In this document: positions 1 through 64,000 of the stretch, piece by piece
Position numbering within the stretch: position 1 is the first letter of the stretch
Layout: each line of letters opens with the position of its first letter
From: an uncultured bacterium
Lineage (GTDB): Bacteria; Edwardsbacteria; AC1; EtOH8
DNA length: 64,000 bases
Direction of reading: 5' to 3'
NCBI GenBank assembly: GCA_937863685.1
Contig: CALMGM010000005.1
Span: 806,001-870,000, forward strand
Translations under genes and position numbers: made by a program
Notes under the pieces: generated by a model
The model's database searches: none
What the model was told of the DNA's origin: nothing
What the model saw: only the letters and a program-made list of their open reading frames with translations

Positions 1-1356
1 CAGATACACAAGCTGAACAGGCAAATTGAGGCTACCAAGAACAAACTGGTGGAGGAACTGGCCAACATCAGCCGGGGGGGCCAGGCCAAGCCCATGCCGG
101 AGATGTCCGACCTGCTGGCCCAGATCCCGCCCCTCCAGATAGAGTTGATCTCCCTGGAGGCCAGGGAGCTGGCCATCCGTGATTTCAGCACCGGCTACGA
201 GAGAGACCTTTCCAAGCTGCCCTACAAGGAGCTGGAACTGACCCGCCTGCTGCGAGCCAAAGATGTCAACGAGAACATCTACAAGATGCTGCTGGAAAAA
301 TACGAAGAGGCCAAGATCACCGAGGCCGGCAAGATCGGCAATGTCCGGGTGATCGATCCGGCCAAGGAGCCGCTTTCGCCCATCAAGCCACGCAAGGCCT
401 TGAACCTGCTGATCGGACTGGTTGTCGGGCTGGTGCTGGGGGTGGGCCTGTCATTCTTCCTGGATTCCATGGACAATTCGGTCAAGACCGCCGAGGAGAT
501 CGAGACCAACTTCGGGATACCGGTGCTGGGGCTGATACCCAGCATCCAGGCCGAGGGCCCCCGCAAGAAAAAGAAGAACGGCCGGGACGAGATATCTAAG
601 ATCGCCTCTACATTGGTGACCAAATACACCCCCCGCTCGCCCATCTCCGAGGCCTACCGGGCCATCCGGACCAATATCCAGTTCTCCAAGATAGACGCCC
701 CGCTGCGCTCCATCGTGGTGACCTCGGCCGCTCCGTCGGAGGGTAAGTCCACCACCGTGGCCAACCTGGCCTTCACCACCGCTCTGGCCGGGGCCAAGAC
801 ACTGCTGATAGACGCCGACCTGCGGCGCCCGGTGGTCCACTCGCTTTTCGGGCTGGAGCGGGAACCGGGCATGACCAACATCCTGGCCGAGCGGCTGGCG
901 CCGGAGAAAGTTATCAAGCCCTCCGGGGTGGACAACCTGGACATCCTGACCTGCGGGGCCATACCCCCCAACCCCTCGGAGTTGTTGGGCTCCCAGAGGA
1001 TGAAAGAGCTGGTCCAGCAATTGAAGGCCAAGTACGACCTGGTGCTGTTCGACAGCCCGCCGGTGATCACGGTCACCGACACCGCGGTGCTGTCCAACCA
1101 GGTGGAGGGGGTGGTGCTGGTGGTGCTTTCCCACGGCACCGACCGCCGGGCCCTGGCCCGGGCCAAGAGCCTGCTGAGCAACGTCAACGCCAACATCCTG
1201 GGATCGATCCTCAACAAGATAGACCTGACCGGGATCGGCTCCAGCTACGATTACTACTATCATTACCATTATTACTATTACAGCGACGACGGCCAGAAGG
1301 TCAAGCGCAAGGGAAGATTCTGGGACATACTGCGGCCGGGGGGCAAGCGGGGATAG
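1..1356 (+). CDS. Wzz/BY-kinase polysaccharide co-polymerase, 5'-truncated
   Basis: The frame is open from base 1, so the true start lies outside the window; 451 residues are visible. It begins in the coiled coil of a Wzz-type periplasmic region, then has the Pro-rich segment and membrane helix typical of Wzz (PLSPIKPRKA followed by a Gly/Val/Leu stretch, around residues 120-150). A cytoplasmic BY-kinase domain follows, with Walker A (APSEGKST), Walker A' (LLIDADLRRP) and Walker B (LVLFDSPP). The C-terminus has a Tyr-rich cluster (YDYYYHYHYYYY), the usual autophosphorylation tail. Such fused proteins control chain length and export of exopolysaccharide at the inner membrane. A polysaccharide locus probably lies to the left. 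Family call is firm; the polysaccharide is unknown. Confidence 0.93.
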   Translation, partial: QIHKLNRQIEATKNKLVEELANISRGGQAKPMPEMSDLLAQIPPLQIELISLEARELAIRDFSTGYERDLSKLPYKELELTRLLRAKDVNENIYKMLLEKYEEAKITEAGKIGNVRVIDPAKEPLSPIKPRKALNLLIGLVVGLVLGVGLSFFLDSMDNSVKTAEEIETNFGIPVLGLIPSIQAEGPRKKKKNGRDEISKIASTLVTKYTPRSPISEAYRAIRTNIQFSKIDAPLRSIVVTSAAPSEGKSTTVANLAFTTALAGAKTLLIDADLRRPVVHSLFGLEREPGMTNILAERLAPEKVIKPSGVDNLDILTCGAIPPNPSELLGSQRMKELVQQLKAKYDLVLFDSPPVITVTDTAVLSNQVEGVVLVVLSHGTDRRALARAKSLLSNVNANILGSILNKIDLTGIGSSYDYYYHYHYYYYSDDGQKVKRKGRFWDILRPGGKRG

Positions 1357-1490
1357 CGGCGGCCGGTCGAATCTCATTCCGTTTCTCTAGATATATTTTT
1401 CGACGCCCTCAGTGCAGGTTCTCCGCTGAAGCATGGGGAATGATCGAAATAACTTCGCAACAATCAGTTAAAAACATTATATAACAATAA

Positions 1491-2498
1491 ATGCCTGACA
1501 TCAAAACAGCGGTAGTGGGCTGCGGCCAGTGGGGCATCAACCAGGCCCGGACCTACGCCAACCTGCCCGGGGCTTCTTTGGCCTGGCTGGTGGACGCCAG
1601 CCCCAAAAATCTCCAGCGGGCAAAAAATTTCTCCGAGACCGCCAAAACAGCCGGGGACCTTAAAGAGGCGCTGCAGGATAAAGATCTCCAAGCGGTGGTG
1701 ATCGCCACCAATTCCGAATCGCACCACACCCTGGCCAAAATGTCTTTGGAGGCCGGCAAGCATGTGATGGTGGAGAAGCCCCTGGCCCTGAATGTCAGGG
1801 ATGCCGAGGAGCTGGTGAAGATCGCCAAAGACCAGGACCTGATATTGATGACCGGCCACCTTCTGCTGTACCATCCGGCGGTCAGGTATTTAAAGGAACT
1901 GGTAAAATCAGGCGAGCTGGGACAGATACTGTACCTGTACTCCACCCGGGTCAACCTGGGCGCCATCCGCAAGAACGAGAACGCTTTATGGAGCCTGGCT
2001 CCCCACGACATCTCGGTGATGCTCTATTTGATGGACCAGAACCCGGACAAAGCCCTGGCCAACGGAAAATGTTTCCTGCAGAAGGGCATCGAAGATGTGG
2101 TGTTCTTCTCGCTGGATTTCCCCGGCGAGCAGGTGGCCCAGGCCCAGGTGAGCTGGCTGGATCCCCACAAGATCCGCAAGTTTACGGTGGTGGGCAGCAA
2201 AAAGATGGTGACCTTCGACGACATGGAGGCCACCGAGAAGATCAGGATCTACGACAAAGGGGTCAATCAGGAGAAACGCTACGGCAGTTACGATGAGGTG
2301 CTGACCTTAAGGGACGGAGACATACACATCCCGTATTTCAAGATGCAGGAGCCGCTCAAGATAGAGGCCAGTCATTTCATCGAGTGCATCAGGGAGCACA
2401 AGCAGCCCATAAGCGACGGGCAGAACGGGCTGGACGTGGTGAAGATCCTGGCGGCGGTGAGCCTTTCGCTGAAAGAGGAACGAGCGGTCAAGATATAA
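1491..2498 (+). CDS. Gfo/Idh/MocA family NAD(P)-dependent oxidoreductase
   Basis: 335 residues, normal length for the family. The N-terminal Rossmann fold starts with a glycine-rich segment (AVVGCGQWG). The family signature EKPLAL appears near residue 98, and the conserved His in LAPHD lies around residue 170. The family oxidises or reduces sugar hydroxyls, often on nucleotide sugars. Its position after a polysaccharide co-polymerase suggests a role in surface-sugar synthesis, which is inference. The ATG has no clear Shine-Dalgarno sequence. A rho-independent terminator follows within 70 bp. Confidence 0.9.
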   Translation: MPDIKTAVVGCGQWGINQARTYANLPGASLAWLVDASPKNLQRAKNFSETAKTAGDLKEALQDKDLQAVVIATNSESHHTLAKMSLEAGKHVMVEKPLALNVRDAEELVKIAKDQDLILMTGHLLLYHPAVRYLKELVKSGELGQILYLYSTRVNLGAIRKNENALWSLAPHDISVMLYLMDQNPDKALANGKCFLQKGIEDVVFFSLDFPGEQVAQAQVSWLDPHKIRKFTVVGSKKMVTFDDMEATEKIRIYDKGVNQEKRYGSYDEVLTLRDGDIHIPYFKMQEPLKIEASHFIECIREHKQPISDGQNGLDVVKILAAVSLSLKEERAVKI

Positions 2499-2543
2499 AG
2501 GCGGCCAGCCGCCGTGATCGATATAACATGATGATATTTTTTT

Positions 2544-2568
2544 AGCCGGTCTTACGACCGGTTTTTTC
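2544..2568 (+). terminator. Rho-independent terminator after the oxidoreductase
   Basis: CCGGTC-TTAC-GACCGG stem followed by six T residues, 46 bp after the stop codon. Confidence 0.85.
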
Positions 2569-2649
2569 ATTGCCGGGCGTTGATATCTTTTCCAATGCCA
2601 TGGGATCAGCAGAAAGAAAGGAAAAGCGGCGAGTTGGTTGGTTTGCTAT

Positions 2650-2672
2650 CTGTGACTCTGCGGTAAAATAAA
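2650..2672. repeat. Interspersed 'TTTGCGGTAAAATAA'-type repeat, degenerate copy
   Basis: Shares the CTGCGGTAAAATAAA core with segments at 28080-28113 and 31653-31685, and in inverted orientation at 37721-37749 and 61571-61598. The rest of the 2499-2809 gap shows only the terminator and AT-rich promoter-like sequence with two TATAAT motifs (2773-2778 and 2783-2788) that lack a convincing -35. Confidence 0.5.
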
Positions 2673-2809
2673 TCGGCGGCAAGCGACCAAAATTATGAAT
2701 ATTTAATGCTTGCTTTAAACCGGATGTTGTTATAAAATAAGATGTTAAAACATCTTTGCAGCTCTCGGACAATATAATCAATTATAATACCTTTTCAGGG
2801 AGGGATGCC

Positions 2810-4480
2810 ATGCCTGCGCCCAAAAAGAAAAAGACCTTACATGGAGCCGCCTACCGCCGGACGGCCCTGATGCCCACCGCCAAGAGCGAGCTCTCCAGCC
2901 TCAAGATGAAGCTGAAAGTGCTCCAGCGGGTCAACGAGATCGCCGCCAGCACCTTTGACGTCCAGCCCCTGTTGGACCGGGCCATGGACCTGGTGACCGA
3001 GATCGCGCCTTCCGAGGCCGGGTCTTTGCTGCTGCTGTCCTCCGACCGCAGCACCCTGAAATTCTCCATCGTCAAGGGGCCGGCCGCGGTCAAGCTGGAG
3101 GGGCTGGAGATCCCCATCGGGCAGGGCATCGCCGGCTGGGTGGCCAAGACCGGCATCCCGCTGATCGTCAACGATGTGGCCTCCGAGCCCAAGTGGAAGA
3201 AGGAGATCGCCGACAACGTGGAGTTTCCCACCCGCAGCATCCTGTGCGTGCCCTTAAAATCGCGGGCCGAGGTGATCGGAGTAGTGGAGCTGATCAACAA
3301 ACTGAGGGAGGAGGATTACAACGACGACGACCTGGAGATCATCGAGCTGCTGGGGGCCCACCTGTCCACCCTGATAGAGAACAGCCGGCTGTATTCCGAG
3401 GCCCGGGAGAAGGTGGACCGCATCACCGCCATGGCCGAGACCAGCGCGCTGATCTCCTCCTCGCTGGACGTGAAAAGGGTGCTGGAGACCGTGATGACGG
3501 TGGCCAAGGACGTCATCGACGCCGAAGCCTCGTCCATATTCCTGTACGACGAGGAGAAGCACGAGTTCTTCTTCGAGATCGCCACCGGCGAGGCCGGCGA
3601 TGCGGTCAAGCAGATAAGGGTACCCTGGGGCAAGGGGATGGTGGGCTGGGCGGCCGAGCACATGCAGACCCTGCTGGTGCCGGATGTCACCAAGGACCCC
3701 CGCTTTTATTCCAAGGTTGACGAGAAATCCAAATTCCAGACCCGCAACGCCATCACCGTGCCGCTTAAACCCAAGAACAAGCTGATCGGAGTGGCCCAGG
3801 TGCTGAACAAGAAGGGCGGGCTGTTCTCCCGGGAGGATGTGGAACTGTTCGAGACCCTGGCCCGCCAGGCGGCGGTGGCCATCGAGAACGCCAGCCTGTA
3901 CACCGACCTGCAGGAGCTGTTCCTGAATTCCATCCGCACCGTGGTCAGCCTGATCGACGCCAAGGACGACTACACCGCCGGCCATTCATCCCGGGTCACC
4001 AAATATGCCCTGATGATCGCCGACCAGCTGGGCTTTGCCACCGAGGACCGCAAGCGGCTGGAGCTGGCGGCCCTGCTGCACGACGTGGGCAAGATCGGGA
4101 TGCCGGATGCCATATTGAAGAAGCCGTCGGGCCTGACCCCGGAGGAATTCGCCATCGTCAAGGATCACCCCAACAAGGGGGCCGAGGCCCTGGAGCCCAT
4201 CAAGCAGATGAAGGAGATCATCCCCGGAGTGCGCTATCACCACGAGAAGCTGAACGGCAAGGGATACCCGGCCGGGCTTAGCGGTGAACAGGTGCCGATG
4301 GACGCCCAGATCATCTGCGTGGGGGATTCTTATGATGCCATGAACTCCGACCGGCCCTACCGTAAAGGGCTGGGAATGGAGGAATCGGTCCGAAGATTGC
4401 GCCAGGACAGCGGGACCCAGTTCAATCCCAAACTGGTGGAAGCATTTGTAGCAGCTTTGGAAAAGGAGGAAGGTAAATGA
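2810..4480 (+). CDS. GAF-GAF-HD-GYP domain protein, probable cyclic-di-GMP phosphodiesterase
   Basis: 556 residues from the ATG at 2810, chosen over an upstream in-frame codon because CAGGGAGG lies about 7 nt before it. After a Lys-rich start there are two GAF domains (about 40-190 and 205-355) and a C-terminal HD-GYP domain (about 370-545). The metal-binding HD (LLHDVGK, near 424) and the signature HHEKLNGKGYP (near 475-487) are both intact. HD-GYP enzymes hydrolyse cyclic di-GMP; the GAF domains probably sense a small ligand. There is no membrane segment, so it is cytoplasmic. Its stop overlaps the start of the adjacent CHASE2 cyclase by 4 nt (ATGA), so the two are translationally coupled and link two second messengers. 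Confidence 0.92.
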   Translation: MPAPKKKKTLHGAAYRRTALMPTAKSELSSLKMKLKVLQRVNEIAASTFDVQPLLDRAMDLVTEIAPSEAGSLLLLSSDRSTLKFSIVKGPAAVKLEGLEIPIGQGIAGWVAKTGIPLIVNDVASEPKWKKEIADNVEFPTRSILCVPLKSRAEVIGVVELINKLREEDYNDDDLEIIELLGAHLSTLIENSRLYSEAREKVDRITAMAETSALISSSLDVKRVLETVMTVAKDVIDAEASSIFLYDEEKHEFFFEIATGEAGDAVKQIRVPWGKGMVGWAAEHMQTLLVPDVTKDPRFYSKVDEKSKFQTRNAITVPLKPKNKLIGVAQVLNKKGGLFSREDVELFETLARQAAVAIENASLYTDLQELFLNSIRTVVSLIDAKDDYTAGHSSRVTKYALMIADQLGFATEDRKRLELAALLHDVGKIGMPDAILKKPSGLTPEEFAIVKDHPNKGAEALEPIKQMKEIIPGVRYHHEKLNGKGYPAGLSGEQVPMDAQIICVGDSYDAMNSDRPYRKGLGMEESVRRLRQDSGTQFNPKLVEAFVAALEKEEGK

Positions 4481-6750
4481 GCAATGCCATAAGAAGCAAG
4501 AAGACCACCGGGGCCCTGGTGGGCATCGGCGTGGTGGCGGCGGTGCTGGCCATTTCTTATCTGTTTCCCGGGCTGTTCCAGGGAATGGAGAACAAGACCT
4601 ACGACCTGCGGTATCGACTGAGGGTGGGGCAGATGGGAGAGCAGGACATAGATGATGTCATCATAGTGGACATCGACGACCAGTCATTGGCCAAGCTGGG
4701 ACGTTTCTACAACTGGCCCCGGCTGTATCACGCCAAGGTGGCGGACTATCTGGCTCAGGGCGGGGCTGCGGCAGTGGCCTTTGACATCTTTTTTGTGGAG
4801 AGCGACAGCTTGATGCCCGACGTTGTCCAGCTGTTTGAGGACGCCAAGACCGAGAACATCGCGTCACAGTTAAAGGACCTGAAGATACCGCTTAAGCCGG
4901 CCCAGATCACCTCGACCATAGATGCGGTGCTTTACTCATGGGGATACGATCTTGATTTTGCCGATGCCACCAGGTCCAGCGGCAATGTCTACTTCCCCTT
5001 CTACCTTACTACCGGCGAACCAAACGACAGCTCTGACCTTAACACCCGTAAATATTCCTACGCTCTTCCGGCCGACGTAACCGAAAAGTTCAAATACCTT
5101 AACATTGCCGGTGACCTGTATCAGGTGGCCAGCATTTTCCCGCCGGTGCCGGTCCTGCTGGGATCGGCCAGGGGGACAGGGTATTACAATATCGAACTTG
5201 ACGAGGACGGAACAGCCCGCAGGATCCCATTGTTTATGGCCCTCAACGAACACAGCTATCCATCAATGGACTTTCAGATAATCCTGGATAAAATGGGGGT
5301 CGGCAAAGATAAAATTACCGTCGAGCTGGGCCAGTATATAAAATGCGGCGACAAGATAAAGATACCCATTGATAACGAAGGCCGGATGCTGATCACCTAT
5401 TTCGGTCAGTTCAAAAAATTCCGGTACATATCCTATTCCGATGTGTTGATGGAACTGGTGCCGGCCGAGTATTTCAAGGACAAGATCGTGATCATCGGAG
5501 CCACCGCCGCCGGCCTGATGGACCTGCGGGTGGTGCCGTTCTCCAACCAGTTTCCCGGACCGGAGATCCATGCCAACATCATGGAGACCCTGCTGACCGG
5601 GCGGTTTGTGAAGGTGATCCCCTGGCATATACAGCTGGCCCTGCTGATAGCAATCGGCCTGCTGACGGTGTTCGTTTCTTTAAAATTCAAACCCATCAAC
5701 GCCGGGCTGATCCTGACCGGACTGGTGGTGGCTTATTTTGTGGCCGCCACTGCGCTGTTCGACAAATCGCTGATCTGGGTCGAAATGGTGCGGCCGCTGG
5801 CGGTGGTGCTGTTCACTAACATGGCCATCCTGGGCTACCGCTACCTGACCGAGGAGAAACAGAAGGTCTGGATCAAGAACATGTTCCAGGGATACATGTC
5901 CAAGGACCTGGTGGACAAGATCATGGCCAACCCCGAGATGCTGCTGATGGGCGGGGACAAGAAGGAGGTCACCGTCTTCTTCTCGGACATCAAGGGTTTC
6001 TCCTCATTCTCAGAGAAGCTGGGAACCCCGGAGCGGCTGATCGCCCTGATCAACGAGTACCTGGGGGCCATGTCCGACGTGGTGCTGGAATACGGGGGCT
6101 ACATCAGCAAGTACGAGGGCGACGCCATCATGGCCTTCTGGGGCGCCCCCACCGATGACCCCAAGCATGCCGAGACCGCCATCAAGTGCGTCTGGGCCAT
6201 GAACCAGCGGCTTAAAGTGCTGAACGCCGACCTGGCCAAGCGCAGCATGCCGGACCTTTTCACCCGGTTCGGACTGAACACCGGCCTGGTGACGGTGGGC
6301 AACGTGGGCTCGGAAAAGAAGAAGAGCTACACCGCCATGGGCGATTCTATCAACCTGGGCTCGCGGCTGGAGGGGGCCAACAAGGAATACGGCACCGCCA
6401 TCATGATGTCGGAGTTCACCTACGCCAAGGTCAAGGGCCTGTACCCGGTGCGGGAGCTGGACATGCTGAGGGTGGTGGGCAAGGAACAGCCGGTGCGGGT
6501 GTACGAACTGCTGGGGATTTCCGAGGCCGACGTGCCGGAGAAGAAGAAGAAGGCGGTGGAGATATATCTGAAGGGACTGGAGGAATACCGGGCCAAGAAC
6601 TGGGATGCCGCCATCGCCCTGTTCAGGCAGGCTCTGGAGGTGGACCCCGAGGACGGGCCCAGCCAGACCTATATCGGCCGCTGCGAGGACTTCAAGGTCC
6701 TGCCTCCGCCGGAGAACTGGGACGGCGTGTTCGTGATGAAGACCAAGTAG
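4477..6750 (+). CDS. CHASE2-domain class III adenylate/guanylate cyclase with C-terminal TPR
   Basis: 757 residues. An N-terminal membrane helix is followed by an extracytoplasmic CHASE2 domain (about 40-370), two or three membrane helices (about 380-455) and a class III cyclase domain (about 485-665). The two metal-binding aspartates are visible in FFSDIKGFSS and KYEGDAIMAF, and the transition-state Asn/Arg in YTAMGDSINLGSR. A short TPR-like segment lies near 695-740. It makes cAMP (or cGMP) in response to an external signal. It overlaps the upstream HD-GYP gene by 4 nt and is probably cotranscribed with it. The choice between ATP and GTP is not settled by sequence alone. Confidence 0.93.
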   Translation: MSNAIRSKKTTGALVGIGVVAAVLAISYLFPGLFQGMENKTYDLRYRLRVGQMGEQDIDDVIIVDIDDQSLAKLGRFYNWPRLYHAKVADYLAQGGAAAVAFDIFFVESDSLMPDVVQLFEDAKTENIASQLKDLKIPLKPAQITSTIDAVLYSWGYDLDFADATRSSGNVYFPFYLTTGEPNDSSDLNTRKYSYALPADVTEKFKYLNIAGDLYQVASIFPPVPVLLGSARGTGYYNIELDEDGTARRIPLFMALNEHSYPSMDFQIILDKMGVGKDKITVELGQYIKCGDKIKIPIDNEGRMLITYFGQFKKFRYISYSDVLMELVPAEYFKDKIVIIGATAAGLMDLRVVPFSNQFPGPEIHANIMETLLTGRFVKVIPWHIQLALLIAIGLLTVFVSLKFKPINAGLILTGLVVAYFVAATALFDKSLIWVEMVRPLAVVLFTNMAILGYRYLTEEKQKVWIKNMFQGYMSKDLVDKIMANPEMLLMGGDKKEVTVFFSDIKGFSSFSEKLGTPERLIALINEYLGAMSDVVLEYGGYISKYEGDAIMAFWGAPTDDPKHAETAIKCVWAMNQRLKVLNADLAKRSMPDLFTRFGLNTGLVTVGNVGSEKKKSYTAMGDSINLGSRLEGANKEYGTAIMMSEFTYAKVKGLYPVRELDMLRVVGKEQPVRVYELLGISEADVPEKKKKAVEIYLKGLEEYRAKNWDAAIALFRQALEVDPEDGPSQTYIGRCEDFKVLPPPENWDGVFVMKTK

Positions 6751-6763
6751 ACCTCTTTCAGAT

Positions 6764-6803
6764 GATCCCCTCCTTGAGCAAGGAGGGGACAAAGGGGTGG
6801 TCT
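6764..6803 (+). repeat. Palindromic mini-element, family 1, copy a
   Basis: Stem CCCCTCCTT-GAGC-AAGGAGGGG followed by ACAAAGGGGTGGTCT. All 40 bp are identical to copy c at 7741-7780. It lies just upstream of the DUF559 gene, in the opposite orientation to copy b on the gene's far side. Confidence 0.85.
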
Positions 6804-6826
6804 AAAAGGCTGTGGAGTGACTCTGT

Positions 6827-7183
6827 ATGGCGCAATTGTACAATAAACCAGAATACAAACCTGTAAGAAAATTCCTGCGCAACAATTCAACAAAAGCCGA
6901 GATAATCCTCTGGCGATTTTTAAAGAAAAAACAGATAGACGGCTTTAAATTCAGAAGGCAGCATAGCGTTGGAAGTTTCATCGTAGACTTTTATTGCCCG
7001 GAAAAGAGACTGGCTATAGAGTTGGACGGGGACGTTCATGAAGTAGATAAGCAAGCAGCTTATGACAGGGTCAGGCAGAGAAAGATCGAGTCTCTGGGAA
7101 TAAAAGTGTTAAGATTTACCAATGAAAACGTTATACAAAACGTTGAGGATGTGTTGAAGGCTATTGTGGCTGAAGTTTGTTGA
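6827..7183 (+). CDS. DUF559 family protein (Vsr-like PD-(D/E)XK endonuclease domain)
   Basis: 118 residues, the usual length for stand-alone DUF559 proteins. The fold signature is complete: E25 in TKAEIILWR, D54 in FIVDFYC, then E65-x-D67 in AIELDGDVHE with H71, matching the very-short-patch-repair (Vsr) nuclease core. The family's role is not established. The gene sits between two inverted copies of a palindromic mini-element (6764-6803 and 7182-7220), and its TGA stop overlaps the second copy. That arrangement suggests the nuclease and repeats belong together, as transposase and REP do in RAYT systems; this is inference. Confidence 0.85.
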   Translation: MAQLYNKPEYKPVRKFLRNNSTKAEIILWRFLKKKQIDGFKFRRQHSVGSFIVDFYCPEKRLAIELDGDVHEVDKQAAYDRVRQRKIESLGIKVLRFTNENVIQNVEDVLKAIVAEVC

Positions 7184-7220
7184 CCACCCCCTACCCCCTC
7201 CTTGAATAAGGAGGGGATGA
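7182..7220 (-). repeat. Palindromic mini-element, family 1, copy b (inverted)
   Basis: Read on the minus strand it gives ATCCCCTCCTT-ATTC-AAGGAGGGGG, then TAGGGGTGGTC. It is the only copy in the window in this orientation. It overlaps the stop codon of the DUF559 gene. Confidence 0.82.
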
Positions 7221-7247
7221 TAAAAAAATTCATATTGTGAGGGTGAT

Positions 7248-7715
7248 ATGAAAAAAATAATTATTTTTACATGTTTGTTTTGGCTTCATAGTGTTTTGCT
7301 GTATGCTCAACAAACCGACACCACTTTGGTAAAAACAGACACCTTGCCAAAATATGGGACGTTAAAAGTGATTGTTTTGGATTCTGATACTAAAGAAACC
7401 TTGCCGGGAGTGATGGTTATGCTTCAAGGATTTAGTGATACATTAAATACTGATTTGGAAGGACAATGTACAATTAATAATATTGTCCCGGGAAAATATA
7501 TGATATTTTCAAGGATGTTAGGATACCGTCCTTTATTGACAGATAAAGTTAATATTGAAGAAAGTTGCTCAACAACAGTGTTGGTTAAATTAAAAGCAAC
7601 TCAGGTAGAAGCCCTTGGTATGGTTGATTATCCTACGATGGTGCAACCTGACAAAACATCTTCATATCATGTTTATACCGCCGGTGAAATAAAACGATAC
7701 CCCAGTAAACCGTAA
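7248..7715 (+). CDS. Short secreted protein with carboxypeptidase-regulatory-like domain
   Basis: 155 residues, visibly AT-rich beside its GC-rich neighbours. A signal peptide (MKKIIIFTCLFWLHSVLLYAQ) is followed by a carboxypeptidase-regulatory-like beta sandwich (GTLKVIVLDSDTKETLPGVMV through about residue 110). The protein stops 11 residues into what looks like a TonB-receptor plug start (YTAGEIKRYPSKP). The paralogue at 9129 ends at the same motif. The Shine-Dalgarno GAGGGTG precedes the ATG. It may be a truncated outer-membrane receptor or a genuine short periplasmic protein. It lies between mini-element copies b and c. Confidence 0.7.
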   Translation: MKKIIIFTCLFWLHSVLLYAQQTDTTLVKTDTLPKYGTLKVIVLDSDTKETLPGVMVMLQGFSDTLNTDLEGQCTINNIVPGKYMIFSRMLGYRPLLTDKVNIEESCSTTVLVKLKATQVEALGMVDYPTMVQPDKTSSYHVYTAGEIKRYPSKP

Positions 7716-7740
7716 TATTTTAGGGAAAAACCACCATAAT

Positions 7741-7780
7741 GATCCCCTCCTTGAGCAAGGAGGGGACAAAGGGGTGGTCT
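7741..7780 (+). repeat. Palindromic mini-element, family 1, copy c
   Basis: Same 40 bp as copy a. Upstream ACCACC (7730-7735) can pair with the GGTGGT at the 3' side, giving a longer imperfect inverted repeat. Confidence 0.85.
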
Positions 7781-7802
7781 GAAATATCAATCTGACAAAT
7801 AA

Positions 7803-9062
7803 ATGACGACTGAAAAAAGCCAGGCTTACGACGTATTAAAGATCCCCGACTTCCGGAAATTCCTATTCGGCCGGTTCTTTGTCACCATCTCCATCCAGAT
7901 GACCGCGGTCATCGTGGGCTGGCAGATCTACCAGATAACCAAGGATCCCATGGCCCTGGGCCTGCTGGGCCTGGCCGAGGCGGCTTCTTTCTTCACCGTG
8001 GCCATGTTCGCCGGGCACGTGGCCGACATCGTCGACCGCAGGAAGATATTGATCGTCACCAATTTCCTGCTGCTGCTGGGCGGGGCGGCCCTGCTGCTGC
8101 TCAGCCTGAAGCACTCGCACATCCTGCGGAACAAGGGGGTCTTTCCCATCTACGCGGTGATGTTCTTCCTGGGGGCGGTAAGGGGCTTCGTCTATCCGGC
8201 CAACGTAGCCATCGCCGCCCAGATCGTGCCCCGCAGCATGTATCCCCGCTCCTCGGCCTGGACCAGCCTGGTGTGGCAGATCGCGGCGGTGTCCGGCCCG
8301 GCCATCGGGGGATTGATCTACGGATTCTTCGGGGTCAGCGCCGCCTATATGACGGCCATCTGTTCTGCCCTGGTAAGCTTCGCCGCCTTCCTGAACATCC
8401 GGAGCTACCCCATCACCGGCCCCCGGACCAAGGAGCCGGTAATGAAGAGTCTGTCCACCGGGATCCGGTTCGTCTTCAAACACCAGCTGCTGCTTTCGGC
8501 CATGTCGCTGGACATGTTCGCGGTGCTGTTCGGAGGGGCGCTGGCCATCCTGCCGATGTTCGCGGCCGATGTGCTGAACACCGGCCCCAGGGGGCTGGGT
8601 TTCCTGAGGGCCGCCCCGGCGGTGGGCGCCATGGTGATGTCATTGTGGCTGGCCCACCACCCGCCGGTCAAGAGCGCCGGCAAGAAACTGCTGTGGGTGG
8701 TGGCGGGCTTTGGGCTGTGTATGGCCGGCTTTGCTTTGTCCCGGAATTTCTACCTGGCCTTCTTGATGCTGGCCCTGTCCGGGCTGTTCGATAACATCAG
8801 CGTGGTGATCCGCTCCACCATAGTCCAGCTGTACACCCCGGACAACATGCGGGGCCGGGTGGCCTCGGTCAACAGCGTGTTCATAGGATCCTCCAACGAG
8901 ATCGGGGCCTTCGAGTCCGGGGCGGCGGCCAAGCTGATGGGCCTGGTGCCGTCCCTGCTGTTCAACAGCGGAATGACCCTGGCGGTGGCCGCCGCGGTGG
9001 CCCGGCTGGCGCCCAAGCTGAGGAAACTGGACTTAAGGGAGCACATGGAACAGACAGAATAA
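7803..9062 (+). CDS. MFS transporter (EntS-like group)
   Basis: 419 residues with about twelve hydrophobic segments. The N-terminus lies on the cytoplasmic side, and the motif A-like loop GHVADIVDRRKILIV follows helix 2. The pattern (FRKFLFGRFF, FVYPANVAIAAQIVPRSMY) is that of the enterobactin-exporter-like MFS branch, inner-membrane drug or siderophore efflux carriers. The substrate cannot be told from sequence. It starts directly after mini-element copy c, with no strong Shine-Dalgarno sequence. Confidence 0.88.
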   Translation: MTTEKSQAYDVLKIPDFRKFLFGRFFVTISIQMTAVIVGWQIYQITKDPMALGLLGLAEAASFFTVAMFAGHVADIVDRRKILIVTNFLLLLGGAALLLLSLKHSHILRNKGVFPIYAVMFFLGAVRGFVYPANVAIAAQIVPRSMYPRSSAWTSLVWQIAAVSGPAIGGLIYGFFGVSAAYMTAICSALVSFAAFLNIRSYPITGPRTKEPVMKSLSTGIRFVFKHQLLLSAMSLDMFAVLFGGALAILPMFAADVLNTGPRGLGFLRAAPAVGAMVMSLWLAHHPPVKSAGKKLLWVVAGFGLCMAGFALSRNFYLAFLMLALSGLFDNISVVIRSTIVQLYTPDNMRGRVASVNSVFIGSSNEIGAFESGAAAKLMGLVPSLLFNSGMTLAVAAAVARLAPKLRKLDLREHMEQTE

Positions 9063-9063
9063 A

Positions 9064-9105
9064 CCTGCCACAGAGGCACAGAAACACGGAGGTGTGGGCA
9101 GGTAA
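9064..9105. repeat. Imperfect inverted repeat containing 'CACAGAGGCACAGAAACACGG'-like core
   Basis: CCTGCC at 9064 pairs with GGCAGG near 9097-9102, around an A/C-rich loop. It lies in the 66 bp between the MFS gene and the next ORF and could act as a weak terminator, although there is no T-run. Confidence 0.4.
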
Positions 9106-9128
9106 AACCTAAAAGGAGGTTAAAGACA

Positions 9129-9628
9129 ATGAAAAAATATTTACCTTTTTGTTTTATCGTTTCTGTGTTAGTTCTCTTCGTTGTTAGTATATATGGTGAC
9201 GATATGGGAAAGATTACGGGCAGTGTGACCGATGCCGAAACAAAGGAGCTACTGCCAGGCGTAATGATTCAAATTTTGGGTACCACAAACTGGACAAACA
9301 CAGACAGTAGCGGAAAGTATGTAATTGATAATATTTCGTTAGAAACCTGTTCCTTGCAAGCAACAATGGGAGGTTATTTAACTAAGGTAATTACAAAAGT
9401 CAAACCACAAATTGTTTCTTCAAAAGATACAACTAGATTAGTACTTTGCCCACAGGTAAAACCCAAGGGGTCACCACCTCTGGTTTATATAATATTAAAT
9501 TACAAGTAGACCCTAGATTTGTTTTTTACGATGGATTTTTTCCTAAAAAACCAATGGTAGATCCATATCAAACCAGTACAACACATAAATGGAACGAAAA
9601 AGAGATAAAAAGGTTGCCCGGGAATTAG
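9129..9628 (+). pseudogene. Carboxypeptidase-regulatory-like secreted protein, apparently frameshifted paralogue
   Basis: The first frame (9129-9509, 126 residues) has a signal peptide and a regulatory domain (KITGSVTDAETKELLPGVMIQILG) paralogous to the gene at 7248. The frame then ends, while a second frame (open from about 9435 to 9628) continues the resemblance and finishes in KEIKRLPGN, matching EIKRYPSKP at the end of the 7248 protein. A one-base slip between about 9435 and 9507, near AAAACCC/GGGG runs, would join them into about 165 residues. AT-rich composition matches the 7248 gene. Shine-Dalgarno AAAAGGAGG precedes the ATG. It could be a sequencing error rather than decay. Confidence 0.6.
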
Positions 9629-9753
9629 AGAATGTCTCGCCGGACAGCCTGAAGTGAGGAAATAAATATTAAAAGCTGTCATCCGTTCGACTTGGCGAGC
9701 AAGAAGGCTGTCTCAGGGTGACAATATTAGAAATAAAGGAGCAGATACAATAA

Positions 9754-10506
9754 ATGCCTAACCAACCATATCAGGTAAGACTGGAAATATTCGAAGGCCC
9801 ACTGGACCTGCTGTTATACCTTATCCGGCAGGAGGAGCTGGACATCTACGACATCCCCATCGCCCGGATCACCCAGCAGTACCTGGAGTACATCGAGATC
9901 ATGAAGGCCCTGGACATCGACCTGGCCGGGGAATTTCTAGTGATGGCCGCCACCCTGCTGAAGATCAAATCCAAGCTTCTGCTGCCGCATCACGTGGAGA
10001 TAGAGGGCGAGATGGAGGATCCCCGCCAGGACCTGGTGCGCCAGCTGCTGGAATACAAGAAATTCAAGGAGGCCGCCTCCCGGCTGGAGGACCGCGAGGA
10101 GGTGCAGCGGCTGATGTTTCCCCGTCCCAAGGGGGCCATCGAGAAGCAGGAGCAGGCCGACGCCGAGCCGCCGGTGCCGGAGGTGGGGCTGTACGAACTG
10201 TTGTCGGCCTTCCGCCAAGTGGTGGAGCGGATAGACAAGGTGAGGCTCTATGAGATCGTGGGAGAGGATATCACAATCGAGGAAAGGATCGATTTCATCC
10301 TCAGGGAGATCCAGGAGAAAGCACAAATGAAATTCACCGATCTATTTGTCAATGAAAGACGAAAGTTGGTGATAGTGGTCACCTTTTTCGCCCTGTTGGA
10401 ACTGATCCGGCTGGGCCGGGTAAAGGTGGCGCAGGATGTCATGTTCGGCGAGATAATCATCCGCCGGGCCGGGGAGCAGATGGCCATCATTTCCCAAGAT
10501 AAATAA
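9754..10506 (+). CDS. scpA: Segregation and condensation protein A
   Basis: 250 residues. The kleisin N-terminus is characteristic (VRLEIFEGPLDLLLYLIRQ, then IPIARITQQYLEYI). The C-terminal winged helix (FVNERRKLVIVVTFFALLELIRLGRVKV) that binds the SMC head is present. ScpA bridges the SMC ATPase and ScpB in chromosome condensation. No scpB is seen next to it. The 8-bp gap to the EnvC-like gene suggests one operon. Confidence 0.95.
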   Translation: MPNQPYQVRLEIFEGPLDLLLYLIRQEELDIYDIPIARITQQYLEYIEIMKALDIDLAGEFLVMAATLLKIKSKLLLPHHVEIEGEMEDPRQDLVRQLLEYKKFKEAASRLEDREEVQRLMFPRPKGAIEKQEQADAEPPVPEVGLYELLSAFRQVVERIDKVRLYEIVGEDITIEERIDFILREIQEKAQMKFTDLFVNERRKLVIVVTFFALLELIRLGRVKVAQDVMFGEIIIRRAGEQMAIISQDK

Positions 10507-10514
10507 AAAACCGA

Positions 10515-11696
10515 ATGAGAAGATATTCCCGGGTTCTATATCTGCTTCTGGCCCTGATCCTGGGGCTGACGGTTCAGCTGCGCGGCCAGGGCATAGACGA
10601 CCAGGAGGACGCCCTCAAGGAGGTCAAGCGCAAGCTGTCCGAGGCCCGGGCCCGGGCCTCGGAGCTCAAGGGGCAGGAGAAGGGCATCCTGGGCCAGCTG
10701 GAACGCACCTCGGAACAGATCCGCCTGACCCGGCAGGTGCTGTCGGCCCTGCGGCAGAAAGAAACCCGCCTGAACAAGGAGCTGAAGAGCCTGGGGGAAC
10801 AGCTTCTGACCACCGAATCGCATCTGGTCAAGCAGGAAGCCCTGATGTCCGTACGCCTGAGGGAGATCTACATAAAGGGCGGGCTGTACCAGTGGGAGGT
10901 CCTGGTGTCGGAGAGGTCCTTTGCCGACATGGCCAAAAGGTACAAATACATGAGCCTGATCACCGAACAGGACCGCAAGCTCTATGACAATATCCAAGGC
11001 AGAAAGCGGGAGATCGTTCAGGACAAACAGGAGCGGGAGAGCAAGCTGATGACCCTGGCCCAGGTAAAAGGAGAAACCGAGCGGGAGATGTCCAACCTGG
11101 GTGAGGATGAAGCCCAGCAGAAGAAGCTGTTAAGCCGGGTCCAACGGGAGAAATCATCCAAGGAATCACTGGTCAAGGAGCTCCAGGAATCGGCCAAAAA
11201 ACTGCAGAGGATAATCGACCAGCTGGAAAAGCAGCGCAAGGACGAACTGGCCCGCAACCGCAATGCCCATGTACCGGCGGCCCCCAGCTACCTGGAGAGG
11301 AATCAGGGCTCGCTGAACTGGCCGGCGGACGGCAAGCTGTATTCCAGCTTCGGCCTTAAGAAACACGAAAAATACAACACCTACATCCAGAACAACGGGA
11401 TAGACATCCTGTCATCGACCGGGGCTCCGGTCCGATCGGTGGCCGCCGGCAAGGTGGTCTACGCTGAGAGGTTTCTGGGCTACGGAAACGTGGTGCTGGT
11501 GGACCACCAGTCCGGCTACTACACTCTTTACGGCAACCTGAGCGACATCCTGGTGTCAACCGGATCCCGGGTGGAGAATTTCCAGCAGATCGGGACGGTG
11601 GGGGGAACGGTGGACGGACCCATCCTGCATTTTGAGGTCCGCAAGGGCGGCAAGCCGGTGGACCCCCTGCAATGGCTCAACAAGAAGCGAAAGTGA
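10515..11696 (+). CDS. EnvC-like murein hydrolase activator (degenerate LytM/M23)
   Basis: 393 residues. A signal peptide or anchor (about 1-25) is followed by a long coiled coil (about 28-245) and a C-terminal LytM/M23 domain (about 265-390). Two zinc-ligand positions are replaced: the usual HxxxD is NNGID, and the usual YAHLS is YGNLS. Only ILHFEVR keeps its histidine. This is the pattern of EnvC, which does not cut peptidoglycan itself but activates amidases at the septum. The gene lies between scpA and a TPR gene whose ATG follows its stop by one base, so a cell-division operon is plausible. Confidence 0.88.
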   Translation: MRRYSRVLYLLLALILGLTVQLRGQGIDDQEDALKEVKRKLSEARARASELKGQEKGILGQLERTSEQIRLTRQVLSALRQKETRLNKELKSLGEQLLTTESHLVKQEALMSVRLREIYIKGGLYQWEVLVSERSFADMAKRYKYMSLITEQDRKLYDNIQGRKREIVQDKQERESKLMTLAQVKGETEREMSNLGEDEAQQKKLLSRVQREKSSKESLVKELQESAKKLQRIIDQLEKQRKDELARNRNAHVPAAPSYLERNQGSLNWPADGKLYSSFGLKKHEKYNTYIQNNGIDILSSTGAPVRSVAAGKVVYAERFLGYGNVVLVDHQSGYYTLYGNLSDILVSTGSRVENFQQIGTVGGTVDGPILHFEVRKGGKPVDPLQWLNKKRK

Positions 11697-11697
11697 A

Positions 11698-13119
11698 ATG
11701 GCCGAAATATCCCAAGAAATAATGTTCGAGAATGATCCCGACCTGACAGCCCTGCTGGAGAGCTACCAAAAGGCCACGGTCCCCAGGGAAAAGTTCGCCG
11801 CCGGAATCGCTTTGTTCGACCGGGCCGATGCCAAAGGGCACAAGGTCCGGTCCGCCGCCCTGCTGGACGAGCTGGAGAAGAACGCCTATACCGAGGAGCA
11901 GAGGAACATCGTCCTGATCAAACGGGGGGAGAACCTGCTGAGACAGAGCCGCTTCGAGGAGGCGGTGGTGCATCTGGAGAAGGCTATCGTGGGCCTGTCC
12001 CAAACCCCCGATTCATTGGACCTGTTCCATGCCTACCGCAACCTGGCCTGGGTATATTTCCGGCAGGGCTACCTGGAGCGGGCCCGCAGCTTCACCGACG
12101 GGGCCGGCCTGGTGCTGGAGATGAGGGCCGGCAAAACCGACCGGGAGACCGCCAGCGCCAAGGCCTCGCTGTATCATATCCTGGGGCTGATAGACAGCAC
12201 CGTCGGCGAGCACGACCGGGCCATCGAATATTACGACAAAGAGATCGGACTGCTGGAGGAACTGGGGGAGGTGGCGCGCACCGGCTCGGTGTACAACAAC
12301 CTCAGCGGCATCTACAAGGCCAAGGGGATGTTCGCCCGGGCCCTGGAGTTTCAGTTGAAATCAATCCAGATGGCCGAGCGATCCGGAGAACTGCTGTCGG
12401 TGGCCATCTCCTGCAACAACCTGGGCGAGATCTATTATGCTCTGGGGAGATACCAGCCGGCCCGGGAATTTTATGGCCGGTACTTGGAGATCAACAAGAA
12501 AATCAACAACCTGGTGGGCGATGCCTTCGGCCATGCCGGCCTGGGCCGGATCTGCCAGAGCACCGGAGATCATCAATCGGCCGAAAAGGAATTCGCCAAA
12601 GCCCTGGTGGTGGCCGGGGAGGTGAGGGGCCGGGGCAAGGAGGCCAGCATTCTGGCCGAGATGGCCGAGCTCTACCTGACCTGGGGCCAGCCGGAGAAGG
12701 CCGTGTCCTGCCTGGATAAAGCCATTCAGATATCGCTGGAGATCGAGAGGTTCAACACCCACCGCCACCAGGTGCTCAACGCCAAGATCATCATCAGACG
12801 GGCCCTGGCGGCCGGACCGGACCGCACCCTGCTGGCCAAGGCCCGGAACCTGCTGGCCGACGTTCTGTCCCGGACCATAATCGTCGAGGACGAGGAGGCG
12901 GTCTCGGCCATCGAACTGGAAATAGATGCCTTGTATACCCTGGCAAAAACAGATCATCACCTGGGCGATACGGCCCGAGCCAAGGAGAACATCGCCAAAG
13001 CGATTGAAAAGATAGATTCCATCGCCGGACAGCTGGAGCCGGACCTGAAGGAAAGTTTTCTGGCGAGAAAAGAGATCAATGTGGTCTACGAACTGAAAAG
13101 ACAATTGGATAACGGCTGA
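11698..13119 (+). CDS. TPR-repeat protein
   Basis: 473 residues from the ATG at 11698, one base past the upstream TGA. The frame extends further upstream only as an overlap with the EnvC-like gene. At least six TPRs are visible, including stretches such as AIEYYDKEIGLLEELGE and NNLGEIYYALGRYQPAREFYGRYLE, covering about 60-380. No signal peptide or catalytic domain is seen. It is probably a cytoplasmic scaffold. It ends at a strong terminator. Confidence 0.88.
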   Translation: MAEISQEIMFENDPDLTALLESYQKATVPREKFAAGIALFDRADAKGHKVRSAALLDELEKNAYTEEQRNIVLIKRGENLLRQSRFEEAVVHLEKAIVGLSQTPDSLDLFHAYRNLAWVYFRQGYLERARSFTDGAGLVLEMRAGKTDRETASAKASLYHILGLIDSTVGEHDRAIEYYDKEIGLLEELGEVARTGSVYNNLSGIYKAKGMFARALEFQLKSIQMAERSGELLSVAISCNNLGEIYYALGRYQPAREFYGRYLEINKKINNLVGDAFGHAGLGRICQSTGDHQSAEKEFAKALVVAGEVRGRGKEASILAEMAELYLTWGQPEKAVSCLDKAIQISLEIERFNTHRHQVLNAKIIIRRALAAGPDRTLLAKARNLLADVLSRTIIVEDEEAVSAIELEIDALYTLAKTDHHLGDTARAKENIAKAIEKIDSIAGQLEPDLKESFLARKEINVVYELKRQLDNG

Positions 13120-13131
13120 AAGGCTGCAAAT

Positions 13132-13161
13132 AAAAACCCCCGCCGATGGCGGGGGTTTTTT
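13132..13161. terminator. Bidirectional rho-independent terminator
   Basis: CCCCCGCC-GAT-GGCGGGGG stem with five A on the left and six T on the right. It separates the convergent TPR gene and the leuD-like gene. Confidence 0.92.
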
Positions 13162-13223
13162 GTCTTAAGAACTGAATGATATTTACGCGTCTTTTCGCGT
13201 TTTTGGTGGGCAGGGTGATTGTA

Positions 13224-13718
13224 TTATCTCTTTCCGGCCAGCACCATCTTGCGGGTGTAGGGTATCAGCCCTCCGGCGTCGATGATGGCCTGGCGGGCCT
13301 GGGGCAGTGGCACGATGGGAAAACTCTTGCCGCTGGTCTTGTTGACCACCTGGCCGCCCTCGATCTCCAGCTCGTCGCCCTCGTTGGCCTCTATGGTCGG
13401 GCAGATCACCATGTACAGACCCACATTGATGGAGTTCTGCAAGAATATCCGGGAAAAATTCTTAGCGATCACCTTCAGGCCCCAGCCCACCAGGCAGGAG
13501 GCGGCCTGTTCCCGGGAGGAGCCGCAGCCGAAGTTCTTGTCGGCCACGATGAAGCTGCCGGGTTCGATCTGTTTGGATTTCAGCTTCTGGTTGAAGGCGG
13601 CGTCGTCCACGAAGGCGAACTGGGGGGTCTCGGTGGGGAGAACCGTGGCCATGAAGCGGCCGGGATAGATGATATCGGTGGAGATATCGGCGCCCAGTTT
13701 CAATACTACTTTACCCAT
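13224..13718 (-). CDS. leuD: 3-isopropylmalate/homoaconitate dehydratase small subunit (LeuD family)
   Basis: 164 residues, the compact two-subunit form. The swivelling-domain signature FGCGSSREQA is present near residue 64, and the substrate-loop region reads TDIIYPGRF. With the large subunit it isomerises a 2-hydroxy tri- or dicarboxylate (isopropylmalate, citramalate or homocitrate) through a dehydrated intermediate. It starts 2 bp after the leuC stop, so the two are one operon. Which substrate is used cannot be fixed by eye. Confidence 0.92.
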   Translation of the reverse strand: MGKVVLKLGADISTDIIYPGRFMATVLPTETPQFAFVDDAAFNQKLKSKQIEPGSFIVADKNFGCGSSREQAASCLVGWGLKVIAKNFSRIFLQNSINVGLYMVICPTIEANEGDELEIEGGQVVNKTSGKSFPIVPLPQARQAIIDAGGLIPYTRKMVLAGKR

Positions 13719-13720
13719 GA

Positions 13721-15148
13721 TTATTTCCTCCCCTTCTTGGCAGTTTTCTTGGCTTTTTTCACGGACTTCTTTACCGGCTTCTTGGCCACAGCTTTTTTCT
13801 TAGCCTTGGGCTTAACGATCTTGACCTTGGCCTTTTTTGGTTTGGCGGTCTTGGGGGCCGGAGTCACGGTGCGGGGATCGGTGATCTCGCCGGTGATGGC
13901 CGAGGCCGCGGCGGTGGCCGCCGAGCTTAAATAGACCTCGGCGTTGGGATTGCCCATCCGCCCCTTGAAATTCCTGTTGGTGGTGGCCAGGGCCTTGTCG
14001 CCGTCGGCCAAGGCGCCCTGGTGGATGCCCAGGCAGGGGCCGCAGCCGGAGTTCATCACCACCGCGCCGGCCTTCATGAATGTTTCCACGTAACCCTTCT
14101 TTAAAGCCTGCTGGTAGATGCGGGTGGAGGCCGGGAACACCAGCATCCGGACGCTGCGGGCCACCTTCTTGCCCTTGAGGATGGAAGCGGCGATGGCCAG
14201 GTCGTCCAGCCGGCCGTTGGTGCAGGAGCCGATCACGATCTGCTGGACCTTGATTCCCTTGGCGGCGCCCACCGGCTTGACGTTGTCCACGGTGTGGGGG
14301 AAGGCGATCTGGGGCTCCAGTTTTGAAGCATCGATCTCCACCACCTGCTCGTAAACCGCGTCGGCATCCGGGCCGAACAGCTCGGGGATGTTCTTGACCC
14401 CGGCTTCTGTCTTCAGATAGCGCACGGTCTCGGCATCGGGCGGGACGATTCCGCCGGTGGCTCCGGCCTCCACCGTCATGTTGCACAGCACCAGGCGGCC
14501 GGAGGTGGACATCTTCTTGATGGTCTCGCCATGGAATTCGATCACCTTGAAGTTGGCGCCCTCGGCGGATAATTTTCCGATCAGGTGCAATATGATATCC
14601 TTGGGCTCGACGTACTTGGGCAGGGTTCCGTTGACCACCACTTTGATGGTCCCCGGCACCTCCACGTTCAGGATCTTTCCCAAGGCCCAGACCGCAGCCA
14701 TCTCGGTGGCCCCGATGCCGAAGGAGAAGGCGCCCAAGGCCCCGTGGCTGGTGGTGTGGCTGTCGGTGCCCACTATTACCTGGCCCGGAAGGTCGTAGCC
14801 GCTCTCCGGCAGGATCTGATGGCAGATGCCGCCCTCGTCGCCCCGGATGTCGTGAAATTTGGTGATGCCCTGCTTGGCCACGAACTCGCGGATCTTCTTC
14901 TGGTTCCCGGCGGTCTTGGAGCTCTCGGCCGGCACCCGGTGGTCGAAGATGATGGCGATCTTGGAGGGATCCCAGACCCTGGCCTCGATCCCGGTGTCCT
15001 TGTAGATCTCGTTGAACTGGTTGATCACCAGCGCGCCGTTCTCGTGGGACATGGCCAGGCTGACCTTGGGCTCGACCACGTCGTTCACCTTGACCGATGC
15101 CTGGCCGACGGCCCTGGCCAGGATCTTTTGGACCATTGTCATTCCCAT
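13721..15148 (-). CDS. leuC: 3-isopropylmalate/homoaconitate dehydratase large subunit with basic C-terminal tail
   Basis: 475 residues. The first ~425 are an ordinary aconitase-family large subunit, with the [4Fe-4S] cysteines in IGSCTNGR and NSGCGPCLG and the conserved GTDSHTTSHGALG. Residues 427-475 are not part of the family: they are a Lys/Ala/Pro/Val tail of repeated KKAK, VKK and AKK units, about half lysine, like histone H1 or bacterial AlgP/Hc1 tails. The ribosome binding site GAGGAG lies 7 nt before the ATG. The first ~40 codons plus this site are duplicated at 17455-17590. leuD follows by 2 bp. Confidence 0.92.
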   Translation of the reverse strand: MGMTMVQKILARAVGQASVKVNDVVEPKVSLAMSHENGALVINQFNEIYKDTGIEARVWDPSKIAIIFDHRVPAESSKTAGNQKKIREFVAKQGITKFHDIRGDEGGICHQILPESGYDLPGQVIVGTDSHTTSHGALGAFSFGIGATEMAAVWALGKILNVEVPGTIKVVVNGTLPKYVEPKDIILHLIGKLSAEGANFKVIEFHGETIKKMSTSGRLVLCNMTVEAGATGGIVPPDAETVRYLKTEAGVKNIPELFGPDADAVYEQVVEIDASKLEPQIAFPHTVDNVKPVGAAKGIKVQQIVIGSCTNGRLDDLAIAASILKGKKVARSVRMLVFPASTRIYQQALKKGYVETFMKAGAVVMNSGCGPCLGIHQGALADGDKALATTNRNFKGRMGNPNAEVYLSSAATAAASAITGEITDPRTVTPAPKTAKPKKAKVKIVKPKAKKKAVAKKPVKKSVKKAKKTAKKGRK

Positions 15149-15318
15149 GTGTTAACTCCTCTTTTTTTACTTATGTTATATGAAAAAAACAATGCAGAAT
15201 TGAACAAATTTTTAAAATTATCACATGAAGTCGTCGTTTGTGAACCGTTTAGGTACACACGGGAGGGACATCCACCGCCACAAATCAGAATATATTTGCA
15301 TCCTTGGCATGATGGAAC

Positions 15319-16776
15319 TTATGACATTCTAATGCCTTTTGGTGCACGCGGACAATTCGGCGAAGGGGAATAAGGAGAACCATAAGTAAACAAAGCATCT
15401 CTGAAACATCTGCCGTAAATACTATGGCATTCATTAAATACATCACAATCGCTACATACGGTACCTGAAAACAATTCTTTTGGTGGGCAGACAAAAGCCT
15501 GCAAGTCTATTGAATTCCATACTTCACGTAACGAGTTATTTTTTAAATCCCCCACAATGTATGGAGCCTCCTGCGGAACCTGTTCGCAAAGAATAACTCT
15601 ACCATCGGCTGTGACTGACATTGATGATTTCCCACCTGAACAATGTGCTCTTTTTCTCCAGCCAATCTTTTTTTCCTCAATATCCATGCATGAGAAATCC
15701 CTTATCCCCATATTACAACGCAGTTGGTCCCACGTCAACTCATCTTTTAGTTTGTTTATTTGTTCTTTTGCCCATTCAATTTCTACTTGGCTTAGGAATA
15801 AAGCTTCGTTATGCCTGAAAAATGACCTCGCATAGTTAGTGATACCTGCGCGTTTTACACCCTTTTTGTAAAGCATCCTGACTAGGTTGGGTATTTCTCG
15901 CAGGTTCATAGGGGTACAGACAGTGTTTGTCCTTACAAAGAATCCTTTTTCGGTTAAGTTTTCTATACTTTCAATGGCTCTTGGCGCATAGTCCCTAACG
16001 CCCATCATTTTGTCAACAACAGGCCCGCATCCATCTATACTGATCTGGATCGTACTTGTCTCGCACATACCCGTGTCTAAAAGGATGCCAGCGCGTTCCT
16101 TTGATATATATGTTTTTGTTGGAGCCAGAAATTTGATCTTTCTTGATGCCATTTTCTTAAAAAGTTCATCAATGCCAGCATAAGTAAATGGATCACCTCC
16201 GCTTAAAGTAACAATGTCAATGCCGTTATCAGCGGCCTCATCAATAATCTCTAACCATCTTCCCACGGGAAGATGGTCCTTATGTGAGATTTGCCTTCTT
16301 TCAGAATAACAGTAAATGCAATTTACGTCGCATTTGTTTGAAGGCATCAGCAACAGACTTAATGGAACATCAAGCTTGTTTTCATTCTTTTTTACATCAA
16401 AATCATCACATTTAAACCCGTTAATAAATTTTTCAACATTGCAGCTGTTGGATATCCATCCATCCGGCTTGCACAATTCAAGAAATTCTTTTCCCGGTTC
16501 TGATCTTGAGTGCGCTATCATAGTCCTCATGACATTTTCAGATTGCCCCATTCCGATATCAAATAAGTATGATAACATTGCCGCCACATCTTTTGACCTT
16601 CTTTCCCCATTTAAAAGAGAAAGGGCAACCCCTTCAATAGAAGATATCCTGCGCCAGGTCCCGTATTCTTCAACATCAAAAGGATAAATGATGCAATGAT
16701 TATAATTGGGTCTCAAATGGTATTTAGCATAAACCGCTAAAACATCATTTTCTGCGTATGCTTCGGCAAAACGCAT
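15319..16776 (-). CDS. Radical SAM/SPASM peptide maturase with PqqD-like N-terminal region
   Basis: 485 residues from the ATG at 16776, chosen because GGAG lies 6 nt upstream (a GTG at 16794 is the alternative). Residues ~35-100 resemble a PqqD-type RiPP recognition element (SSIEGVALSLLNGERRSKDV). The radical SAM motif CDVNCIYC gives C149, C153 and C156, and SGGDPF is the GGEP-type strand. The C-terminus is a SPASM domain with cysteines near 379, 397, 430, 441, 444, 450, 457 and 475, likely holding two auxiliary [4Fe-4S] clusters. Such enzymes install crosslinks in ribosomal peptides. The gene directly follows a Cys-rich precursor-like gene. It is AT-rich and unlike the leu genes around it. 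Confidence 0.88.
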   Translation of the reverse strand: MRFAEAYAENDVLAVYAKYHLRPNYNHCIIYPFDVEEYGTWRRISSIEGVALSLLNGERRSKDVAAMLSYLFDIGMGQSENVMRTMIAHSRSEPGKEFLELCKPDGWISNSCNVEKFINGFKCDDFDVKKNENKLDVPLSLLLMPSNKCDVNCIYCYSERRQISHKDHLPVGRWLEIIDEAADNGIDIVTLSGGDPFTYAGIDELFKKMASRKIKFLAPTKTYISKERAGILLDTGMCETSTIQISIDGCGPVVDKMMGVRDYAPRAIESIENLTEKGFFVRTNTVCTPMNLREIPNLVRMLYKKGVKRAGITNYARSFFRHNEALFLSQVEIEWAKEQINKLKDELTWDQLRCNMGIRDFSCMDIEEKKIGWRKRAHCSGGKSSMSVTADGRVILCEQVPQEAPYIVGDLKNNSLREVWNSIDLQAFVCPPKELFSGTVCSDCDVFNECHSIYGRCFRDALFTYGSPYSPSPNCPRAPKGIRMS

Positions 16777-16815
16777 GATCATCTCCAGCAGCACATATTT
16801 TAAAATACTGATGCG

Positions 16816-17301
16816 TTATTTTTTTGTGGGAATCCCCGGTAAATTTCCCACTACCTCGTCGCTTATGCACGTTACGCAAGAAGTGCAGCTGGTAAGGCAG
16901 GAAGTATCACACCATACACAATTCTGGCAGGCAAGGTCGCATTCCGCCATCTTCAGATAGCCCGTTGCTGACTTTTCTTTGTCCAAAATATCCCGAACTT
17001 GCTTTTTTAAGCCTTTTTCTTCAACAAGTGCTTTGATTCTATTGATATCTATTTCCGGTTTGGTCCCTCCCCTGTCGATCAGTACCTGAATGTTGAGCAT
17101 CTCGCTTTCTCTTTGAAGAAGCTCTGCCGCAATTTTCTTTTTTATATCACTGTCTTCATCGGGCAACTTGTCAAATTTATGCCCCTTTTGTTTAGCATTG
17201 AATATGTCTACCGCTTCCTTCTTGACACGCTCAATCTCCTTTTTTATTTGCTCAACTCGGGCTGTCAAGGTTTCTATTTCGTTCTTGCCAAGGTTTTCCA
17301 T
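16816..17301 (-). CDS. Cys-rich precursor-like protein, putative RiPP substrate
   Basis: 161 residues. Residues 1-115 are charged and mostly helical (coiled-coil-like 5-35 and 52-70), with no signal peptide. Residues 121-145 hold eight cysteines as two copies of C-x3-C-x2-C-x2-C (CDLACQNCVWC and CLTSCTSCVTC) separated by DTS, then a 16-residue tail. The ribosome binding site AAAGGAGG, 6 nt before the ATG, is the strongest nearby, and a promoter-like sequence lies upstream. The pairing with the radical SAM/SPASM gene 39 bp downstream suggests a thioether-type (ranthipeptide/sactipeptide-like) product. An iron-sulfur carrier is the alternative. I recognise no named family. Confidence 0.75.
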   Translation of the reverse strand: MENLGKNEIETLTARVEQIKKEIERVKKEAVDIFNAKQKGHKFDKLPDEDSDIKKKIAAELLQRESEMLNIQVLIDRGGTKPEIDINRIKALVEEKGLKKQVRDILDKEKSATGYLKMAECDLACQNCVWCDTSCLTSCTSCVTCISDEVVGNLPGIPTKK

Positions 17302-17377
17302 TGTATTCCTCCTTTAAAAATAAGGTTACTACAAGTTAGTAAAATTGATTAATGGATTCCTCAGTCAATAGCTAATC

Positions 17378-17406
17378 ATCAGATAAACAGTGTTTATAAT
17401 TGTCAA
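17378..17406 (-). promoter_or_regulatory. Promoter for the precursor/radical SAM cassette
   Basis: On the minus strand, a perfect -35 TTGACA (17406-17401), a 17-nt spacer and TCTGAT (17383-17378). The predicted start of transcription is about 70 nt before the precursor ATG. Confidence 0.5.
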
Positions 17407-17454
17407 AATGGATTTTCATTCTTACATAGGCAAAGGTGTTTCATTTTGTATCAT

Positions 17455-17577
17455 ATCACCAGCGCGCCGTTCTCGTGGGACATGGCCAGGCTGACCCAGC
17501 TCGACCACGTTGTTCACCTTGACGAATGCCTGGCCGGTGGCCTTGGCCAGAATCTTTTGGACCATTGTCATCCCCAT
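17455..17577 (-). pseudogene. leuC 5'-end fragment (duplicate)
   Basis: Matches the first ~41 codons of leuC (15148 down to about 15024). The 42 bp farthest from the start are identical, and the rest differs at scattered positions. A 2-bp deletion after the codons for VVE shifts the frame. Upstream (to about 17590) it keeps an AGGAGG ribosome binding site 6 nt before ATG. With the intact gene it forms direct repeats bracketing the radical SAM cassette. Nothing else is seen in the 17302-17639 gap besides the cassette promoter. Confidence 0.9.
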
Positions 17578-17639
17578 ATGTTACCTCCTATGTTTTATCC
17601 ATGATATTATTGTTTTTATAGTAAATATAGCGGGCATAA

Positions 17640-18470
17640 TCAGGTACTAAATTGTTCGGTTAATCTTCTGATATCTTGAGAAACAGAAGAAGCCAATATC
17701 AATAATTTTTTTATTTTTTGGCGATCATATACCTCACCCTCACCCATTGAAACAAGTTTGTTTCTATCGGCCGGATCTCTTTTACAATGAGCCAAAAGAT
17801 TGCGATTTTGTTCTAATGTTTGCATGTACACGCTAAGTTTTTTAAACTGTCCCTTGATTTGTTGTGATTTTAATATTTTATCTATGGTTACACTTTTACC
17901 GACCAATGAGCTATACTTATTTTCCAAAACATAATTATAAAAATCATTATGCATAGGGGCAGGTATTTTGAAATAAGAAACAAAGAAAGCATTGATGTCT
18001 TGCTCGATGTCAATAACTCTTGAGATTATCAAACCCCGTAGAAATACAATATCACTACAGCGTCTTAAATTTTTGCCAATAATTTCTAATACTGGGTCTG
18101 CGATATTATCTTTTCCCTTAATTACTTCTACGAAACCATAAGGATCTGTTTTTCGGTATACGTCCGTCAAATCAATATCTTGTGCAGAATAGAACAGAAC
18201 GTCTACTAAAAACCCTTCCTTTCTGATTGAATTTATAAGATCAATGCCAGTTAAATCACCTTCAAGATTGTAATCAGTAACCAAAATATCTATATCATCT
18301 TCTTTTATGCATTTTTTAAGAAGTGAACCATCAGCATCATATATTAGGTTTAGCTCAAATTCACCAAAGTTTTGTTTAAACTTATATTCTAACTCTTCTT
18401 GATTTGGAGAGAAAATAAGTTTATTGTCTTCAACCCACACCACGGTAATTTTTTGTTTAATGTCCATCAT
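17640..18470 (-). CDS. Response-regulator receiver fused to a HEPN-like domain
   Basis: 276 residues from the ATG overlapping the upstream kinase stop (ATGA). Residues 1-125 are a receiver domain with the acidic pair E14-D15, phosphoacceptor D66 (LVTDYNLEG), S95 and K118 in place. Residues ~135-276 are all-helical with no DNA-binding motif. They resemble MltR/DUF4145-type HEPN domains (INAFFVSYF ... SLVGKSVTIDKIL ... QNRNLLAHC). R223 and H228 give the RX4H motif used by HEPN ribonucleases. So the output is probably RNA cleavage or protein binding, not transcription. It is the last gene of the Dcm-GHKL operon. Confidence 0.72.
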   Translation of the reverse strand: MMDIKQKITVVWVEDNKLIFSPNQEELEYKFKQNFGEFELNLIYDADGSLLKKCIKEDDIDILVTDYNLEGDLTGIDLINSIRKEGFLVDVLFYSAQDIDLTDVYRKTDPYGFVEVIKGKDNIADPVLEIIGKNLRRCSDIVFLRGLIISRVIDIEQDINAFFVSYFKIPAPMHNDFYNYVLENKYSSLVGKSVTIDKILKSQQIKGQFKKLSVYMQTLEQNRNLLAHCKRDPADRNKLVSMGEGEVYDRQKIKKLLILASSVSQDIRRLTEQFST

Positions 18471-20716
18471 TTTAAAACAACCTCCCAACATGCACCTTTG
18501 CCAAGTTTAGTATAATTATTTCCCAAAAAAGAAACTGATCCACCCATTGCTTCTACAATGGTCTTAATGTGATGCAGGCCAATCCCGGCGCCATTTGTGG
18601 TCGTATAACCTCTTAAAAATACGTACTTACTAAACTTTTGATCAACACCTCTTCCATCGTCAGCAATATATATATGAAGACGTTTACCTGCTATTCTATA
18701 GCTAATAGTAATGGTAGAGGCCTCTGCTTTTTTCGAGTTACTTAATAAGTTGTCTAATAATATTGATATTTCAAGTGGTTTAAATCTAGTGATGTACTCT
18801 GCTTCTGCCCCGATAAATCTAAAGCGAAGTGATTTTGTTTTAATCATTTCTAAATATTCTTTGATATATTGAATGATATCTTTCGTTATCCATTCTGTTT
18901 TTAAGTTGAAATTGGCTTGGCTTACGAAACCAGCTAACACCCGTATCTTATCGTTCTCAAGGGCAAGCACATCAACCAATGGTGCAATCGTAGAAATTGG
19001 TTTTCTATCTTTAATATTTTTATTAATTTGTTTTATTATGCCCTTAACTGCGACAGTAGAATTTTCAATAGTATGATTAAGATTGACAATAACATCTTTA
19101 TCTGTTGACACCATCTTGCTAAGGAATAAAGATTCTCGTTCCTTAGCTTTGAGATCACGTTCTATAGATTCTTTATCTTTCTCAAGGTCATAGGTTGCAA
19201 ATCTAATAGATTTTACTTGTTTCTCAATATAATCACGTTCTTTTGGATTAGATACATATTTGGCTATAGATTCAACGTTTTTTATTATCTCGGGGATTTT
19301 TTCCACTTGCTTTTCACGGAATATATCCAATAAGTCAGCATTAAAACTGATGCTTTTTTCAGGGTCTTTTACTTGACCGACAATTTTTTGTATAAGTTCA
19401 ATACTATCTTTCTTAATATCTTTATCAGGTTTATCCTTTTTTTCGCTATCCCACTCAATACCCTCAACAACATATTTTTCGAGCCTTCTTAATACTTTAT
19501 CGAAAAATAATGATTGGAGGTCATAATAAGCATCTGTTTTAATAACACCACCATCGCGACTTGACACTTCCATAAAATTTGGTTGTGATCCTTTTAATTC
19601 TATCCTGCCAATGAGTTCCCTGGCTGATAAAAACCTGCCGTAACCTTGGACTTTTCTTTTTTCTAAGCCAAGCCAATCATCGCCCTCATCACCATATGGA
19701 TGTATCCTGAAATTATTCTTATATAGAAAGATTGAACCATATTTTACAGGTTCCATCCCCATGGTGCCCGTAAAATTATGTTTTGCAGCACGGTTTAGAT
19801 AAAAAACACGAGCAATTATATCATTGAGTTTGGGATAATCACTTTTCTCTACAAGTTTGAATATAAAAACTCCTTTATCAATAAGCTCTGTAATTATTTT
19901 ACCGTTACTAATTGTTGTTGTTATTTGTGTGGTTTTTATGTCAAGTTTCTCAAAAACAACATTTTTGACCGGACCGTTAATGATGTTATGTGCGTTTATA
20001 TTTTCCTTCTTATTTTCTCTTTCGAATTCATTGGCAACAAGATTAATCTTGAATTCTCCTTCTGAATCAGTGGAAGAAGGATTGATCAACCGTTGCAAGT
20101 ACTTCTTAAGTTTTATAAGTTTATCCGAATCCCATCCATCATTAAGGTGGCTTATTTCCAGTATAGTGCCTTTCTTAAAACCTTTTATGGGGGCGTAGTC
20201 AATATCTATAGTATTGGTACGTTCATATGAAACTGAAATATTTTGGAATTCCTTTTTTTGATCCTCTTCGAACCTTGTCCAGTCAAGAGATATAACGTTG
20301 TATTGTTTGTCATCTTTTTTCTTTGTAATTAACCGAAGATTTTTCCCCAGGCGGTCACAGGAAAAACGCCCGATACCTTTTGCTCCAGCAAAAATTCTTT
20401 TCACATTTATATTGCCTCTGTAATCCTTTGTCAAAGCCTTTTCAAACTCTTTCTTGTCAGAATAACCCACAAAAAGCCATTTGTCGCGTAAATCATCAAA
20501 AGACATGCCATCGCCATCATCAATGATAAGAATCATCGAGACCGCTTTTTTATCTGTTTTTCTTATGTTCTGAAAAACAATATCTACTTTATTTGCGGTT
20601 GCATCATAAGAATTCTTCACTAGCTCAAAAATAGCTATAAGGTCATTGGTTATCAGTTCCTTTCCAATGATATTCTTCAGACCAGAGCTTATTTTAAAGT
20701 CTAGTTGCTGTGTCAT
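18467..20716 (-). CDS. Double-GHKL ATPase: Hsp90/MORC-like N-terminal domain plus histidine-kinase C-terminus
   Basis: 749 residues from the ATG at 20716, whose A is also the last base of the dcm TAA. The N-terminal GHKL ATPase has E31/N35 in FELVKNSYDA, IIDDGDGM and GAKGIGRFS, as in Hsp90/MORC/MutL proteins. A linker and coiled coil (about 430-540) follow, then an H-box-like NLNHTIENS (near 548). A second HATPase domain has an N box (LLDNLLSNSKKAEA), ADDGRGVD and GAGIGLHHI. There is no membrane segment, so the sensor is cytoplasmic. It presumably phosphorylates the receiver encoded next. GHKL ATPases of this N-terminal type accompany restriction-modification systems. Confidence 0.85.
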   Translation of the reverse strand: MTQQLDFKISSGLKNIIGKELITNDLIAIFELVKNSYDATANKVDIVFQNIRKTDKKAVSMILIIDDGDGMSFDDLRDKWLFVGYSDKKEFEKALTKDYRGNINVKRIFAGAKGIGRFSCDRLGKNLRLITKKKDDKQYNVISLDWTRFEEDQKKEFQNISVSYERTNTIDIDYAPIKGFKKGTILEISHLNDGWDSDKLIKLKKYLQRLINPSSTDSEGEFKINLVANEFERENKKENINAHNIINGPVKNVVFEKLDIKTTQITTTISNGKIITELIDKGVFIFKLVEKSDYPKLNDIIARVFYLNRAAKHNFTGTMGMEPVKYGSIFLYKNNFRIHPYGDEGDDWLGLEKRKVQGYGRFLSARELIGRIELKGSQPNFMEVSSRDGGVIKTDAYYDLQSLFFDKVLRRLEKYVVEGIEWDSEKKDKPDKDIKKDSIELIQKIVGQVKDPEKSISFNADLLDIFREKQVEKIPEIIKNVESIAKYVSNPKERDYIEKQVKSIRFATYDLEKDKESIERDLKAKERESLFLSKMVSTDKDVIVNLNHTIENSTVAVKGIIKQINKNIKDRKPISTIAPLVDVLALENDKIRVLAGFVSQANFNLKTEWITKDIIQYIKEYLEMIKTKSLRFRFIGAEAEYITRFKPLEISILLDNLLSNSKKAEASTITISYRIAGKRLHIYIADDGRGVDQKFSKYVFLRGYTTTNGAGIGLHHIKTIVEAMGGSVSFLGNNYTKLGKGACWEVVLK

Positions 20717-21924
20717 TATATCAATCCTTTTAATACAAGACCGCACTGCTCACTAAATAATGGTGAAACAGCATTTCCAACTTGGGTATATCTCGGTGCT
20801 TCTTTCTTTCGATGCTTGCCACCGGTTGTATATTTCCCCTTGAATTCGTACCAATCATCAAAGCCCTGTAGTCGTGCGTATTCCCTAACTGTAAGTATTC
20901 TAGGCTCGGAGTAATGTATATAATCGTCCGGCAGGGTTGTTAATGTTGGGCAAATACCATTATCGTGCAACGGTATTGTGACCTTTTTTGATAGGGCGAA
21001 CTTTTTCCTAACCATATCATTAATAGGTTTATTCGCTATACAGTTATTGATGATATATTTAAAACGTTTGGTGGTCATCTTGCGATGGTTTGAGAAACGG
21101 TGACTGTCTGGCATATCTAACCCACCAGCACTTCTCATCAATGTTTGATATGGTGAAGAAAGTATGCCGTACAATCCCATTTTAAAGCCAAAATATTCAG
21201 AGGATGGTAACACCCCGTTTGTATGACATAAATCAGATATCGCACCACTTACAGTTACCTTCTTTGTAATGCCGTGTTTTTGCAAGTAGGTTTTTTTCAT
21301 TCCTTTTAGTTTTTTGAAAAATGTTTTAGGGTCGCCTGTTTTGACTCCAATAAGAATAAACCTTTTCCGTCGTTGCGGTAACCCATAATCGGAGAAATCA
21401 ATAACTTGAGCATATGTTTTATACCCTAATATTTTAAGTCGGTCTATTACATAAGAGGAATAAGCCTTCCCTTTGGGGTTGTTCTTTCCAAAATCCCAAG
21501 TAAAGCCTCTTACATTTTCCAATAATAGTGCTTTAGGTTGTACACAACTAATAAAATCTATATACGAATTAACAAGTAAATTCCTTTTATCATTCCATTT
21601 TCTTCGCCCGGCTGTCGAAAACCCTTGGCAGGGGGGGCCACCAACCACAAGATCAATGGTTCCTCTTAATCCGATCAAGTGCGTCCTGTGCTTTTTTAGG
21701 GTTTTGTTTATTTCGTGATTTTTTATAGGTAGCCAGTCGGGCCATGCGTAGTGATTTAATCTGTCAACAAGATTATGCTTAAGAGTTTCGAATGCATGTT
21801 TGTCTTTTTCAATTGCGAACAACCCCTGCCATCCAGCTTTAGCTAACCCATATGATAGGCCGCCACAACCAGCAAAAATATCTATATATTTTTTCGTGGA
21901 AGTTTTCACATTCACACCATACAT
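20716..21924 (-). CDS. DNA (cytosine-5)-methyltransferase
   Basis: 402 residues with the C5 methylase motifs in order: I (DIFAGCGGLSYGL), IV with catalytic Cys (GGPPCQGFS), VI (LLENVRGF), VIII (YGLPQRRKRF), and IX/X (ARLQGFDDW, QVGNAVSP). A target-recognition region of about 150 residues lies between VIII and IX. It methylates cytosine C5 at an unknown site. No restriction endonuclease is encoded beside it. The next gene is a GHKL ATPase/kinase that starts on its stop codon. The start is ambiguous: GAAGG abuts the ATG, and the GTG at codon 4 has better spacing. AT-rich, suggesting acquisition. Confidence 0.93.
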   Translation of the reverse strand: MYGVNVKTSTKKYIDIFAGCGGLSYGLAKAGWQGLFAIEKDKHAFETLKHNLVDRLNHYAWPDWLPIKNHEINKTLKKHRTHLIGLRGTIDLVVGGPPCQGFSTAGRRKWNDKRNLLVNSYIDFISCVQPKALLLENVRGFTWDFGKNNPKGKAYSSYVIDRLKILGYKTYAQVIDFSDYGLPQRRKRFILIGVKTGDPKTFFKKLKGMKKTYLQKHGITKKVTVSGAISDLCHTNGVLPSSEYFGFKMGLYGILSSPYQTLMRSAGGLDMPDSHRFSNHRKMTTKRFKYIINNCIANKPINDMVRKKFALSKKVTIPLHDNGICPTLTTLPDDYIHYSEPRILTVREYARLQGFDDWYEFKGKYTTGGKHRKKEAPRYTQVGNAVSPLFSEQCGLVLKGLI

Positions 21925-21954
21925 CCTTCAAACATCATATTGCTATTAACGGTA

Positions 21955-21983
21955 ATCATAAGACTAACTAGTGCTAATTTCAA
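21955..21983 (-). promoter_or_regulatory. Sigma-70-type promoter of the Dcm-GHKL-receiver operon
   Basis: Minus strand: TTGAAA (21983-21978), 17-nt spacer, TATGAT (21960-21955). Transcription would start about 24 nt before the methylase ATG. Confidence 0.7.
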
Positions 21984-22005
21984 GGGAAATCTGTTATAAG
22001 CGTAA

Positions 22006-22031
22006 ATTAAAGCCCCGTGTTAAAACGGGGC
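22006..22031 (-). terminator. Terminator after the HMGL/CoA-transferase gene
   Basis: On the minus strand GCCCCGT-TTTAAC-ACGGGGC followed by TTTAAT, 12 bp past the stop. Confidence 0.75.
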
Positions 22032-22043
22032 CTGTAGGTAATG

Positions 22044-24149
22044 TCAGATCGCCGCTTTTTCCTTCATGGCCTTGATCTCTTCCGCCGTATAGCCCAGCTG
22101 GGTTAGGATCTCCTGCTGGTGCTGGCCCAAGGTGGGCGGCGGGGCGTCGATCGAGGCCGGGGTGGCCGAGAACTTGGCCGACAGATTGAACAGCTTCAGC
22201 TCGCCCAGATCCTTGTCCTGGATGCTCTCGATGGTCTTGCGGTACTTCACCTGCTCGGCGGCCAGGGCCTTCTCCAGGCTGAAGATGTCGCCGGTGGGGA
22301 TGCCCTTGGCGTTCAGCGCCTCCACCCAGTAATCGGTGGTCTGCATTTTCAGCTTGGCCTCCAGCAGGGGGGTCAGCTCCTTGCGGTTCTTCTTGCGGGT
22401 GTCCCGCTCCTGGAACCGGGGATCGGTCAGCAGCTCCGGCACGCCCAGCACGGTGGCCAGGTCCTCCCACTGCTTCTGCTGGTTGGCCGCGATGTTGACG
22501 AAGCCGTCCTTGGTCACAAAAGTCCCCGAGGGGGCGGCGGTGAAATTGTCGTTGCCCATGGCCACCGGCTGCTGTCCCCCGATCAGCAGATTGGCCGCCA
22601 CCCAGCCCATCAGCGGCATGATGGAATCCAATAGCGCGATGTCGATGAACTGGCCCTCGCCGGTCTTCTCCCGGTAGTACAGCGCGGCCATGATGGCGAA
22701 GGCGGCATTGAGGCCCCCCACCGTATCGCAGACCGGGAAACCGGCCCGCAAGGGGTGCAGGCGCTCGTCGCCGTTGACGTCCATCACCCCGGACAGTCCC
22801 TGGATGATCTGGTCGTAGGCCGGCTTGAAGGCGTCGGGCCCGGCCTGGCCGAACCCGGAGATGGCGCAGTAGACTATCTTGGGATTGATCTTCCTGATCT
22901 CGGCGTAGGAGAAGCCCAGCCGGTCCATCACCCCGGGGCGGAAATTCTCCACCACCACGTCGGCGGTCTTCAGCAGCTTGCGGAAGATCTCCTTGGCCTC
23001 CTCGGCCTTAAGGTTCAAGGTGATGGATTTCTTGTTGGCGTTCTGGGCCAGGAACGAGGTCCCCATCAGTTTCTGGTTCAGGGCCGGGACCGCCCCCAGC
23101 TTGCGGGCCAGGTCGCCGCCCTCGGGATTCTCGATCTTGATCACCTCGGCCCCCAGCAGGGCCAGGTGCATGGTGGAGAAGGGGCCGGACAGGACGTTGG
23201 TCATGTCCAGCACCCGGATGTTATTCATCATTTTTTTCGGCCTCGGCTTTATAAGTGAACCGGACTTGAGCACGGCGCCCGGCAGTTCGCGGTTAAAAAA
23301 TACGGAAACCTCACTTGCCACATCCAGCAGCCGGAACAGGTCGATGTCGGTCCGAAGCTCGGCCCGCTGCAGGGAGTGGACCAGATCTTCGGTGCTGACA
23401 TTCCCGGCCGCCACCTTGGTGAAGGGGCAGCCGCCCAGGGCCCCCACCGCCGTCTCGATGTATTTGACCCCGGCATTCAGGGCGGCGTAGCAGTTGGCCA
23501 TCCCCAATCCATAGGTGTTGTGGAAATGGCAGGCCAGCTCCACCTTGGGGTCCATCTTTCTGATGGCAGAGAACAGCCGCTCCACCTGCTGGGGATTGGC
23601 GTGCCCGGCGGTATCGGCCAGGCTGATGTTTTTTATCCCGGCCTCCAGGTACTTTTTGACCATGGCCAGCACCTTGTCCTCCGGTATCGGGCCGTCGAAG
23701 CCGCAGCCGAAGGCCGACTGCACCGAGGCCTGGACCTTCTTGCCTGATTCCATGGCCTTTTGGGCCATGGACAGGATCTGCCCCATGGCCCTCTCCGGGC
23801 TCATCCCGGTGTTCTTCTGGCTGTGGGTCTCGGAGGCCGAGACGCCCATGCAGAACATCTCCACCCCGCAGGCCAGGCCCCGCTCAAAACCCTTTTCGTT
23901 CAAGACCAGCCCGGACAGGACGGTCTCCGGCCGCTTCTTGCCGTGCTTGGCGTAGTGTTCGAACAGGGCGTCGGTGTCGGCCATCTGGGGAACCTTCACC
24001 TGATGGACGAAGGAGCCCACCTGGATGATATCCAGGCCGGACTCCATCAGGGCGTCGATCCACTTGATCTTGACGTCCATCGGCACCGATTGTTTCTCGA
24101 TCTGCAGGCCGTCCCTTAGGCCTACCTCGTGAATGTAAATATCAGGCAT
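22044..24149 (-). CDS. HMG-CoA lyase-like / class III CoA-transferase fusion protein
   Basis: 701 residues. Residues 1-~300 are a DRE-TIM lyase with R12-D13 (EVGLRDGLQ), the metal-binding histidines of CHFHNTYG (near 205) and the HMG-CoA lyase signature GALGGCPF with its active-site Cys (near 237). Residues ~311-701 are a complete family III (CaiB/BaiF) CoA-transferase beginning MNNIRVLDMTNVLSGPFS, with the catalytic Asp in GFPVCDTVGG (near 475). The two halves are usually separate proteins. Together they could activate a free 3-hydroxy acid to its CoA ester and cleave it to acetyl-CoA plus a keto acid, or the reverse. HMG and citramalate are both possible. Neighbours are leuCD-type and IDH-type genes. 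Confidence 0.88.
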   Translation of the reverse strand: MPDIYIHEVGLRDGLQIEKQSVPMDVKIKWIDALMESGLDIIQVGSFVHQVKVPQMADTDALFEHYAKHGKKRPETVLSGLVLNEKGFERGLACGVEMFCMGVSASETHSQKNTGMSPERAMGQILSMAQKAMESGKKVQASVQSAFGCGFDGPIPEDKVLAMVKKYLEAGIKNISLADTAGHANPQQVERLFSAIRKMDPKVELACHFHNTYGLGMANCYAALNAGVKYIETAVGALGGCPFTKVAAGNVSTEDLVHSLQRAELRTDIDLFRLLDVASEVSVFFNRELPGAVLKSGSLIKPRPKKMMNNIRVLDMTNVLSGPFSTMHLALLGAEVIKIENPEGGDLARKLGAVPALNQKLMGTSFLAQNANKKSITLNLKAEEAKEIFRKLLKTADVVVENFRPGVMDRLGFSYAEIRKINPKIVYCAISGFGQAGPDAFKPAYDQIIQGLSGVMDVNGDERLHPLRAGFPVCDTVGGLNAAFAIMAALYYREKTGEGQFIDIALLDSIMPLMGWVAANLLIGGQQPVAMGNDNFTAAPSGTFVTKDGFVNIAANQQKQWEDLATVLGVPELLTDPRFQERDTRKKNRKELTPLLEAKLKMQTTDYWVEALNAKGIPTGDIFSLEKALAAEQVKYRKTIESIQDKDLGELKLFNLSAKFSATPASIDAPPPTLGQHQQEILTQLGYTAEEIKAMKEKAAI

Positions 24150-24192
24150 TTTTATTTGATATAAGATTTATGGTTGGTGTACTTCGGTTTCG

Positions 24193-24254
24193 GTCATTCC
24201 CGCGCAGGCGGGAATCCATAGAAAGACCTGGATTCCTGCTTCCGCAGGAATGAC
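24193..24254. repeat. Interspersed repeat family 2, copy 1
   Basis: Outer GTCATTCC...GGAATGAC with two inner hairpins (ATTCCCGC-GCAG-GCGGGAAT and ATTCCTGC-TTCC-GCAGGAAT). The first fits the ATTCCC-N8-GGGAAT form of the Neisseria dRS3 repeat. Related to 26091-26152, 31487-31590 and 34879-34936. Confidence 0.75.
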
Positions 24255-24268
24255 TATCTGGAGATTGC

Positions 24269-24292
24269 AGGGGCGCATTGTGATGCGCCCCT
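24269..24292. repeat. Perfect hairpin AGGGGCGCAT-TGTG-ATGCGCCCCT
   Basis: 10-bp perfect stem in the 155-bp gap between the IDH-type gene and the fusion gene. There is no T-run, so it is probably a repeat rather than an intrinsic terminator. Confidence 0.6.
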
Positions 24293-24304
24293 ACGCGGTT
24301 TGAT

Positions 24305-25423
24305 TTATAATTTATCGGCGATGGCCTGGGCCATCTCCAGGGTCTTGGCGGAGCCGCCCATGTCGTAGGTCCTCACCTTGCCTTCCTTGATCACCTCGGC
24401 GGTGGCCTTCTCTATCTTGTCGGCCTTGGCGGTCTCGCCCAGCCAGGTCAGCATCATCTTGGCGGCCAGAATGGTGGCGATGGGGTTGGCCTTGTACATC
24501 CCGGCATATTTGGGAGCCGAGCCGTGGGTGGGCTCGAACACCGCCAGCTTCTGGCCGATGTTACCGGAGCAGCCAAAGCCCAGTCCGCCCACCATCTGGG
24601 CGCACAGGTCGGAAATGATGTCGCCGAATAAATTTGTCGCCACCAGCACCTCGTAGTTCATGGGGTTTTTTAGCAGCCACATGCAGATGGCGTCCACGTT
24701 GGCGTCGTCGCACTGGATGCCGGGATAATCCTTGGCCACTTCCTTGCCGATCTCCAAAAACAATCCCTCGGTGGCCCGCACCACGTTGGCCTTGTGGACG
24801 ATGGTCACCTTCTTGCGGTTGTACTTCTTGGCATATTCAAAGGCCGCCCGGACTATCCGCTCCGAGCCTTTGCGGGTGTTGATCTTGCAGGTCATGGCGT
24901 ACTGGTCCAGGGCCACGTCCTTGAAGGCGGAGAAAGGTTTGGATATCTTGACCAGCACATCCCGCAGTTTCTGGGGCACCGGGTTGAACTCCACCCCGGA
25001 GTACAGCCCCTCGGTATTCTCCCGGAACACCACCAGGTCAATGCCCTCCTTGAAATTGATGGGGCTTCCCGGATAGGCCTTGCAGGGCCTAAGGCAGGTG
25101 TAGAGGTCGAACAGCTGGCGCATCCTGACGATGGGGGAGCGGTAGACCATTCCCTTGCCCTGGAGCTCGGGAACCAGTTCCTTCTCGGCGGCCTTGACCG
25201 GCTTGGAGGTGATGGCGCCGAACATGGCGGCATCCACCTTGCCCAACAGATCTATGGTCCGTTGGGGGAAGGCGTCGCCCTCCTTGCACCAGAATTCCCA
25301 GCCGATGTCGCCGTGGGTGTATTCAGCTTCGAACTTGACGGCGTCCAGCACTATCTTGGCGGCTTCCATAACCTCGATCCCGATCCCGTCGCCCGGCAGC
25401 CAGGCTATCTTGTACTTGGCCAT
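24305..25423 (-). CDS. Isocitrate/homoisocitrate/3-isopropylmalate dehydrogenase family protein
   Basis: 372 residues. Decarboxylating dehydrogenase signatures are present: WLPGDGIGIEV at the start, FRENTEGLYSG, the catalytic Tyr/Lys region, and the metal-binding aspartates in NLFGDIISDLCAQMVGGLG; EPTHGSAPKYAG is the cofactor loop. The substrate helix reads SPIVRMRQLFDLYTCLRPC. It keeps the Ser of isocitrate enzymes, but the usual Asn two positions on is Ile, so isocitrate, homoisocitrate and isopropylmalate cannot be separated by eye. It lies 155 bp upstream of the lyase/CoA-transferase fusion in the same direction, suggesting a shared 2-oxoacid pathway with the leuCD pair. Confidence 0.85.
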   Translation of the reverse strand: MAKYKIAWLPGDGIGIEVMEAAKIVLDAVKFEAEYTHGDIGWEFWCKEGDAFPQRTIDLLGKVDAAMFGAITSKPVKAAEKELVPELQGKGMVYRSPIVRMRQLFDLYTCLRPCKAYPGSPINFKEGIDLVVFRENTEGLYSGVEFNPVPQKLRDVLVKISKPFSAFKDVALDQYAMTCKINTRKGSERIVRAAFEYAKKYNRKKVTIVHKANVVRATEGLFLEIGKEVAKDYPGIQCDDANVDAICMWLLKNPMNYEVLVATNLFGDIISDLCAQMVGGLGFGCSGNIGQKLAVFEPTHGSAPKYAGMYKANPIATILAAKMMLTWLGETAKADKIEKATAEVIKEGKVRTYDMGGSAKTLEMAQAIADKL

Positions 25424-25564
25424 TTTCCCCTCCTTGTCGATATGTTAAATTTATTTTAATGATCTACAAACAGATTATCATTTTACCTTAAATAAAACCG
25501 CCCTGTCAAGTGAAGCCGATCATTGTAAATATGTGTGGTCCGGCGGGCTTTGGCCCATCGGGGA

Positions 25565-25909
25565 TCATTCCTTTTTAATGCTTCGCCGGCCTCCCTTCTT
25601 TATTTTTTTCTGATCCTCGCTGACCATGCTGTCCTGGTTGGCCCATTGGGTGATATGCTTAAGCAGGATAGGAACATATTCATTGTTGGCGGCGGCGGAC
25701 AGCCGGTAGTTGACCCACAGGGCCTCGCGTTTATCCTCCACCAGCCCGGCATCCTTGAGCTGATGCAGGTGGCGGGAAACGCTGGGCTGGGAGATGCCCA
25801 GGACCGTGGTCAACTCATTTACGCTCCGGGGGTTATCTTGAAGCATCTTGAGTATCCGGATCCGGTTCTTGTCTCCCAGGGCCTTGAATACTTTTACCAG
25901 GTTTTTCAT
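25565..25909 (-). CDS. ArsR-family transcriptional regulator
   Basis: 114 residues. Winged-helix core: FKALGDKNRIRILKML, then the recognition helix VLGISQPSVSRHLHQLKDAGLV. None of the metal-binding cysteines of ArsR/SmtB sensors is present, so it likely senses something else. The C-terminal tail is basic (KKIKKGGRRSIKKE). A perfect 20-bp palindrome stands 22 bp upstream, suggesting autoregulation. The targets may include the dehydrogenase gene downstream; this is inference. Confidence 0.88.
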   Translation of the reverse strand: MKNLVKVFKALGDKNRIRILKMLQDNPRSVNELTTVLGISQPSVSRHLHQLKDAGLVEDKREALWVNYRLSAAANNEYVPILLKHITQWANQDSMVSEDQKKIKKGGRRSIKKE

Positions 25910-25930
25910 AACGTATGCCTTAAAATGCTT

Positions 25931-25950
25931 ATATAGCTATATAGCTATAT
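25931..25950. promoter_or_regulatory. Palindromic operator upstream of the ArsR-family gene
   Basis: ATATAGCTATATAGCTATAT is a perfect 20-bp palindrome made of two overlapping ATATAGCTATAT units, 22-41 bp before the start codon. Paired half-sites are typical of ArsR dimers. Confidence 0.65.
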
Positions 25951-25994
25951 GGATGATATCAAAATACCATCTGGTTGTCAAATGTTTTTTTATT

Positions 25995-26152
25995 GCTCCG
26001 GAGAATAAATAGCGCAATGTGTCATTCCCTGACCGCTCCCTCACTCCCTCTCCACTGTGGAGAGGGAAGCCGGCAGGCGGGGAGAGGTCAGGAATCCAGG
26101 TCTGGATGCCCGTTCCCCGATCGTTGTCGAGGACAAGTTTCACGGGCATGAC
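25995..26152 (-). repeat. Interspersed repeat family 2, copy 2, interrupted
   Basis: Read on the minus strand: GTCATGCCCGTGAAA ... ACGGGCATCCAG ... TGGATTCC, then the inserted family 1 element, then GGGAATGACACA and a tail (GCGCTATTTAT) shared with the 34879 copy. The remaining sequence to 26277 has short inverted repeats around ACATTCG but no gene. Confidence 0.7.
26022..26092. repeat. Palindromic mini-element, family 1 variant, copy d (nested in a family 2 repeat)
   Basis: TGACCGCTCCCT at the left pairs with GGGGAGAGGTCA at the right. Inside is CCCTCTCC-ACTGT-GGAGAGGG. On both sides the sequence continues as a family 2 repeat, so this element interrupts it. Confidence 0.65.
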
Positions 26153-26277
26153 AACAATGACATTCGTTAAACGATAAGGATTATAGATCTGTTTAACTGC
26201 CAGAGTACTAATCAAAATTATGTCATCCTAAACATTCGATAGAATGCCGGAGAGGGAAATAAACCCCGAATGTCCGC

Positions 26278-26307
26278 TTGCGAAAACACCATAATTTATG
26301 ATATGAT
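26278..26307 (+). promoter_or_regulatory. Promoter for the C26 peptidase gene
   Basis: TTGCGA, 18-nt spacer, TATGAT; the start codon is 55 bp further on. Confidence 0.5.
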
Positions 26308-26362
26308 AACCCCGTAGGTTACTCCAAAATCAACCAGCCAAACAGCGGCCAGGAAAGAACAT

Positions 26363-27091
26363 ATGAAGGACCCCGTAATCGGGCTTACCGCCCTGCGCAG
26401 CCCGGACCAGAGCAGCTACCATCACATTCTGACCGGGCCCTATGTCCGGGCCGTCACCGGGGCCGGAGGGTATCCCATAGTGGTGCCGTCCATCGTTGAC
26501 CGCTGCGACCAGGCATTGGACATGATGGACGGCCTGTTGCTGATCGGCGGGGGCGACATTGAAGCCAAGCACCTGGGCGTCGAGAACCACCCCAAGGCAA
26601 AATTCTTCAATCCGCTTCGGGACGAGTTCGAACTGGCAATGATAAAAAAGGCTGCCGACAGAAAAATGCCCATGTTCGGTATCTGCCGGGGCATGCAGAT
26701 AATGAATGTGGCTCTGGGCGGTTCGCTTTACCAGGACATCAACGACGAACAGGGCACGGCCTTTGACCATATGCGGGAGCAGACCCCGGATAAACTGGTG
26801 CATTCGGTCAGCATCGCCCCGGATTCCTGCCTGGCTTCCATATTGGGGACCACCTCGGCCTCGGTGAACAGCGTTCATCACCAGGCGGTCAGGGATCCGG
26901 CCCCGGCTCTTAGGGCCGTGGCCTGGGCCCCGGATGGGGTGGTCGAGGGTATTGAATCCTGCGGAAACGGCGGGTTCATGCTGGGAGTGCAGTGGCACCC
27001 CGAGCGGATCGCCGAGACCATGCCGGAGCAGAGAAGGCTGTTCGAGAGGTTCGTCAAGGCGGCCGAAGGGTATCGAGAAAAGAAGGGATAA
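26363..27091 (+). CDS. Class I glutamine amidotransferase-like gamma-glutamyl hydrolase (peptidase C26, PuuD-like)
   Basis: 242 residues, the usual size. The nucleophile elbow is FGICRGMQIMN (Cys near 113), and the His/Glu of the triad is in GVQWHPE (near 212). IGGGDI and FNPLRDEFE match gamma-glutamyl-GABA hydrolase-type proteins. It probably hydrolyses gamma-glutamyl amides in the cytoplasm, in polyamine or amino-acid salvage. AGGAAAG precedes the ATG by 5 nt. A DUF3795 gene follows 5 bp after the stop. Confidence 0.9.
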   Translation: MKDPVIGLTALRSPDQSSYHHILTGPYVRAVTGAGGYPIVVPSIVDRCDQALDMMDGLLLIGGGDIEAKHLGVENHPKAKFFNPLRDEFELAMIKKAADRKMPMFGICRGMQIMNVALGGSLYQDINDEQGTAFDHMREQTPDKLVHSVSIAPDSCLASILGTTSASVNSVHHQAVRDPAPALRAVAWAPDGVVEGIESCGNGGFMLGVQWHPERIAETMPEQRRLFERFVKAAEGYREKKG

Positions 27092-27096
27092 TTTCC

Positions 27097-27603
27097 ATGA
27101 CCGATTTCGATCACGGTTCATATTGCGGGTTGTACTGCGGAGCCTGCGAGATAGTGGCGGCCCATAAAAAGGCCCTGGCGACAGGCGTCCCGGCCAAGTG
27201 GGAGGACCTGCCGGCCCCGATGAGGGACAACATTCCGCCGGCTCCTTTGAAATGCCGGGGCTGCAAGACGGATTCTCTTTACGAGGGCTGCTGGAAATGC
27301 GGCATCCGGGCCTGCGCCGCTGGCAAAAAGATCGAGGCCTGCATACTCTGTTCCGAATACCCTTGTCAGCTGGTCAAGGAACGACTGAAGATGGTGGAAC
27401 GGATAAGGGAGGTCCTGCCGCACTGCGCGGTGATGTTCAAAAATCTGGATTCATTAAAAGAGAAGGGCCTGGAGTTCTGGCTGGAGGAACAAAAGAACAA
27501 CTGGAGCTGTCCCGATTGCGGAACGTCCTTCACTTGGTATCAGGAAAAATGCGAAAAATGCGGGCGGGAACTGGCTTCGATAAAAGACCAGTGTAATTAT
27601 TAA
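27097..27603 (+). CDS. DUF3795 family Cys-rich protein
   Basis: 168 residues from the ATG at 27097 with AAGGGA upstream; the longer open frame runs back into the C26 gene. Cysteine pairs are spread through the protein: YCGLYCGAC, CRGCK, CWKCGIRAC, CILCSEYPC, and a C-terminal zinc ribbon CPDCG ... CEKCG. DUF3795 proteins are presumed metal-binding, but their function is unknown. Confidence 0.85.
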   Translation: MTDFDHGSYCGLYCGACEIVAAHKKALATGVPAKWEDLPAPMRDNIPPAPLKCRGCKTDSLYEGCWKCGIRACAAGKKIEACILCSEYPCQLVKERLKMVERIREVLPHCAVMFKNLDSLKEKGLEFWLEEQKNNWSCPDCGTSFTWYQEKCEKCGRELASIKDQCNY

Positions 27604-27648
27604 TAGCATGATTTGCATAATGGTAATTATGTTAATCCAATAACGACC

Positions 27649-28074
27649 ATGGAAAAGCTTAACCAAATTAAATCAGATAAACCTTGGTACCACGGGTCCC
27701 CGAAAAAACTGACTAAGCTTCGGGCTGGAAGCACGGTGACCCAACAATTCGAAATTGCCCGAATATTTTCCCATAAACCGACAGTGGTGGTTGGCAACGG
27801 AACAAAATGGAAACATACCGGCCCCTTTACCAAAGGCTTTGTCTACCGTCTGGTAGGGCCGGTCGGGAAAAAGGACATCGAAATCGTCCCCAATTCAACC
27901 ATGTCGCCGGGTGATGAATGGAACATCCGTCGCGAATTTAAATTGGAACTCATAGCAGAAACAACAGTCAACCCCGCCGAATTACTGACGAAGCAAGAAC
28001 TAAAAGAAATGGTCAAACGCGGGGAAATCGAAAAAAACATTGTTGATACTATTATTCAAAAGCAACAATATTAA
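27649..28074 (+). CDS. Uncharacterised protein with ADP-ribosyltransferase-like N-terminal motif
   Basis: 141 residues from the ATG at 27649 (an upstream in-frame ATG at 27613 is less likely). The N-terminus WYHGSPKKLTKLRAGS, followed by FEIARIFSHKPTVV, recalls the His/Tyr/Ser strand arrangement of small ADP-ribosyltransferase-fold proteins found in phages and toxin systems. The C-terminal catalytic Glu cannot be assigned. There is no signal peptide. It lies just upstream of the lepA fragment and AbiE-like cassette. I do not recognise a named family. Confidence 0.6.
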   Translation: MEKLNQIKSDKPWYHGSPKKLTKLRAGSTVTQQFEIARIFSHKPTVVVGNGTKWKHTGPFTKGFVYRLVGPVGKKDIEIVPNSTMSPGDEWNIRREFKLELIAETTVNPAELLTKQELKEMVKRGEIEKNIVDTIIQKQQY

Positions 28075-28079
28075 TAACC

Positions 28080-28113
28080 CTTGGCGTTCTTCGCGCCTTT
28101 GCGGTAAAATAAT
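28080..28113. repeat. 'CTTGGCGTTCTT...TTTGCGGTAAAATAA' interspersed repeat
   Basis: Same family as 31653-31685, and inverted as AACCGCAAAGACGC at 37721-37749 and AACCGCAGAGACGC at 61571-61598. Here it immediately precedes the lepA fragment. Confidence 0.6.
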
Positions 28114-28132
28114 TTTTCAGGAGCATAAATAA

Positions 28133-28276
28133 TTGTCCCAAGATCACATTCGTAATTTTTGCATCATAGCCCATATAGACCACGGGAAATCCACCCTGGC
28201 CGACTGCCTGCTGGAAACCACCGGGCGCCATCATCATCATGGCGAAGGGTATACGGGATGCTTCGATTTTAAATAA
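28133..28276 (+). pseudogene. lepA 5'-end fragment (duplicate)
   Basis: 47 codons: TTG start, AGGAG 9 nt upstream as in intact lepA. The first ~35 codons match LepA, including the G1 loop AHIDHGKST, with 59 consecutive identical bases; then it runs into unrelated sequence ([10 protein letters not shown]) and a TAA. With the intact gene at 29619 it forms direct repeats on either side of the AbiE-like cassette. It could still be translated as a short peptide. Confidence 0.92.
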
Positions 28277-28330
28277 GCGAAACATAGTTTAATAATTCTA
28301 AAGCATCAGAAGGAAATCAATATAATAATT

Positions 28331-28354
28331 CGCGAATCGCGAATCGCGAATCGC
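28331..28354. repeat. Three tandem CGCGAAT heptamers
   Basis: TTCGCGAAT-type units in tandem at the left edge of the AbiE-like cassette, 30 bp before its first gene. Each TTCGCGAA is palindromic. They could be an operator or recombination site. Confidence 0.65.
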
Positions 28355-28384
28355 CTATTTGGCCCACTTAATAGTGAGGGTAAA

Positions 28385-28894
28385 ATGAAAAAGCACAGTG
28401 GAATGAGACCCCATGACATTGTTATCTTACTGAAAATCTCTACAAAGGGCGAACAGTCATGGTTGATGAAAGACCTGGCCATGGAGCTTTATATTAGTGC
28501 TAGCGAAGTTAGTGAAAGCATTAATCGCTCAATGTTGGCTGGGTTGCTTGCCGAGGATAAGAAAAAATTGATGAGATTAGCTTTGATAGAATTCTTAAAA
28601 TACGGAATACGTTATGTGTATCCACAAAAGCCTGGTGCAATAGTGAGGGGTATTCCAACAGCACTTTCATATTTACCGTTGAATAAATATATTATTAGCG
28701 ATGTTACTTTTGTTTGGCCCTATGCAGAGGGTAATATAAAGGGGCAGTGTATAGAACCGTTACATCCTTCGGTTCCTAAAGCATGCATCCGGGATAATAA
28801 GTTGCATGAACTTTTGGCACTTGTAGATGCTCTGCGCGTGGGTAAAATCCGGGAACAAAATATTGCTATTGAGGAACTTGAAAGAAGAATTTAG
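28385..28894 (+). CDS. Winged-helix protein, putative antitoxin of an AbiE-like module
   Basis: 169 residues, AT-rich. An N-terminal helix-turn-helix (WLMKDLAMELYISASEVSESINRSMLAGLL, about 26-55) precedes a second half with no recognised motif. The TAG stop shares a G with the GTG start of the nucleotidyltransferase gene, so the two are coupled. A DNA-binding gene directly before an AbiEii-type nucleotidyltransferase is the usual order of type IV toxin-antitoxin pairs. Similarity to AbiEi itself is not evident by eye. Confidence 0.65.
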   Translation: MKKHSGMRPHDIVILLKISTKGEQSWLMKDLAMELYISASEVSESINRSMLAGLLAEDKKKLMRLALIEFLKYGIRYVYPQKPGAIVRGIPTALSYLPLNKYIISDVTFVWPYAEGNIKGQCIEPLHPSVPKACIRDNKLHELLALVDALRVGKIREQNIAIEELERRI

Positions 28895-29595
28895 TGATAA
28901 ATAAAAATAGTAATCTAAAAGCAATTGTTAAAATTGCAGAAGCGCTCGGAGAGTTAAAGGAAGAAGTAATATTTGTCGGCGGTGCTGTCGTTGGTCTTTA
29001 TATTGACGATCCTGGGGCTGAAGATGTTAGACCAACTAAAGATGTTGATATTACCGTGCATATCGCTACGTTTGCTGAATTGGAGAAACTAAGAAAGAAG
29101 CTTTCGGGAAAAGGTTTTAAACAAAGCCATGCAGAAAATGTTGTTTGTCGATTTTTATATAAGGATATTAAAATGGATGTAATGGGCACTAAGGAACTGG
29201 GGTGGGCTCCTTCTAACCCATGGTTTTGTCCTGGTTTTAAACATTTAGAAAAACATCAAATTGGTGCTATAACCGTTAATCTATTGCCATTGTCTTATTT
29301 TTTAGCGACAAAGTTTGCCGCTTTTCACGATAGAGGTGGTGCTGACCCTCGCTTTAGTAAGGATTTTGAAGACATAACATATTTACTAGACAATAGGACT
29401 GATTTAGTTGAATCATTAACGCGGGCGCCCGATGATGTAAAAAAGTATTTAAATGCTGAATTTAAAAAAATACTATCGGATCAAGACCTGCAAGAAGCTC
29501 TTACGGCAAATATGAGTCACCTAATGCAAACAGAACGTTATAAAAAGATAGAATCAAAACTAAAGGAAATTGTAAAGATCATTGAGCAAGGTTAA
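28894..29595 (+). CDS. AbiEii-like nucleotidyltransferase, putative toxin
   Basis: 233 residues from a GTG overlapping the previous stop. The nucleotidyltransferase core shows FVGGAVVGL (GG at 29-30) and the metal-binding D50-x-D52 in TKDVDITV, then the YFLATKFAAFHDRGG helix characteristic of the AbiEii/NTF group. Such proteins transfer nucleotides to tRNA or other targets and act as toxins in abortive infection. It ends 23 bp before the lepA start, within a cassette bracketed by lepA 5'-end duplications. Confidence 0.78.
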   Translation: MINKNSNLKAIVKIAEALGELKEEVIFVGGAVVGLYIDDPGAEDVRPTKDVDITVHIATFAELEKLRKKLSGKGFKQSHAENVVCRFLYKDIKMDVMGTKELGWAPSNPWFCPGFKHLEKHQIGAITVNLLPLSYFLATKFAAFHDRGGADPRFSKDFEDITYLLDNRTDLVESLTRAPDDVKKYLNAEFKKILSDQDLQEALTANMSHLMQTERYKKIESKLKEIVKIIEQG

Positions 29596-29618
29596 TATTA
29601 CATTAGGAGCATCATTAA

Positions 29619-31418
29619 TTGTCTCAAGCTAACATTCGTAATTTTTGCATCATAGCCCATATAGACCACGGGAAATCCACCCTGGCCGACCGTCTGCTGG
29701 AGACCACCGGCTCCATCATGAAGAAGGACATGCAGGAGCAGGTGCTGGACAGCATGGACCTGGAGCGGGAGCGGGGCATCACCATCAAGATGCACCCGGT
29801 CAAGATGAACTACCGTTCAAAAAGCGGACAGGAATACATCTTCAACCTGATAGACACCCCGGGCCACGTGGACTTCGGCTACGAAGTCTCCCGCTCCCTG
29901 GCGGCCTGCGAGGGAGCAGTTCTGGTGGTGGATGCCACCCAGGGGGTGGAGGCCCAGACGGTGGCCAATCTATACCAGGCGGTCAACCACAACCTGACCA
30001 TCATTCCGGTGATCAACAAGATAGACCTGCCTTCGGCCGAGGTGGAGCGCAGTAAACAGCAGATCATCGAACTGCTGGGCTGCGACGAGGCCGATATCCT
30101 GCTGGTCAGCGCCAAGACCGGGCTGGGCATAGACAATTTGCTGGAAACGATAATCGAAAAGATCCCGGCCCCCTCCGGCCAGACCGAGGGGCCGCCCCGG
30201 GCCATGATCTTCGACTGCATATTCGACGTCTACCGCGGGGCGGTGCCGTATATTAGGATGGTGGAGGGCAGCCTGAAGAAAGGCATGCAGATCAAGCTGT
30301 TCTCCAACGAAAAGATCTTCGAGGTCACCGAGGTGGGGACCCTCAAGCTGGGCATGTATCCCAAGGAGGAACTGTTGACCGGCGAGGTAGGCTACGTGGT
30401 GGCCGGCATCCGGACCGTCTCCGACGCCCGGGTGGGCGACACCATCACCGATGCCGAGCATCCGGCCCAAGAAGCTTTGCCGGGCTACAAACAGGTCAAG
30501 CCCATGGTCTACGCCGGGCTGTACCCCACCGAGAACCAGCAGTATCCCGAACTGCGGGAGGCCCTGGACAAGCTGGTGCTCAACGATTCGGCTTTATCCT
30601 ACATCCCCGAGACCTCGGGGGCCCTGGGCTTCGGCTTCCGCTGCGGGTTTTTGGGCATGCTGCACATGGAGATCGTCCAGGAGCGGCTGGAAAGGGAATA
30701 CAATCTTTCCCTGATCAACACCGTGCCCAACGTGGAGTACAAGATCTACAAGACCGACGGAACCGTCTTGCAGGTGGACAACCCGGCCGAGATGCCCTCC
30801 GAGGTCAGCATCGAAAAGGTCGAAGAACCTTATGTGGCCGCCGAGATCGTGGTGCCGGCCGAGTTCATCGGCAACATCATGAAACTGGGGCAGGACCGGC
30901 GGGGCATCTACAAGAAACTGGAATATCTGGATCCCACTAGGGGCATATTGTTCTACGAGTTCCCGCTGGCCGAGATCATCTTCGATTTCTACGACAAGCT
31001 CAAAAGCCTTTCCAAGGGCTACGCCTCGCTGGACTACGAGATGCTGGAGTACCGCGAATCGGAGCTGGTCAAGCTGGACATCCTGATCAACGGCGACCCG
31101 CTGGATGCGTTATCCTCCATCGTCCACAAGCAGCATTCCTTCGAATGGGGCAAAGCCCTGGTGGAGAAACTGCGCAAGCTGATCCCCCGCCAGCAGTACG
31201 AGATCGCCATCCAGGCGGCCATCGGCAGCCGGATCATCGCCCGGGAGTCGGTCAAGGCCTATCGCAAGAACGTCACCGCCAAGTGCTACGGCGGGGACAT
31301 CACCCGCAAGCGAAAGCTGCTGGAGAAGCAGAAGGAGGGCAAGAAGCGGATGAAGCAGGTGGGCAACGTGGAGATACCCCAGGAGGCATTTTTGGCGGTG
31401 CTGAAGGTGGGAGACTAA
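29619..31418 (+). CDS. lepA: Elongation factor 4
   Basis: 599 residues, full length. Starts with TTG, AGGAG 9 nt upstream. G-domain motifs: AHIDHGKST (G1), DTPGH (G3), NKIDLP (G4), SAKTG (G5). The LepA-specific C-terminal domain includes [23 protein letters not shown]. This GTPase back-translocates stalled ribosomes. The 5' end has a diverged copy 1.5 kb upstream, so the native promoter region was displaced by the inserted module. Confidence 0.97.
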
Positions 31419-31486
31419 CGGGGACTGGATTATTGAAAACAGATAATTGTTGTCTGTAACTATATTCGTTTTGTGAATTCCATGTT

Positions 31487-31590
31487 GTCATGCCCGTGAA
31501 ACTTGTCCTCGACATATATCGGGGAACGGGCATCCAGGCCTGGATTCCCTCTGGAGTTTATCCCGCACTTGATGCGGGACGGGAATGACG
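31487..31590 (+). repeat. Interspersed repeat family 2, copy 3
   Basis: GTCATGCCCGTGAAA ... GAACGGGCATCCAG ... CTGGATTCCCTC, an inner hairpin TCCCGCACTTGATGCGGGA, then GGGAATGACG. The 38 bp beyond (to CGAAGTAATAATA) also match the 34879 copy. Confidence 0.8.
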
Positions 31591-31652
31591 CAGTGCATTA
31601 TATATTCGCCGAAGTAATAATATCTCTGTATACACTTTGTCTTACCTAAGGG

Positions 31653-31685
31653 CTTGTTCTGTGCCTTTTGCGGTAAAATAAAAAC
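31653..31685. repeat. 'TTTGCGGTAAAATAA' interspersed repeat
   Basis: CTGTGCCTTTTGCGGTAAAA-type copy immediately before the first signal peptidase gene. Confidence 0.5.
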
Positions 31686-31707
31686 AAACCATAACATTTT
31701 GGATGAT

Positions 31708-32412
31708 ATGAAAAACAATTCATTTAAAAAATTCTGGCACGATTGGCTGTGGCCGCTGCTGTTTGCCGTGATAGTGGTCAAGTTCATCATCAATCCGTTT
31801 TTATTAGAGGCCTACGAGGTGCCCACCGGCTCCATGGAGAAGACCATCCTGCCGGGCGACCGGCTGTTCGCCGAGAAATTCACCTACGGCATCCACATCC
31901 CCTTCACCGACAAGACGGTGCTGGCAATGACCTCGCCCAAACCCGGACAGATGGTGATCTTCCGCAGTCCCTATGACGGCTTGACCTTGGTCAAGCGCTG
32001 CATCGGCCTGCCGGGCGACACCATCGAGGTGAAGAACAAGGACCTCTACCTGAACGGCAAAAAAATGGAACAGCAGTTCATACAGCACACCGACCCCGAG
32101 CAATATCCCTTTCCGCAGTCCGTCATCAACCCCAAAACCATCCAGAACGACTGGGAGAGCGGACGAAACTCAGACCGTTACTGGGTGCGCGACAACTTCG
32201 GGCCGGTGGTGGTCCCGCCGGACTGCTACTTCATGATGGGCGACAACCGGGACGAATCATTCGACTCCCGCTACTGGGGGCCGCTGCCCGGGAAGAACAT
32301 CCGGGGGAGGGTGATGTTCATCTACTGGTCGTGGGACAAGCAGTCGGACATCCCGCTTATAAAATTCTGGCAAAGGCTGCGAGTGACCCGCATCGGCAAG
32401 ATATTGGCCTGA
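31708..32412 (+). CDS. lepB: Signal peptidase I (first of two)
   Basis: 234 residues from the ATG at 31708. One N-terminal membrane helix (about 10-30) is followed by the catalytic Ser in PTGSMEKT and Lys in VKRCIGLPGD. Box E is GDNRDESFDSRYWGP. It cleaves signal peptides on the periplasmic face of the inner membrane. A second paralogue starts 21 bp after its stop. Its upstream position next to lepA matches the classic lepA-lepB order. Confidence 0.94.
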   Translation: MKNNSFKKFWHDWLWPLLFAVIVVKFIINPFLLEAYEVPTGSMEKTILPGDRLFAEKFTYGIHIPFTDKTVLAMTSPKPGQMVIFRSPYDGLTLVKRCIGLPGDTIEVKNKDLYLNGKKMEQQFIQHTDPEQYPFPQSVINPKTIQNDWESGRNSDRYWVRDNFGPVVVPPDCYFMMGDNRDESFDSRYWGPLPGKNIRGRVMFIYWSWDKQSDIPLIKFWQRLRVTRIGKILA

Positions 32413-32433
32413 ACAAAATATCAAAATTAAAAT

Positions 32434-33153
32434 ATGCTGAAACCGCACAATAATCGAAAGAAATCCTGGTACAAGGACTGGTCGGAGTCAATAATCTGGG
32501 CCGTGGTCATGGCCCTGGTGATCCGCAGCCTGCTGATCCAGGCCTTTAAAATTCCCTCCGGCTCGATGGAGGACACCCTGTTGGTGGGGGATTTTTTGAT
32601 GGTCAACAAGTTCATCTACGGCACCAAGATCCCCTTTACCGATATCTTGATATTAAAGGGCCTTCGGCAGCCCGAGCCCGGCGACATCGTGGTCTTCAAA
32701 TACCCGCTGGACGGCCGTGATTTCATCAAACGCTGCGTGGCGGTGGAGGGCGATACGGTTCAGGTTATCGGCGGGGATTTATATGTCAATGGAAAAAGAC
32801 CCAGCGAGCCCTATGCTGTCCACAAAGCTTGGGAAGGCAGCCAGAATCGGGAGACGATCGAGGACATCTGGAAACCCGACTATCAGAAGGCCTGGGAGGA
32901 AAGAAAATTCGTGCAGTTGGGATGGATGCGCGACAACTTCGGGCCGGTGGTGGTCCCGCCGGGGAATATCTTTGCCATGGGCGACAACCGGGATAACTCG
33001 CTGGACTCCCGCTTCTGGGGCCCCCTGCCAAAGAATCTGCTTAGGGGCCGGGCGCTGTTCATCTACTGGTCGTGGGATTCGGAGAACGGCCAGCCCTTCT
33101 GGATGTTCTGGAAGAATATCCGCTTCCAGCGGCTGGGCGACCTGATAAAATAA
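32434..33153 (+). CDS. lepB: Signal peptidase I (second of two)
   Basis: 239 residues. One N-terminal membrane helix, catalytic Ser in PSGSMEDT, Lys in IKRCVAVEGD, and box E GDNRDNSLDSRFWGP. It is clearly a tandem duplicate of the preceding gene, but diverged through the middle, suggesting different substrates. Both are intact. Confidence 0.94.
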   Translation: MLKPHNNRKKSWYKDWSESIIWAVVMALVIRSLLIQAFKIPSGSMEDTLLVGDFLMVNKFIYGTKIPFTDILILKGLRQPEPGDIVVFKYPLDGRDFIKRCVAVEGDTVQVIGGDLYVNGKRPSEPYAVHKAWEGSQNRETIEDIWKPDYQKAWEERKFVQLGWMRDNFGPVVVPPGNIFAMGDNRDNSLDSRFWGPLPKNLLRGRALFIYWSWDSENGQPFWMFWKNIRFQRLGDLIK

Positions 33154-33311
33154 TTATTGATCAATTATATATAATCAGTTTATGTTACTTTCTTGTGACC
33201 CTTCACAACCAAGGCGGGTTGCTATTTTCAGGGCAGGCTCCGAAAGTAACCAAGAGCATCTACTGGGTAAGGCTAAAGTCATAACCGGTAAAGGAACCGA
33301 CCTAATCCCTG

Positions 33312-33380
33312 CCCCTTCCCCGCAGGGGAAGGGAAGGTTGCTTCCCCCTCCTTGCGGGAGGGGGATCAAGGGGGCGGTCC
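33312..33380 (+). repeat. Palindromic mini-element, family 1 variant, copy e, beside a second hairpin
   Basis: First hairpin CCCTTCCCC-GCA-GGGGAAGGG (33314-33335), then CCCCCTCC-TTGC-GGGAGGGGG with ATCAAGGGGGCGGTC (33344-33380). Confidence 0.65.
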
Positions 33381-33515
33381 GGGTCGCATCAGCGCTGTTG
33401 GATAGACGAAGTTGCCGTAAAAAATGTTTTGCCTGCTGGTGCCCTGTTTCGTGGTCAAGACATTTAGGCAGCTGGCATTAAGGCAACGGGCAGCGCTGCA
33501 GCGACAGTTCTTCCG

Positions 33516-33634
33516 CCACCGCAGGTAAATCCATATAGGCGGATCCGCCTTTGGCGTGACTTTGGAGCTTTTTCTTCCCAGCCACCGCATGTTAGTACAT
33601 ATAGGCTGGTCTGCCTTTGGCACGAAAAGAGAAA
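33516..33634. repeat. Two direct copies of a ~50-bp decayed repeat
   Basis: GCCACCGCA ... CATATAGGC ... TCTGCCTTTGGC occurs at about 33516-33561 and again at about 33583-33628. The 33154-33714 gap contains these and copy e, and I see no credible gene; an open frame at 33182-33481 has no coding character. Confidence 0.55.
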
Positions 33635-33714
33635 GCGGGAAGAATATGAAAAAACGGAATAAGCTGTCATAAACGATATTTATTTTTTATTGATAAAGCT
33701 GGGGAGAAATTGCA

Positions 33715-34836
33715 GTGCCGGATGATATCATTATCAAGCAGGCGGTCAGCCGGGCGGATATTGATGATTTCATAAAACTGCCCTGGGCCGTCTATGGCAA
33801 CGATCCCTGCTGGGTGCCGCCGCTGGTCGCCGAGCAGAAAAAAATGCTGGATCCCGGGAAGAACGCCTTCTTCGAACATGCCCGGGCCGCCTACTTTCTG
33901 GCCCGGCGGAACGGCCAAAACATCGGACGCCTTGCCGCCCATATCGACGACAACAGCAACGAATTCCACAATGAAAAATGCGGGTTCTTTGGTTTCTTTG
34001 AATGCTTGGATGATCAGAACGCCGCCCAAGCACTTTTTTCTACTGCCGGGAAATGGCTTAAAGAGCAGGGCATGGATGCCATCCGGGGCCCGTTCAACTT
34101 CACCACCAATGATACCGCCGGCCTGCTGGTGGACGCCTTCGACTCCCCGCCGGTGATAGAGATGACCTACAATCCGGCCTATTACCCAAAAATGATCGAG
34201 GGCTGCGGGCTGGACAAGGCCATGGACATGTATGCCTATTTCTTCGACGTGGAGAAGATGGACGGCCGGCGGGTAAGAATGCTGGCTGAGAGGGTGGAGC
34301 GGAAGGGGATCACCTTCCGCAGCATCGACAAAAGAAAGTTCGCCCAGGAGGTGAAGATATTCAAAGAGGTCTACAACCAGGCCTGGAGCCACAACTGGGG
34401 ATTCGTGCCGCTGACCGAGAGGGAGATTGACCATTACGCCGAGAATTTCAAGGACATAGTCGATGCCGATTTCGTGATCTTCGCCTTCGACGGGCAAAAG
34501 CCGGTGGGCTCCTTATGGGCCCTGCCGGATTACAACTATGTCATCAAAAAGCTCAACGGGAAAATGGGTCTCCTGGAGATGATAAAGTTCCTGTGGCACA
34601 AAAGAAGCATCACCCACGCCAGGGTAATGACCGCCGGGGTGGTCCGCGATTACCAGCATCGGGGGATAGAGGCCGGATTGATCAGCCGGGTGTTCGAGAA
34701 CGGCCTGAAGAAGGGATACCGGACGGGGGAGCTGTCCTGGGTGCTGGAGAACAACCTTATGATGAACCGCCTGGCCGAGGCGGTGGGCTCGAAGATCTAC
34801 AAGACCTACCGGGTGTATGAGAAAATATTATCCTGA
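33715..34836 (+). CDS. GNAT-fold (acyl-CoA N-acyltransferase-like) protein of unknown substrate
   Basis: 373 residues starting at GTG with GGGGAG 8 nt upstream. The C-terminal half has a GNAT-like core (MTAGVVRDYQHRGIEAGLISRVFENGLKKGY, then ELSWVLENNLMMNRLAEAVG). The N-terminal half (WVPPLVAEQKKMLDP, FFGFFECLDD, IRGPFNFTTND) is typical of a widespread ~370-residue uncharacterised bacterial family. There is no signal peptide. Acyl donor and acceptor are unknown. It ends before repeats and a strong terminator. Confidence 0.75.
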   Translation: MPDDIIIKQAVSRADIDDFIKLPWAVYGNDPCWVPPLVAEQKKMLDPGKNAFFEHARAAYFLARRNGQNIGRLAAHIDDNSNEFHNEKCGFFGFFECLDDQNAAQALFSTAGKWLKEQGMDAIRGPFNFTTNDTAGLLVDAFDSPPVIEMTYNPAYYPKMIEGCGLDKAMDMYAYFFDVEKMDGRRVRMLAERVERKGITFRSIDKRKFAQEVKIFKEVYNQAWSHNWGFVPLTEREIDHYAENFKDIVDADFVIFAFDGQKPVGSLWALPDYNYVIKKLNGKMGLLEMIKFLWHKRSITHARVMTAGVVRDYQHRGIEAGLISRVFENGLKKGYRTGELSWVLENNLMMNRLAEAVGSKIYKTYRVYEKILS

Positions 34837-34878
34837 TATTTGGGATTATTATTCTATTCGTTTTCCGAACGTTCTTGG

Positions 34879-34936
34879 TGTCATGCCCGTGAAAACGGGC
34901 ATCCAAACTTGGATTCCCTCTTTCGAGGGAATGACA
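34879..34936 (+). repeat. Interspersed repeat family 2, copy 4
   Basis: GTCATGCCCGTGAAAACGGGCAT, then TTGGATTCCCTC-TTTC-GAGGGAATGAC, with a conserved tail to about 34973 (CGAAGTAATAATATA). The shortest and most regular copy. Confidence 0.8.
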
Positions 34937-34974
34937 CAGCGCGCTATTTATCCGTCGAAGTAATAATATAACGG

Positions 34975-35002
34975 TAGGGGAGGGTTTTTAAACCCTCCCC
35001 TA
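34975..35002. repeat. Perfect 10-bp stem hairpin TAGGGGAGGG/CCCTCCCCTA
   Basis: The stem is extended by a TTT/AAA core. It precedes the terminator at 35019. There is no T-run, so its role is unclear. Confidence 0.6.
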
Positions 35003-35018
35003 ATAAATGATTATAAAA

Positions 35019-35050
35019 GAGGCCGCCCTAATCTTGGGCGGCCTCTTTAT
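35019..35050. terminator. Bidirectional terminator overlapping the PAP2 stop codon
   Basis: GAGGCCGCCC-TAATCTT-GGGCGGCCTC with TTTAT to the right. On the minus strand the stop codon and last codons of the PAP2 gene lie inside the hairpin. Confidence 0.85.
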
Positions 35051-35918
35051 CTTTGTCCTTTATCGGGATGAACTGCGGATTCCACAGCTCGGTGATAAAA
35101 ATGGCCAGGGCCGCCAGGCCGAACCCGGCGATGACGTCTATCACGTAATGCAATCTTAAGAACACCGTGGCCATGATCAGCAGTATCCCCACCGGCAGCA
35201 TGAAGGCGAAGAGTTTTTTGTGATGGGTAAAGGCGTAGTACAGTACTATCAAAGTTATGCCGGTATGGCCGGAGGGGAAACAGTCCCTTTTGTTGAATTC
35301 ATTGGCAGTTAGAAATTCCAGTATCTGATTGCCCCAAAAAAGCCCCTTGACCGGGGCGGCCTGTTGGCCAGTCAGGGTGAAGCGAGGCCCGACGGCCGGC
35401 ACCAGCAGGTACCCCACATAGGAGATGAAGAATCCCAGGGTCACGGCCAAAAACATGTGCTCCAGTTCATGGTGTTTCTTGTCAAAATGCAGGAAAACGG
35501 CCAGAACCACCGGCAGAAAATAATAGCTGGAATAGGCCAGAGCCAACACGTCCACCATCCAGGGAAAGGTCACTCGCTCCAGCCAGACGGTGGGATGAAC
35601 TCCGAACAGGGCGAAATCTATCTTTATCAGGTAGCTGTCCAAATCGGGCCGGATATAATGGGTTATGAAGCCCAGGCTCTGGAAGATGGGCAGAATCCCG
35701 GCGTAGGGCGCCAGGTGACGCATGGTTTTGGTGAGTCTATTGGGCCAGCGGGTGTTGAGAAAAATCACCAGGGCGTAGGCCGCCAAGGTCAGTCCGTAGA
35801 TATAGAAGATGTGCGGCCAGCCGTCTAATTTGCGCAGGAAGACCACCGTCAGCAGGGAAAGCCCCAGGATGAACCACAGGTACAGCCACTCTACTTTTTT
35901 CAGCTTGATGTCTTTCAT
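35028..35918 (-). CDS. PAP2-family membrane phosphatase
   Basis: 296 residues from an internal ATG at 35918; the longer frame (35975) adds an unlikely leader. About seven membrane helices. Active-site motifs: VPAVGPRF, CFPSGHTG and LRLHYVIDVIAG, which is the PAP2_3 (inositolphosphotransferase-like) arrangement. Likely substrates are lipid phosphates such as undecaprenyl or phosphatidyl phosphates. It sits alone between terminators. Confidence 0.88.
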   Translation of the reverse strand: MKDIKLKKVEWLYLWFILGLSLLTVVFLRKLDGWPHIFYIYGLTLAAYALVIFLNTRWPNRLTKTMRHLAPYAGILPIFQSLGFITHYIRPDLDSYLIKIDFALFGVHPTVWLERVTFPWMVDVLALAYSSYYFLPVVLAVFLHFDKKHHELEHMFLAVTLGFFISYVGYLLVPAVGPRFTLTGQQAAPVKGLFWGNQILEFLTANEFNKRDCFPSGHTGITLIVLYYAFTHHKKLFAFMLPVGILLIMATVFLRLHYVIDVIAGFGLAALAIFITELWNPQFIPIKDKDKEAAQD

Positions 35919-35962
35919 GTCGATAATTTTAGCATAGATGTAAAATAAGTTCAATAATTGAA

Positions 35963-36004
35963 ACCCCTCTCCCAATGTTTTGGGGGAGGGGCTGGGGTGG
36001 GGTC
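35963..36004 (+). repeat. Palindromic mini-element, family 1 variant, copy f
   Basis: CCCCTCTCCC-AATGTTTT-GGGGGAGGGG, then CTGGGGTGGGGTC. It lies between the PAP2 gene and the glnS stop, and may also serve as a glnS terminator. Confidence 0.65.
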
Positions 36005-36006
36005 AT

Positions 36007-37707
36007 TTACTCCTTTACTGTCTTGCCCCAGGACTCCTTTAACGGCACCGTCCGGTTGAGTACCAGCTTACCCTCCTGGGAATCCGGGTCCACGCAGAAA
36101 TAGGCCAGTCGCTCCAGCTGGATGGCCTGGCCCGGCTTGACCTTGGCCAAAGCTGGCTCACATTTGCAAGAGGGGATCACCTTCAGTGAATCCGGATTTA
36201 TATTGGCGGTAAAATCCTGCCCCTCCGGGACATCGTCCGGATTTTCTTTGGTGAACAGCTTGTCGTAAAGCCTGGCCTCGGCCTCGATGGCATGTTTGGC
36301 CGACACCCAATGCAATGTGGCCTTGACCTTGCGGCCGTCCGGGGCGTCACCGCCCTTGGTGGCCGGGTCATAAGTGCAGCGCAGTTCGGTGATGTTGCCC
36401 GAAGTGTCTTTGATGGCCTCCTGGCAGGTGATGAAATAAGCCCAGCGCAGCCGCACCTCGCGGCCCGGCGACAGGCGGTAGAATTTCTTGTGCGGCTCCT
36501 CCATGAAATCGTCCCGCTCTAGGTACAGCTCACGGGAGAAGGGGACCTTCCTGGTCCCGGCCGAGGGATCCTCGGGATTGTTGACCGCCTCCAGCTCCTC
36601 GGTCTGGCCCTCGGGGTAATTGGTCAGTACCACCTTGACCGGATTGAGTATCCCCATGTATCGCGGCGCCCGCTTATTAAGGTCCTCCCGAACATAATGC
36701 TCCAGCAGGGCATAATCCACTAGGCTGTCGCGCTTGGCCACCCCGATCCGTTCGCAGAAATTTTTGATGGCCAGCGAGGAGAAACCGCGGCGGCGCATCC
36801 CGGCCAGGGTGGAAAGGCGCGGATCGTCGTATCCTGTCACCTTTTTGGCCTTTACCATGTCGATGAACTTTCGCTTGCTCATCACCGTATAGGTCACATT
36901 AAGCCTGGCGAACTCAATCTGCCGGGGATGGTAGATGCCCAGCTGGTCTAAAAACCAGTCGTACAGTGGCCGGTGATCCTCGTATTCCAGCGAGCACAGC
37001 GAATGGGTGATGCCCTCGATGGAATCCTCCAGGCCATGGGCCCAGTCGTACATGGGGTAGAGGCACCACTTGTCGCCCTGGCGATGGTGGGCGGTGTGCA
37101 GGATGCGGTACATCACCGGGTCGCGCAGGTTCAAATTGGCGTGGGTCATGTCTATCTTGGCCCGCAGGGTCTTGGAGCCGTCGGGGAATTCTCCGGCCTT
37201 CATCCGGCGGAACAGGTCCAGGTTCTCATCCACCGAGCGGTCGCGATGGGGGCTGTTCTTTCCCGGCTCGGTCAGGGTTCCCCTGGTCTTGCTGACCTCC
37301 TCGGCCGCCAGGTCGCAGACGTAGGCTTTGCCTTTTTTGATCAGCTCCTCGGCCCATTGATACATCTGTTCGAAATAATCCGAGGCGAAGAATAACCGGT
37401 CTCCGAAATCGGCCCCCAGCCATTTGACGTCCTCGATGATGGCGTCCACGAATTCCTGCTCCTCTTTGGCGGGGTTGGTGTCGTCGAATCGCAGATTGAA
37501 CAGCCCGCCGAATTCCAAAGCGATGCCGTAGTCAATCCATATGGCCTTGGCGTGGCCGATGTGGAGGTAGGCGTTGGGCTCCGGCGGAAAGCGGGTGTGG
37601 ACCGATCTGAAGCGGCCGCTTTTAAGGTCCTCGGCCACGGCCTCGCGGATGAAATTGGTGGCGGCCGCGCCCTCGATGGGGGTCTTGGTGTTCTCGGTGT
37701 TATTCAT
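36007..37707 (-). CDS. glnS: Glutaminyl-tRNA synthetase
   Basis: 566 residues, the expected size. Class I motifs: YLHIGHAKA (HIGH, about 48-55) and VMSKRK (KMSKS, near 274). PPEPNAYLH and the RFDDTNP stretch separate it from GluRS. The C-terminal anticodon-binding beta barrels are complete. Its presence means Gln-tRNA can be charged directly. gltX lies 3 kb upstream on the same strand. Confidence 0.96.
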
Positions 37708-37720
37708 TTAATTTCTCTTT

Positions 37721-37749
37721 GAACCGCAAAGACGCTAAGAACGCCAAGG
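37721..37749. repeat. 'AACCGCAAAGACGC' interspersed repeat
   Basis: Inverted relative to the 28080 and 31653 copies. A partial complementary segment follows at about 37775-37797. Confidence 0.5.
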
Positions 37750-37814
37750 TATAGATGAACTATATTTAGCGCTTGTGGTCTTGGTGGTTTTATTTAACGT
37801 TTTAGGTAATAAGC

Positions 37815-40601
37815 TTAAAAAGATACGCTTAAGGCCAGTTTAAATCTTCGCGGAGCCAGATAAGCACTAGAATAAGGTACCCTGTTTGGGTTGAACGGGT
37901 CAGAGATATAATCGTTATAAGCAGCAACATATGTTGTGTATGCCTCATAAGGATCGATTGTGTCGTCGGCGTTAAGATCTCTCCACTTGCTGTAATAGGG
38001 GTTTGGCACCAGAATAGGGTTCCCATCTCCGTCAACGGTATAGGAGATGTAGGCCGGAATAGAACCTAAAGCTGTAAATTGATCCAGGGTAACAAAGCGC
38101 CCATCGTAATCCACCGACCCGGTTGTTGAATATACACTGCTTGTGTTTTTTCTATTAAATAAATTAAGTATTTCCAGATCTAAAGACATATTAATTTTAT
38201 TGAAGTTCATTTTTTTGGATATCAACAGATCGGTATACCAGTAAGAAGGCAGTAGAGAATCATTCAAGTTGCCAATAATAAATCCTTTCAGGTCTGTCTG
38301 GGTGTAGGGAAACCCGCTGCCGAAATTATTAAGTAAGCCGATTGTGATATTTGCCAAAGGATGAAAATTAGCTACTTTTGGTCCGAAACTCTCGCTTGAA
38401 TAAAATTTGGTCACAAGATTGAATTTGCCGGATTGATTGTAATTCATAACAATATTATTGCTGTCGTTACCTTTAATGGCAGACAGGGCCTTGCTGTAGC
38501 TGTAATTTAATTGACCTAAAAAGTAATTGTTTTTATAATCTACATTCAGTTCTAAACCGTTCACCGTTCCATAATTTCCGTAATAATAGTCTATATAATT
38601 AAGTCCCGTGGTCGAGTCTACTCTCTCCCTTGATTGAAGCACATTGTTTATTTTTTTATAATAAATATTGGCATTTATGTATATATTGTTATTAATTTGT
38701 TGTGTTATGCCTGTTTCGTAAAGGGTGGTTTTTTGAAAATCAGCCAAAGCGTTAACAGAATATAGGCTCAAATGAATTTTTTTATAAAAATCATCCCAGG
38801 CAGGTATTTGTCGGTATTGATTAAAACCGAATTCAATTTGGGTTTTAGGAAACAATAAATATGTAATATTAGTACCCAAGCTAGCTGTGCTTTTTCTTTT
38901 TTCGTAGAATGGTGTCGAATCCGCAAGCCAGAAAAAGTTGGTGTAATTGAAAGAATCACCTAAATTCACATAATCAAACCGCAGACCAGCACGAATAGCT
39001 GTCTTGTCATAAATAAAATGTTCTTGAATATAAATAGCACGGGTTTCCGGCTTAAAGTCATAGCTTTGGACAAATACCCCAAATGGGCTGTAATAAGATG
39101 CTAATGGTTCCCAAGGCAACGCATTATACTTTTTATAAACATGATATTTCTTTAACTCAATACCACCTGAAAGTCTATTATATTCATTAATCCGCGAGGA
39201 AACGTCAAGTTTTCCCGAGGTATAATCCGAAAAAGTCTTTTCCCAAACTCTGGCCAGCCCGGTAGTGTAAAATATACCGTCCACGCCGTAAGGGTTATCA
39301 ATACTATTTGAGCTGTAAGCTTGGCCTTCGTAAGCATCATACATACTATCGCCGTCGGCATCGGCATCGGAAAGAAATGTATAATCTTCCCACCAGCTTC
39401 TATTTTTCTCTGCTATGGTATCGCGTATTCCCGATTGGGTCTGGCTGTGATGTTTGCTTAGCTTAAGAGTATAGTCAATTTTGTTGGCAATGTTGTGTGC
39501 CCAGGTCACGCCCAGCAAATGTGATTTTTGTAGTTTTGAATAATAACCTTCCAGGTTATATTTGAAAGAAGCTGTATATTGGGCTTGTTGGTCCCTGGTG
39601 GCTATGCCCAAGAGGCTCAATTTTGCGTCAAGGGGCTGAATCTTGTAGCTAACTTTTCCCGTTATGCGGTATTTATTATAATCGCTGTGCGGCAGATATT
39701 CTGCATCACTTTCCTTCCAGCCACGCAACCAACCGTTGGCAATCCGTTCTGCCTTTTCTGCCTGCCAGGCCTCATCAGAGGAATCTGCCCAATCTCCCGT
39801 CCAACCCAAATAGGTCGAGTCTCCCCAAATTGAATCCCATACGGCACGACTGTATTGGAGGGTGTCCGCCCAAAGATAATCCTTGCTGGGATCATGGATG
39901 TAAAACTTCTCCGGCATAAAACAGGGCCGGATATCGTCGCCGTTATCGGTTTCGGCCGATAAACTGTATGAAATACTTTTATAGAAAGGCAGAGCCCCGC
40001 CAAGCGCTGTTTCAATTTTATTGCCATTACGGCTTGGCTCTGTGGTCCATTTGCCGAAAATGTTGAATTTATCGATGTAGTCTTTGGTTTTAAAATTGAC
40101 CACACCGCCCATCGCATCGCCAGTTTCGGCACCCCAGCCTCCAGTGGTTACTGAAAGTTCATCAATAGCAGCAAAATTGATAGGGGTAGCGATTTCTCCA
40201 GTGTATTGTTCGGTTACATTAAAACCGTCTATAAAATATGCTATCTCATCGGAACGGCTGCCCCGGAAATAAAGCGAGCCATTTCCGTTAACCACTCCGT
40301 TTGTGGCCGATAATATTGTGATGATATTGGCATTGGGTGTAGTTGCTAGCTCCCAAGAATAAACTACCCTGGTGCCAGGCGTAGAGGGCTCAAAGTTTGA
40401 GGTCACTCCATAAACAGGGCCACCTACGGGTCTTGCTATAATGCTGTCGGCCGCCAATGTGTCATTGGCCGGGGCAACGATCACAATGTCGGTGCTGTCG
40501 GTTTTCAAAGTATCCGGAACGGGAATGGTTTCCTGGGCATTGGCCCAAAGAGGCAAAGAAAGGATCGAATAAAACAGGGCAAACGAAAAGCACCTTTTCA
40601 T
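37815..40601 (-). CDS. TonB-dependent-receptor-like outer-membrane protein
   Basis: 928 residues with a signal peptide (ending WANAQ). A plug domain lies at about 75-180 (YFRGSRSDEIAYFIDGFNVTEQYTG, TTGGWGAETGDAMGGVVNFKTK), followed by a large aromatic-rich beta barrel ending in Phe (LALSVSF). There is no N-terminal regulatory domain and no clear TonB box. Two Ca-type loops interrupt the barrel (DADADGDSMYDAYE near 412, and NADDTIDPYEAY near 870). AT-rich compared with gltX and glnS. It starts 11 bp after the gltX stop. Ligand unknown. Confidence 0.85.
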   Translation of the reverse strand: MKRCFSFALFYSILSLPLWANAQETIPVPDTLKTDSTDIVIVAPANDTLAADSIIARPVGGPVYGVTSNFEPSTPGTRVVYSWELATTPNANIITILSATNGVVNGNGSLYFRGSRSDEIAYFIDGFNVTEQYTGEIATPINFAAIDELSVTTGGWGAETGDAMGGVVNFKTKDYIDKFNIFGKWTTEPSRNGNKIETALGGALPFYKSISYSLSAETDNGDDIRPCFMPEKFYIHDPSKDYLWADTLQYSRAVWDSIWGDSTYLGWTGDWADSSDEAWQAEKAERIANGWLRGWKESDAEYLPHSDYNKYRITGKVSYKIQPLDAKLSLLGIATRDQQAQYTASFKYNLEGYYSKLQKSHLLGVTWAHNIANKIDYTLKLSKHHSQTQSGIRDTIAEKNRSWWEDYTFLSDADADGDSMYDAYEGQAYSSNSIDNPYGVDGIFYTTGLARVWEKTFSDYTSGKLDVSSRINEYNRLSGGIELKKYHVYKKYNALPWEPLASYYSPFGVFVQSYDFKPETRAIYIQEHFIYDKTAIRAGLRFDYVNLGDSFNYTNFFWLADSTPFYEKRKSTASLGTNITYLLFPKTQIEFGFNQYRQIPAWDDFYKKIHLSLYSVNALADFQKTTLYETGITQQINNNIYINANIYYKKINNVLQSRERVDSTTGLNYIDYYYGNYGTVNGLELNVDYKNNYFLGQLNYSYSKALSAIKGNDSNNIVMNYNQSGKFNLVTKFYSSESFGPKVANFHPLANITIGLLNNFGSGFPYTQTDLKGFIIGNLNDSLLPSYWYTDLLISKKMNFNKINMSLDLEILNLFNRKNTSSVYSTTGSVDYDGRFVTLDQFTALGSIPAYISYTVDGDGNPILVPNPYYSKWRDLNADDTIDPYEAYTTYVAAYNDYISDPFNPNRVPYSSAYLAPRRFKLALSVSF

Positions 40602-40612
40602 ATTGGTCCTTT

Positions 40613-42073
40613 TTAGCTTGGTTTAGACAATAATTCTATTCCCGCTGTAATTCTTCCCAAAGTCTCCTCTTTGCCCAGCACCTCAGCCAGGTCAATGGCT
40701 CCGCCGGGGGAGCTTTCCTTGCCTGATAGGGCGGTGCGGACGGGCCACAGCATCTGTCCGGTCTTAAGCCCCTGGGTCTCTATCAGCCCGAACAGGGCAT
40801 CGTGTATTGTCTCGTGTTTCCAAATTTCCAAATTTCCCAGCACAACCAGGGCCAGCTTTAGGGACTCCAGCGAAATGGCCGGGTCGGTCTTCATCTTCTT
40901 GTTGACGTAAAGCGAAACATCGTATTCCGGCAGGGTGTCTATAAAATCCACTATCCCGGGAATGTCGCTTAAAACCTCGGTTCTCAGTTGAACAAGTTTA
41001 CTGAGTTTAAGAAGATCGATGTCCGTCCGTTTGATGGCCTTCTGGTAATATGGCATCGCCAGCTGCTTGAACTGCTCGGGGGCCAGCTTGCGGATATACT
41101 CGCCGTTCATCCACTTCAGCTTGTCGGGGTCGAAGATGGCCGGGGAATTATTCAGCCCCGATATATTGAATATCTTCTTCAGTTCGTCCAATGAGAAGAT
41201 CTCCCGGTCGTCCTTGGGGTTCCAGCCCAGCAGGGCGATGTAATTGACGATGGCCTCATTGAGATATCCCTGGTGGTAGAAATCCTCGAAGGAGGCGTCG
41301 CCCTCCCGCTTGGAGAGCTTTTTGCCGGCGGCCTTCATTATCAGCGGCAGATGGATGTAGGCCGGGATCACCCATCCCAGGGCCTGATAGATCAGATTAT
41401 ACTTGGGGGCCGAGGACAGGTATTCGCTGCCCCGGATGACATGGGATATCTGCATCAGGTGATCATCCACCACGTTGGCGAAATTGTAGGTGGGCAGGCC
41501 GTCTGACTTTAAAAGAATGCCGTCCTCTAGAGTATCGTTCTCCACCGTAACCGAGCCGTAGACCATATCATTAAAAGTCGTGCTCCCTCCGCGGGGTATT
41601 TTTTGCCGCACCACGCAGGGTTCGCCGGTAACCGCCCGCTTTTGGGCTTCGGCCGGATCGAGCTCCCGGCAGGGGTCCTGATATTTGAAGACCGCATCCT
41701 TGCCCTCGGCTTCCTTGCGCAGCGATTCCAGCTTCTCCTTACTGCAGAAACAATAATAGGCCCCGCCTGCGGCGATCAATTTTTCGGCCCATTCCTTATA
41801 AACATCCTTGCGCTGGCTCTGGATGTACGGGCCGAACGGCCCGCCGATGTCCGGTCCCTCGTCGTGCTCCAGGCCTACTAATTTCAAAGTATTATAAATG
41901 ACCTCGACCGATCCCTCCACTAATCTCTCCTGGTCGGTATCCTCGATCCGCAGGATGAACTTGCCGTTCATGGCCCGGGCGATAAGATAGGCATACAGGG
42001 CGGTGCGCAGATTGCCGATATGCATGTAGCCGGTGGGGCTGGGGGCGAAGCGGGTTCTTACTTGTACTGACAT
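40613..42073 (-). CDS. gltX: Glutamyl-tRNA synthetase
   Basis: 486 residues from the ATG at 42073; the longer frame adds 23 residues without family similarity. HIGH motif TGYMHIGNLRTAL (18-21) and KMSKS motif KKLSKREGDASFEDF (near 253). The zinc region CFCSKEKLESLR is visible. Together with glnS it points to discriminating GluRS activity, though this cannot be proved by eye. Confidence 0.95.
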   Translation of the reverse strand: MSVQVRTRFAPSPTGYMHIGNLRTALYAYLIARAMNGKFILRIEDTDQERLVEGSVEVIYNTLKLVGLEHDEGPDIGGPFGPYIQSQRKDVYKEWAEKLIAAGGAYYCFCSKEKLESLRKEAEGKDAVFKYQDPCRELDPAEAQKRAVTGEPCVVRQKIPRGGSTTFNDMVYGSVTVENDTLEDGILLKSDGLPTYNFANVVDDHLMQISHVIRGSEYLSSAPKYNLIYQALGWVIPAYIHLPLIMKAAGKKLSKREGDASFEDFYHQGYLNEAIVNYIALLGWNPKDDREIFSLDELKKIFNISGLNNSPAIFDPDKLKWMNGEYIRKLAPEQFKQLAMPYYQKAIKRTDIDLLKLSKLVQLRTEVLSDIPGIVDFIDTLPEYDVSLYVNKKMKTDPAISLESLKLALVVLGNLEIWKHETIHDALFGLIETQGLKTGQMLWPVRTALSGKESSPGGAIDLAEVLGKEETLGRITAGIELLSKPS

Positions 42074-42124
42074 AAAAGAAATGAACTCTTTCTCGTCGGT
42101 ATTAAAATGTTTCGATCTTTTAAA

Positions 42125-42163
42125 CAGCCCCTCCTTGATCAAGGAGGGGACAAGGGGTGGTCT
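42125..42163 (+). repeat. Palindromic mini-element, family 1, copy g
   Basis: CCCCTCCTT-GATC-AAGGAGGGG, then ACAAGGGGTGGTCT, between gltX and the SLBB gene. Confidence 0.85.
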
Positions 42164-42169
42164 AAAAAA

Positions 42170-42652
42170 TTATCGATTGCGCGATATCAGATAATAGACA
42201 TTGGCGATCACCGCCAGGTCGGCCACAAAGCCGATGGCGTCCTTCCAGAAGAAGCGGGCATTGCGGGGGATCATCACGGTATCGCCGGGCTTGAGGACCG
42301 GAATGTCCACCTCCTTGGTGCTGTTGAGGTATTTGTCGATATTTATCTTCTGGTTGCTCCGTTTGCCCCCGATGTTGCTTGACAGCCTGACCCGGGAAAG
42401 GGCGGCATACTGGGTGGGTCCGCCGGCTTTGGATATCAGCTCCAGCACTGTCGAGCCGTCCGGCACCCGGTACATGCCGGGGCTGTTCACTTCGCCCCAA
42501 ACGTGCACTTCTATCAGCAGGCGCTGCCCGGCATCCATGTAGAATTCCTCCTTTTTAAAGAAGGGGGCGTCCTGGGCCACCATAAATGAAGACCCCAGGA
42601 TCAATAAGGCCAGCGAAAGGACCGCCAGACTGATCTTATTCGACAATTTCAT
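42170..42652 (-). CDS. Periplasmic SLBB-domain protein
   Basis: 160 residues. Signal peptide (about 1-26, ending MVAQ) and an SLBB (beta-grasp ligand-binding) domain at about 45-130 (VHVWGEVNSPGMYRVPDGSTVLELI, then VLKPGDTVMIPR). A final hydrophobic stretch (DAIGFVADLAVIANVYYLI) could be a membrane anchor. SLBB domains are found in polysaccharide export proteins such as Wza, but the export domain is absent here. Alone it may be a minor envelope component. Confidence 0.85.
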   Translation of the reverse strand: MKLSNKISLAVLSLALLILGSSFMVAQDAPFFKKEEFYMDAGQRLLIEVHVWGEVNSPGMYRVPDGSTVLELISKAGGPTQYAALSRVRLSSNIGGKRSNQKINIDKYLNSTKEVDIPVLKPGDTVMIPRNARFFWKDAIGFVADLAVIANVYYLISRNR

Positions 42653-42753
42653 ATCTATTTCATCCCACTGCGTTTCGAATATATTTCACCGCAAAGAACC
42701 GACGGCCATTTCATCGGATCCCTGCGGTGAATTTAGGATCTTGCCGGATTTAA

Positions 42754-44487
42754 TTATCCCTTGATCTTCTTCAGACGGTCCTTGGCCTTGGTCAGATAAT
42801 CCTTGGCTTTGGCATGGCCGGGATCGGATTTTAAAAGGGTCTGGAAGGTCTTGACGGCCTTGTCGTATTCCTCGTTCATATACTGCTTGACCCCGGTCTT
42901 ATATAGGTCGTTGATCTGATCGGCCGACAGTTTGGCTGAAGCTGCAGGCTTGGGAGCCGGGGCCGCGGCTTTGGGTTTTTCAGCCCTGGCCGGGGTCTCT
43001 GCCGCCACCGGTCTGGGTGCGGTTTCCCGGGTGGCTGGTTTTGGCGCCGGAGCGGAAACCGCCGGGGGCTGGGAGGTCCGGCGATTGGTGGTATTATAAG
43101 CCACCGGGGCCGGGGCGGTGGGCTGCAGGGCAAGATCGTTAATGATTTCCTTGCGGTCTTTGGCAGTTATTTCGATGCTTTGTGACTGATACCCGTCGGC
43201 GGTTATCGACAAATTGTATTTCCCCGGGGGAACATTGCTGGTGTATTCTCCGGTCAGGGGATCGGCGCTGAATTGGGGCAGGTCCTTACCTACGAAGCTG
43301 AAGCTGGCCGCTATCGGCTGGCCGGTGGCGGCATCGACAATAGTGCCCTTGATGGTGCCCAGTTTGCGCTTGAGGGTCAGGTCCCATTTTTCCTTCTTGC
43401 CCGGCTCCACTTTGATCTTTCGTTCCAGCCAGCGGTAACCGTTGGCGTAGATGTGGATCTTGTAATCGCCCGGCGGCAGTTCGGCCAGGTATTTGCCGAT
43501 GTCGTCACTGACGGCCCCCGGGATCCCGGCCCCGGGGAAGGTGATCATGCCCTTCATGGGCACTCCGGTATCGCGGTCCTTGATCAGCCCGGCGATGGCC
43601 CCGGTGATGATCCCGGAGACGGCCCGCCCGGCGCTGGCCGGAAAGTCCAGCCCCAGGTTGATCTGCCAGGGAGGGGAGGCTTTGGTGAGGCCGATGTCGG
43701 CTGACAGGGAAATGCCCAGAATGTCCAGCGGAACATAATGAATGCCGGGGGTGAGCCTGGCCTCGGTGCGGTCGAAGCCCCGTCCCGGAAGCACCAGGGA
43801 GTCCGGCAGCGAATCCTTGACCGAGCCCATCCGCAGTTCGGCCGAGGCTTCGGCAAAGGCTGATAATCTCTGGCTGAAGCCGTATTCGTATCCCATCCCG
43901 GCCGGGACCTGGGAACGCTGGTCTCCCCGGGTCAGAAAGCCCAGATTAACGTATAGGGTGGACTGCTTGAGGTTTATATCGCCCAGCAGTTTGGCCCCAA
44001 AATCCAACTGGCCGGTCTGGGAGGGGCTGTCGTTGTATTTCTCCTTATTCATGGGAACCGAGATGATGGGCATAATTCCCAGATCCAGCAATTGATCGGC
44101 CAGTGATAAACCGTACTTGGCGGATATGGTGACATCCCCGGGGCAGCCCAGGGTGTTGTCCAGGCCCTCGCCGCCGGGGCTGGTGATGGTCCATTGTTCT
44201 CCGTGGGCCACGCCGCTCAGCATCAGCGACATATTTGGCAGGGGGGCAAAGCTCAGCAGCTGATGGCTCCATATGTCATTATACGAATTCCCGTCTCCGG
44301 CCAGATAGGAGACCCTCTGCTGGCTGTAGCTGGAGACGGAGGTCACCGTGCGGTAGCCGAACATCGAGCCGGCCTTGGCCGATTGCAAATGGACCAGCCC
44401 CGGCCCGCCGATAACCGGAAACCGGGCGGCCGAGGAGAATGATGCCGTCAGGGACAGCAATAGGGTCAAACGGAGAAACAATTTCAT
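42754..44487 (-). CDS. Outer-membrane barrel protein with carboxypeptidase-regulatory-like domains and C-terminal TPR (paralogue 1)
   Basis: 577 residues. Signal peptide (ending SFSSA), a beta-barrel-like region (about 20-290), two tandem regulatory-like/PEGA-type beta sandwiches (about 295-375 and 378-460), a Pro/Ala-rich linker (about 460-525), and a TPR-like pair ending in KDYLTKAKDRLKKIKG. The linker resembles cell-wall-spanning segments, so the TPR may lie in the periplasm. The function is unknown. It starts 8 bp after its paralogue's stop. Confidence 0.8.
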   Translation of the reverse strand: MKLFLRLTLLLSLTASFSSAARFPVIGGPGLVHLQSAKAGSMFGYRTVTSVSSYSQQRVSYLAGDGNSYNDIWSHQLLSFAPLPNMSLMLSGVAHGEQWTITSPGGEGLDNTLGCPGDVTISAKYGLSLADQLLDLGIMPIISVPMNKEKYNDSPSQTGQLDFGAKLLGDINLKQSTLYVNLGFLTRGDQRSQVPAGMGYEYGFSQRLSAFAEASAELRMGSVKDSLPDSLVLPGRGFDRTEARLTPGIHYVPLDILGISLSADIGLTKASPPWQINLGLDFPASAGRAVSGIITGAIAGLIKDRDTGVPMKGMITFPGAGIPGAVSDDIGKYLAELPPGDYKIHIYANGYRWLERKIKVEPGKKEKWDLTLKRKLGTIKGTIVDAATGQPIAASFSFVGKDLPQFSADPLTGEYTSNVPPGKYNLSITADGYQSQSIEITAKDRKEIINDLALQPTAPAPVAYNTTNRRTSQPPAVSAPAPKPATRETAPRPVAAETPARAEKPKAAAPAPKPAASAKLSADQINDLYKTGVKQYMNEEYDKAVKTFQTLLKSDPGHAKAKDYLTKAKDRLKKIKG

Positions 44488-44495
44488 AAAAGAAA

Positions 44496-46154
44496 TTATC
44501 CTCTAATTTTCTTTAAACGTTCCTGGCTCTTTTTAAGGTAATCCTTGGCCTTGGTGTTTCCGGGATCGGCCGCCAGCACCTTCTTGAAAGTGGTCACCGC
44601 CTTGTCGTATTCCTCGCTCATGTATTGCTTTACCCCGGTCTTGTACAGGCCGGCCACTTCTTCGGGGCTTAAGCCGGGAGCCTTGGGAGCCGGTTTTCTT
44701 TCCGGTTTGGGCTTTACCGCCAGGGCTGTCGGCAGCTGGGCCGGTTTCTGAACCACTGCCGGCTGCACCGGTTTGGGTTTGGGGATCGGCTGCAAGGCGA
44801 TATTTTGAATTGATTCCTCTTTATCGGTCAGGCTGATGTTGGCCTGAAAAGGCTGGTAACCCTGGGCGGTGACATTCAGGTCGTACTTTTTAGGAGCGGC
44901 CAGGGTGAAGCTGAACCCTCCGGTAGCCAGGTCGTTGCTGTATTTATCGCCGTTTCCGTTCAGAGTGATGACGGCCGATACCGGTTTACCGGTGGCGGCA
45001 TCGGCCACCTGGCCCTTGATGACGCCCTCCCTGGGACTTAGGGTCAGGTCCCATGATTGCGATTCACCGGATTTTACATCCAATTTCCGGTCGACCGTTC
45101 TGAATCCGTTAGCCATCACTTTGATGTTATAAGTGCCGGGCTTCAGCTTCAGCTGATAGCTTCCGTTCGGTTCGCTGACCACCGCCGGCAGGTCGGTGCC
45201 GGGAAAACTGATCATGCCCCTTATGGGCTGGTTTGTCTTGCGGTGTTTTATCAGACCGGCGATGGTGCCGGGCATGATGATGGATTTGATAAGTCCGGCC
45301 GCCGCCGGAAAATCCAGCCCCAAAACCAACTGCCAGGAAGGGGTGGCCTTGGTCAGACCGATGTCAGCAGCCAGGTTCACACCCAGCAAGGAAAGGGGAA
45401 TATAACGAAGTCCGGGGGTTATTCTGGCTTCTGTGCGATCGAAGCCCCGGCCCGACAGGATCAGGGAATCGGAGAGGGAATCCTTCTGGGAACCTATCCG
45501 CAGTTCGGCCGAGGTTTCCAGAAAAGCCGATAACATCCCGTTGATTTCATAATTAACACCCAGCCCGGCCGGCACCTGCGGCCTCTGATCGCCCCGGGTG
45601 AAAAAGCCCACATTAACCAGAAGGCTCATCTTGTCCATTGCTATATCGGTCAGCAGTTTTCCTCCGAAATCGACCTGGCCGGTCTGCGAGGGTGAGTCTT
45701 GGTATTTTTTATCATCCATGGGAAGGGATACCATCGGCATGGCCGCCAGGTCCACCTTGCCGTCATAAAGCCGGAAGCCGTATTTGGCGACAATAGTAAA
45801 ATCTCCGGGACAGCCCAGGGTGTTGTCCAAGCTGTCCCCCCCGAGGCTGTTTATGCTCCATTGCTCGGCATGGGCCAGTCCGGCCACCATAAAGGACAGG
45901 TTGTCCATCGGCGAGTAATTCACCAGATTATAGCTCCACAGGTCGTTGTACGAATTATCGCTGCCCGCCAGGGAGGATACTTTCTGGCTGCCGTAATTGG
46001 TTATGGAGTTGAAGCTTCTGAAGCCAAAACCCTGTCCGGCCTTGGCCGACTGCACATGAACCAGGCCCGGACCACCCAACAGGGGAAAGCGGGCGGCCGG
46101 TGCCGTTGGCAGTGCCAGAAACAGGGGGATTGCGAGCAATAGATACTTTTTCAT
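44496..46154 (-). CDS. Outer-membrane barrel protein with carboxypeptidase-regulatory-like domains and C-terminal TPR (paralogue 2)
   Basis: 552 residues from the ATG at 46154, chosen because GGAG lies just upstream and the signal peptide (MKKYLLLAIPLFLALPTAPA) begins there. Same domain order as paralogue 1: barrel with ARFPLLGGPGLVHVQSAKAG, two beta-sandwich domains, a shorter Pro/Lys linker, and C-terminal TPR. The two are tandem duplicates in one operon. I recognise no characterised relative. Confidence 0.8.
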   Translation of the reverse strand: MKKYLLLAIPLFLALPTAPAARFPLLGGPGLVHVQSAKAGQGFGFRSFNSITNYGSQKVSSLAGSDNSYNDLWSYNLVNYSPMDNLSFMVAGLAHAEQWSINSLGGDSLDNTLGCPGDFTIVAKYGFRLYDGKVDLAAMPMVSLPMDDKKYQDSPSQTGQVDFGGKLLTDIAMDKMSLLVNVGFFTRGDQRPQVPAGLGVNYEINGMLSAFLETSAELRIGSQKDSLSDSLILSGRGFDRTEARITPGLRYIPLSLLGVNLAADIGLTKATPSWQLVLGLDFPAAAGLIKSIIMPGTIAGLIKHRKTNQPIRGMISFPGTDLPAVVSEPNGSYQLKLKPGTYNIKVMANGFRTVDRKLDVKSGESQSWDLTLSPREGVIKGQVADAATGKPVSAVITLNGNGDKYSNDLATGGFSFTLAAPKKYDLNVTAQGYQPFQANISLTDKEESIQNIALQPIPKPKPVQPAVVQKPAQLPTALAVKPKPERKPAPKAPGLSPEEVAGLYKTGVKQYMSEEYDKAVTTFKKVLAADPGNTKAKDYLKKSQERLKKIRG

Positions 46155-46375
46155 GATCCGTCTCCATGCCGGTATTAAGGAAAAAAGTCTTGGAGTTGTT
46201 GGAAAAGTTATAATAAATACTACAACCCCAGTATCATAGATTAGCACATTTGGGCAATAAATGTCAATATTATTGATAAAATAAATTCATCTATGATAAG
46301 AACTTCCGTATTTTTCTGGGGCTGTCATTAATACCTTGATTTTAAGCCCAAGTTTTAGTATCCTTAATCTTAACC

Positions 46376-47755
46376 ATGAGCCTATTTCTGGAGGGTATGG
46401 AAATAAACGACAACATAGCCGCCATAGCCACCGGCGCGGGGTCAGCCGCCCTGGCCATGGTCAGGATCTCCGGGCCGGAGGCGGCCAATATCAGCGATGC
46501 TATTTTTTCCGGGAAGGTAAGACCATCGGCCATGGAAAGCCATGTGTTGCATTACGGATATATTGTTGATGCCGGAGGCGTTCGGCTTGACGAGGCCATG
46601 TTGGCGGTTTTAAGGCCGCCGCATTCCTTTACCGCCGAGCAGATGGTGGAGATCACCTGTCACGGGGGTCCGGCATCAGCCAGGGCGGTGCTGGAGGCGG
46701 CCCTGGCGGCCGGCGCCCGCCCGGCCCGGCCGGGGGAGTTCTCGCTTAGGGCCTTTTTAAACGGGCGGATAGATCTGGCCCAGGCCGAGGCGGTATGCGA
46801 TATCATCAATGCCAAGACCGCCGCCGCCGCCCGCGCCGCTCTGGAAAGGCTCTCCGGAGGGCTTTCCCGCAAGATAATTGCTGTCAGGGAAACGCTGCTG
46901 GAGGCGGCCGCATTGGTGGAATCCATGATAGACTTTCCCGAGGAGGACCTTCCTCCGGCAGAATCCGGCGAATGGATCGGCAATATAGAGCTGGCACAGC
47001 AACAGCTAAAGGATCTACTGGCCGGCAGCCGGGCCGCCATGGTCCTTAAAGACGGGGCTCGGGTGGTCATCGCCGGGAAACCGAATGTCGGCAAGTCCAG
47101 CCTGTTCAATATGCTACTTAAAGAAGAGAAGGCCATAGTCACCGAAACGGCCGGCACCACCCGCGACGTACTGGAAGGCTGGATAGACATAAAAGGCATC
47201 CCCGTCCGAGTATTCGACACCGCGGGCCTACGGGAGACGCCCGACACCATCGAGGCCCATGGCGTCAACCGGGCCAGGGGCAAACTGGAGCAGGCCGACC
47301 TGGTGCTGTTGGTGCTGGACGGCACCTCGCCCCTGACTGCCGAGGATCAAGGACTTTTATTCCAGACCGAAAAATATCATCGCTTGGTTTTGTTGAATAA
47401 AAGCGATCTGGGCCATCCCTCCGACAGTAAACCTGACAGATCCTGGCTGAGGATATCGGCCGTCACCGAAGAAGGCCTGGCAGAACTGGAGGGGTCCATT
47501 GTGTCCCAGCTTACCGGCGGGCAGGGAATCGAGGCCGGGGCCGCCTCGGCCGCCAATGCCCGGCAGGTTCAGTTGATGGAGGAGAGCCTAAAATATCTGG
47601 AAACCGCGAAAAACAGCCTGGTGCAGAAAGTATCATACGAACTGCTGGCCAGCGATCTCAAGGCGGCCATCGACGCCCTGGGCCAGATAACCGGCCAGAC
47701 CGTGGGCGATGATATCTTGAACCGGATATTCGAAAAGTTCTGCATCGGGAAATGA
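46376..47755 (+). CDS. mnmE: tRNA modification GTPase
   Basis: 459 residues. An N-terminal tetrahydrofolate-binding domain (IAAIATGAGSAALAMVRISGP), helical domain, and inserted G domain with GKPNVGKSS (near 235), DTAGLRE and NKSD. It ends in the invariant CIGK. With MnmG it makes the cmnm5 group on wobble uridine of tRNA. The start is uncertain: ATG at 46376 has no Shine-Dalgarno sequence, and ATG at 46397 has GGAGGG too close. Confidence 0.96.
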   Translation: MSLFLEGMEINDNIAAIATGAGSAALAMVRISGPEAANISDAIFSGKVRPSAMESHVLHYGYIVDAGGVRLDEAMLAVLRPPHSFTAEQMVEITCHGGPASARAVLEAALAAGARPARPGEFSLRAFLNGRIDLAQAEAVCDIINAKTAAAARAALERLSGGLSRKIIAVRETLLEAAALVESMIDFPEEDLPPAESGEWIGNIELAQQQLKDLLAGSRAAMVLKDGARVVIAGKPNVGKSSLFNMLLKEEKAIVTETAGTTRDVLEGWIDIKGIPVRVFDTAGLRETPDTIEAHGVNRARGKLEQADLVLLVLDGTSPLTAEDQGLLFQTEKYHRLVLLNKSDLGHPSDSKPDRSWLRISAVTEEGLAELEGSIVSQLTGGQGIEAGAASAANARQVQLMEESLKYLETAKNSLVQKVSYELLASDLKAAIDALGQITGQTVGDDILNRIFEKFCIGK

Positions 47756-47842
47756 TCATTGTTGAATGTTATTTGATTTTGAACGGCGAAAAATCATTTC
47801 GTCAACACGGTGCATTATAAATCGATTAAAGGAGGAACCAAA

Positions 47843-48724
47843 GTGAAACGCTTGGCAATTTTACTGGTCTTGGCCATCGTAGTTGCACCAGCAATGTTGT
47901 TGGCCGAGCCCTGGCAGGCCACTTTGGACGCCAACCTGATGGCCACCCAGAACGCCTACAGCAACAGCTGGACCGGAGGCGAGGCCGGGGCTCTGTCCTG
48001 GGTCACCAACTGGAATTTTATTGCCCAGCGGCAGTTCAATGCCAGATGGAACAGCAAGAATACCTTCAAACTGGCCTTCGGCCAGACCCACAGCCAGGAA
48101 CAGGAGAGCAAGCGCTGGATGAAGCCGGTCAAGTCCACCGACCTGATCGATGCCGAATCACTGTGGCGAATGACCCTGGGGTTGTTTGTCGATCCCTTCG
48201 CCGCGGTCCGCCAGGAATCGCAGTTCCTGGATGCCAGTCAGCCGGATAATATCCGTTATGGCAACCCCCTGAAATTCACCGAGAGCCTGGGCGCGGCCAA
48301 GTCATTATTCAAAGAGAAGGACCGCGAGCTGACCTTTCGGCTGGGCGCGGCCTTCCACCAACAGATGGATAAGGGTGTCATTATTGATGCAGCCGGGACC
48401 AAAAAAGATTTTACCAGCAACAGCGGTGGCGCTGAATTCGTAACCGATTACAAGACCCCGGTGGGCTCCGACAAGATATCATTTGCCAGCAAGATGACGG
48501 TTTATAAGGCGGTGTTCAATTCCAAAAAGGACGAGCTGGCCGGTCTGCCGAACCAGAATTACTGGAAACAGTCGGACCTAGGCTTGGAGAACACCTTGGT
48601 GGCCAACATCAGCAAATACCTGATGGTCAATCTCTACCTGCAGATGTTATACGACAAGGAGGTTGACCCGCGGGCCCGTTTCAAGCAGACCCTGTCTTTA
48701 GGCCTGACCTATGCCATCAAATAA
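47843..48724 (+). CDS. DUF3078-like outer-membrane protein
   Basis: 293 residues starting at GTG, with AAAGGAGG 7 nt upstream. Signal peptide ([21 protein letters not shown]) then a beta-rich protein with [18 protein letters not shown] and alternating aromatic strands ending [11 protein letters not shown], like DUF3078 proteins of Bacteroidetes. Probably an outer-membrane beta barrel; function unknown. mscL follows after 20 bp. Confidence 0.8.
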
Positions 48725-48744
48725 TATTAGAAAAGGATAAAGCC

Positions 48745-49206
48745 ATGTTCAAAGAATTCAAGGAATTCGCACTGCGGGGCAACGTGCTGGACCTGGCGGT
48801 GGCGGTGATCATCGGCGGGGCCTTCGGCAAGATAATATCCTCCATGGTCAACGACATCATCATGCCCCCCATCGGGCGGCTGATGGGCAGGATGGATTTC
48901 AGTCAGCTGGTGATCCCGCTGGCCAAGCCGCAGGGGATGGAGTTCACCAAGATCACCCTGAAATCAGCCACCGAGGCCAATATTGCGGTCATCAAGATCG
49001 GCATGTTCATCAACAATGTGATCGATTTTGCCATTGTGGCCTTTGTGATCTTTCTGGTGATCCGGCTGGTCAACAAGCTGAAGAAACAGCCGGTCCCGTC
49101 CCCGGCCCAGCCCACCACCAAGGAGTGTCCCTTCTGTTTCTCGAACATAGCCCTAAAGGCGGTGCGCTGTCCCAACTGCACCTCGGAGATCAAGACCCAG
49201 CCCTAG
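48745..49206 (+). CDS. mscL: Large-conductance mechanosensitive channel with C-terminal zinc ribbon
   Basis: 153 residues. MscL core: [27 protein letters not shown] (first helix and pore), then the second helix [21 protein letters not shown]. The C-terminus carries CPFC ... CPNC, a zinc-ribbon extension found in many MscL proteins. It releases solutes during hypo-osmotic shock. AAAAGGA precedes the ATG. Confidence 0.96.
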
Positions 49207-49255
49207 AGCGATTTTACCATCGAATTTACGGAAACATAAACTGCTTTGATTTATT

Positions 49256-50029
49256 ATGCCTTTTACCGCCGCACATCCGGCCATGGTGCTGCCCATCAAG
49301 GCCAGGTGGCCGAAATATTTCAGCCTGACCGCCCTGGTGGTGGGCAGCATGGCTCCGGATTTCGAGTTCTTCATCCATTTCTATCCGCTGCGAGGGCCGG
49401 GCCATACCCTGCTGGGATCTCTATATTTCGACCTTCCGCTGGGCTTCCTGGCGGCCGTGCTTTTCCATTATGTGGTCAAAAAGCCGCTGATATACTGCCT
49501 GCCGGAGGCAATCGGCAAAAAATTCTATCGGATGGCGGATAAAAGATGGTCGATCTTCACCTTAAAGAACTTCGCCGTCTTCACTTATTCCGCCCTGATG
49601 GGCATAGCCACACATTTCTTCCTGGACGCCTTCACCCACCCACTGCATTTATTCCGGCAAGCGGCGCCGTTTCTGGCCAGACGTCTTTTTACCATCCGTT
49701 TTTACGGAATGGCATATAATGTACCGGCCCATAACATAGTTCACCTGACGGTGACGGCCCTCGGTTTCGGGGTGATCCTTTTTTACATCATGAAATTGAA
49801 ACCGGCCGCGGCCGGAGGGACCAGGAAGGTTGGGCAACTTTTCAAGTGGGCCTATTGGGGCTCCGGTCTGGCCCTGGCGGTAGCCATAACGATCCTGCGC
49901 ACCATTCAGATCAGGGGCCGCCCGGGAATAGGATTTTTTGAACACTACGGGGTCTCCTTCCTGAGCGGGTTGATACTGGGATTCCTGGCGGTATCCGTGG
50001 TTTATAAGGCTTTTCGAGAGTTTCGCTAA
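49256..50029 (+). CDS. DUF4184 family membrane protein
   Basis: 257 residues. The N-terminus MPFTAAHPAMVLPIKARWPKYFSLTALVVGSMAPDFEFF matches DUF4184, with conserved His and Asp in the first two helices (AHP, APDFE) and GIATHFFLDAFTHP. About six membrane helices. The family's resemblance to membrane hydrolases suggests metal binding, but its function is unknown. Confidence 0.85.
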   Translation: MPFTAAHPAMVLPIKARWPKYFSLTALVVGSMAPDFEFFIHFYPLRGPGHTLLGSLYFDLPLGFLAAVLFHYVVKKPLIYCLPEAIGKKFYRMADKRWSIFTLKNFAVFTYSALMGIATHFFLDAFTHPLHLFRQAAPFLARRLFTIRFYGMAYNVPAHNIVHLTVTALGFGVILFYIMKLKPAAAGGTRKVGQLFKWAYWGSGLALAVAITILRTIQIRGRPGIGFFEHYGVSFLSGLILGFLAVSVVYKAFREFR

Positions 50030-50057
50030 GCCGGATCCGGGTCCTGATTTTAATGGG

Positions 50058-50086
50058 AAAGCAAGCCAAAATTCGGCTTGCTTTTT
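50058..50086 (+). terminator. Rho-independent terminator
   Basis: AAAGCAAGCC-AAAATTC-GGCTTGCTTT followed by TTTG, 28 bp after the DUF4184 gene. Confidence 0.85.
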
Positions 50087-50258
50087 GCGCTTTAAATATG
50101 ATAGCCTATGATATCGAGGGGAAAGCGTTATTAATGAAGGGATGGCCAGCCAAAGAATTTTCCAGGCTCCCGCAGAGATCCTTTAAAGCGAGGCCATAAT
50201 TTGGCTCAGCGATGCTGTTTGTGGAAAAAGCGTAATGCCAGTTAATCAAGGAGACACT

Positions 50259-53200
50259 ATGAAAAAAAGGATTTTGTTTGCCGCTATGTCGGCAATTGCA
50301 GCTTCCGGCCTTTATGCTGCGACAATATCGGTAACAATAAATTATTCCAAGTCCGCGCTAAAATTTATATCAACCGGCGAGGGTTATGAAAAGGTTTTTC
50401 TGGCAAAAATGGATATTACCGACAGGGCCGGGGATCCCCAGCTTCCGGTGGATAAAAAATATATTTTGCTACCATTCGATGCTGTGGTTGACAGCGTCAA
50501 GGCTTCATCATACACCCAAGAATATATCGACGGATACCATGATATTTATCCGGCGCAAAAACAAGTCGTTCTTTCCAGGATGGCTGAAAAAACAGCCTTC
50601 ACCCAGCCGAACAAATCCGTTTACGAATCACATGACCAATACCCAGGGAAGATCTTCGAATATAAAAGCTCGGGTTATATGAACGGAAATCACATTGCGG
50701 AAATTCTTATTTACCCCCTCCAGTATGTTCCTGCAAAAAAAGGGCTTGAATTTTATTCTTCCATAGAACTCACCATTTATTTTCACAATGATCCCAAAAA
50801 AGAAACCCCAGGCAAGACATTATCGGCAAACGGCCAAACCATATACGATCATTCTGTCAGAGATCTTACCGGCATAACGCCCACTTCCTTTCTGGGCAAG
50901 GATGCCGGATCTGCCCCATTAGAATATCTCATTGTCACCAAGCCCCCGTTCGATACCGTTTTTCAACGATTAGCCGATTGGAAGACGGCCAAGGGGATTT
51001 CCGGGGCCGTAAGAAGCGTTGATTGGATAACCGCCAATTACCCCGGCAGAGACACTCAGGAAAAGATCAGAAATTACCTTAAAATTGCCCATAGCGATTC
51101 GGGACTTACTTTTTTGTTGCTGGGAGGAGATGTGGGCGTAGTTCCGGTCAGAAATGCTTTTGCCATGGATTGTGAAATGGGCGGCGGACGTAATAATATC
51201 TTTCCTTGTGATTTGTATTATTCGGACCTGGATGGAACCTGGAACGCCGACGGAGATACCATTTACGGCGAGGTATCAGACAGCGTGGATTTATATCCAG
51301 ATATTTTTGTGGGACGAGCTTCGGTGGATAGCCTTTATAAGGCCAGGGCCTTTGTCGACAAAATACTGATCTACGAAAAAAATCCCCCAACCGATTATCA
51401 GCTTAAAGCCCTTTTTGACGCCGATATACTTTGGACCAACCCATATACCGACGAGGGAATTGCCAAGAATATGATCCAAAACGAATCTTTTCCCAACAGG
51501 TATGTTATTACCAAACATTACGAATCGTTGCTTTTGGGCGGTGCCAGTTTTGATTCGGTGAATGCCGGCCAGAGTCTAATTAACCATTGCGGCCATGGTT
51601 GGATCGCGGGGGGGCTATTTGATATTTTCCAGATGGATGCTTTTACCAATAGTCCGCGAAACGGCATCCTATATTCCATCGGATGCTGGACCAATGCTTT
51701 TGATTATGATGCCAGCTCAGAGCATTTCGTCAATAATCCAAACGGCGGAGGGGTGGCATACATCGGAAATACCTCTTACGGCTGGGGTTCACCGGGAAAC
51801 CCGGGATACGGATATTCCGATCTGTTTGACGCCGCGTTCTTCAGGGAACTTTTCAATAATAATTTTTACCGGATCGGCATCACCCTGGCCCAGGCCAAGG
51901 CTTCGTATATCGCCCAGTCGCGGGAGGAAAATGTTTATCGATGGCACCAGTACGATATCAATTTAATAGGGGATCCCGAAATGCCCATTTGGACGGATAC
52001 CCCCCGAATTCTGGCGCTGGGATATCCCCCAATGATCCCGGCCGGTGCCTGTCAGGTGCGGATCAATGTTGGCAGCGATTCACAGCCGTTGGGAAATGCC
52101 TTGGTCTGCCTGCAAAAGGGCGCTGAAGTGTATGCGCGCGGCTTTACCACCGTCGGCGGGGATGTTTTGCTGGATGTCACCCCGGCCACTACCGGCAAAA
52201 TGACCCTTACCGTGACCGCCCAGAATCATTTTCCGGCTCAGGCCGATATTTTGGTCGGCGACAGTCTGGCGTATGTAAATATCAGCGGATATACCATTGA
52301 CGATTCATCCGGCGGCAACGGAGACGGAATGATAAATCCCGGGGAAACGATCGACCTGGCGATAAAATTGAAAAATTTCGGGAATCTGGACGCCCCGATG
52401 GTATCAGCGGCAATGCGATGTGTCGATACCTTGTTCTCGATCCTTGATTCCCAGCAGGTTTATGGGAACATTTCTTCAGGCGATTCAAGCTCCGGGACCG
52501 GCCAATATCGATTTTTGGTATCGGGAAACACCGCCAATGGCCACGCCTTGGTTTTAAATTTTCATATTACCGACAGCAGCGCCAACATCTGGCCGGCGTC
52601 AATATCGATGACGGTGGCCACACCCATTCTTTCTTATTATGATCATGGAATAACTGATACAACGGACAATAATAACGGCCTTGCCGAACCCGGAGAGATC
52701 GTTAGCCTGAACCTCAGGATAAAAAACAAAGGCTTGGATGTGGCCGAGGGCATTGTTTGCAGCCTCAGCACCAGCGATACTTCTTTGGCCATTATCGATG
52801 CTTTTAAAATATTGGGAGATATCTCTCCCGATTCTGTGAGCCCAGAAAATTTCAATATTTACATATCTCCGGGATCCTCGATACCACATGTGAGTGTTAT
52901 AAAATTAAGTCTTATCACCGAGGATGGGTATTTTTGCTGTGACAGTCTGGCCTTTGAGGTCGGCCAAACCGGTTTTGCCGATATCATGGAACATGAAACC
53001 GACGGGTGGACGCATAGCGGAACAAATGACCTGTGGCATATATCGCCTCATAGGAGGTATTCGGGATTTAATTCATGGTATTGCGGTCAGGATGATTCTT
53101 GGCAATATGTTAATAATATGAAAGCGATGCTGGTGTCGCCGCCGTTCATCCTCGGTCCCATGTCAACCGTATCTTTCAGCCGGACATACGATCTGCCTCT

Positions 53201-55187
53201 TTATGGGACCGACGGACTATTTGCGGAAATATTTTACAAGGGGAAATGGGACACTTTGGGCTATATCGGATCTGGAGGCGCGCTGAACCCAATACTGGGG
53301 CTTTCCGGGGGCTGGGCCGATGAGAGTTATGATCTTTCGCGTTTCGGGTTTGGAGATACCGCCCGCATAAAATTCACTTTTATCAGCGATGGCAATGGGA
53401 CTGCCGAAGGTTTTTATATTGACAATTTCAAGGTCCAGAGCGCCAGCCGGATTTGGCCCGATCTATATCTAAAGCTACAGGGTCCCAACGGCGGCGATGT
53501 CTGGACCGGAAACCAGGTGATAACCTGGATTGACAGCAGCAAAACAACGTCCTGTTACACCGACGTTTATCTAAGCACCAATGGCGGCAATACCTGGAAT
53601 ATGCTTGCGTTGGATATCCCGGATTCCGGCTTTTTCAACTACAACAGTATGTTGACGATCGATGGGGTGAGGAACAAGGTCGGAGTGTGCATTCACGATG
53701 GTCAAAAGGCCGCCTATGACATCTCTGATTCCGTGTTCACCATCAACAATCCGGGAAATGCCAAACAGGAGGTGATGCTTTGCTTCCCCTTGGGAGGCGA
53801 CAGTTTGTGGGGCGTAAAGGATTTGTTATGGTACTATGGTGATGCCGATAATGATTCGTTGACGATAATGCTCGATTATACCCGGGATGAAGGCTGCCAC
53901 TGGCAACCCATTGCGGTCATTTCAGCGCGATCTCAAAGATGGACGGCTGCTGCATATAACTGGGATACCAGGACCTTGCCGAATGATACCTGTTATAAGA
54001 TTAAAATAAGCAGCTTTGCCGGAACGGACAGCACTTCCGATATTTCGGGTTCCGTATTCACAATTTACAATCCGCATGATACGGTTTCTTCCCGGGGACA
54101 TATTTCTGGAGCGGCCAATACGGTTGTTTTTAATCCTTACATAACCGATCAATCCCTGGTGACCGGGCACCGTTACGAACTGAGATTTCGGGAAATACAG
54201 AAAGACACCACTTCTGGCAACAATTATACCCCGATTTATAGCCTTGATCTTTGGGATGCAACCGTACCAAACCTACTTGTTTCCAATATGACCTTATCCT
54301 GTCCACAAGCCGCGAATCAGTTATCATGGATACCGGATCCCATCGACGGGGTTGTGCCGGAACTGAAAATAACGGTCGATCGCAGCACATTTACGGCAGA
54401 TTCATTCAAAATAACCGATGATGTGAATATTTTGAACCAGCCCTCGTGTGATACCTTAAAGGCATATGTTACCATTGACCAATACTGGCCCTGGCGCGGC
54501 GCGGACTATGAAATAAAATGGCATGTTAAAGAAGGTCCTCACGATACATTGGACACTCTGCGGGCCGAGATATGGGATATTACCAATGGGTCATTGGTGC
54601 CTCTCGATACGTCGATTGGCTGGACCGGCATGAAAAAAAGTTCCTGGGCAATTGGCGCAACTGCTGGCGGCAGGGGAAGGGATTGTATCACCTATAATTG
54701 GCCTTCGGCCTTATACAGCTTCATCTATATTTGCGGTTCCCGGTTCTATTTCAACAGAGCCCTTACGGCCAGAAAGATGACCTGGGATACAAAACCGGAA
54801 GAAGGCGAGGTTTGGATGGCCTATACTTCCGGGCAGAGACCGCCCCATGACGGCGATGTTTACGCTTATACCACGACCAAGGCAGCCACAGACACAACCC
54901 CTCCGATATCGGAAATACAGCTATTTCAAAACTGGCCCAATCCCTTCAACAAAGTGGCAGTCATACGCTATCAGCTTCCTCGAGAGGCCAAAGTAAAGAT
55001 AAAAGTCTATAACATAACCGGGCAATTAGTTAAAACACTGATAGATCAATTTCAGGAATCCGGCTTCCATACAATAACATGGCGGGGAACGAATGAAAAT
55101 GAGAATACGGTCTCGGCCGGGTTATATTTTTACAGATTGGAGACCGGCGATTATAGCAGCACCAAAAAGATGTTGTTCCTAAGATAG
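50259..55187 (+). CDS. Giant C25 (gingipain-type) cysteine protease with type IX secretion sorting domain
   Basis: 1642 residues from the ATG at 50259 (AAGGAG 6 nt upstream). Signal peptide (about 1-20), propeptide (to about 215), and C25 catalytic domain (about 220-590) with His in INHCGHG (near 444) and Cys in SIGCWTN (near 473). Two CARDB-like domains with acidic loops follow (GNGDGMINPGE near 680, DNNNGLAEPGE near 800), then a jelly-roll-like region (about 915-1060) and further beta domains. The last ~85 residues (FQNWPNPFNKVAVIRYQLP ... KKMLFLR) are a type A sorting domain. It is therefore exported and probably anchored on the cell surface by a type IX system, whose genes are not in this window. 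Confidence 0.92.
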   Translation: MKKRILFAAMSAIAASGLYAATISVTINYSKSALKFISTGEGYEKVFLAKMDITDRAGDPQLPVDKKYILLPFDAVVDSVKASSYTQEYIDGYHDIYPAQKQVVLSRMAEKTAFTQPNKSVYESHDQYPGKIFEYKSSGYMNGNHIAEILIYPLQYVPAKKGLEFYSSIELTIYFHNDPKKETPGKTLSANGQTIYDHSVRDLTGITPTSFLGKDAGSAPLEYLIVTKPPFDTVFQRLADWKTAKGISGAVRSVDWITANYPGRDTQEKIRNYLKIAHSDSGLTFLLLGGDVGVVPVRNAFAMDCEMGGGRNNIFPCDLYYSDLDGTWNADGDTIYGEVSDSVDLYPDIFVGRASVDSLYKARAFVDKILIYEKNPPTDYQLKALFDADILWTNPYTDEGIAKNMIQNESFPNRYVITKHYESLLLGGASFDSVNAGQSLINHCGHGWIAGGLFDIFQMDAFTNSPRNGILYSIGCWTNAFDYDASSEHFVNNPNGGGVAYIGNTSYGWGSPGNPGYGYSDLFDAAFFRELFNNNFYRIGITLAQAKASYIAQSREENVYRWHQYDINLIGDPEMPIWTDTPRILALGYPPMIPAGACQVRINVGSDSQPLGNALVCLQKGAEVYARGFTTVGGDVLLDVTPATTGKMTLTVTAQNHFPAQADILVGDSLAYVNISGYTIDDSSGGNGDGMINPGETIDLAIKLKNFGNLDAPMVSAAMRCVDTLFSILDSQQVYGNISSGDSSSGTGQYRFLVSGNTANGHALVLNFHITDSSANIWPASISMTVATPILSYYDHGITDTTDNNNGLAEPGEIVSLNLRIKNKGLDVAEGIVCSLSTSDTSLAIIDAFKILGDISPDSVSPENFNIYISPGSSIPHVSVIKLSLITEDGYFCCDSLAFEVGQTGFADIMEHETDGWTHSGTNDLWHISPHRRYSGFNSWYCGQDDSWQYVNNMKAMLVSPPFILGPMSTVSFSRTYDLPLYGTDGLFAEIFYKGKWDTLGYIGSGGALNPILGLSGGWADESYDLSRFGFGDTARIKFTFISDGNGTAEGFYIDNFKVQSASRIWPDLYLKLQGPNGGDVWTGNQVITWIDSSKTTSCYTDVYLSTNGGNTWNMLALDIPDSGFFNYNSMLTIDGVRNKVGVCIHDGQKAAYDISDSVFTINNPGNAKQEVMLCFPLGGDSLWGVKDLLWYYGDADNDSLTIMLDYTRDEGCHWQPIAVISARSQRWTAAAYNWDTRTLPNDTCYKIKISSFAGTDSTSDISGSVFTIYNPHDTVSSRGHISGAANTVVFNPYITDQSLVTGHRYELRFREIQKDTTSGNNYTPIYSLDLWDATVPNLLVSNMTLSCPQAANQLSWIPDPIDGVVPELKITVDRSTFTADSFKITDDVNILNQPSCDTLKAYVTIDQYWPWRGADYEIKWHVKEGPHDTLDTLRAEIWDITNGSLVPLDTSIGWTGMKKSSWAIGATAGGRGRDCITYNWPSALYSFIYICGSRFYFNRALTARKMTWDTKPEEGEVWMAYTSGQRPPHDGDVYAYTTTKAATDTTPPISEIQLFQNWPNPFNKVAVIRYQLPREAKVKIKVYNITGQLVKTLIDQFQESGFHTITWRGTNENENTVSAGLYFYRLETGDYSSTKKMLFLR

Positions 55188-55255
55188 CGGCATGTTAACG
55201 GCTTTTGAGCCTGACAGCAGCGCGGGTTTTAAAAAAGCAAATATGAAGAAAAGGG

Positions 55256-56092
55256 ATGCAGGCATTGAATGCATTTATGATATCCATTGTAAGAATTACA
55301 GCAGTTATTGTGGCCATTTTATTTTTGGTATTGGTGCTTTTCCATATCTTTCAGGATAGGATGATCTTTTATCCTCAAAGGATCAGCCAGGCCGAGGTCG
55401 AAGGCATAAGAAAGAACTACGACAATGCTGAAGAAATAAGCCTGAAGACAAAGGACGGAACAACTTTAAAGGGATGGTTTGTTAAAAACAGTTCTGTCGG
55501 CAGGCCGAAGATCCTGTTCTATTTCGGCGGCAATGCCGAGGAGGTTTCGTATCTGATAGAAAAAGCCCCGGAATTCAAGGACTGGTCGCTGGTACTTATC
55601 AATTATAGAGGGTATGGACAGAGCGGGGGCAAGGTGAGCGAAAGTTCGCTCTATGGCGACGCCCTTGAGATATACGATCATTTTGTCGGCCGGCCCGATA
55701 TCAGAGAACCCAAGATCGCGATCATGGGCCGGAGCATCGGCACCGGGGTGGCCACCTATCTGGCAAGGAACAGAAAAGCAGACGCAGTGATCTTGGTTTC
55801 GCCCTATACCCGCCTAAAAGATTTAGCCAAGGTGCATTATCCGCTGCTGCCGGCCGGATTGATCCTTAAATACAAGTTCAACTCTAGCGAGCGGGCCCCG
55901 CAGATAAAGGCGCCGTTATTGATGATCGTGGCCGCCGGGGACAGGACCATCCCGCCCGGGCAATCCTACCAGCTGGCAAAAGAATGGGGCGGGAAGGTGA
56001 TGGTGAAGGAACTCGCCGGGGCGGACCACAACTCGCTCAGCGGAGATAACGGATATTGGGAGGCCCTCGCAGCGTTTTTGGAGGGCATTTAA
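55256..56092 (+). CDS. Membrane-anchored alpha/beta hydrolase (Bem46/ABHD13-like)
   Basis: 278 residues. One N-terminal membrane helix (about 8-32), then the alpha/beta-hydrolase fold with nucleophile in MGRSIGTG, Asp in AAGDRTIP and His in GADHNSL. The YPQR segment after the helix is typical of the Bem46 group. Substrate unknown. Another in-frame ATG at 55277 would shorten the leader. Confidence 0.88.
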   Translation: MQALNAFMISIVRITAVIVAILFLVLVLFHIFQDRMIFYPQRISQAEVEGIRKNYDNAEEISLKTKDGTTLKGWFVKNSSVGRPKILFYFGGNAEEVSYLIEKAPEFKDWSLVLINYRGYGQSGGKVSESSLYGDALEIYDHFVGRPDIREPKIAIMGRSIGTGVATYLARNRKADAVILVSPYTRLKDLAKVHYPLLPAGLILKYKFNSSERAPQIKAPLLMIVAAGDRTIPPGQSYQLAKEWGGKVMVKELAGADHNSLSGDNGYWEALAAFLEGI

Positions 56093-56108
56093 AACTAAAT
56101 ATTTGATC

Positions 56109-56157
56109 TCACCCTTCCCTCTCCTAATGCTTTAGGAGAGGGGTAGGGGAGAGGTCT
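56109..56157 (+). repeat. Palindromic mini-element, family 1 variant, copy h
   Basis: CCCTCTCCT-AATGCTTT-AGGAGAGGG, then GTAGGGGAGAGGTCT, between the hydrolase and the AAC(6')-like gene. Confidence 0.7.
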
Positions 56158-56173
56158 GGAATAATAGAGGAAA

Positions 56174-56650
56174 ATGAAAACCAAACCAAACATCAAAATA
56201 CGCCCGGTAAAGAAAACTGATATTATCAAATGGCTGGCCATGCGCCGGGCCCTTTGGCCCGATTGTCCGCCCAAAAAGCACCGGGAGGAAATGGCGGAGA
56301 TCCTGGCCGACAGGCGGAATGAGCCGGCTTGGGTGGCCGAATCCCTTTCCGGGGAGCTCATGGGTTTTCTCGAGGTCTCGGTCCGCAACTATGCCGACGG
56401 GGCAGGGCGGCAGAATGTCGGGTATCTGGAGGGCTGGTTTGTCAGGCCCAAATATCGGAAACAGGGAGTAGGACGGGCTTTGATTAAAACCGCGGAAGAA
56501 TGGGCGGTTGACCGGGGATTCACCCACATGGGATCGGACACCTGGGTCGGAAACACCAGAAGCTATAAAGTGCATCAGGCCATGAGATACAAAGAGGTGG
56601 GCCGGGACGTGCATTTTGTTAAAAAATTAAAGATCAAAAATAAAAGATAA
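56174..56650 (+). CDS. Aminoglycoside 6'-N-acetyltransferase-like GNAT
   Basis: 158 residues. MRRALWPDCPPKKHREEM followed by GFLEVSVRNYADG, YLEGWFVRPKYRKQGVGRALI and FTHMGSDTW...SYKVHQAMRYKEVGRDVHFVK is the pattern of chromosomal AAC(6') enzymes. It would acetylate the 6' amine of aminoglycosides using acetyl-CoA, but some relatives have other natural substrates. Two genes later is a rifampicin-phosphotransferase-like gene. Confidence 0.85.
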   Translation: MKTKPNIKIRPVKKTDIIKWLAMRRALWPDCPPKKHREEMAEILADRRNEPAWVAESLSGELMGFLEVSVRNYADGAGRQNVGYLEGWFVRPKYRKQGVGRALIKTAEEWAVDRGFTHMGSDTWVGNTRSYKVHQAMRYKEVGRDVHFVKKLKIKNKR

Positions 56651-56672
56651 AATCTTTTATTAAGGAGGACCC

Positions 56673-57212
56673 ATGTTCGAAGGAAAGAAGGTTCGTTTAA
56701 GGGCCTATCGAAAAGAGGACATCCCACAGGCCTTGGAGTACATCAATGATCCCGAGGTAAAGAAGAACCTGGTGATAGGGATTCCCTTCCCCCTGAAACT
56801 GGAGGACGAGGAGAAGTTCTTCAATGACCTAAGCGCCTTCAAGGATGCCTACTCATTTGCCATAGAGACCTTGGACGGCTCCAAATACATCGGCGGCTGC
56901 GGGACCAATAAGGTCGATTGGAAGAACCGCTACGCCATGGTGGGCATATTCATCGGGGACGAGCAGTTCCGCAGCAAGGGCTACGGCAGCGACGCCATGA
57001 GGGTCCTGTTGCGCTTCATATTCGACGAGATGAACATGAACAAAGTCAAACTGGAGGTGTTCTCCTTCAACCAGCGGGCCATCAAAAGCTATGTCAAATG
57101 CGGCTTCCGCCAGGAAGGGGTGCTGCGGCAGGAGATGTTCCGGGAGGGCAAATATCACGACGTGATCATGATGGGCATCCTGCGGTCGGAGTGGGAGAAG
57201 CTGAGTAATTAG
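56673..57212 (+). CDS. RimJ/RimL-like GNAT acetyltransferase
   Basis: 179 residues. FEGKKVRLRAYRKEDIPQALEYINDPEV at the N-terminus and the acetyl-CoA loop QFRSKGYGSDAMR, then LEVFSFNQRAIKSYVKCGF, as in ribosomal-protein or spermidine N-acetyltransferases of this group. AAGGAGG precedes the ATG. Substrate unknown. Confidence 0.88.
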   Translation: MFEGKKVRLRAYRKEDIPQALEYINDPEVKKNLVIGIPFPLKLEDEEKFFNDLSAFKDAYSFAIETLDGSKYIGGCGTNKVDWKNRYAMVGIFIGDEQFRSKGYGSDAMRVLLRFIFDEMNMNKVKLEVFSFNQRAIKSYVKCGFRQEGVLRQEMFREGKYHDVIMMGILRSEWEKLSN

Positions 57213-57214
57213 AT

Positions 57215-59887
57215 TTGGCGAGTAAATTGATAATAGATATTAAGGACATTACGGCCAAAGATCTACCAACGGTCGGCAACAAGGCGGCCAACCTGGCCCG
57301 GCTGATGTCTTCTGGGTTCAACGTCCCGGAAGGATTTTGCCTGACCGCCGAGGCTTACCGGCAGGCGCTGGTTCCGGGACACAAAGAGCTGGAAGTTCTT
57401 ATAAAGGGCATTGATTCCAGCCGTCAGGAAACAGTTCGGGACACTTCTTGTGCTATATCCAGATTGTTCGACACAATAGCCATCCCCGGGGAAATTGCCG
57501 GGGAGATCAAAAATAAGTACCTATCGTTTTTCAATGATAACGATCTGATGGCGGTGCGCTCATCGGCCACGGCCGAGGATCTGCCCGGGCTCTCCTTTGC
57601 CGGACAGTACGAGAGCTTTCTCGATATAAAGGGTGCGGATGAATTTTTAACAGCGATTAGAAAATGCTGGGCCTCGCTGTGGTCGGAGCGGGCCATCAGC
57701 TACCGGGAAAAGAACGGCGTAGGTCATAACGATATCGCCATGGCGGTGATGGTCCAGCGGATGGTGCCGGCAGAGGTTTCCGGAGTAATATTTACCGCCG
57801 ATCCGGTCACCGGCGACCAGGCGTCCATTCATATCAACGCAGTCCGTGGTCTGGGGGAGAAGCTGGTATCGGGAAAGATCAATCCCGATCAATATAAGAT
57901 CAACAAAGGTTCTTTGAAAATAGAAAAGTATCTGTCTGGCAAACAGCCACTGCTGTCGGACGATGGCATAAAAGAATTAACCGGCATTGCCCTGAAGATA
58001 GAAAAGCTGTGCGGCTGTTCCCAGGATATCGAATGGGCTTTTTATAGGGATAGGTTCTATATCCTGCAATCGCGCAACATCACAGCGTCAAAGAACGGCC
58101 AGCCGCCGTTTCCGGTCATCTGGGGAAATAGCGCCACCCGGGAAATCCTGAAAAACACGCCCGTTTACTGGTCCAACTGGAACACCCGGGAGAACATGCC
58201 CTATCCCTTAAAACCTTTGAGCTGGTCGTTTTTCAACGATTTTCTGGTGCCGGCCATAAATAAAGCCATCTGGGGGATGGAGCCAAACTCCCCGGCCCAA
58301 AAATACAGCCATATCATCGACCTGGTGAACGGGCGCACCTACTGGAACATGAACCTGCTGTACGGGCACCCGCTTTATCGCAGGATCCTGCGGCCCCTGC
58401 TGGGCCGGCTGGACCGCGAGGCCTCGGTCTTTTTCGAAAAGGCATACCATGACGGAGATCTGCAGCCGGCGGTATTGCCGATAAGCATTTGGCAGTGGAT
58501 GGCAATGTCTTTTGCCGCGATCAAATGTTATATAGGGTTTCCCTGGTTCTGGAGCCTGAACAGGATCTACCGTCAATGCGATGAATACTGGGATCTGGCC
58601 AACCAATACGATGCCACCCCGTTGGAGGGAAAGTCAAACCTCGAGCTTTTGGAGGAGGCCAGGCTTTTTGGTTACCTGTCCGCCCGGTATGCCTTTCCAC
58701 TGTTGTTCATAGCCGGCAAGTCGCTGGCGGCCTACGGGGTCATCAGGCGGCTGACCGGCGAATGGCCCGGCTTCAGATACGAGGACCTGATGGTAGGGAT
58801 CACCGGGAACAAAACCACCGAGGCAGCCCTGGAGCTGTTCAAGCTTTCAAAGATGCCGCTTTCGGTAAGGGAAAAATTTGAACGATCGGATGTCTCCCGG
58901 TTTGAAGAGCTTGAAACAGAGCTGGCAAAATGTTCCGACGGGCCTGACTACCTGGCCAGGGTCAACAAATTTCTTGATGCTTACGGTCACCGGGGCATGA
59001 AGGACCTGGACATGGGCCATCCCAGCTGGGGCGAGGACCGCAGCTATGTCTATCAAATGATCAAAAGCTACCTGCAGTTCGGACCTGATGATATAGATCC
59101 GGTAAGACAGTTCGAGCTGTCAGTGGCCAAGCGCCATCAGCTGATAAAAACCGCCAAAGAACGTCTTTCCAAGAATATAATCGATAAAATATTTCCCGTA
59201 AGGTGCTGGCTGTTTCAAAAGATGACGGACATAATCCATGACTGCCTGCCCCTGCGGGAGAACGAAAAATTCTACGGGGTGCGCTGTTTTCCCGGCAGCC
59301 GACGGATAGTGCTGGAGATAGGCCGGCGTTATTGCCAAAAGGATTCGCTGGAGGACCGGCAGGATATCTTCTATCTGACGGTAGGTGAGATAAAGGATAT
59401 CGAGAACAGCCGGTTTCCGGATATAGGGAATATAAAAGCATTTATTCAAAAAAGAAAAAACGATTGGCAAAACCAGGTGGATTCCGATCCGCCGTTCATC
59501 ACCCGCAGCGACGGGAGGGAGTGGCGGAACACCAACCAGAAGGCCCGGGAGGGGAATGTCCTGCGCGGGGTGGGGGCCTCTTCCGGCCGGGTCACCGGCC
59601 GGGCCCGGATCATCCGGGAGCCGGCGCAGGCCCATCTGTTCAACAAGGGCGAGATCCTGGTGGCGCCCTATACCGAGCCGGGCTGGGCTCCGCTGTTCCT
59701 GCTGGCCAAAGGGCTGGTGATGGAAGTGGGCGGGGCGCTGTGCCACGGGGCCATTGTGGCCCGGGAGTACGGCATTCCGGCGGTGGTGGGGGTGAACGGG
59801 GCCACCGCCCGGATAAAGGACGGGGACGAGATCACGGTGGACGGGAACAGCGGGGAAGTGGTGATAAAAACCAAAAATAAAATATAA
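57215..59887 (+). CDS. PEP synthase-like phosphotransferase, rifampicin-phosphotransferase type
   Basis: 890 residues starting with TTG two bases after the previous stop. An ATP-grasp PPDK-N domain (about 15-295: VGNKAANLARLM, AVRSSATAEDLPGLSFAGQYES) is followed by a large middle domain (about 300-790) and the swivelling His domain (about 800-890: LVMEVGGALCHGAIVAREYGIP, His near 843). The C-terminal PEP/pyruvate barrel of true PEP synthase is missing. That and the length match rifampicin phosphotransferases, in which the middle domain binds the drug. Other phosphoacceptors are possible. Confidence 0.82.
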   Translation: MASKLIIDIKDITAKDLPTVGNKAANLARLMSSGFNVPEGFCLTAEAYRQALVPGHKELEVLIKGIDSSRQETVRDTSCAISRLFDTIAIPGEIAGEIKNKYLSFFNDNDLMAVRSSATAEDLPGLSFAGQYESFLDIKGADEFLTAIRKCWASLWSERAISYREKNGVGHNDIAMAVMVQRMVPAEVSGVIFTADPVTGDQASIHINAVRGLGEKLVSGKINPDQYKINKGSLKIEKYLSGKQPLLSDDGIKELTGIALKIEKLCGCSQDIEWAFYRDRFYILQSRNITASKNGQPPFPVIWGNSATREILKNTPVYWSNWNTRENMPYPLKPLSWSFFNDFLVPAINKAIWGMEPNSPAQKYSHIIDLVNGRTYWNMNLLYGHPLYRRILRPLLGRLDREASVFFEKAYHDGDLQPAVLPISIWQWMAMSFAAIKCYIGFPWFWSLNRIYRQCDEYWDLANQYDATPLEGKSNLELLEEARLFGYLSARYAFPLLFIAGKSLAAYGVIRRLTGEWPGFRYEDLMVGITGNKTTEAALELFKLSKMPLSVREKFERSDVSRFEELETELAKCSDGPDYLARVNKFLDAYGHRGMKDLDMGHPSWGEDRSYVYQMIKSYLQFGPDDIDPVRQFELSVAKRHQLIKTAKERLSKNIIDKIFPVRCWLFQKMTDIIHDCLPLRENEKFYGVRCFPGSRRIVLEIGRRYCQKDSLEDRQDIFYLTVGEIKDIENSRFPDIGNIKAFIQKRKNDWQNQVDSDPPFITRSDGREWRNTNQKAREGNVLRGVGASSGRVTGRARIIREPAQAHLFNKGEILVAPYTEPGWAPLFLLAKGLVMEVGGALCHGAIVAREYGIPAVVGVNGATARIKDGDEITVDGNSGEVVIKTKNKI

Positions 59888-59904
59888 AATACAAAGGAAA
59901 TATC

Positions 59905-60306
59905 ATGCTGAAAAAAATCCACGGACTCACCCTGCTGGGGAAAAAGGTCACCAGGCCCAGCGGCAAGCTGGAAGCCTTTCCCAACAAGTATCCCAAGCGG
60001 GACTACCAGGTGGTGCTGGAATCAGCCGAGTTCACCGCGGTCTGTCCCATCACCGGACAGCCGGACTTCGGGACCATCACCATCAACTATGTGCCGGATA
60101 AGCTGATCATCGAGTCCAAGTCATTAAAACTCTACCTGTGGTCGTACCGCAACCAGGGCATCTTCCACGAGGAGGCGGTCAACAAGATACTGGACGATAT
60201 CGTAAAGACCGCCAAGCCGCGCCGTTGCGAAGTGACGGGGTTCTTCAATGCCCGGGGGGGTATTGCTATTAACGTAAGCGCCAGCTATAATTGCGAGGAT
60301 AAATAG
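59905..60306 (+). CDS. queF: NADPH-dependent preQ0 reductase
   Basis: 133 residues, the short unimodular form. Active-site Cys in FTAVCPITGQPD (near 47) and the QueF signature ESKSLKLYLWSYRNQGIFHE. It reduces the nitrile of preQ0 to preQ1 in queuosine synthesis. GGAAAT and an AT-rich gap precede the ATG. Confidence 0.96.
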   Translation: MLKKIHGLTLLGKKVTRPSGKLEAFPNKYPKRDYQVVLESAEFTAVCPITGQPDFGTITINYVPDKLIIESKSLKLYLWSYRNQGIFHEEAVNKILDDIVKTAKPRRCEVTGFFNARGGIAINVSASYNCEDK

Positions 60307-60310
60307 AACC

Positions 60311-60361
60311 GCACCACCCTTTCGTCCCCTCCTTGATCAAGGAGGGGGTTGAGGGGTGGTC
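60311..60361 (+). repeat. Palindromic mini-element, family 1, copy i (most complete)
   Basis: Outer arms ACCACCC ... GGGGTGGT and inner CCCCTCCTT-GATC-AAGGAGGGG form one long imperfect hairpin. It separates queF from queD. No preQ1 riboswitch is evident in the remaining gap to 60536. Confidence 0.85.
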
Positions 60362-60536
60362 GATAATTACCAAAAGAAGCAATCAAAAATGGATCGCGTC
60401 ATTTGTAAAGCCATACAGCCTTAACGCGATGACCAAATTATTGCGCAGATCCTTCAAAAGAAAACAAGTAAGTATATTCAGGATGACGCGCAAATAAAAT
60501 TAGTACAGCATCATTTATCTTTGAAAAGGAGACAGC

Positions 60537-60908
60537 ATGTATTACGTATCTGCCATCCAGCACTTTTCGGCGGCCCACAGCTTAAGGAACTACCAGGGCA
60601 AGTGCGAAAATCTGCACGGCCATAATTACAAGGTTGAGGTGGAGCTGAAGGGCCTGGAGTTGAGCAAAGCCGGCATGGTGGTGGACTTCACCGACCTGCG
60701 AGCGGCCCTGGAAAAGGTCCTTTTCCGGATGGACCACAAACACCTCAACGAGATCAAGCCGTTCGACAAGATCAATCCCACCGCCGAGAACATCGCCAAG
60801 CTTGTTTACGAGGAGATGCTGCTTAAATTCAGCGCCAAGAAGATCAAGGTCAGCCAGGTGGTGGTGTGGGAAAGCGAAGGGTGCAAGGCCACCTATGGCC
60901 CGAAATAA
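60537..60908 (+). CDS. queD: 6-carboxytetrahydropterin synthase
   Basis: 123 residues. Zinc histidines in HFSAAHSL and ENLHGHNYKVEV, catalytic Cys in GKCENLHGH, and the C-terminal Glu in VVWESEG. It converts dihydroneopterin triphosphate to 6-carboxytetrahydropterin for preQ0. AAAAGGAG lies 6 nt before the ATG. queC overlaps its end by 14 nt. Confidence 0.96.
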   Translation: MYYVSAIQHFSAAHSLRNYQGKCENLHGHNYKVEVELKGLELSKAGMVVDFTDLRAALEKVLFRMDHKHLNEIKPFDKINPTAENIAKLVYEEMLLKFSAKKIKVSQVVVWESEGCKATYGPK

Positions 60909-61572
60909 GAAAGCCGTTATCCTGCTGTCCGGCGGGCTGGACTCAGCCACAGTTTTATTCTGGGCAATAAGGAAAGGCTATCATCCGCAGGCCCTGATAT
61001 TCGACTACGGCCAGCGGCATAGCCGCGAAGTGGCTTCGGCCAAGGCGCTGTGTAAAAAGGCCGGGGTGCTTTATCAGGTTATCTCCATAAAACTACCCTG
61101 GCAGGGCAGCAGCCTGCTGGATAAAAAGGCCGCCCTGCCCAAGGCCAAAAACGTCAAGGCGGTCGGAGCCGAGATCCCCTCCACTTATGTGCCGGGACGC
61201 AACACCCTGTTCCTCAGTTATGGGCTGTCCTTTGCCGAGGCCACCGGGGCCGGAGCGGTGATGATCGGAGCTAATGCTCTGGATTACTCCGGCTATCCCG
61301 ACTGCCGGCCGGATTTTATTTCGGCCATGTCAAAGGTCTTCAAACTGGGCACCAAGGCCGGAAGACAGGGTCGGCCTATAAAGATAGTAGCGCCGCTTCT
61401 TAAAATGACCAAATCCCAAATAATTAAATTGGGAACCAAGTTGAGCGTTCCCTATCAATTGACCTGGTCCTGCTACCGCGGCGGGGGAAAGCCCTGCGGC
61501 ACCTGCGATTCCTGCCTTTTGAGGAACAAGGGGTTCAAGGTAGCCAAGGTTAAAGATCCGGCGGTAAATTAA
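60895..61572 (+). CDS. queC: 7-cyano-7-deazaguanine synthase
   Basis: 225 residues from the ATG inside the queD end. PP-loop SGGLDSATVL, DYGQRHSRE, and a C-terminal zinc site CYRGGGKPCGTCDSC. It converts 7-carboxy-7-deazaguanine to preQ0 using ATP and ammonia. Translationally coupled to queD. Confidence 0.96.
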   Translation: MARNKKAVILLSGGLDSATVLFWAIRKGYHPQALIFDYGQRHSREVASAKALCKKAGVLYQVISIKLPWQGSSLLDKKAALPKAKNVKAVGAEIPSTYVPGRNTLFLSYGLSFAEATGAGAVMIGANALDYSGYPDCRPDFISAMSKVFKLGTKAGRQGRPIKIVAPLLKMTKSQIIKLGTKLSVPYQLTWSCYRGGGKPCGTCDSCLLRNKGFKVAKVKDPAVN

Positions 61573-61598
61573 CCGCAGAGACGCAAAGAACGCAAAGA
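61571..61598. repeat. 'AACCGCAGAGACGC' interspersed repeat
   Basis: Immediately follows the queC stop and precedes the GNAT gene; inverse orientation to the 28080 and 31653 copies. Confidence 0.55.
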
Positions 61599-61604
61599 TA
61601 TTCA

Positions 61605-62141
61605 ATGAATATAAATGTTGAAATAACCTTGTATCCCCTCACAAAGGATGATCTCATTCCATCAGAAAGAAAAAAACTGATCGAGTTTCTTATGTATTGT
61701 TATAACGAACCTCTGGAAACTTTTGATTTAACCCACCCTGAATCGAATCATATCATACTCGCCAAGACAGGTGATCGGATTATAGGAATCTCCTGTTCCT
61801 ACGTAAGAAACATGTCCATTAACTCCGTCTATTTTATAGCAGCCCAAGTTGGTGCTGTTGCCGTTCATCCTGATTTTCGCGGCAGCCATTTAGTTACGAA
61901 AATGATCGGATTGTTGCATGCTCTTTTTAAGAAAGAAGGCGTCAATGCTTCTTTCTTGTTCGCATACGAACCCAAATATTATATTTCAAGCGGGTATAAA
62001 ATGCTTAACAATCCAATGCGCTTCTATGACAGGAAATCAAACACCTGGAAACAGTTTGTTTGGCATAATTCAATGTATCGTGAGTTTGGCAACTTTGAAC
62101 TTCCTTCTGGCTTAATCGAATTCAAGGGAGAAGTCTTTTAA
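61605..62141 (+). CDS. GNAT-family acetyltransferase
   Basis: 178 residues, AT-rich compared with the que genes around it. The acetyl-CoA core is QVGAVAVHPDFRGSHLVTKMIGLLHALFKKEG followed by SFLFAYEPKYYISSGYKML. Substrate unknown. It lies between queC and queE with no clear tie to queuosine, and probably arrived separately. Confidence 0.75.
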   Translation: MNINVEITLYPLTKDDLIPSERKKLIEFLMYCYNEPLETFDLTHPESNHIILAKTGDRIIGISCSYVRNMSINSVYFIAAQVGAVAVHPDFRGSHLVTKMIGLLHALFKKEGVNASFLFAYEPKYYISSGYKMLNNPMRFYDRKSNTWKQFVWHNSMYREFGNFELPSGLIEFKGEVF

Positions 62142-62187
62142 ATCTTATTTTCATTTTAGAAATTCGACAATTATCAATCAAATAAAA

Positions 62188-62826
62188 ATGCGGTATATTT
62201 TAATATTTTTTATAACAGCTATTCTTCAGATAACAGCCCTTGCTCAGGACCCAATCCTCCTGCGGCTACAGGAGAAGATGGACCGGCAGGAGAAAGAGCA
62301 GAAAGAACTGGTCTACGGTTTCAATACCATCACTTATGTCCATAAGCTGGACAAGCAGGGTGGAATAGAGAAGACCGACACCACCAGGACCTGGCAGAAG
62401 TTCAAGGGCGATTCCCTGCAGGAATACACCCTGCTGTATTCATCCGATAAAAAAGAGGAGAAGAAAGAGGGTAAAAAGGGGAACAGAGAAAGTTCGCAGC
62501 TGCCCAAGTTGACCGATCCTGCCTATGATTTCCTGGTGGATTCGGAATCAGGCACGATCTCCTTCAGCCCCAAAAAGGCCAAGAAGGGCGACCTGTCCGG
62601 CGAATTGCTGTACGATCCGCAGAGCCTAGAGCTTAAGCGAATAAAGGCCACCATGCCCAAGCTCAAATGGCCGGTCAACGAATTTGAAATGGAGCTGAAG
62701 TTCATGCAGATAGAGGGGTTTCTTTTTCCGACGGAATTCCGGATGCAGGCCGGCTGGAATGCGCTGATAAGCAAAGGGAGGATCAGGGTGGAGAGCCAAA
62801 ATTCTGATTTTAAGATATACAGGTGA
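62188..62826 (+). CDS. Secreted protein of unknown function
   Basis: 212 residues. Signal peptide (MRYILIFFITAILQITALAQ), then a charged region (LQEKMDRQEKEQKEL, a KKEEKKEGKKG stretch near 95) and a beta-rich C-terminal half (GELLYDPQSLELKRI, EFEMELKFMQIEGFLFPTEF), which recalls LolA-like lipoprotein-carrier folds. I do not recognise a named family. Its stop overlaps the queE start. Confidence 0.7.
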   Translation: MRYILIFFITAILQITALAQDPILLRLQEKMDRQEKEQKELVYGFNTITYVHKLDKQGGIEKTDTTRTWQKFKGDSLQEYTLLYSSDKKEEKKEGKKGNRESSQLPKLTDPAYDFLVDSESGTISFSPKKAKKGDLSGELLYDPQSLELKRIKATMPKLKWPVNEFEMELKFMQIEGFLFPTEFRMQAGWNALISKGRIRVESQNSDFKIYR

Positions 62827-63503
62827 GAGTGAAGGCCAAGGTAACGGAAATATTCCATTCCCTGCAGGGCGAAGGCATCTATCTGGGCGATCCCACCACC
62901 TTTGTGCGCTTGGCCGGCTGCAATCTGGATTGTTCTTATTGTGACACCCCGCAGGCCAAGGACGACGGCAAAGCAACCGAGATGAATGTCTCGGAGGTCT
63001 TGGCTAAAATAAATGCCGTCACCCAGCCGGGTCAGTTCGTCTCCTTCACCGGCGGGGAGCCCCTGTTGCAGGGGGATTTCATTTCCGCCATCGCTCCGGC
63101 CCTAAAAGAACAAAAGTATCGGACCTATCTGGAGACCAACGGCACCCTGCCGCAGGAATTAGCATCCCTTCTACCCGGGATCGATGTGATCTCCATGGAC
63201 ATCAAACCGCCCTCGGCTTGCGGCAAAGATGTCTGGGATGTGCAGAAAGCGTTTTTGGAGATCGCCAAGACCAAGGTGTTCGTCAAAATGGTGATATGCG
63301 ACAATACTGTTCCAGCGGAAGTTGAACGGGCCGCCAAGATGATAGCCGATGTTGATAAAAAGATCATCCTGGTCCTTCAGCCGGCCGAGGGCAAGTCCGC
63401 CCCGGACATGCAAATGGTGCGCAGATACCAGGGTCTGGCCGGCCAGTTTTTAACCCATGTCAGCATAATAAGGCAGATGCACAAGATCTGGCAGTTAAGA
63501 TAA
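62823..63503 (+). CDS. queE: 7-carboxy-7-deazaguanine synthase (radical SAM)
   Basis: 226 residues starting at GTG overlapping the previous TGA. Radical SAM motif CNLDCSYC after QGEGIYLGDPTTFVRLAG, and FTGGEPLLQ. It rearranges carboxytetrahydropterin to 7-carboxy-7-deazaguanine, the step between queD and queC. With queF it completes the preQ1 branch apart from the GTP cyclohydrolase. Confidence 0.95.
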   Translation: MRVKAKVTEIFHSLQGEGIYLGDPTTFVRLAGCNLDCSYCDTPQAKDDGKATEMNVSEVLAKINAVTQPGQFVSFTGGEPLLQGDFISAIAPALKEQKYRTYLETNGTLPQELASLLPGIDVISMDIKPPSACGKDVWDVQKAFLEIAKTKVFVKMVICDNTVPAEVERAAKMIADVDKKIILVLQPAEGKSAPDMQMVRRYQGLAGQFLTHVSIIRQMHKIWQLR

Positions 63504-63546
63504 CAAAAGACGAATTTTCACACCTAACGGAACACTTAAAAAGGGC

Positions 63547-63575
63547 TTGACTTTTTTCCTTCTTTGTGAAATAAT
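63547..63575 (+). promoter_or_regulatory. Sigma-70-type promoter of the hydrogenase-like gene
   Basis: TTGACT, 17-nt spacer, AATAAT (63570-63575). The -10 lies inside the Rex-like operator. Confidence 0.7.
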
Positions 63576-63581
63576 TCACAA
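63564..63581. promoter_or_regulatory. Rex-type operator
   Basis: TTGTGAAATAATTCACAA: perfect 7-bp arms TTGTGAA/TTCACAA with a 4-bp spacer, the consensus of the NADH-sensing repressor Rex. It also fits TGTGA-N6-TCACA of CRP-like proteins, but overlap with the -10 and the downstream redox gene favour a repressor. Confidence 0.75.
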
Positions 63582-63599
63582 ATTATGGCCTTATGTTAA

Positions 63600-63629
63600 A
63601 GGGCCCTTTTGTCATTGGCCCTCTTTTTG
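63600..63629 (+). terminator. Intrinsic terminator or attenuator in the leader
   Basis: AGGGCC, 11-nt loop, GGCCCT, then CTTTTT. It lies downstream of the promoter and 52 bp before the start codon, so it may attenuate that gene rather than end queE. Confidence 0.6.
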
Positions 63630-63680
63630 TTAAGCCCATTGAGCATAATGTAAAAAACAATATAAACCGGATCATATCAT

Positions 63681-64000
63681 ATGTCGCAAAACAAGAACTA
63701 TTCACTTGCCAAATCCAAGGTGCCGGAACTGCTGGCCCGCCTGATAAAAAAAGGCGATGAGGTCTGGGGGCCGATGGCCGGCGAGAACGGAGACACTTTT
63801 CTGGGCCAGTTGCCGTCCGAGAAGGATCTGGCCGGGGATTACGTCAACGGCTATCTGGGAGCCAAACGGTTCGTATTTCCCCAGCTCGAGGAGATGTTCA
63901 GCTACAAAAAGAACAAATCCGGACTGGAGTTGACCGAGCCGGAAGCCATGCCGCGGGCGGTGATCTGGGGCATCCGGTCCTGCGATATGTCGGCGGTCAA
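63681..64000 (+). CDS. 4Fe-4S protein of the hydrogenase beta / anaerobic sulfite reductase A type, 3'-truncated
   Basis: The first 106 residues from ATG at 63681, open to the window edge. AKRFVFPQLEEMFSYKKN and VIWGIRSCDMSAV are typical of the N-terminal region of HydB/AsrA-like subunits of sulfhydrogenases and related electron-transfer complexes. The ferredoxin cluster motifs would lie beyond the window. A Rex-type operator and a leader hairpin precede it, suggesting control by the NADH/NAD+ ratio. Confidence 0.75.
   Translation, partial: MSQNKNYSLAKSKVPELLARLIKKGDEVWGPMAGENGDTFLGQLPSEKDLAGDYVNGYLGAKRFVFPQLEEMFSYKKNKSGLELTEPEAMPRAVIWGIRSCDMSAV

Follow-up and report, generated by a model that had tools for sequence, protein, structure and literature searches.

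Within the 64,000-nucleotide stretch of DNA analyzed here (the window), positions 17640 to 21924 of the minus strand hold a three-gene operon for a C5-cytosine methylase, a soluble double-GHKL histidine kinase and a receiver-HEPN protein. The methylase gene (20716..21924, minus strand) specifies 402 aa and matches PF00145 (7.5e-53); the sensor kinase gene (18467..20716, minus strand; ATG at 20716) specifies 749 aa, with matches to PF13589 and PF02518; and the gene for the putative effector (17640..18470, minus strand; ATG at 18470) specifies a 276-aa protein, characterized with an AlphaFold2 model and a 39-row alignment. Methylase and kinase genes overlap by 1 nt, kinase and receiver genes by 4 nt (ATGA). 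A first-pass annotation of this DNA had described three overlapping genes for a methylase, a protein with two ATPase domains and a receiver protein. The ORFs sit exactly at the positions it gave, and the Pfam domains (PF00145, PF13589/PF02518, PF00072) agree with its assignments. It had also placed the genes under one good promoter. A promoter-like site is indeed present 5' of the methylase gene (TTGAAA-17-TATGAT, 21955..21983, minus strand), matching 10 of 12 consensus positions, but such sites are found in the region at chance level (17, versus 18.0 in shuffles).

The methylase match to PF00145 is full-length, and the PPCQGF, ENV and QxRxR catalytic regions are intact, as expected of a C5-cytosine DNA methyltransferase. 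The protein is ∼50% identical across bacteria and archaea, a level from which a common target site would be predicted. No restriction endonuclease was found in the operon or in the neighboring genes read at 13.7–25.4 kb, in line with what the annotation had stated; the cognate endonuclease that defines a type II restriction-modification (R-M) system was seen only in two relatives, L031 and L032.

The G+C content of the operon is 0.30–0.38, compared to ∼0.6 in the flanks. Next to its distal end lie 139 bp (17455..17593, minus strand) that are a remnant copy of a leuC-like gene's 5' end, with 88% identity to the start of this gene in two sister genomes, G001 and G002. The slot, bounded by the leuC-like gene and an HMGL/CoA-transferase gene, contains one other AT-rich gene in G002; in G001, it contains an Mrr-type endonuclease (Mrr_cat), an HNH endonuclease (HNH_5) and a third gene. 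The AT-rich operon, the differing content of the slot and the leuC-like remnant mark this as a slot whose cargo is exchangeable and in part defensive. No flanking defense genes were found in this genome; the neighbors are genes of metabolism and, in addition, a radical SAM pair. A full-length kinase was absent from the 10 relatives searched, leaving this genome as the only carrier among 11, and a search of 10 genomes of its own phylum likewise yielded just this copy. PADLOC had no model for the system, and only its generic methylase and restriction-enzyme models matched.

Kinase, receiver and output domain

The N-terminal domain of the kinase matches HATPase_c_3 (PF13589, 6.1e-24, residues 28–169) and forms a GHKL module of the paraMORC/HATPase_c_3 type (residues 14–230; 20027..20677, minus strand). 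Its best NCBIfam match is the BbrUII/HgiDII family of restriction enzymes (NF050001, 2.5e-20, residues 18–236), with which the module is homologous. The score of 72.6 lies far below the equivalog cut-off of 550, however, and the C-terminal half of the window protein is a histidine kinase. Given this closest relationship, the kinase looks like the ATPase portion of a restriction enzyme of this kind, to which a kinase core has been joined instead of the remainder. The C-terminal ATPase domain (residues 650–747; 18476..18769, minus strand) matches HATPase_c (PF02518, 1.1e-15), with N656, N660 and G711 conserved. The predicted phosphoacceptor is His548, in the H-box NLNHTIENS (19073..19075, minus strand). 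This residue is invariant in alignments of 10 and of 27 kinases and is kept in 130 of the 142 kinases in which the column is filled; the N-box residues N656 (142/143) and N660 (143/143) are conserved to a similar degree. Residues of 'ELVKNSYD' and 'GxKGIGRF' were left out of the conservation evidence, because our scans selected for both.

The receiver domain of the window protein matches PF00072 at 3.4e-5, which is under the curated cut-off, and 28 of its 39 homologues match the same family (best, 7.5e-11). Asp66, the predicted phosphorylation site (18273..18275, minus strand), is present in 53/53 homologues, and the acidic pair E14/D15 and S/T95 are conserved as well. The switch lysine after strand 5 is not conserved in the alignments, making the receiver atypical in that respect. 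Kinase and receiver together thus conserve the phosphoacceptor histidine, N-box, G-box and receiver aspartate of a two-component pair.

Following the receiver is an output domain (residues 138–276; 17640..18059, minus strand) that carries the hexapeptide RNLLAH (17787..17804, minus strand), a predicted HEPN catalytic motif, R223-x4-H228. Its R, N and H are found in 53/54, 52/54 and 53/54 homologues, respectively, and D66, R223 and H228 are among the invariant residues in 39 aligned homologues, most of which are only 17–43% identical to the window protein. In the AlphaFold2 model (mean pLDDT 88), a beta/alpha receiver precedes an all-helical domain, so that R223 and H228 make an Rx4-6H motif in a helical context, as in the HEPN superfamily. 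When the output domains of the 39 homologues were scanned alone against Pfam (E ≤ 1), the most frequent matches were to three HEPN families, HEPN_RiboL-PSP (7), HEPN_Swt1 (6) and HEPN_MAE_28990 (3), the best being to HEPN_RiboL-PSP (5.5e-6). The Methanoregula homologue provides a weak link of the output domain to HEPN_RiboL-PSP, and a stand-alone protein matches both this family and our profile. A profile comparison with a small HEPN_RiboL-PSP set using hhalign gave a weak match (probability 19%).

Profile matches of this kind were obtained for the homologues and not for the window protein itself, whose own output domain had no Pfam HEPN match. Searches of the PDB by sequence/profile and by fold returned no HEPN structure, the profile search yielding nothing convincing. 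In the whole-protein Foldseek search with the model, in which the receiver dominates, only receiver proteins were among the matches listed. Given HEPN matches among the homologues, none for the window protein and no solved HEPN structure matched, we consider assignment of the output to HEPN, as a domain likely to cut RNA, to be well supported, not proven, on the basis of sequence comparison. The annotation's proposal of a receiver fused to a HEPN-like domain is thus backed by the motif, the helical model and the Pfam matches of homologues, although the window protein lacks a HEPN match of its own. Two sets of residues it had singled out for mutation, D66 and R223/H228, proved to be those that are near-invariant (53/53, 53/54 and 53/54). 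This conservation of R223/H228 also argues against a plain dimerization domain, and against the ordinary DNA-binding or dimerization role for the C-terminal domain that the annotation had held would undo its idea.

Conserved gene order and exchanged outputs

A scan of GTDB genomes with the kinase alignment yielded 80 loci in many bacterial and archaeal phyla. We defined strong relatives as those with a kinase score of at least 600 bits (n = 56 genome loci). The closest kinases come from Omnitrophota (61% identity), Methanoregula (53%), Bathyarchaeota (48%) and Pacearchaeota (43%). A C5 methylase gene lies directly upstream of the kinase gene in 52 of the 56, which rules out the methylase as a chance neighbor. 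Directly downstream, 38/56 have a receiver-HEPN gene and 14/56 have a receiver gene and a second small gene, for a His/Cys protein. Four loci deviate (L031, L032, L069 and L039), with the receiver gene of L039 split into two frames. Most gene junctions overlap, and the commonest kinase–receiver junction (40/73) is −4 nt, the same as in the window.

Searching from the other side gave a consistent picture. Among 395 genomes of one class, six full-length matches to the receiver-HEPN protein were found, and all six lie beside a kinase and a methylase, although in one locus (L217) the kinase is in pieces; two of these loci had been known beforehand. The annotation had reasoned that rare co-occurrence of homologues would sink its proposal and had called for a check of gene order across genomes. 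Co-occurrence is instead the rule, from both the kinase and the receiver side, and the order of the trio is conserved in bacteria and archaea alike.

Relatives occur on plasmids too, and on viral/prophage contigs, while those from the genome scan are mostly not on plasmids, so far as can be judged from contig sizes. It was the kinase that worked well as a query; the receiver protein alone found nothing when used against plasmids and phages. Seven of 10 viral HEPN-type loci (at least 600 bits) have no recognized methylase next door, suggesting that a methylase in cis may not be obligatory.

In the second-commonest arrangement, the receiver protein is followed by a protein of ∼220 aa in which a His-Gly pair (H62, G63) and a Cys (C101) are invariant. 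Its model (pLDDT 94) matched caspase-8 in Foldseek with a TM-score of 0.48 and an E value of 0.015, which is not significant. We term this protein caspase-like, in view of the invariant H62/C101 pair and the weak fold match of the model. On a quick kinase tree with midpoint root, loci with a HEPN output are intermixed with those of the His/Cys type, which takes at least eight changes, and the output switches even between near relatives, such as Tenacibaculum strains. Other loci have an HNH gene next to the receiver (L007, L012) or an MBL-fold gene (L013), and at several loci farther off, the C5 enzyme is replaced by N6 methylases in the vicinity. In a nearby pair, L031 and L032 (Flagellimonas and Mongoliibacter), the operon of the kinase comprises a C5 methylase gene, a gene for an HpaII restriction enzyme (1e-140) and one for a bare receiver of 124–127 aa.

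Taken as observed, then, this is a conserved overlapping operon in which a restriction-type GHKL module is joined to a complete kinase core, the receiver has its aspartate and the output its R-x4-H motif, and the output is exchanged while methylase and kinase are kept. Retention of a sensor whose enzymatic outputs are swapped typically marks an immune system. Repeated effector exchange, together with the variable cargo slot, favors a conflict system.

Relation to described systems

The nearest precedent is a prediction. Bellieny-Rabelo et al. 2021 (PMC8011034) describe a triad of HEF_HK, Response_reg_2 and a C5 methylase, with an N-terminal HATPase_c_3. HEF_HK and Response_reg_2 are linked in 91.6% of cases there, and a two-component-like system tied to R-M is proposed. 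The text consulted suggests regulation of R-M and neither names a toxin output nor reports phage tests (PMC8011034). The window operon resembles the HEF_HK triad (PF19191, PF19192) in having a soluble HATPase_c_3 plus HATPase_c protein, a linked receiver gene and an upstream C5 methylase; both the methylase placement and the N-terminal HATPase_c_3 that mark HEF_HK systems are found here. The families themselves differ. The window kinase has no PF19191 (HEF_HK) match at E ≤ 1, and only 1/27 relatives matches, weakly (5.6e-4); the window receiver matches PF00072 and not PF19192 (Response_reg_2), which is matched weakly by 1/39 relatives (0.0017). Moreover, receivers of the window type bear a HEPN-like domain. 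One true member of the triad does occur among the relatives, L015 of Pantoea (PF19192, 3.8e-19; PF19191, 2.5e-7). Our literature search, chiefly of freely readable papers, found none describing a methylase, double-GHKL kinase and receiver-HEPN protein together. The annotation's view of an undescribed system therefore holds for the trio with receiver-HEPN, with the qualification that a sister triad was predicted in 2021 (PMC8011034).

GHKL proteins of the paraMORC type have been noted in R-M operons (Iyer 2008, PMC2292703), and HEPN domains fused directly to paraMORCs in such operons have been reported as well (Anantharaman 2013, PMC3710099). The window kinase is like these ATPases in adjoining a C5 methylase. 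It differs from the HEPN-fused forms in that the GHKL module is fused to a histidine kinase, with HEPN reached via a receiver domain. A predicted, unvalidated candidate with HATPase and REC domains is listed in a figure legend of the DefensePredictor machine-learning study (2026, PMC13092281); the likeness is one of HATPase plus REC by description, and the main text ties neither a methylase nor HEPN to it.

Detocs is a defense system built on two-component signaling, whose best-described form breaks down ATP by means of a PNP effector (PMC11249213). Shared with it are a three-gene layout and, by prediction, defense through two-component signaling and an enzymatic effector, which in Detocs is able to abort infection. 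The C5 methylase, restriction-type GHKL module and HEPN-like output set the window system apart by domain make-up; Detocs consists of the genes DtcA/DtcB/DtcC, with PNP or a related effector, and is not known to include a methylase. We read the window system as analogous to Detocs, not as a member.

A proposed methylation-linked signaling model and its rivals

We think that the operon is probably a two-component conflict system, linked to methylation and gained by horizontal transfer, with anti-phage abortive infection as its most likely role, judging from gene content and conservation. In such a system, the methylase would mark the DNA of the host. Loading on DNA or translocation along it would fall to the N-terminal GHKL clamp, elsewhere a part of restriction enzymes, which would alert the C-terminal kinase to DNA that is unmodified or abnormal in another way; the trigger could be something other than unmodified DNA. 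H548 would then be autophosphorylated and pass its phosphate to D66, and the phosphorylated receiver would rearrange or dimerize the HEPN domain. RNA cleavage by HEPN would stop growth ahead of phage spread. In the absence of invasion, the methylase would keep the sensor quiet, much like the modification half of an R-M pair. DNA sensing, phosphotransfer, RNase activity and phage defense are functions that we infer for these proteins.

A different possibility is that the kinase–receiver pair regulates the expression or activity of the methylase or an R-M system according to DNA status, the helical domain being an output that binds protein or nucleic acid and no toxin. This reading is closest to the R-M control suggested in PMC8011034. 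The operons with an HpaII enzyme and a stand-alone receiver (L031/L032) could be cases of pure regulation, and control at the protein level would need no HTH or other DNA-binding domain. Yet the R/H motif of HEPN is near-invariant; the output is swapped with the His/Cys protein (H62/C101 invariant) and with HNH and MBL-fold genes, i.e. enzymes rather than regulators; and most operons have no nuclease to regulate besides the output itself. We therefore regard regulation of this kind as unlikely.

Two further explanations bear on what the methylase is for. In an addiction module, loss of the methylase would leave the genome unmodified, the kinase would fire and HEPN would kill, with phage defense being incidental. 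The combination of methylase and toxin is indeed laid out like a selfish R-M system, and copies do occur on plasmids and viral contigs. Still, loci from the genome scan are mostly not plasmid-borne, judging from contig sizes, several copies on viral contigs have no adjacent methylase, and effector exchange fits an arms race better, making post-segregational killing a distinctly improbable main role. Alternatively, the kinase might sense something else, such as a phage protein, DNA ends or gyrase/topology stress, with the methylase as a separate anti-restriction or silencing part. VcSduA, a GHKL-nuclease, offers a parallel in that no methylase partner is described for it in PMC12137116. A separate methylase is hard to square with the 52/56 relatives that keep a C5 methylase directly upstream and with the N6 methylases near several distant loci. 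Together, these point to methylation itself as required, and we judge a methylation-independent trigger to be very improbable.

Because the trio travels together in bacteria and archaea with interchangeable toxins, our preferred reading is that it is probably an immune system, so far hardly described, that works through two-component signaling. A broader proposal, which we hold to be evenly balanced, is that it belongs to a large unnamed immune class, common to bacteria and archaea, whose sensor joins a histidine kinase to the ATPase half of a restriction enzyme. Recognition of unmodified invader DNA would become a phosphate signal to interchangeable killers, namely a HEPN RNase, a caspase-like protease, an HNH protein, an MBL-fold enzyme or a true restriction enzyme.

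R-M systems cut the foreign DNA that they recognize. If the proposal is true, recognition here is uncoupled from cutting by a His-Asp phosphorelay, one sensor could trigger any effector, and the fields of two-component signaling and R-M would be joined. It would also explain what the N-terminal GHKL module does, which the 2021 prediction left open, and provide a testable route to how DNA methylation is read by a paraMORC ATPase, an old question that extends to eukaryotic MORC proteins. The switches between HEPN and caspase-like outputs on nearly the same kinase would serve as natural swap experiments.

Slot cargo and probable insertion history

Within the window, an AT-rich pair of genes on the minus strand (15319-17301) is flanked by a leuC-like gene (13721-15148) and by a remnant (17455-17593) of that gene's 5' end, 139 bp long. 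The remnant, which has ~88% identity to the sister genomes, suggests that the start of the leuC-like gene was hit by two successive insertions. One gene encodes a radical SAM/SPASM protein, which scores highest in NCBIfam, though under the cut-off, against families of peptide or cofactor maturases. The adjoining gene product has 161 aa and ends in a tail rich in Cys, CDLACQNCVWCDTSCLTSCTSCVTC. These two proteins may represent a RiPP maturase and its precursor.

The AT-rich cargo of this same chromosomal slot, between the leuC-like and HMGL/CoA-transferase genes, differs between the sister genomes. Mrr_cat and HNH_5 endonucleases are encoded with a membrane-like gene in G001 (L228, 1986-5392), and a single gene of 229 aa occupies the slot in G002 (L229, 1730-2419).

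Kinase and receiver in other settings

A kinase of the window's family and a stand-alone receiver lie in HpaII restriction-modification operons at two loci (L031, 4658-9615; L032, 4667-9624). Elsewhere, receiver proteins are partnered by ~220-aa proteins with an invariant HG...C (L054, 10262-10927; L004, 9782-10462; also L042, L045, L052, L059 and further loci). These partners, which belong to no Pfam family, are possibly caspase-like peptidases.

Further output types

Receivers with a long C-terminal region were seen at L005, L006, L010, L011, L015, L079, L083 and L086. Several share a 'TP.CDL'-like motif, and the L015 receiver is a member of Response_reg_2; this group is another, unexplained output type. 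At L008, L080 and L095, a receiver of ~370 aa is followed by a 250-290 aa partner. This combination, without a Pfam match at L080, is a further output type, and its partners carry 'WHLDK' and 'SPRI/LMHPPMDI'-like motifs.
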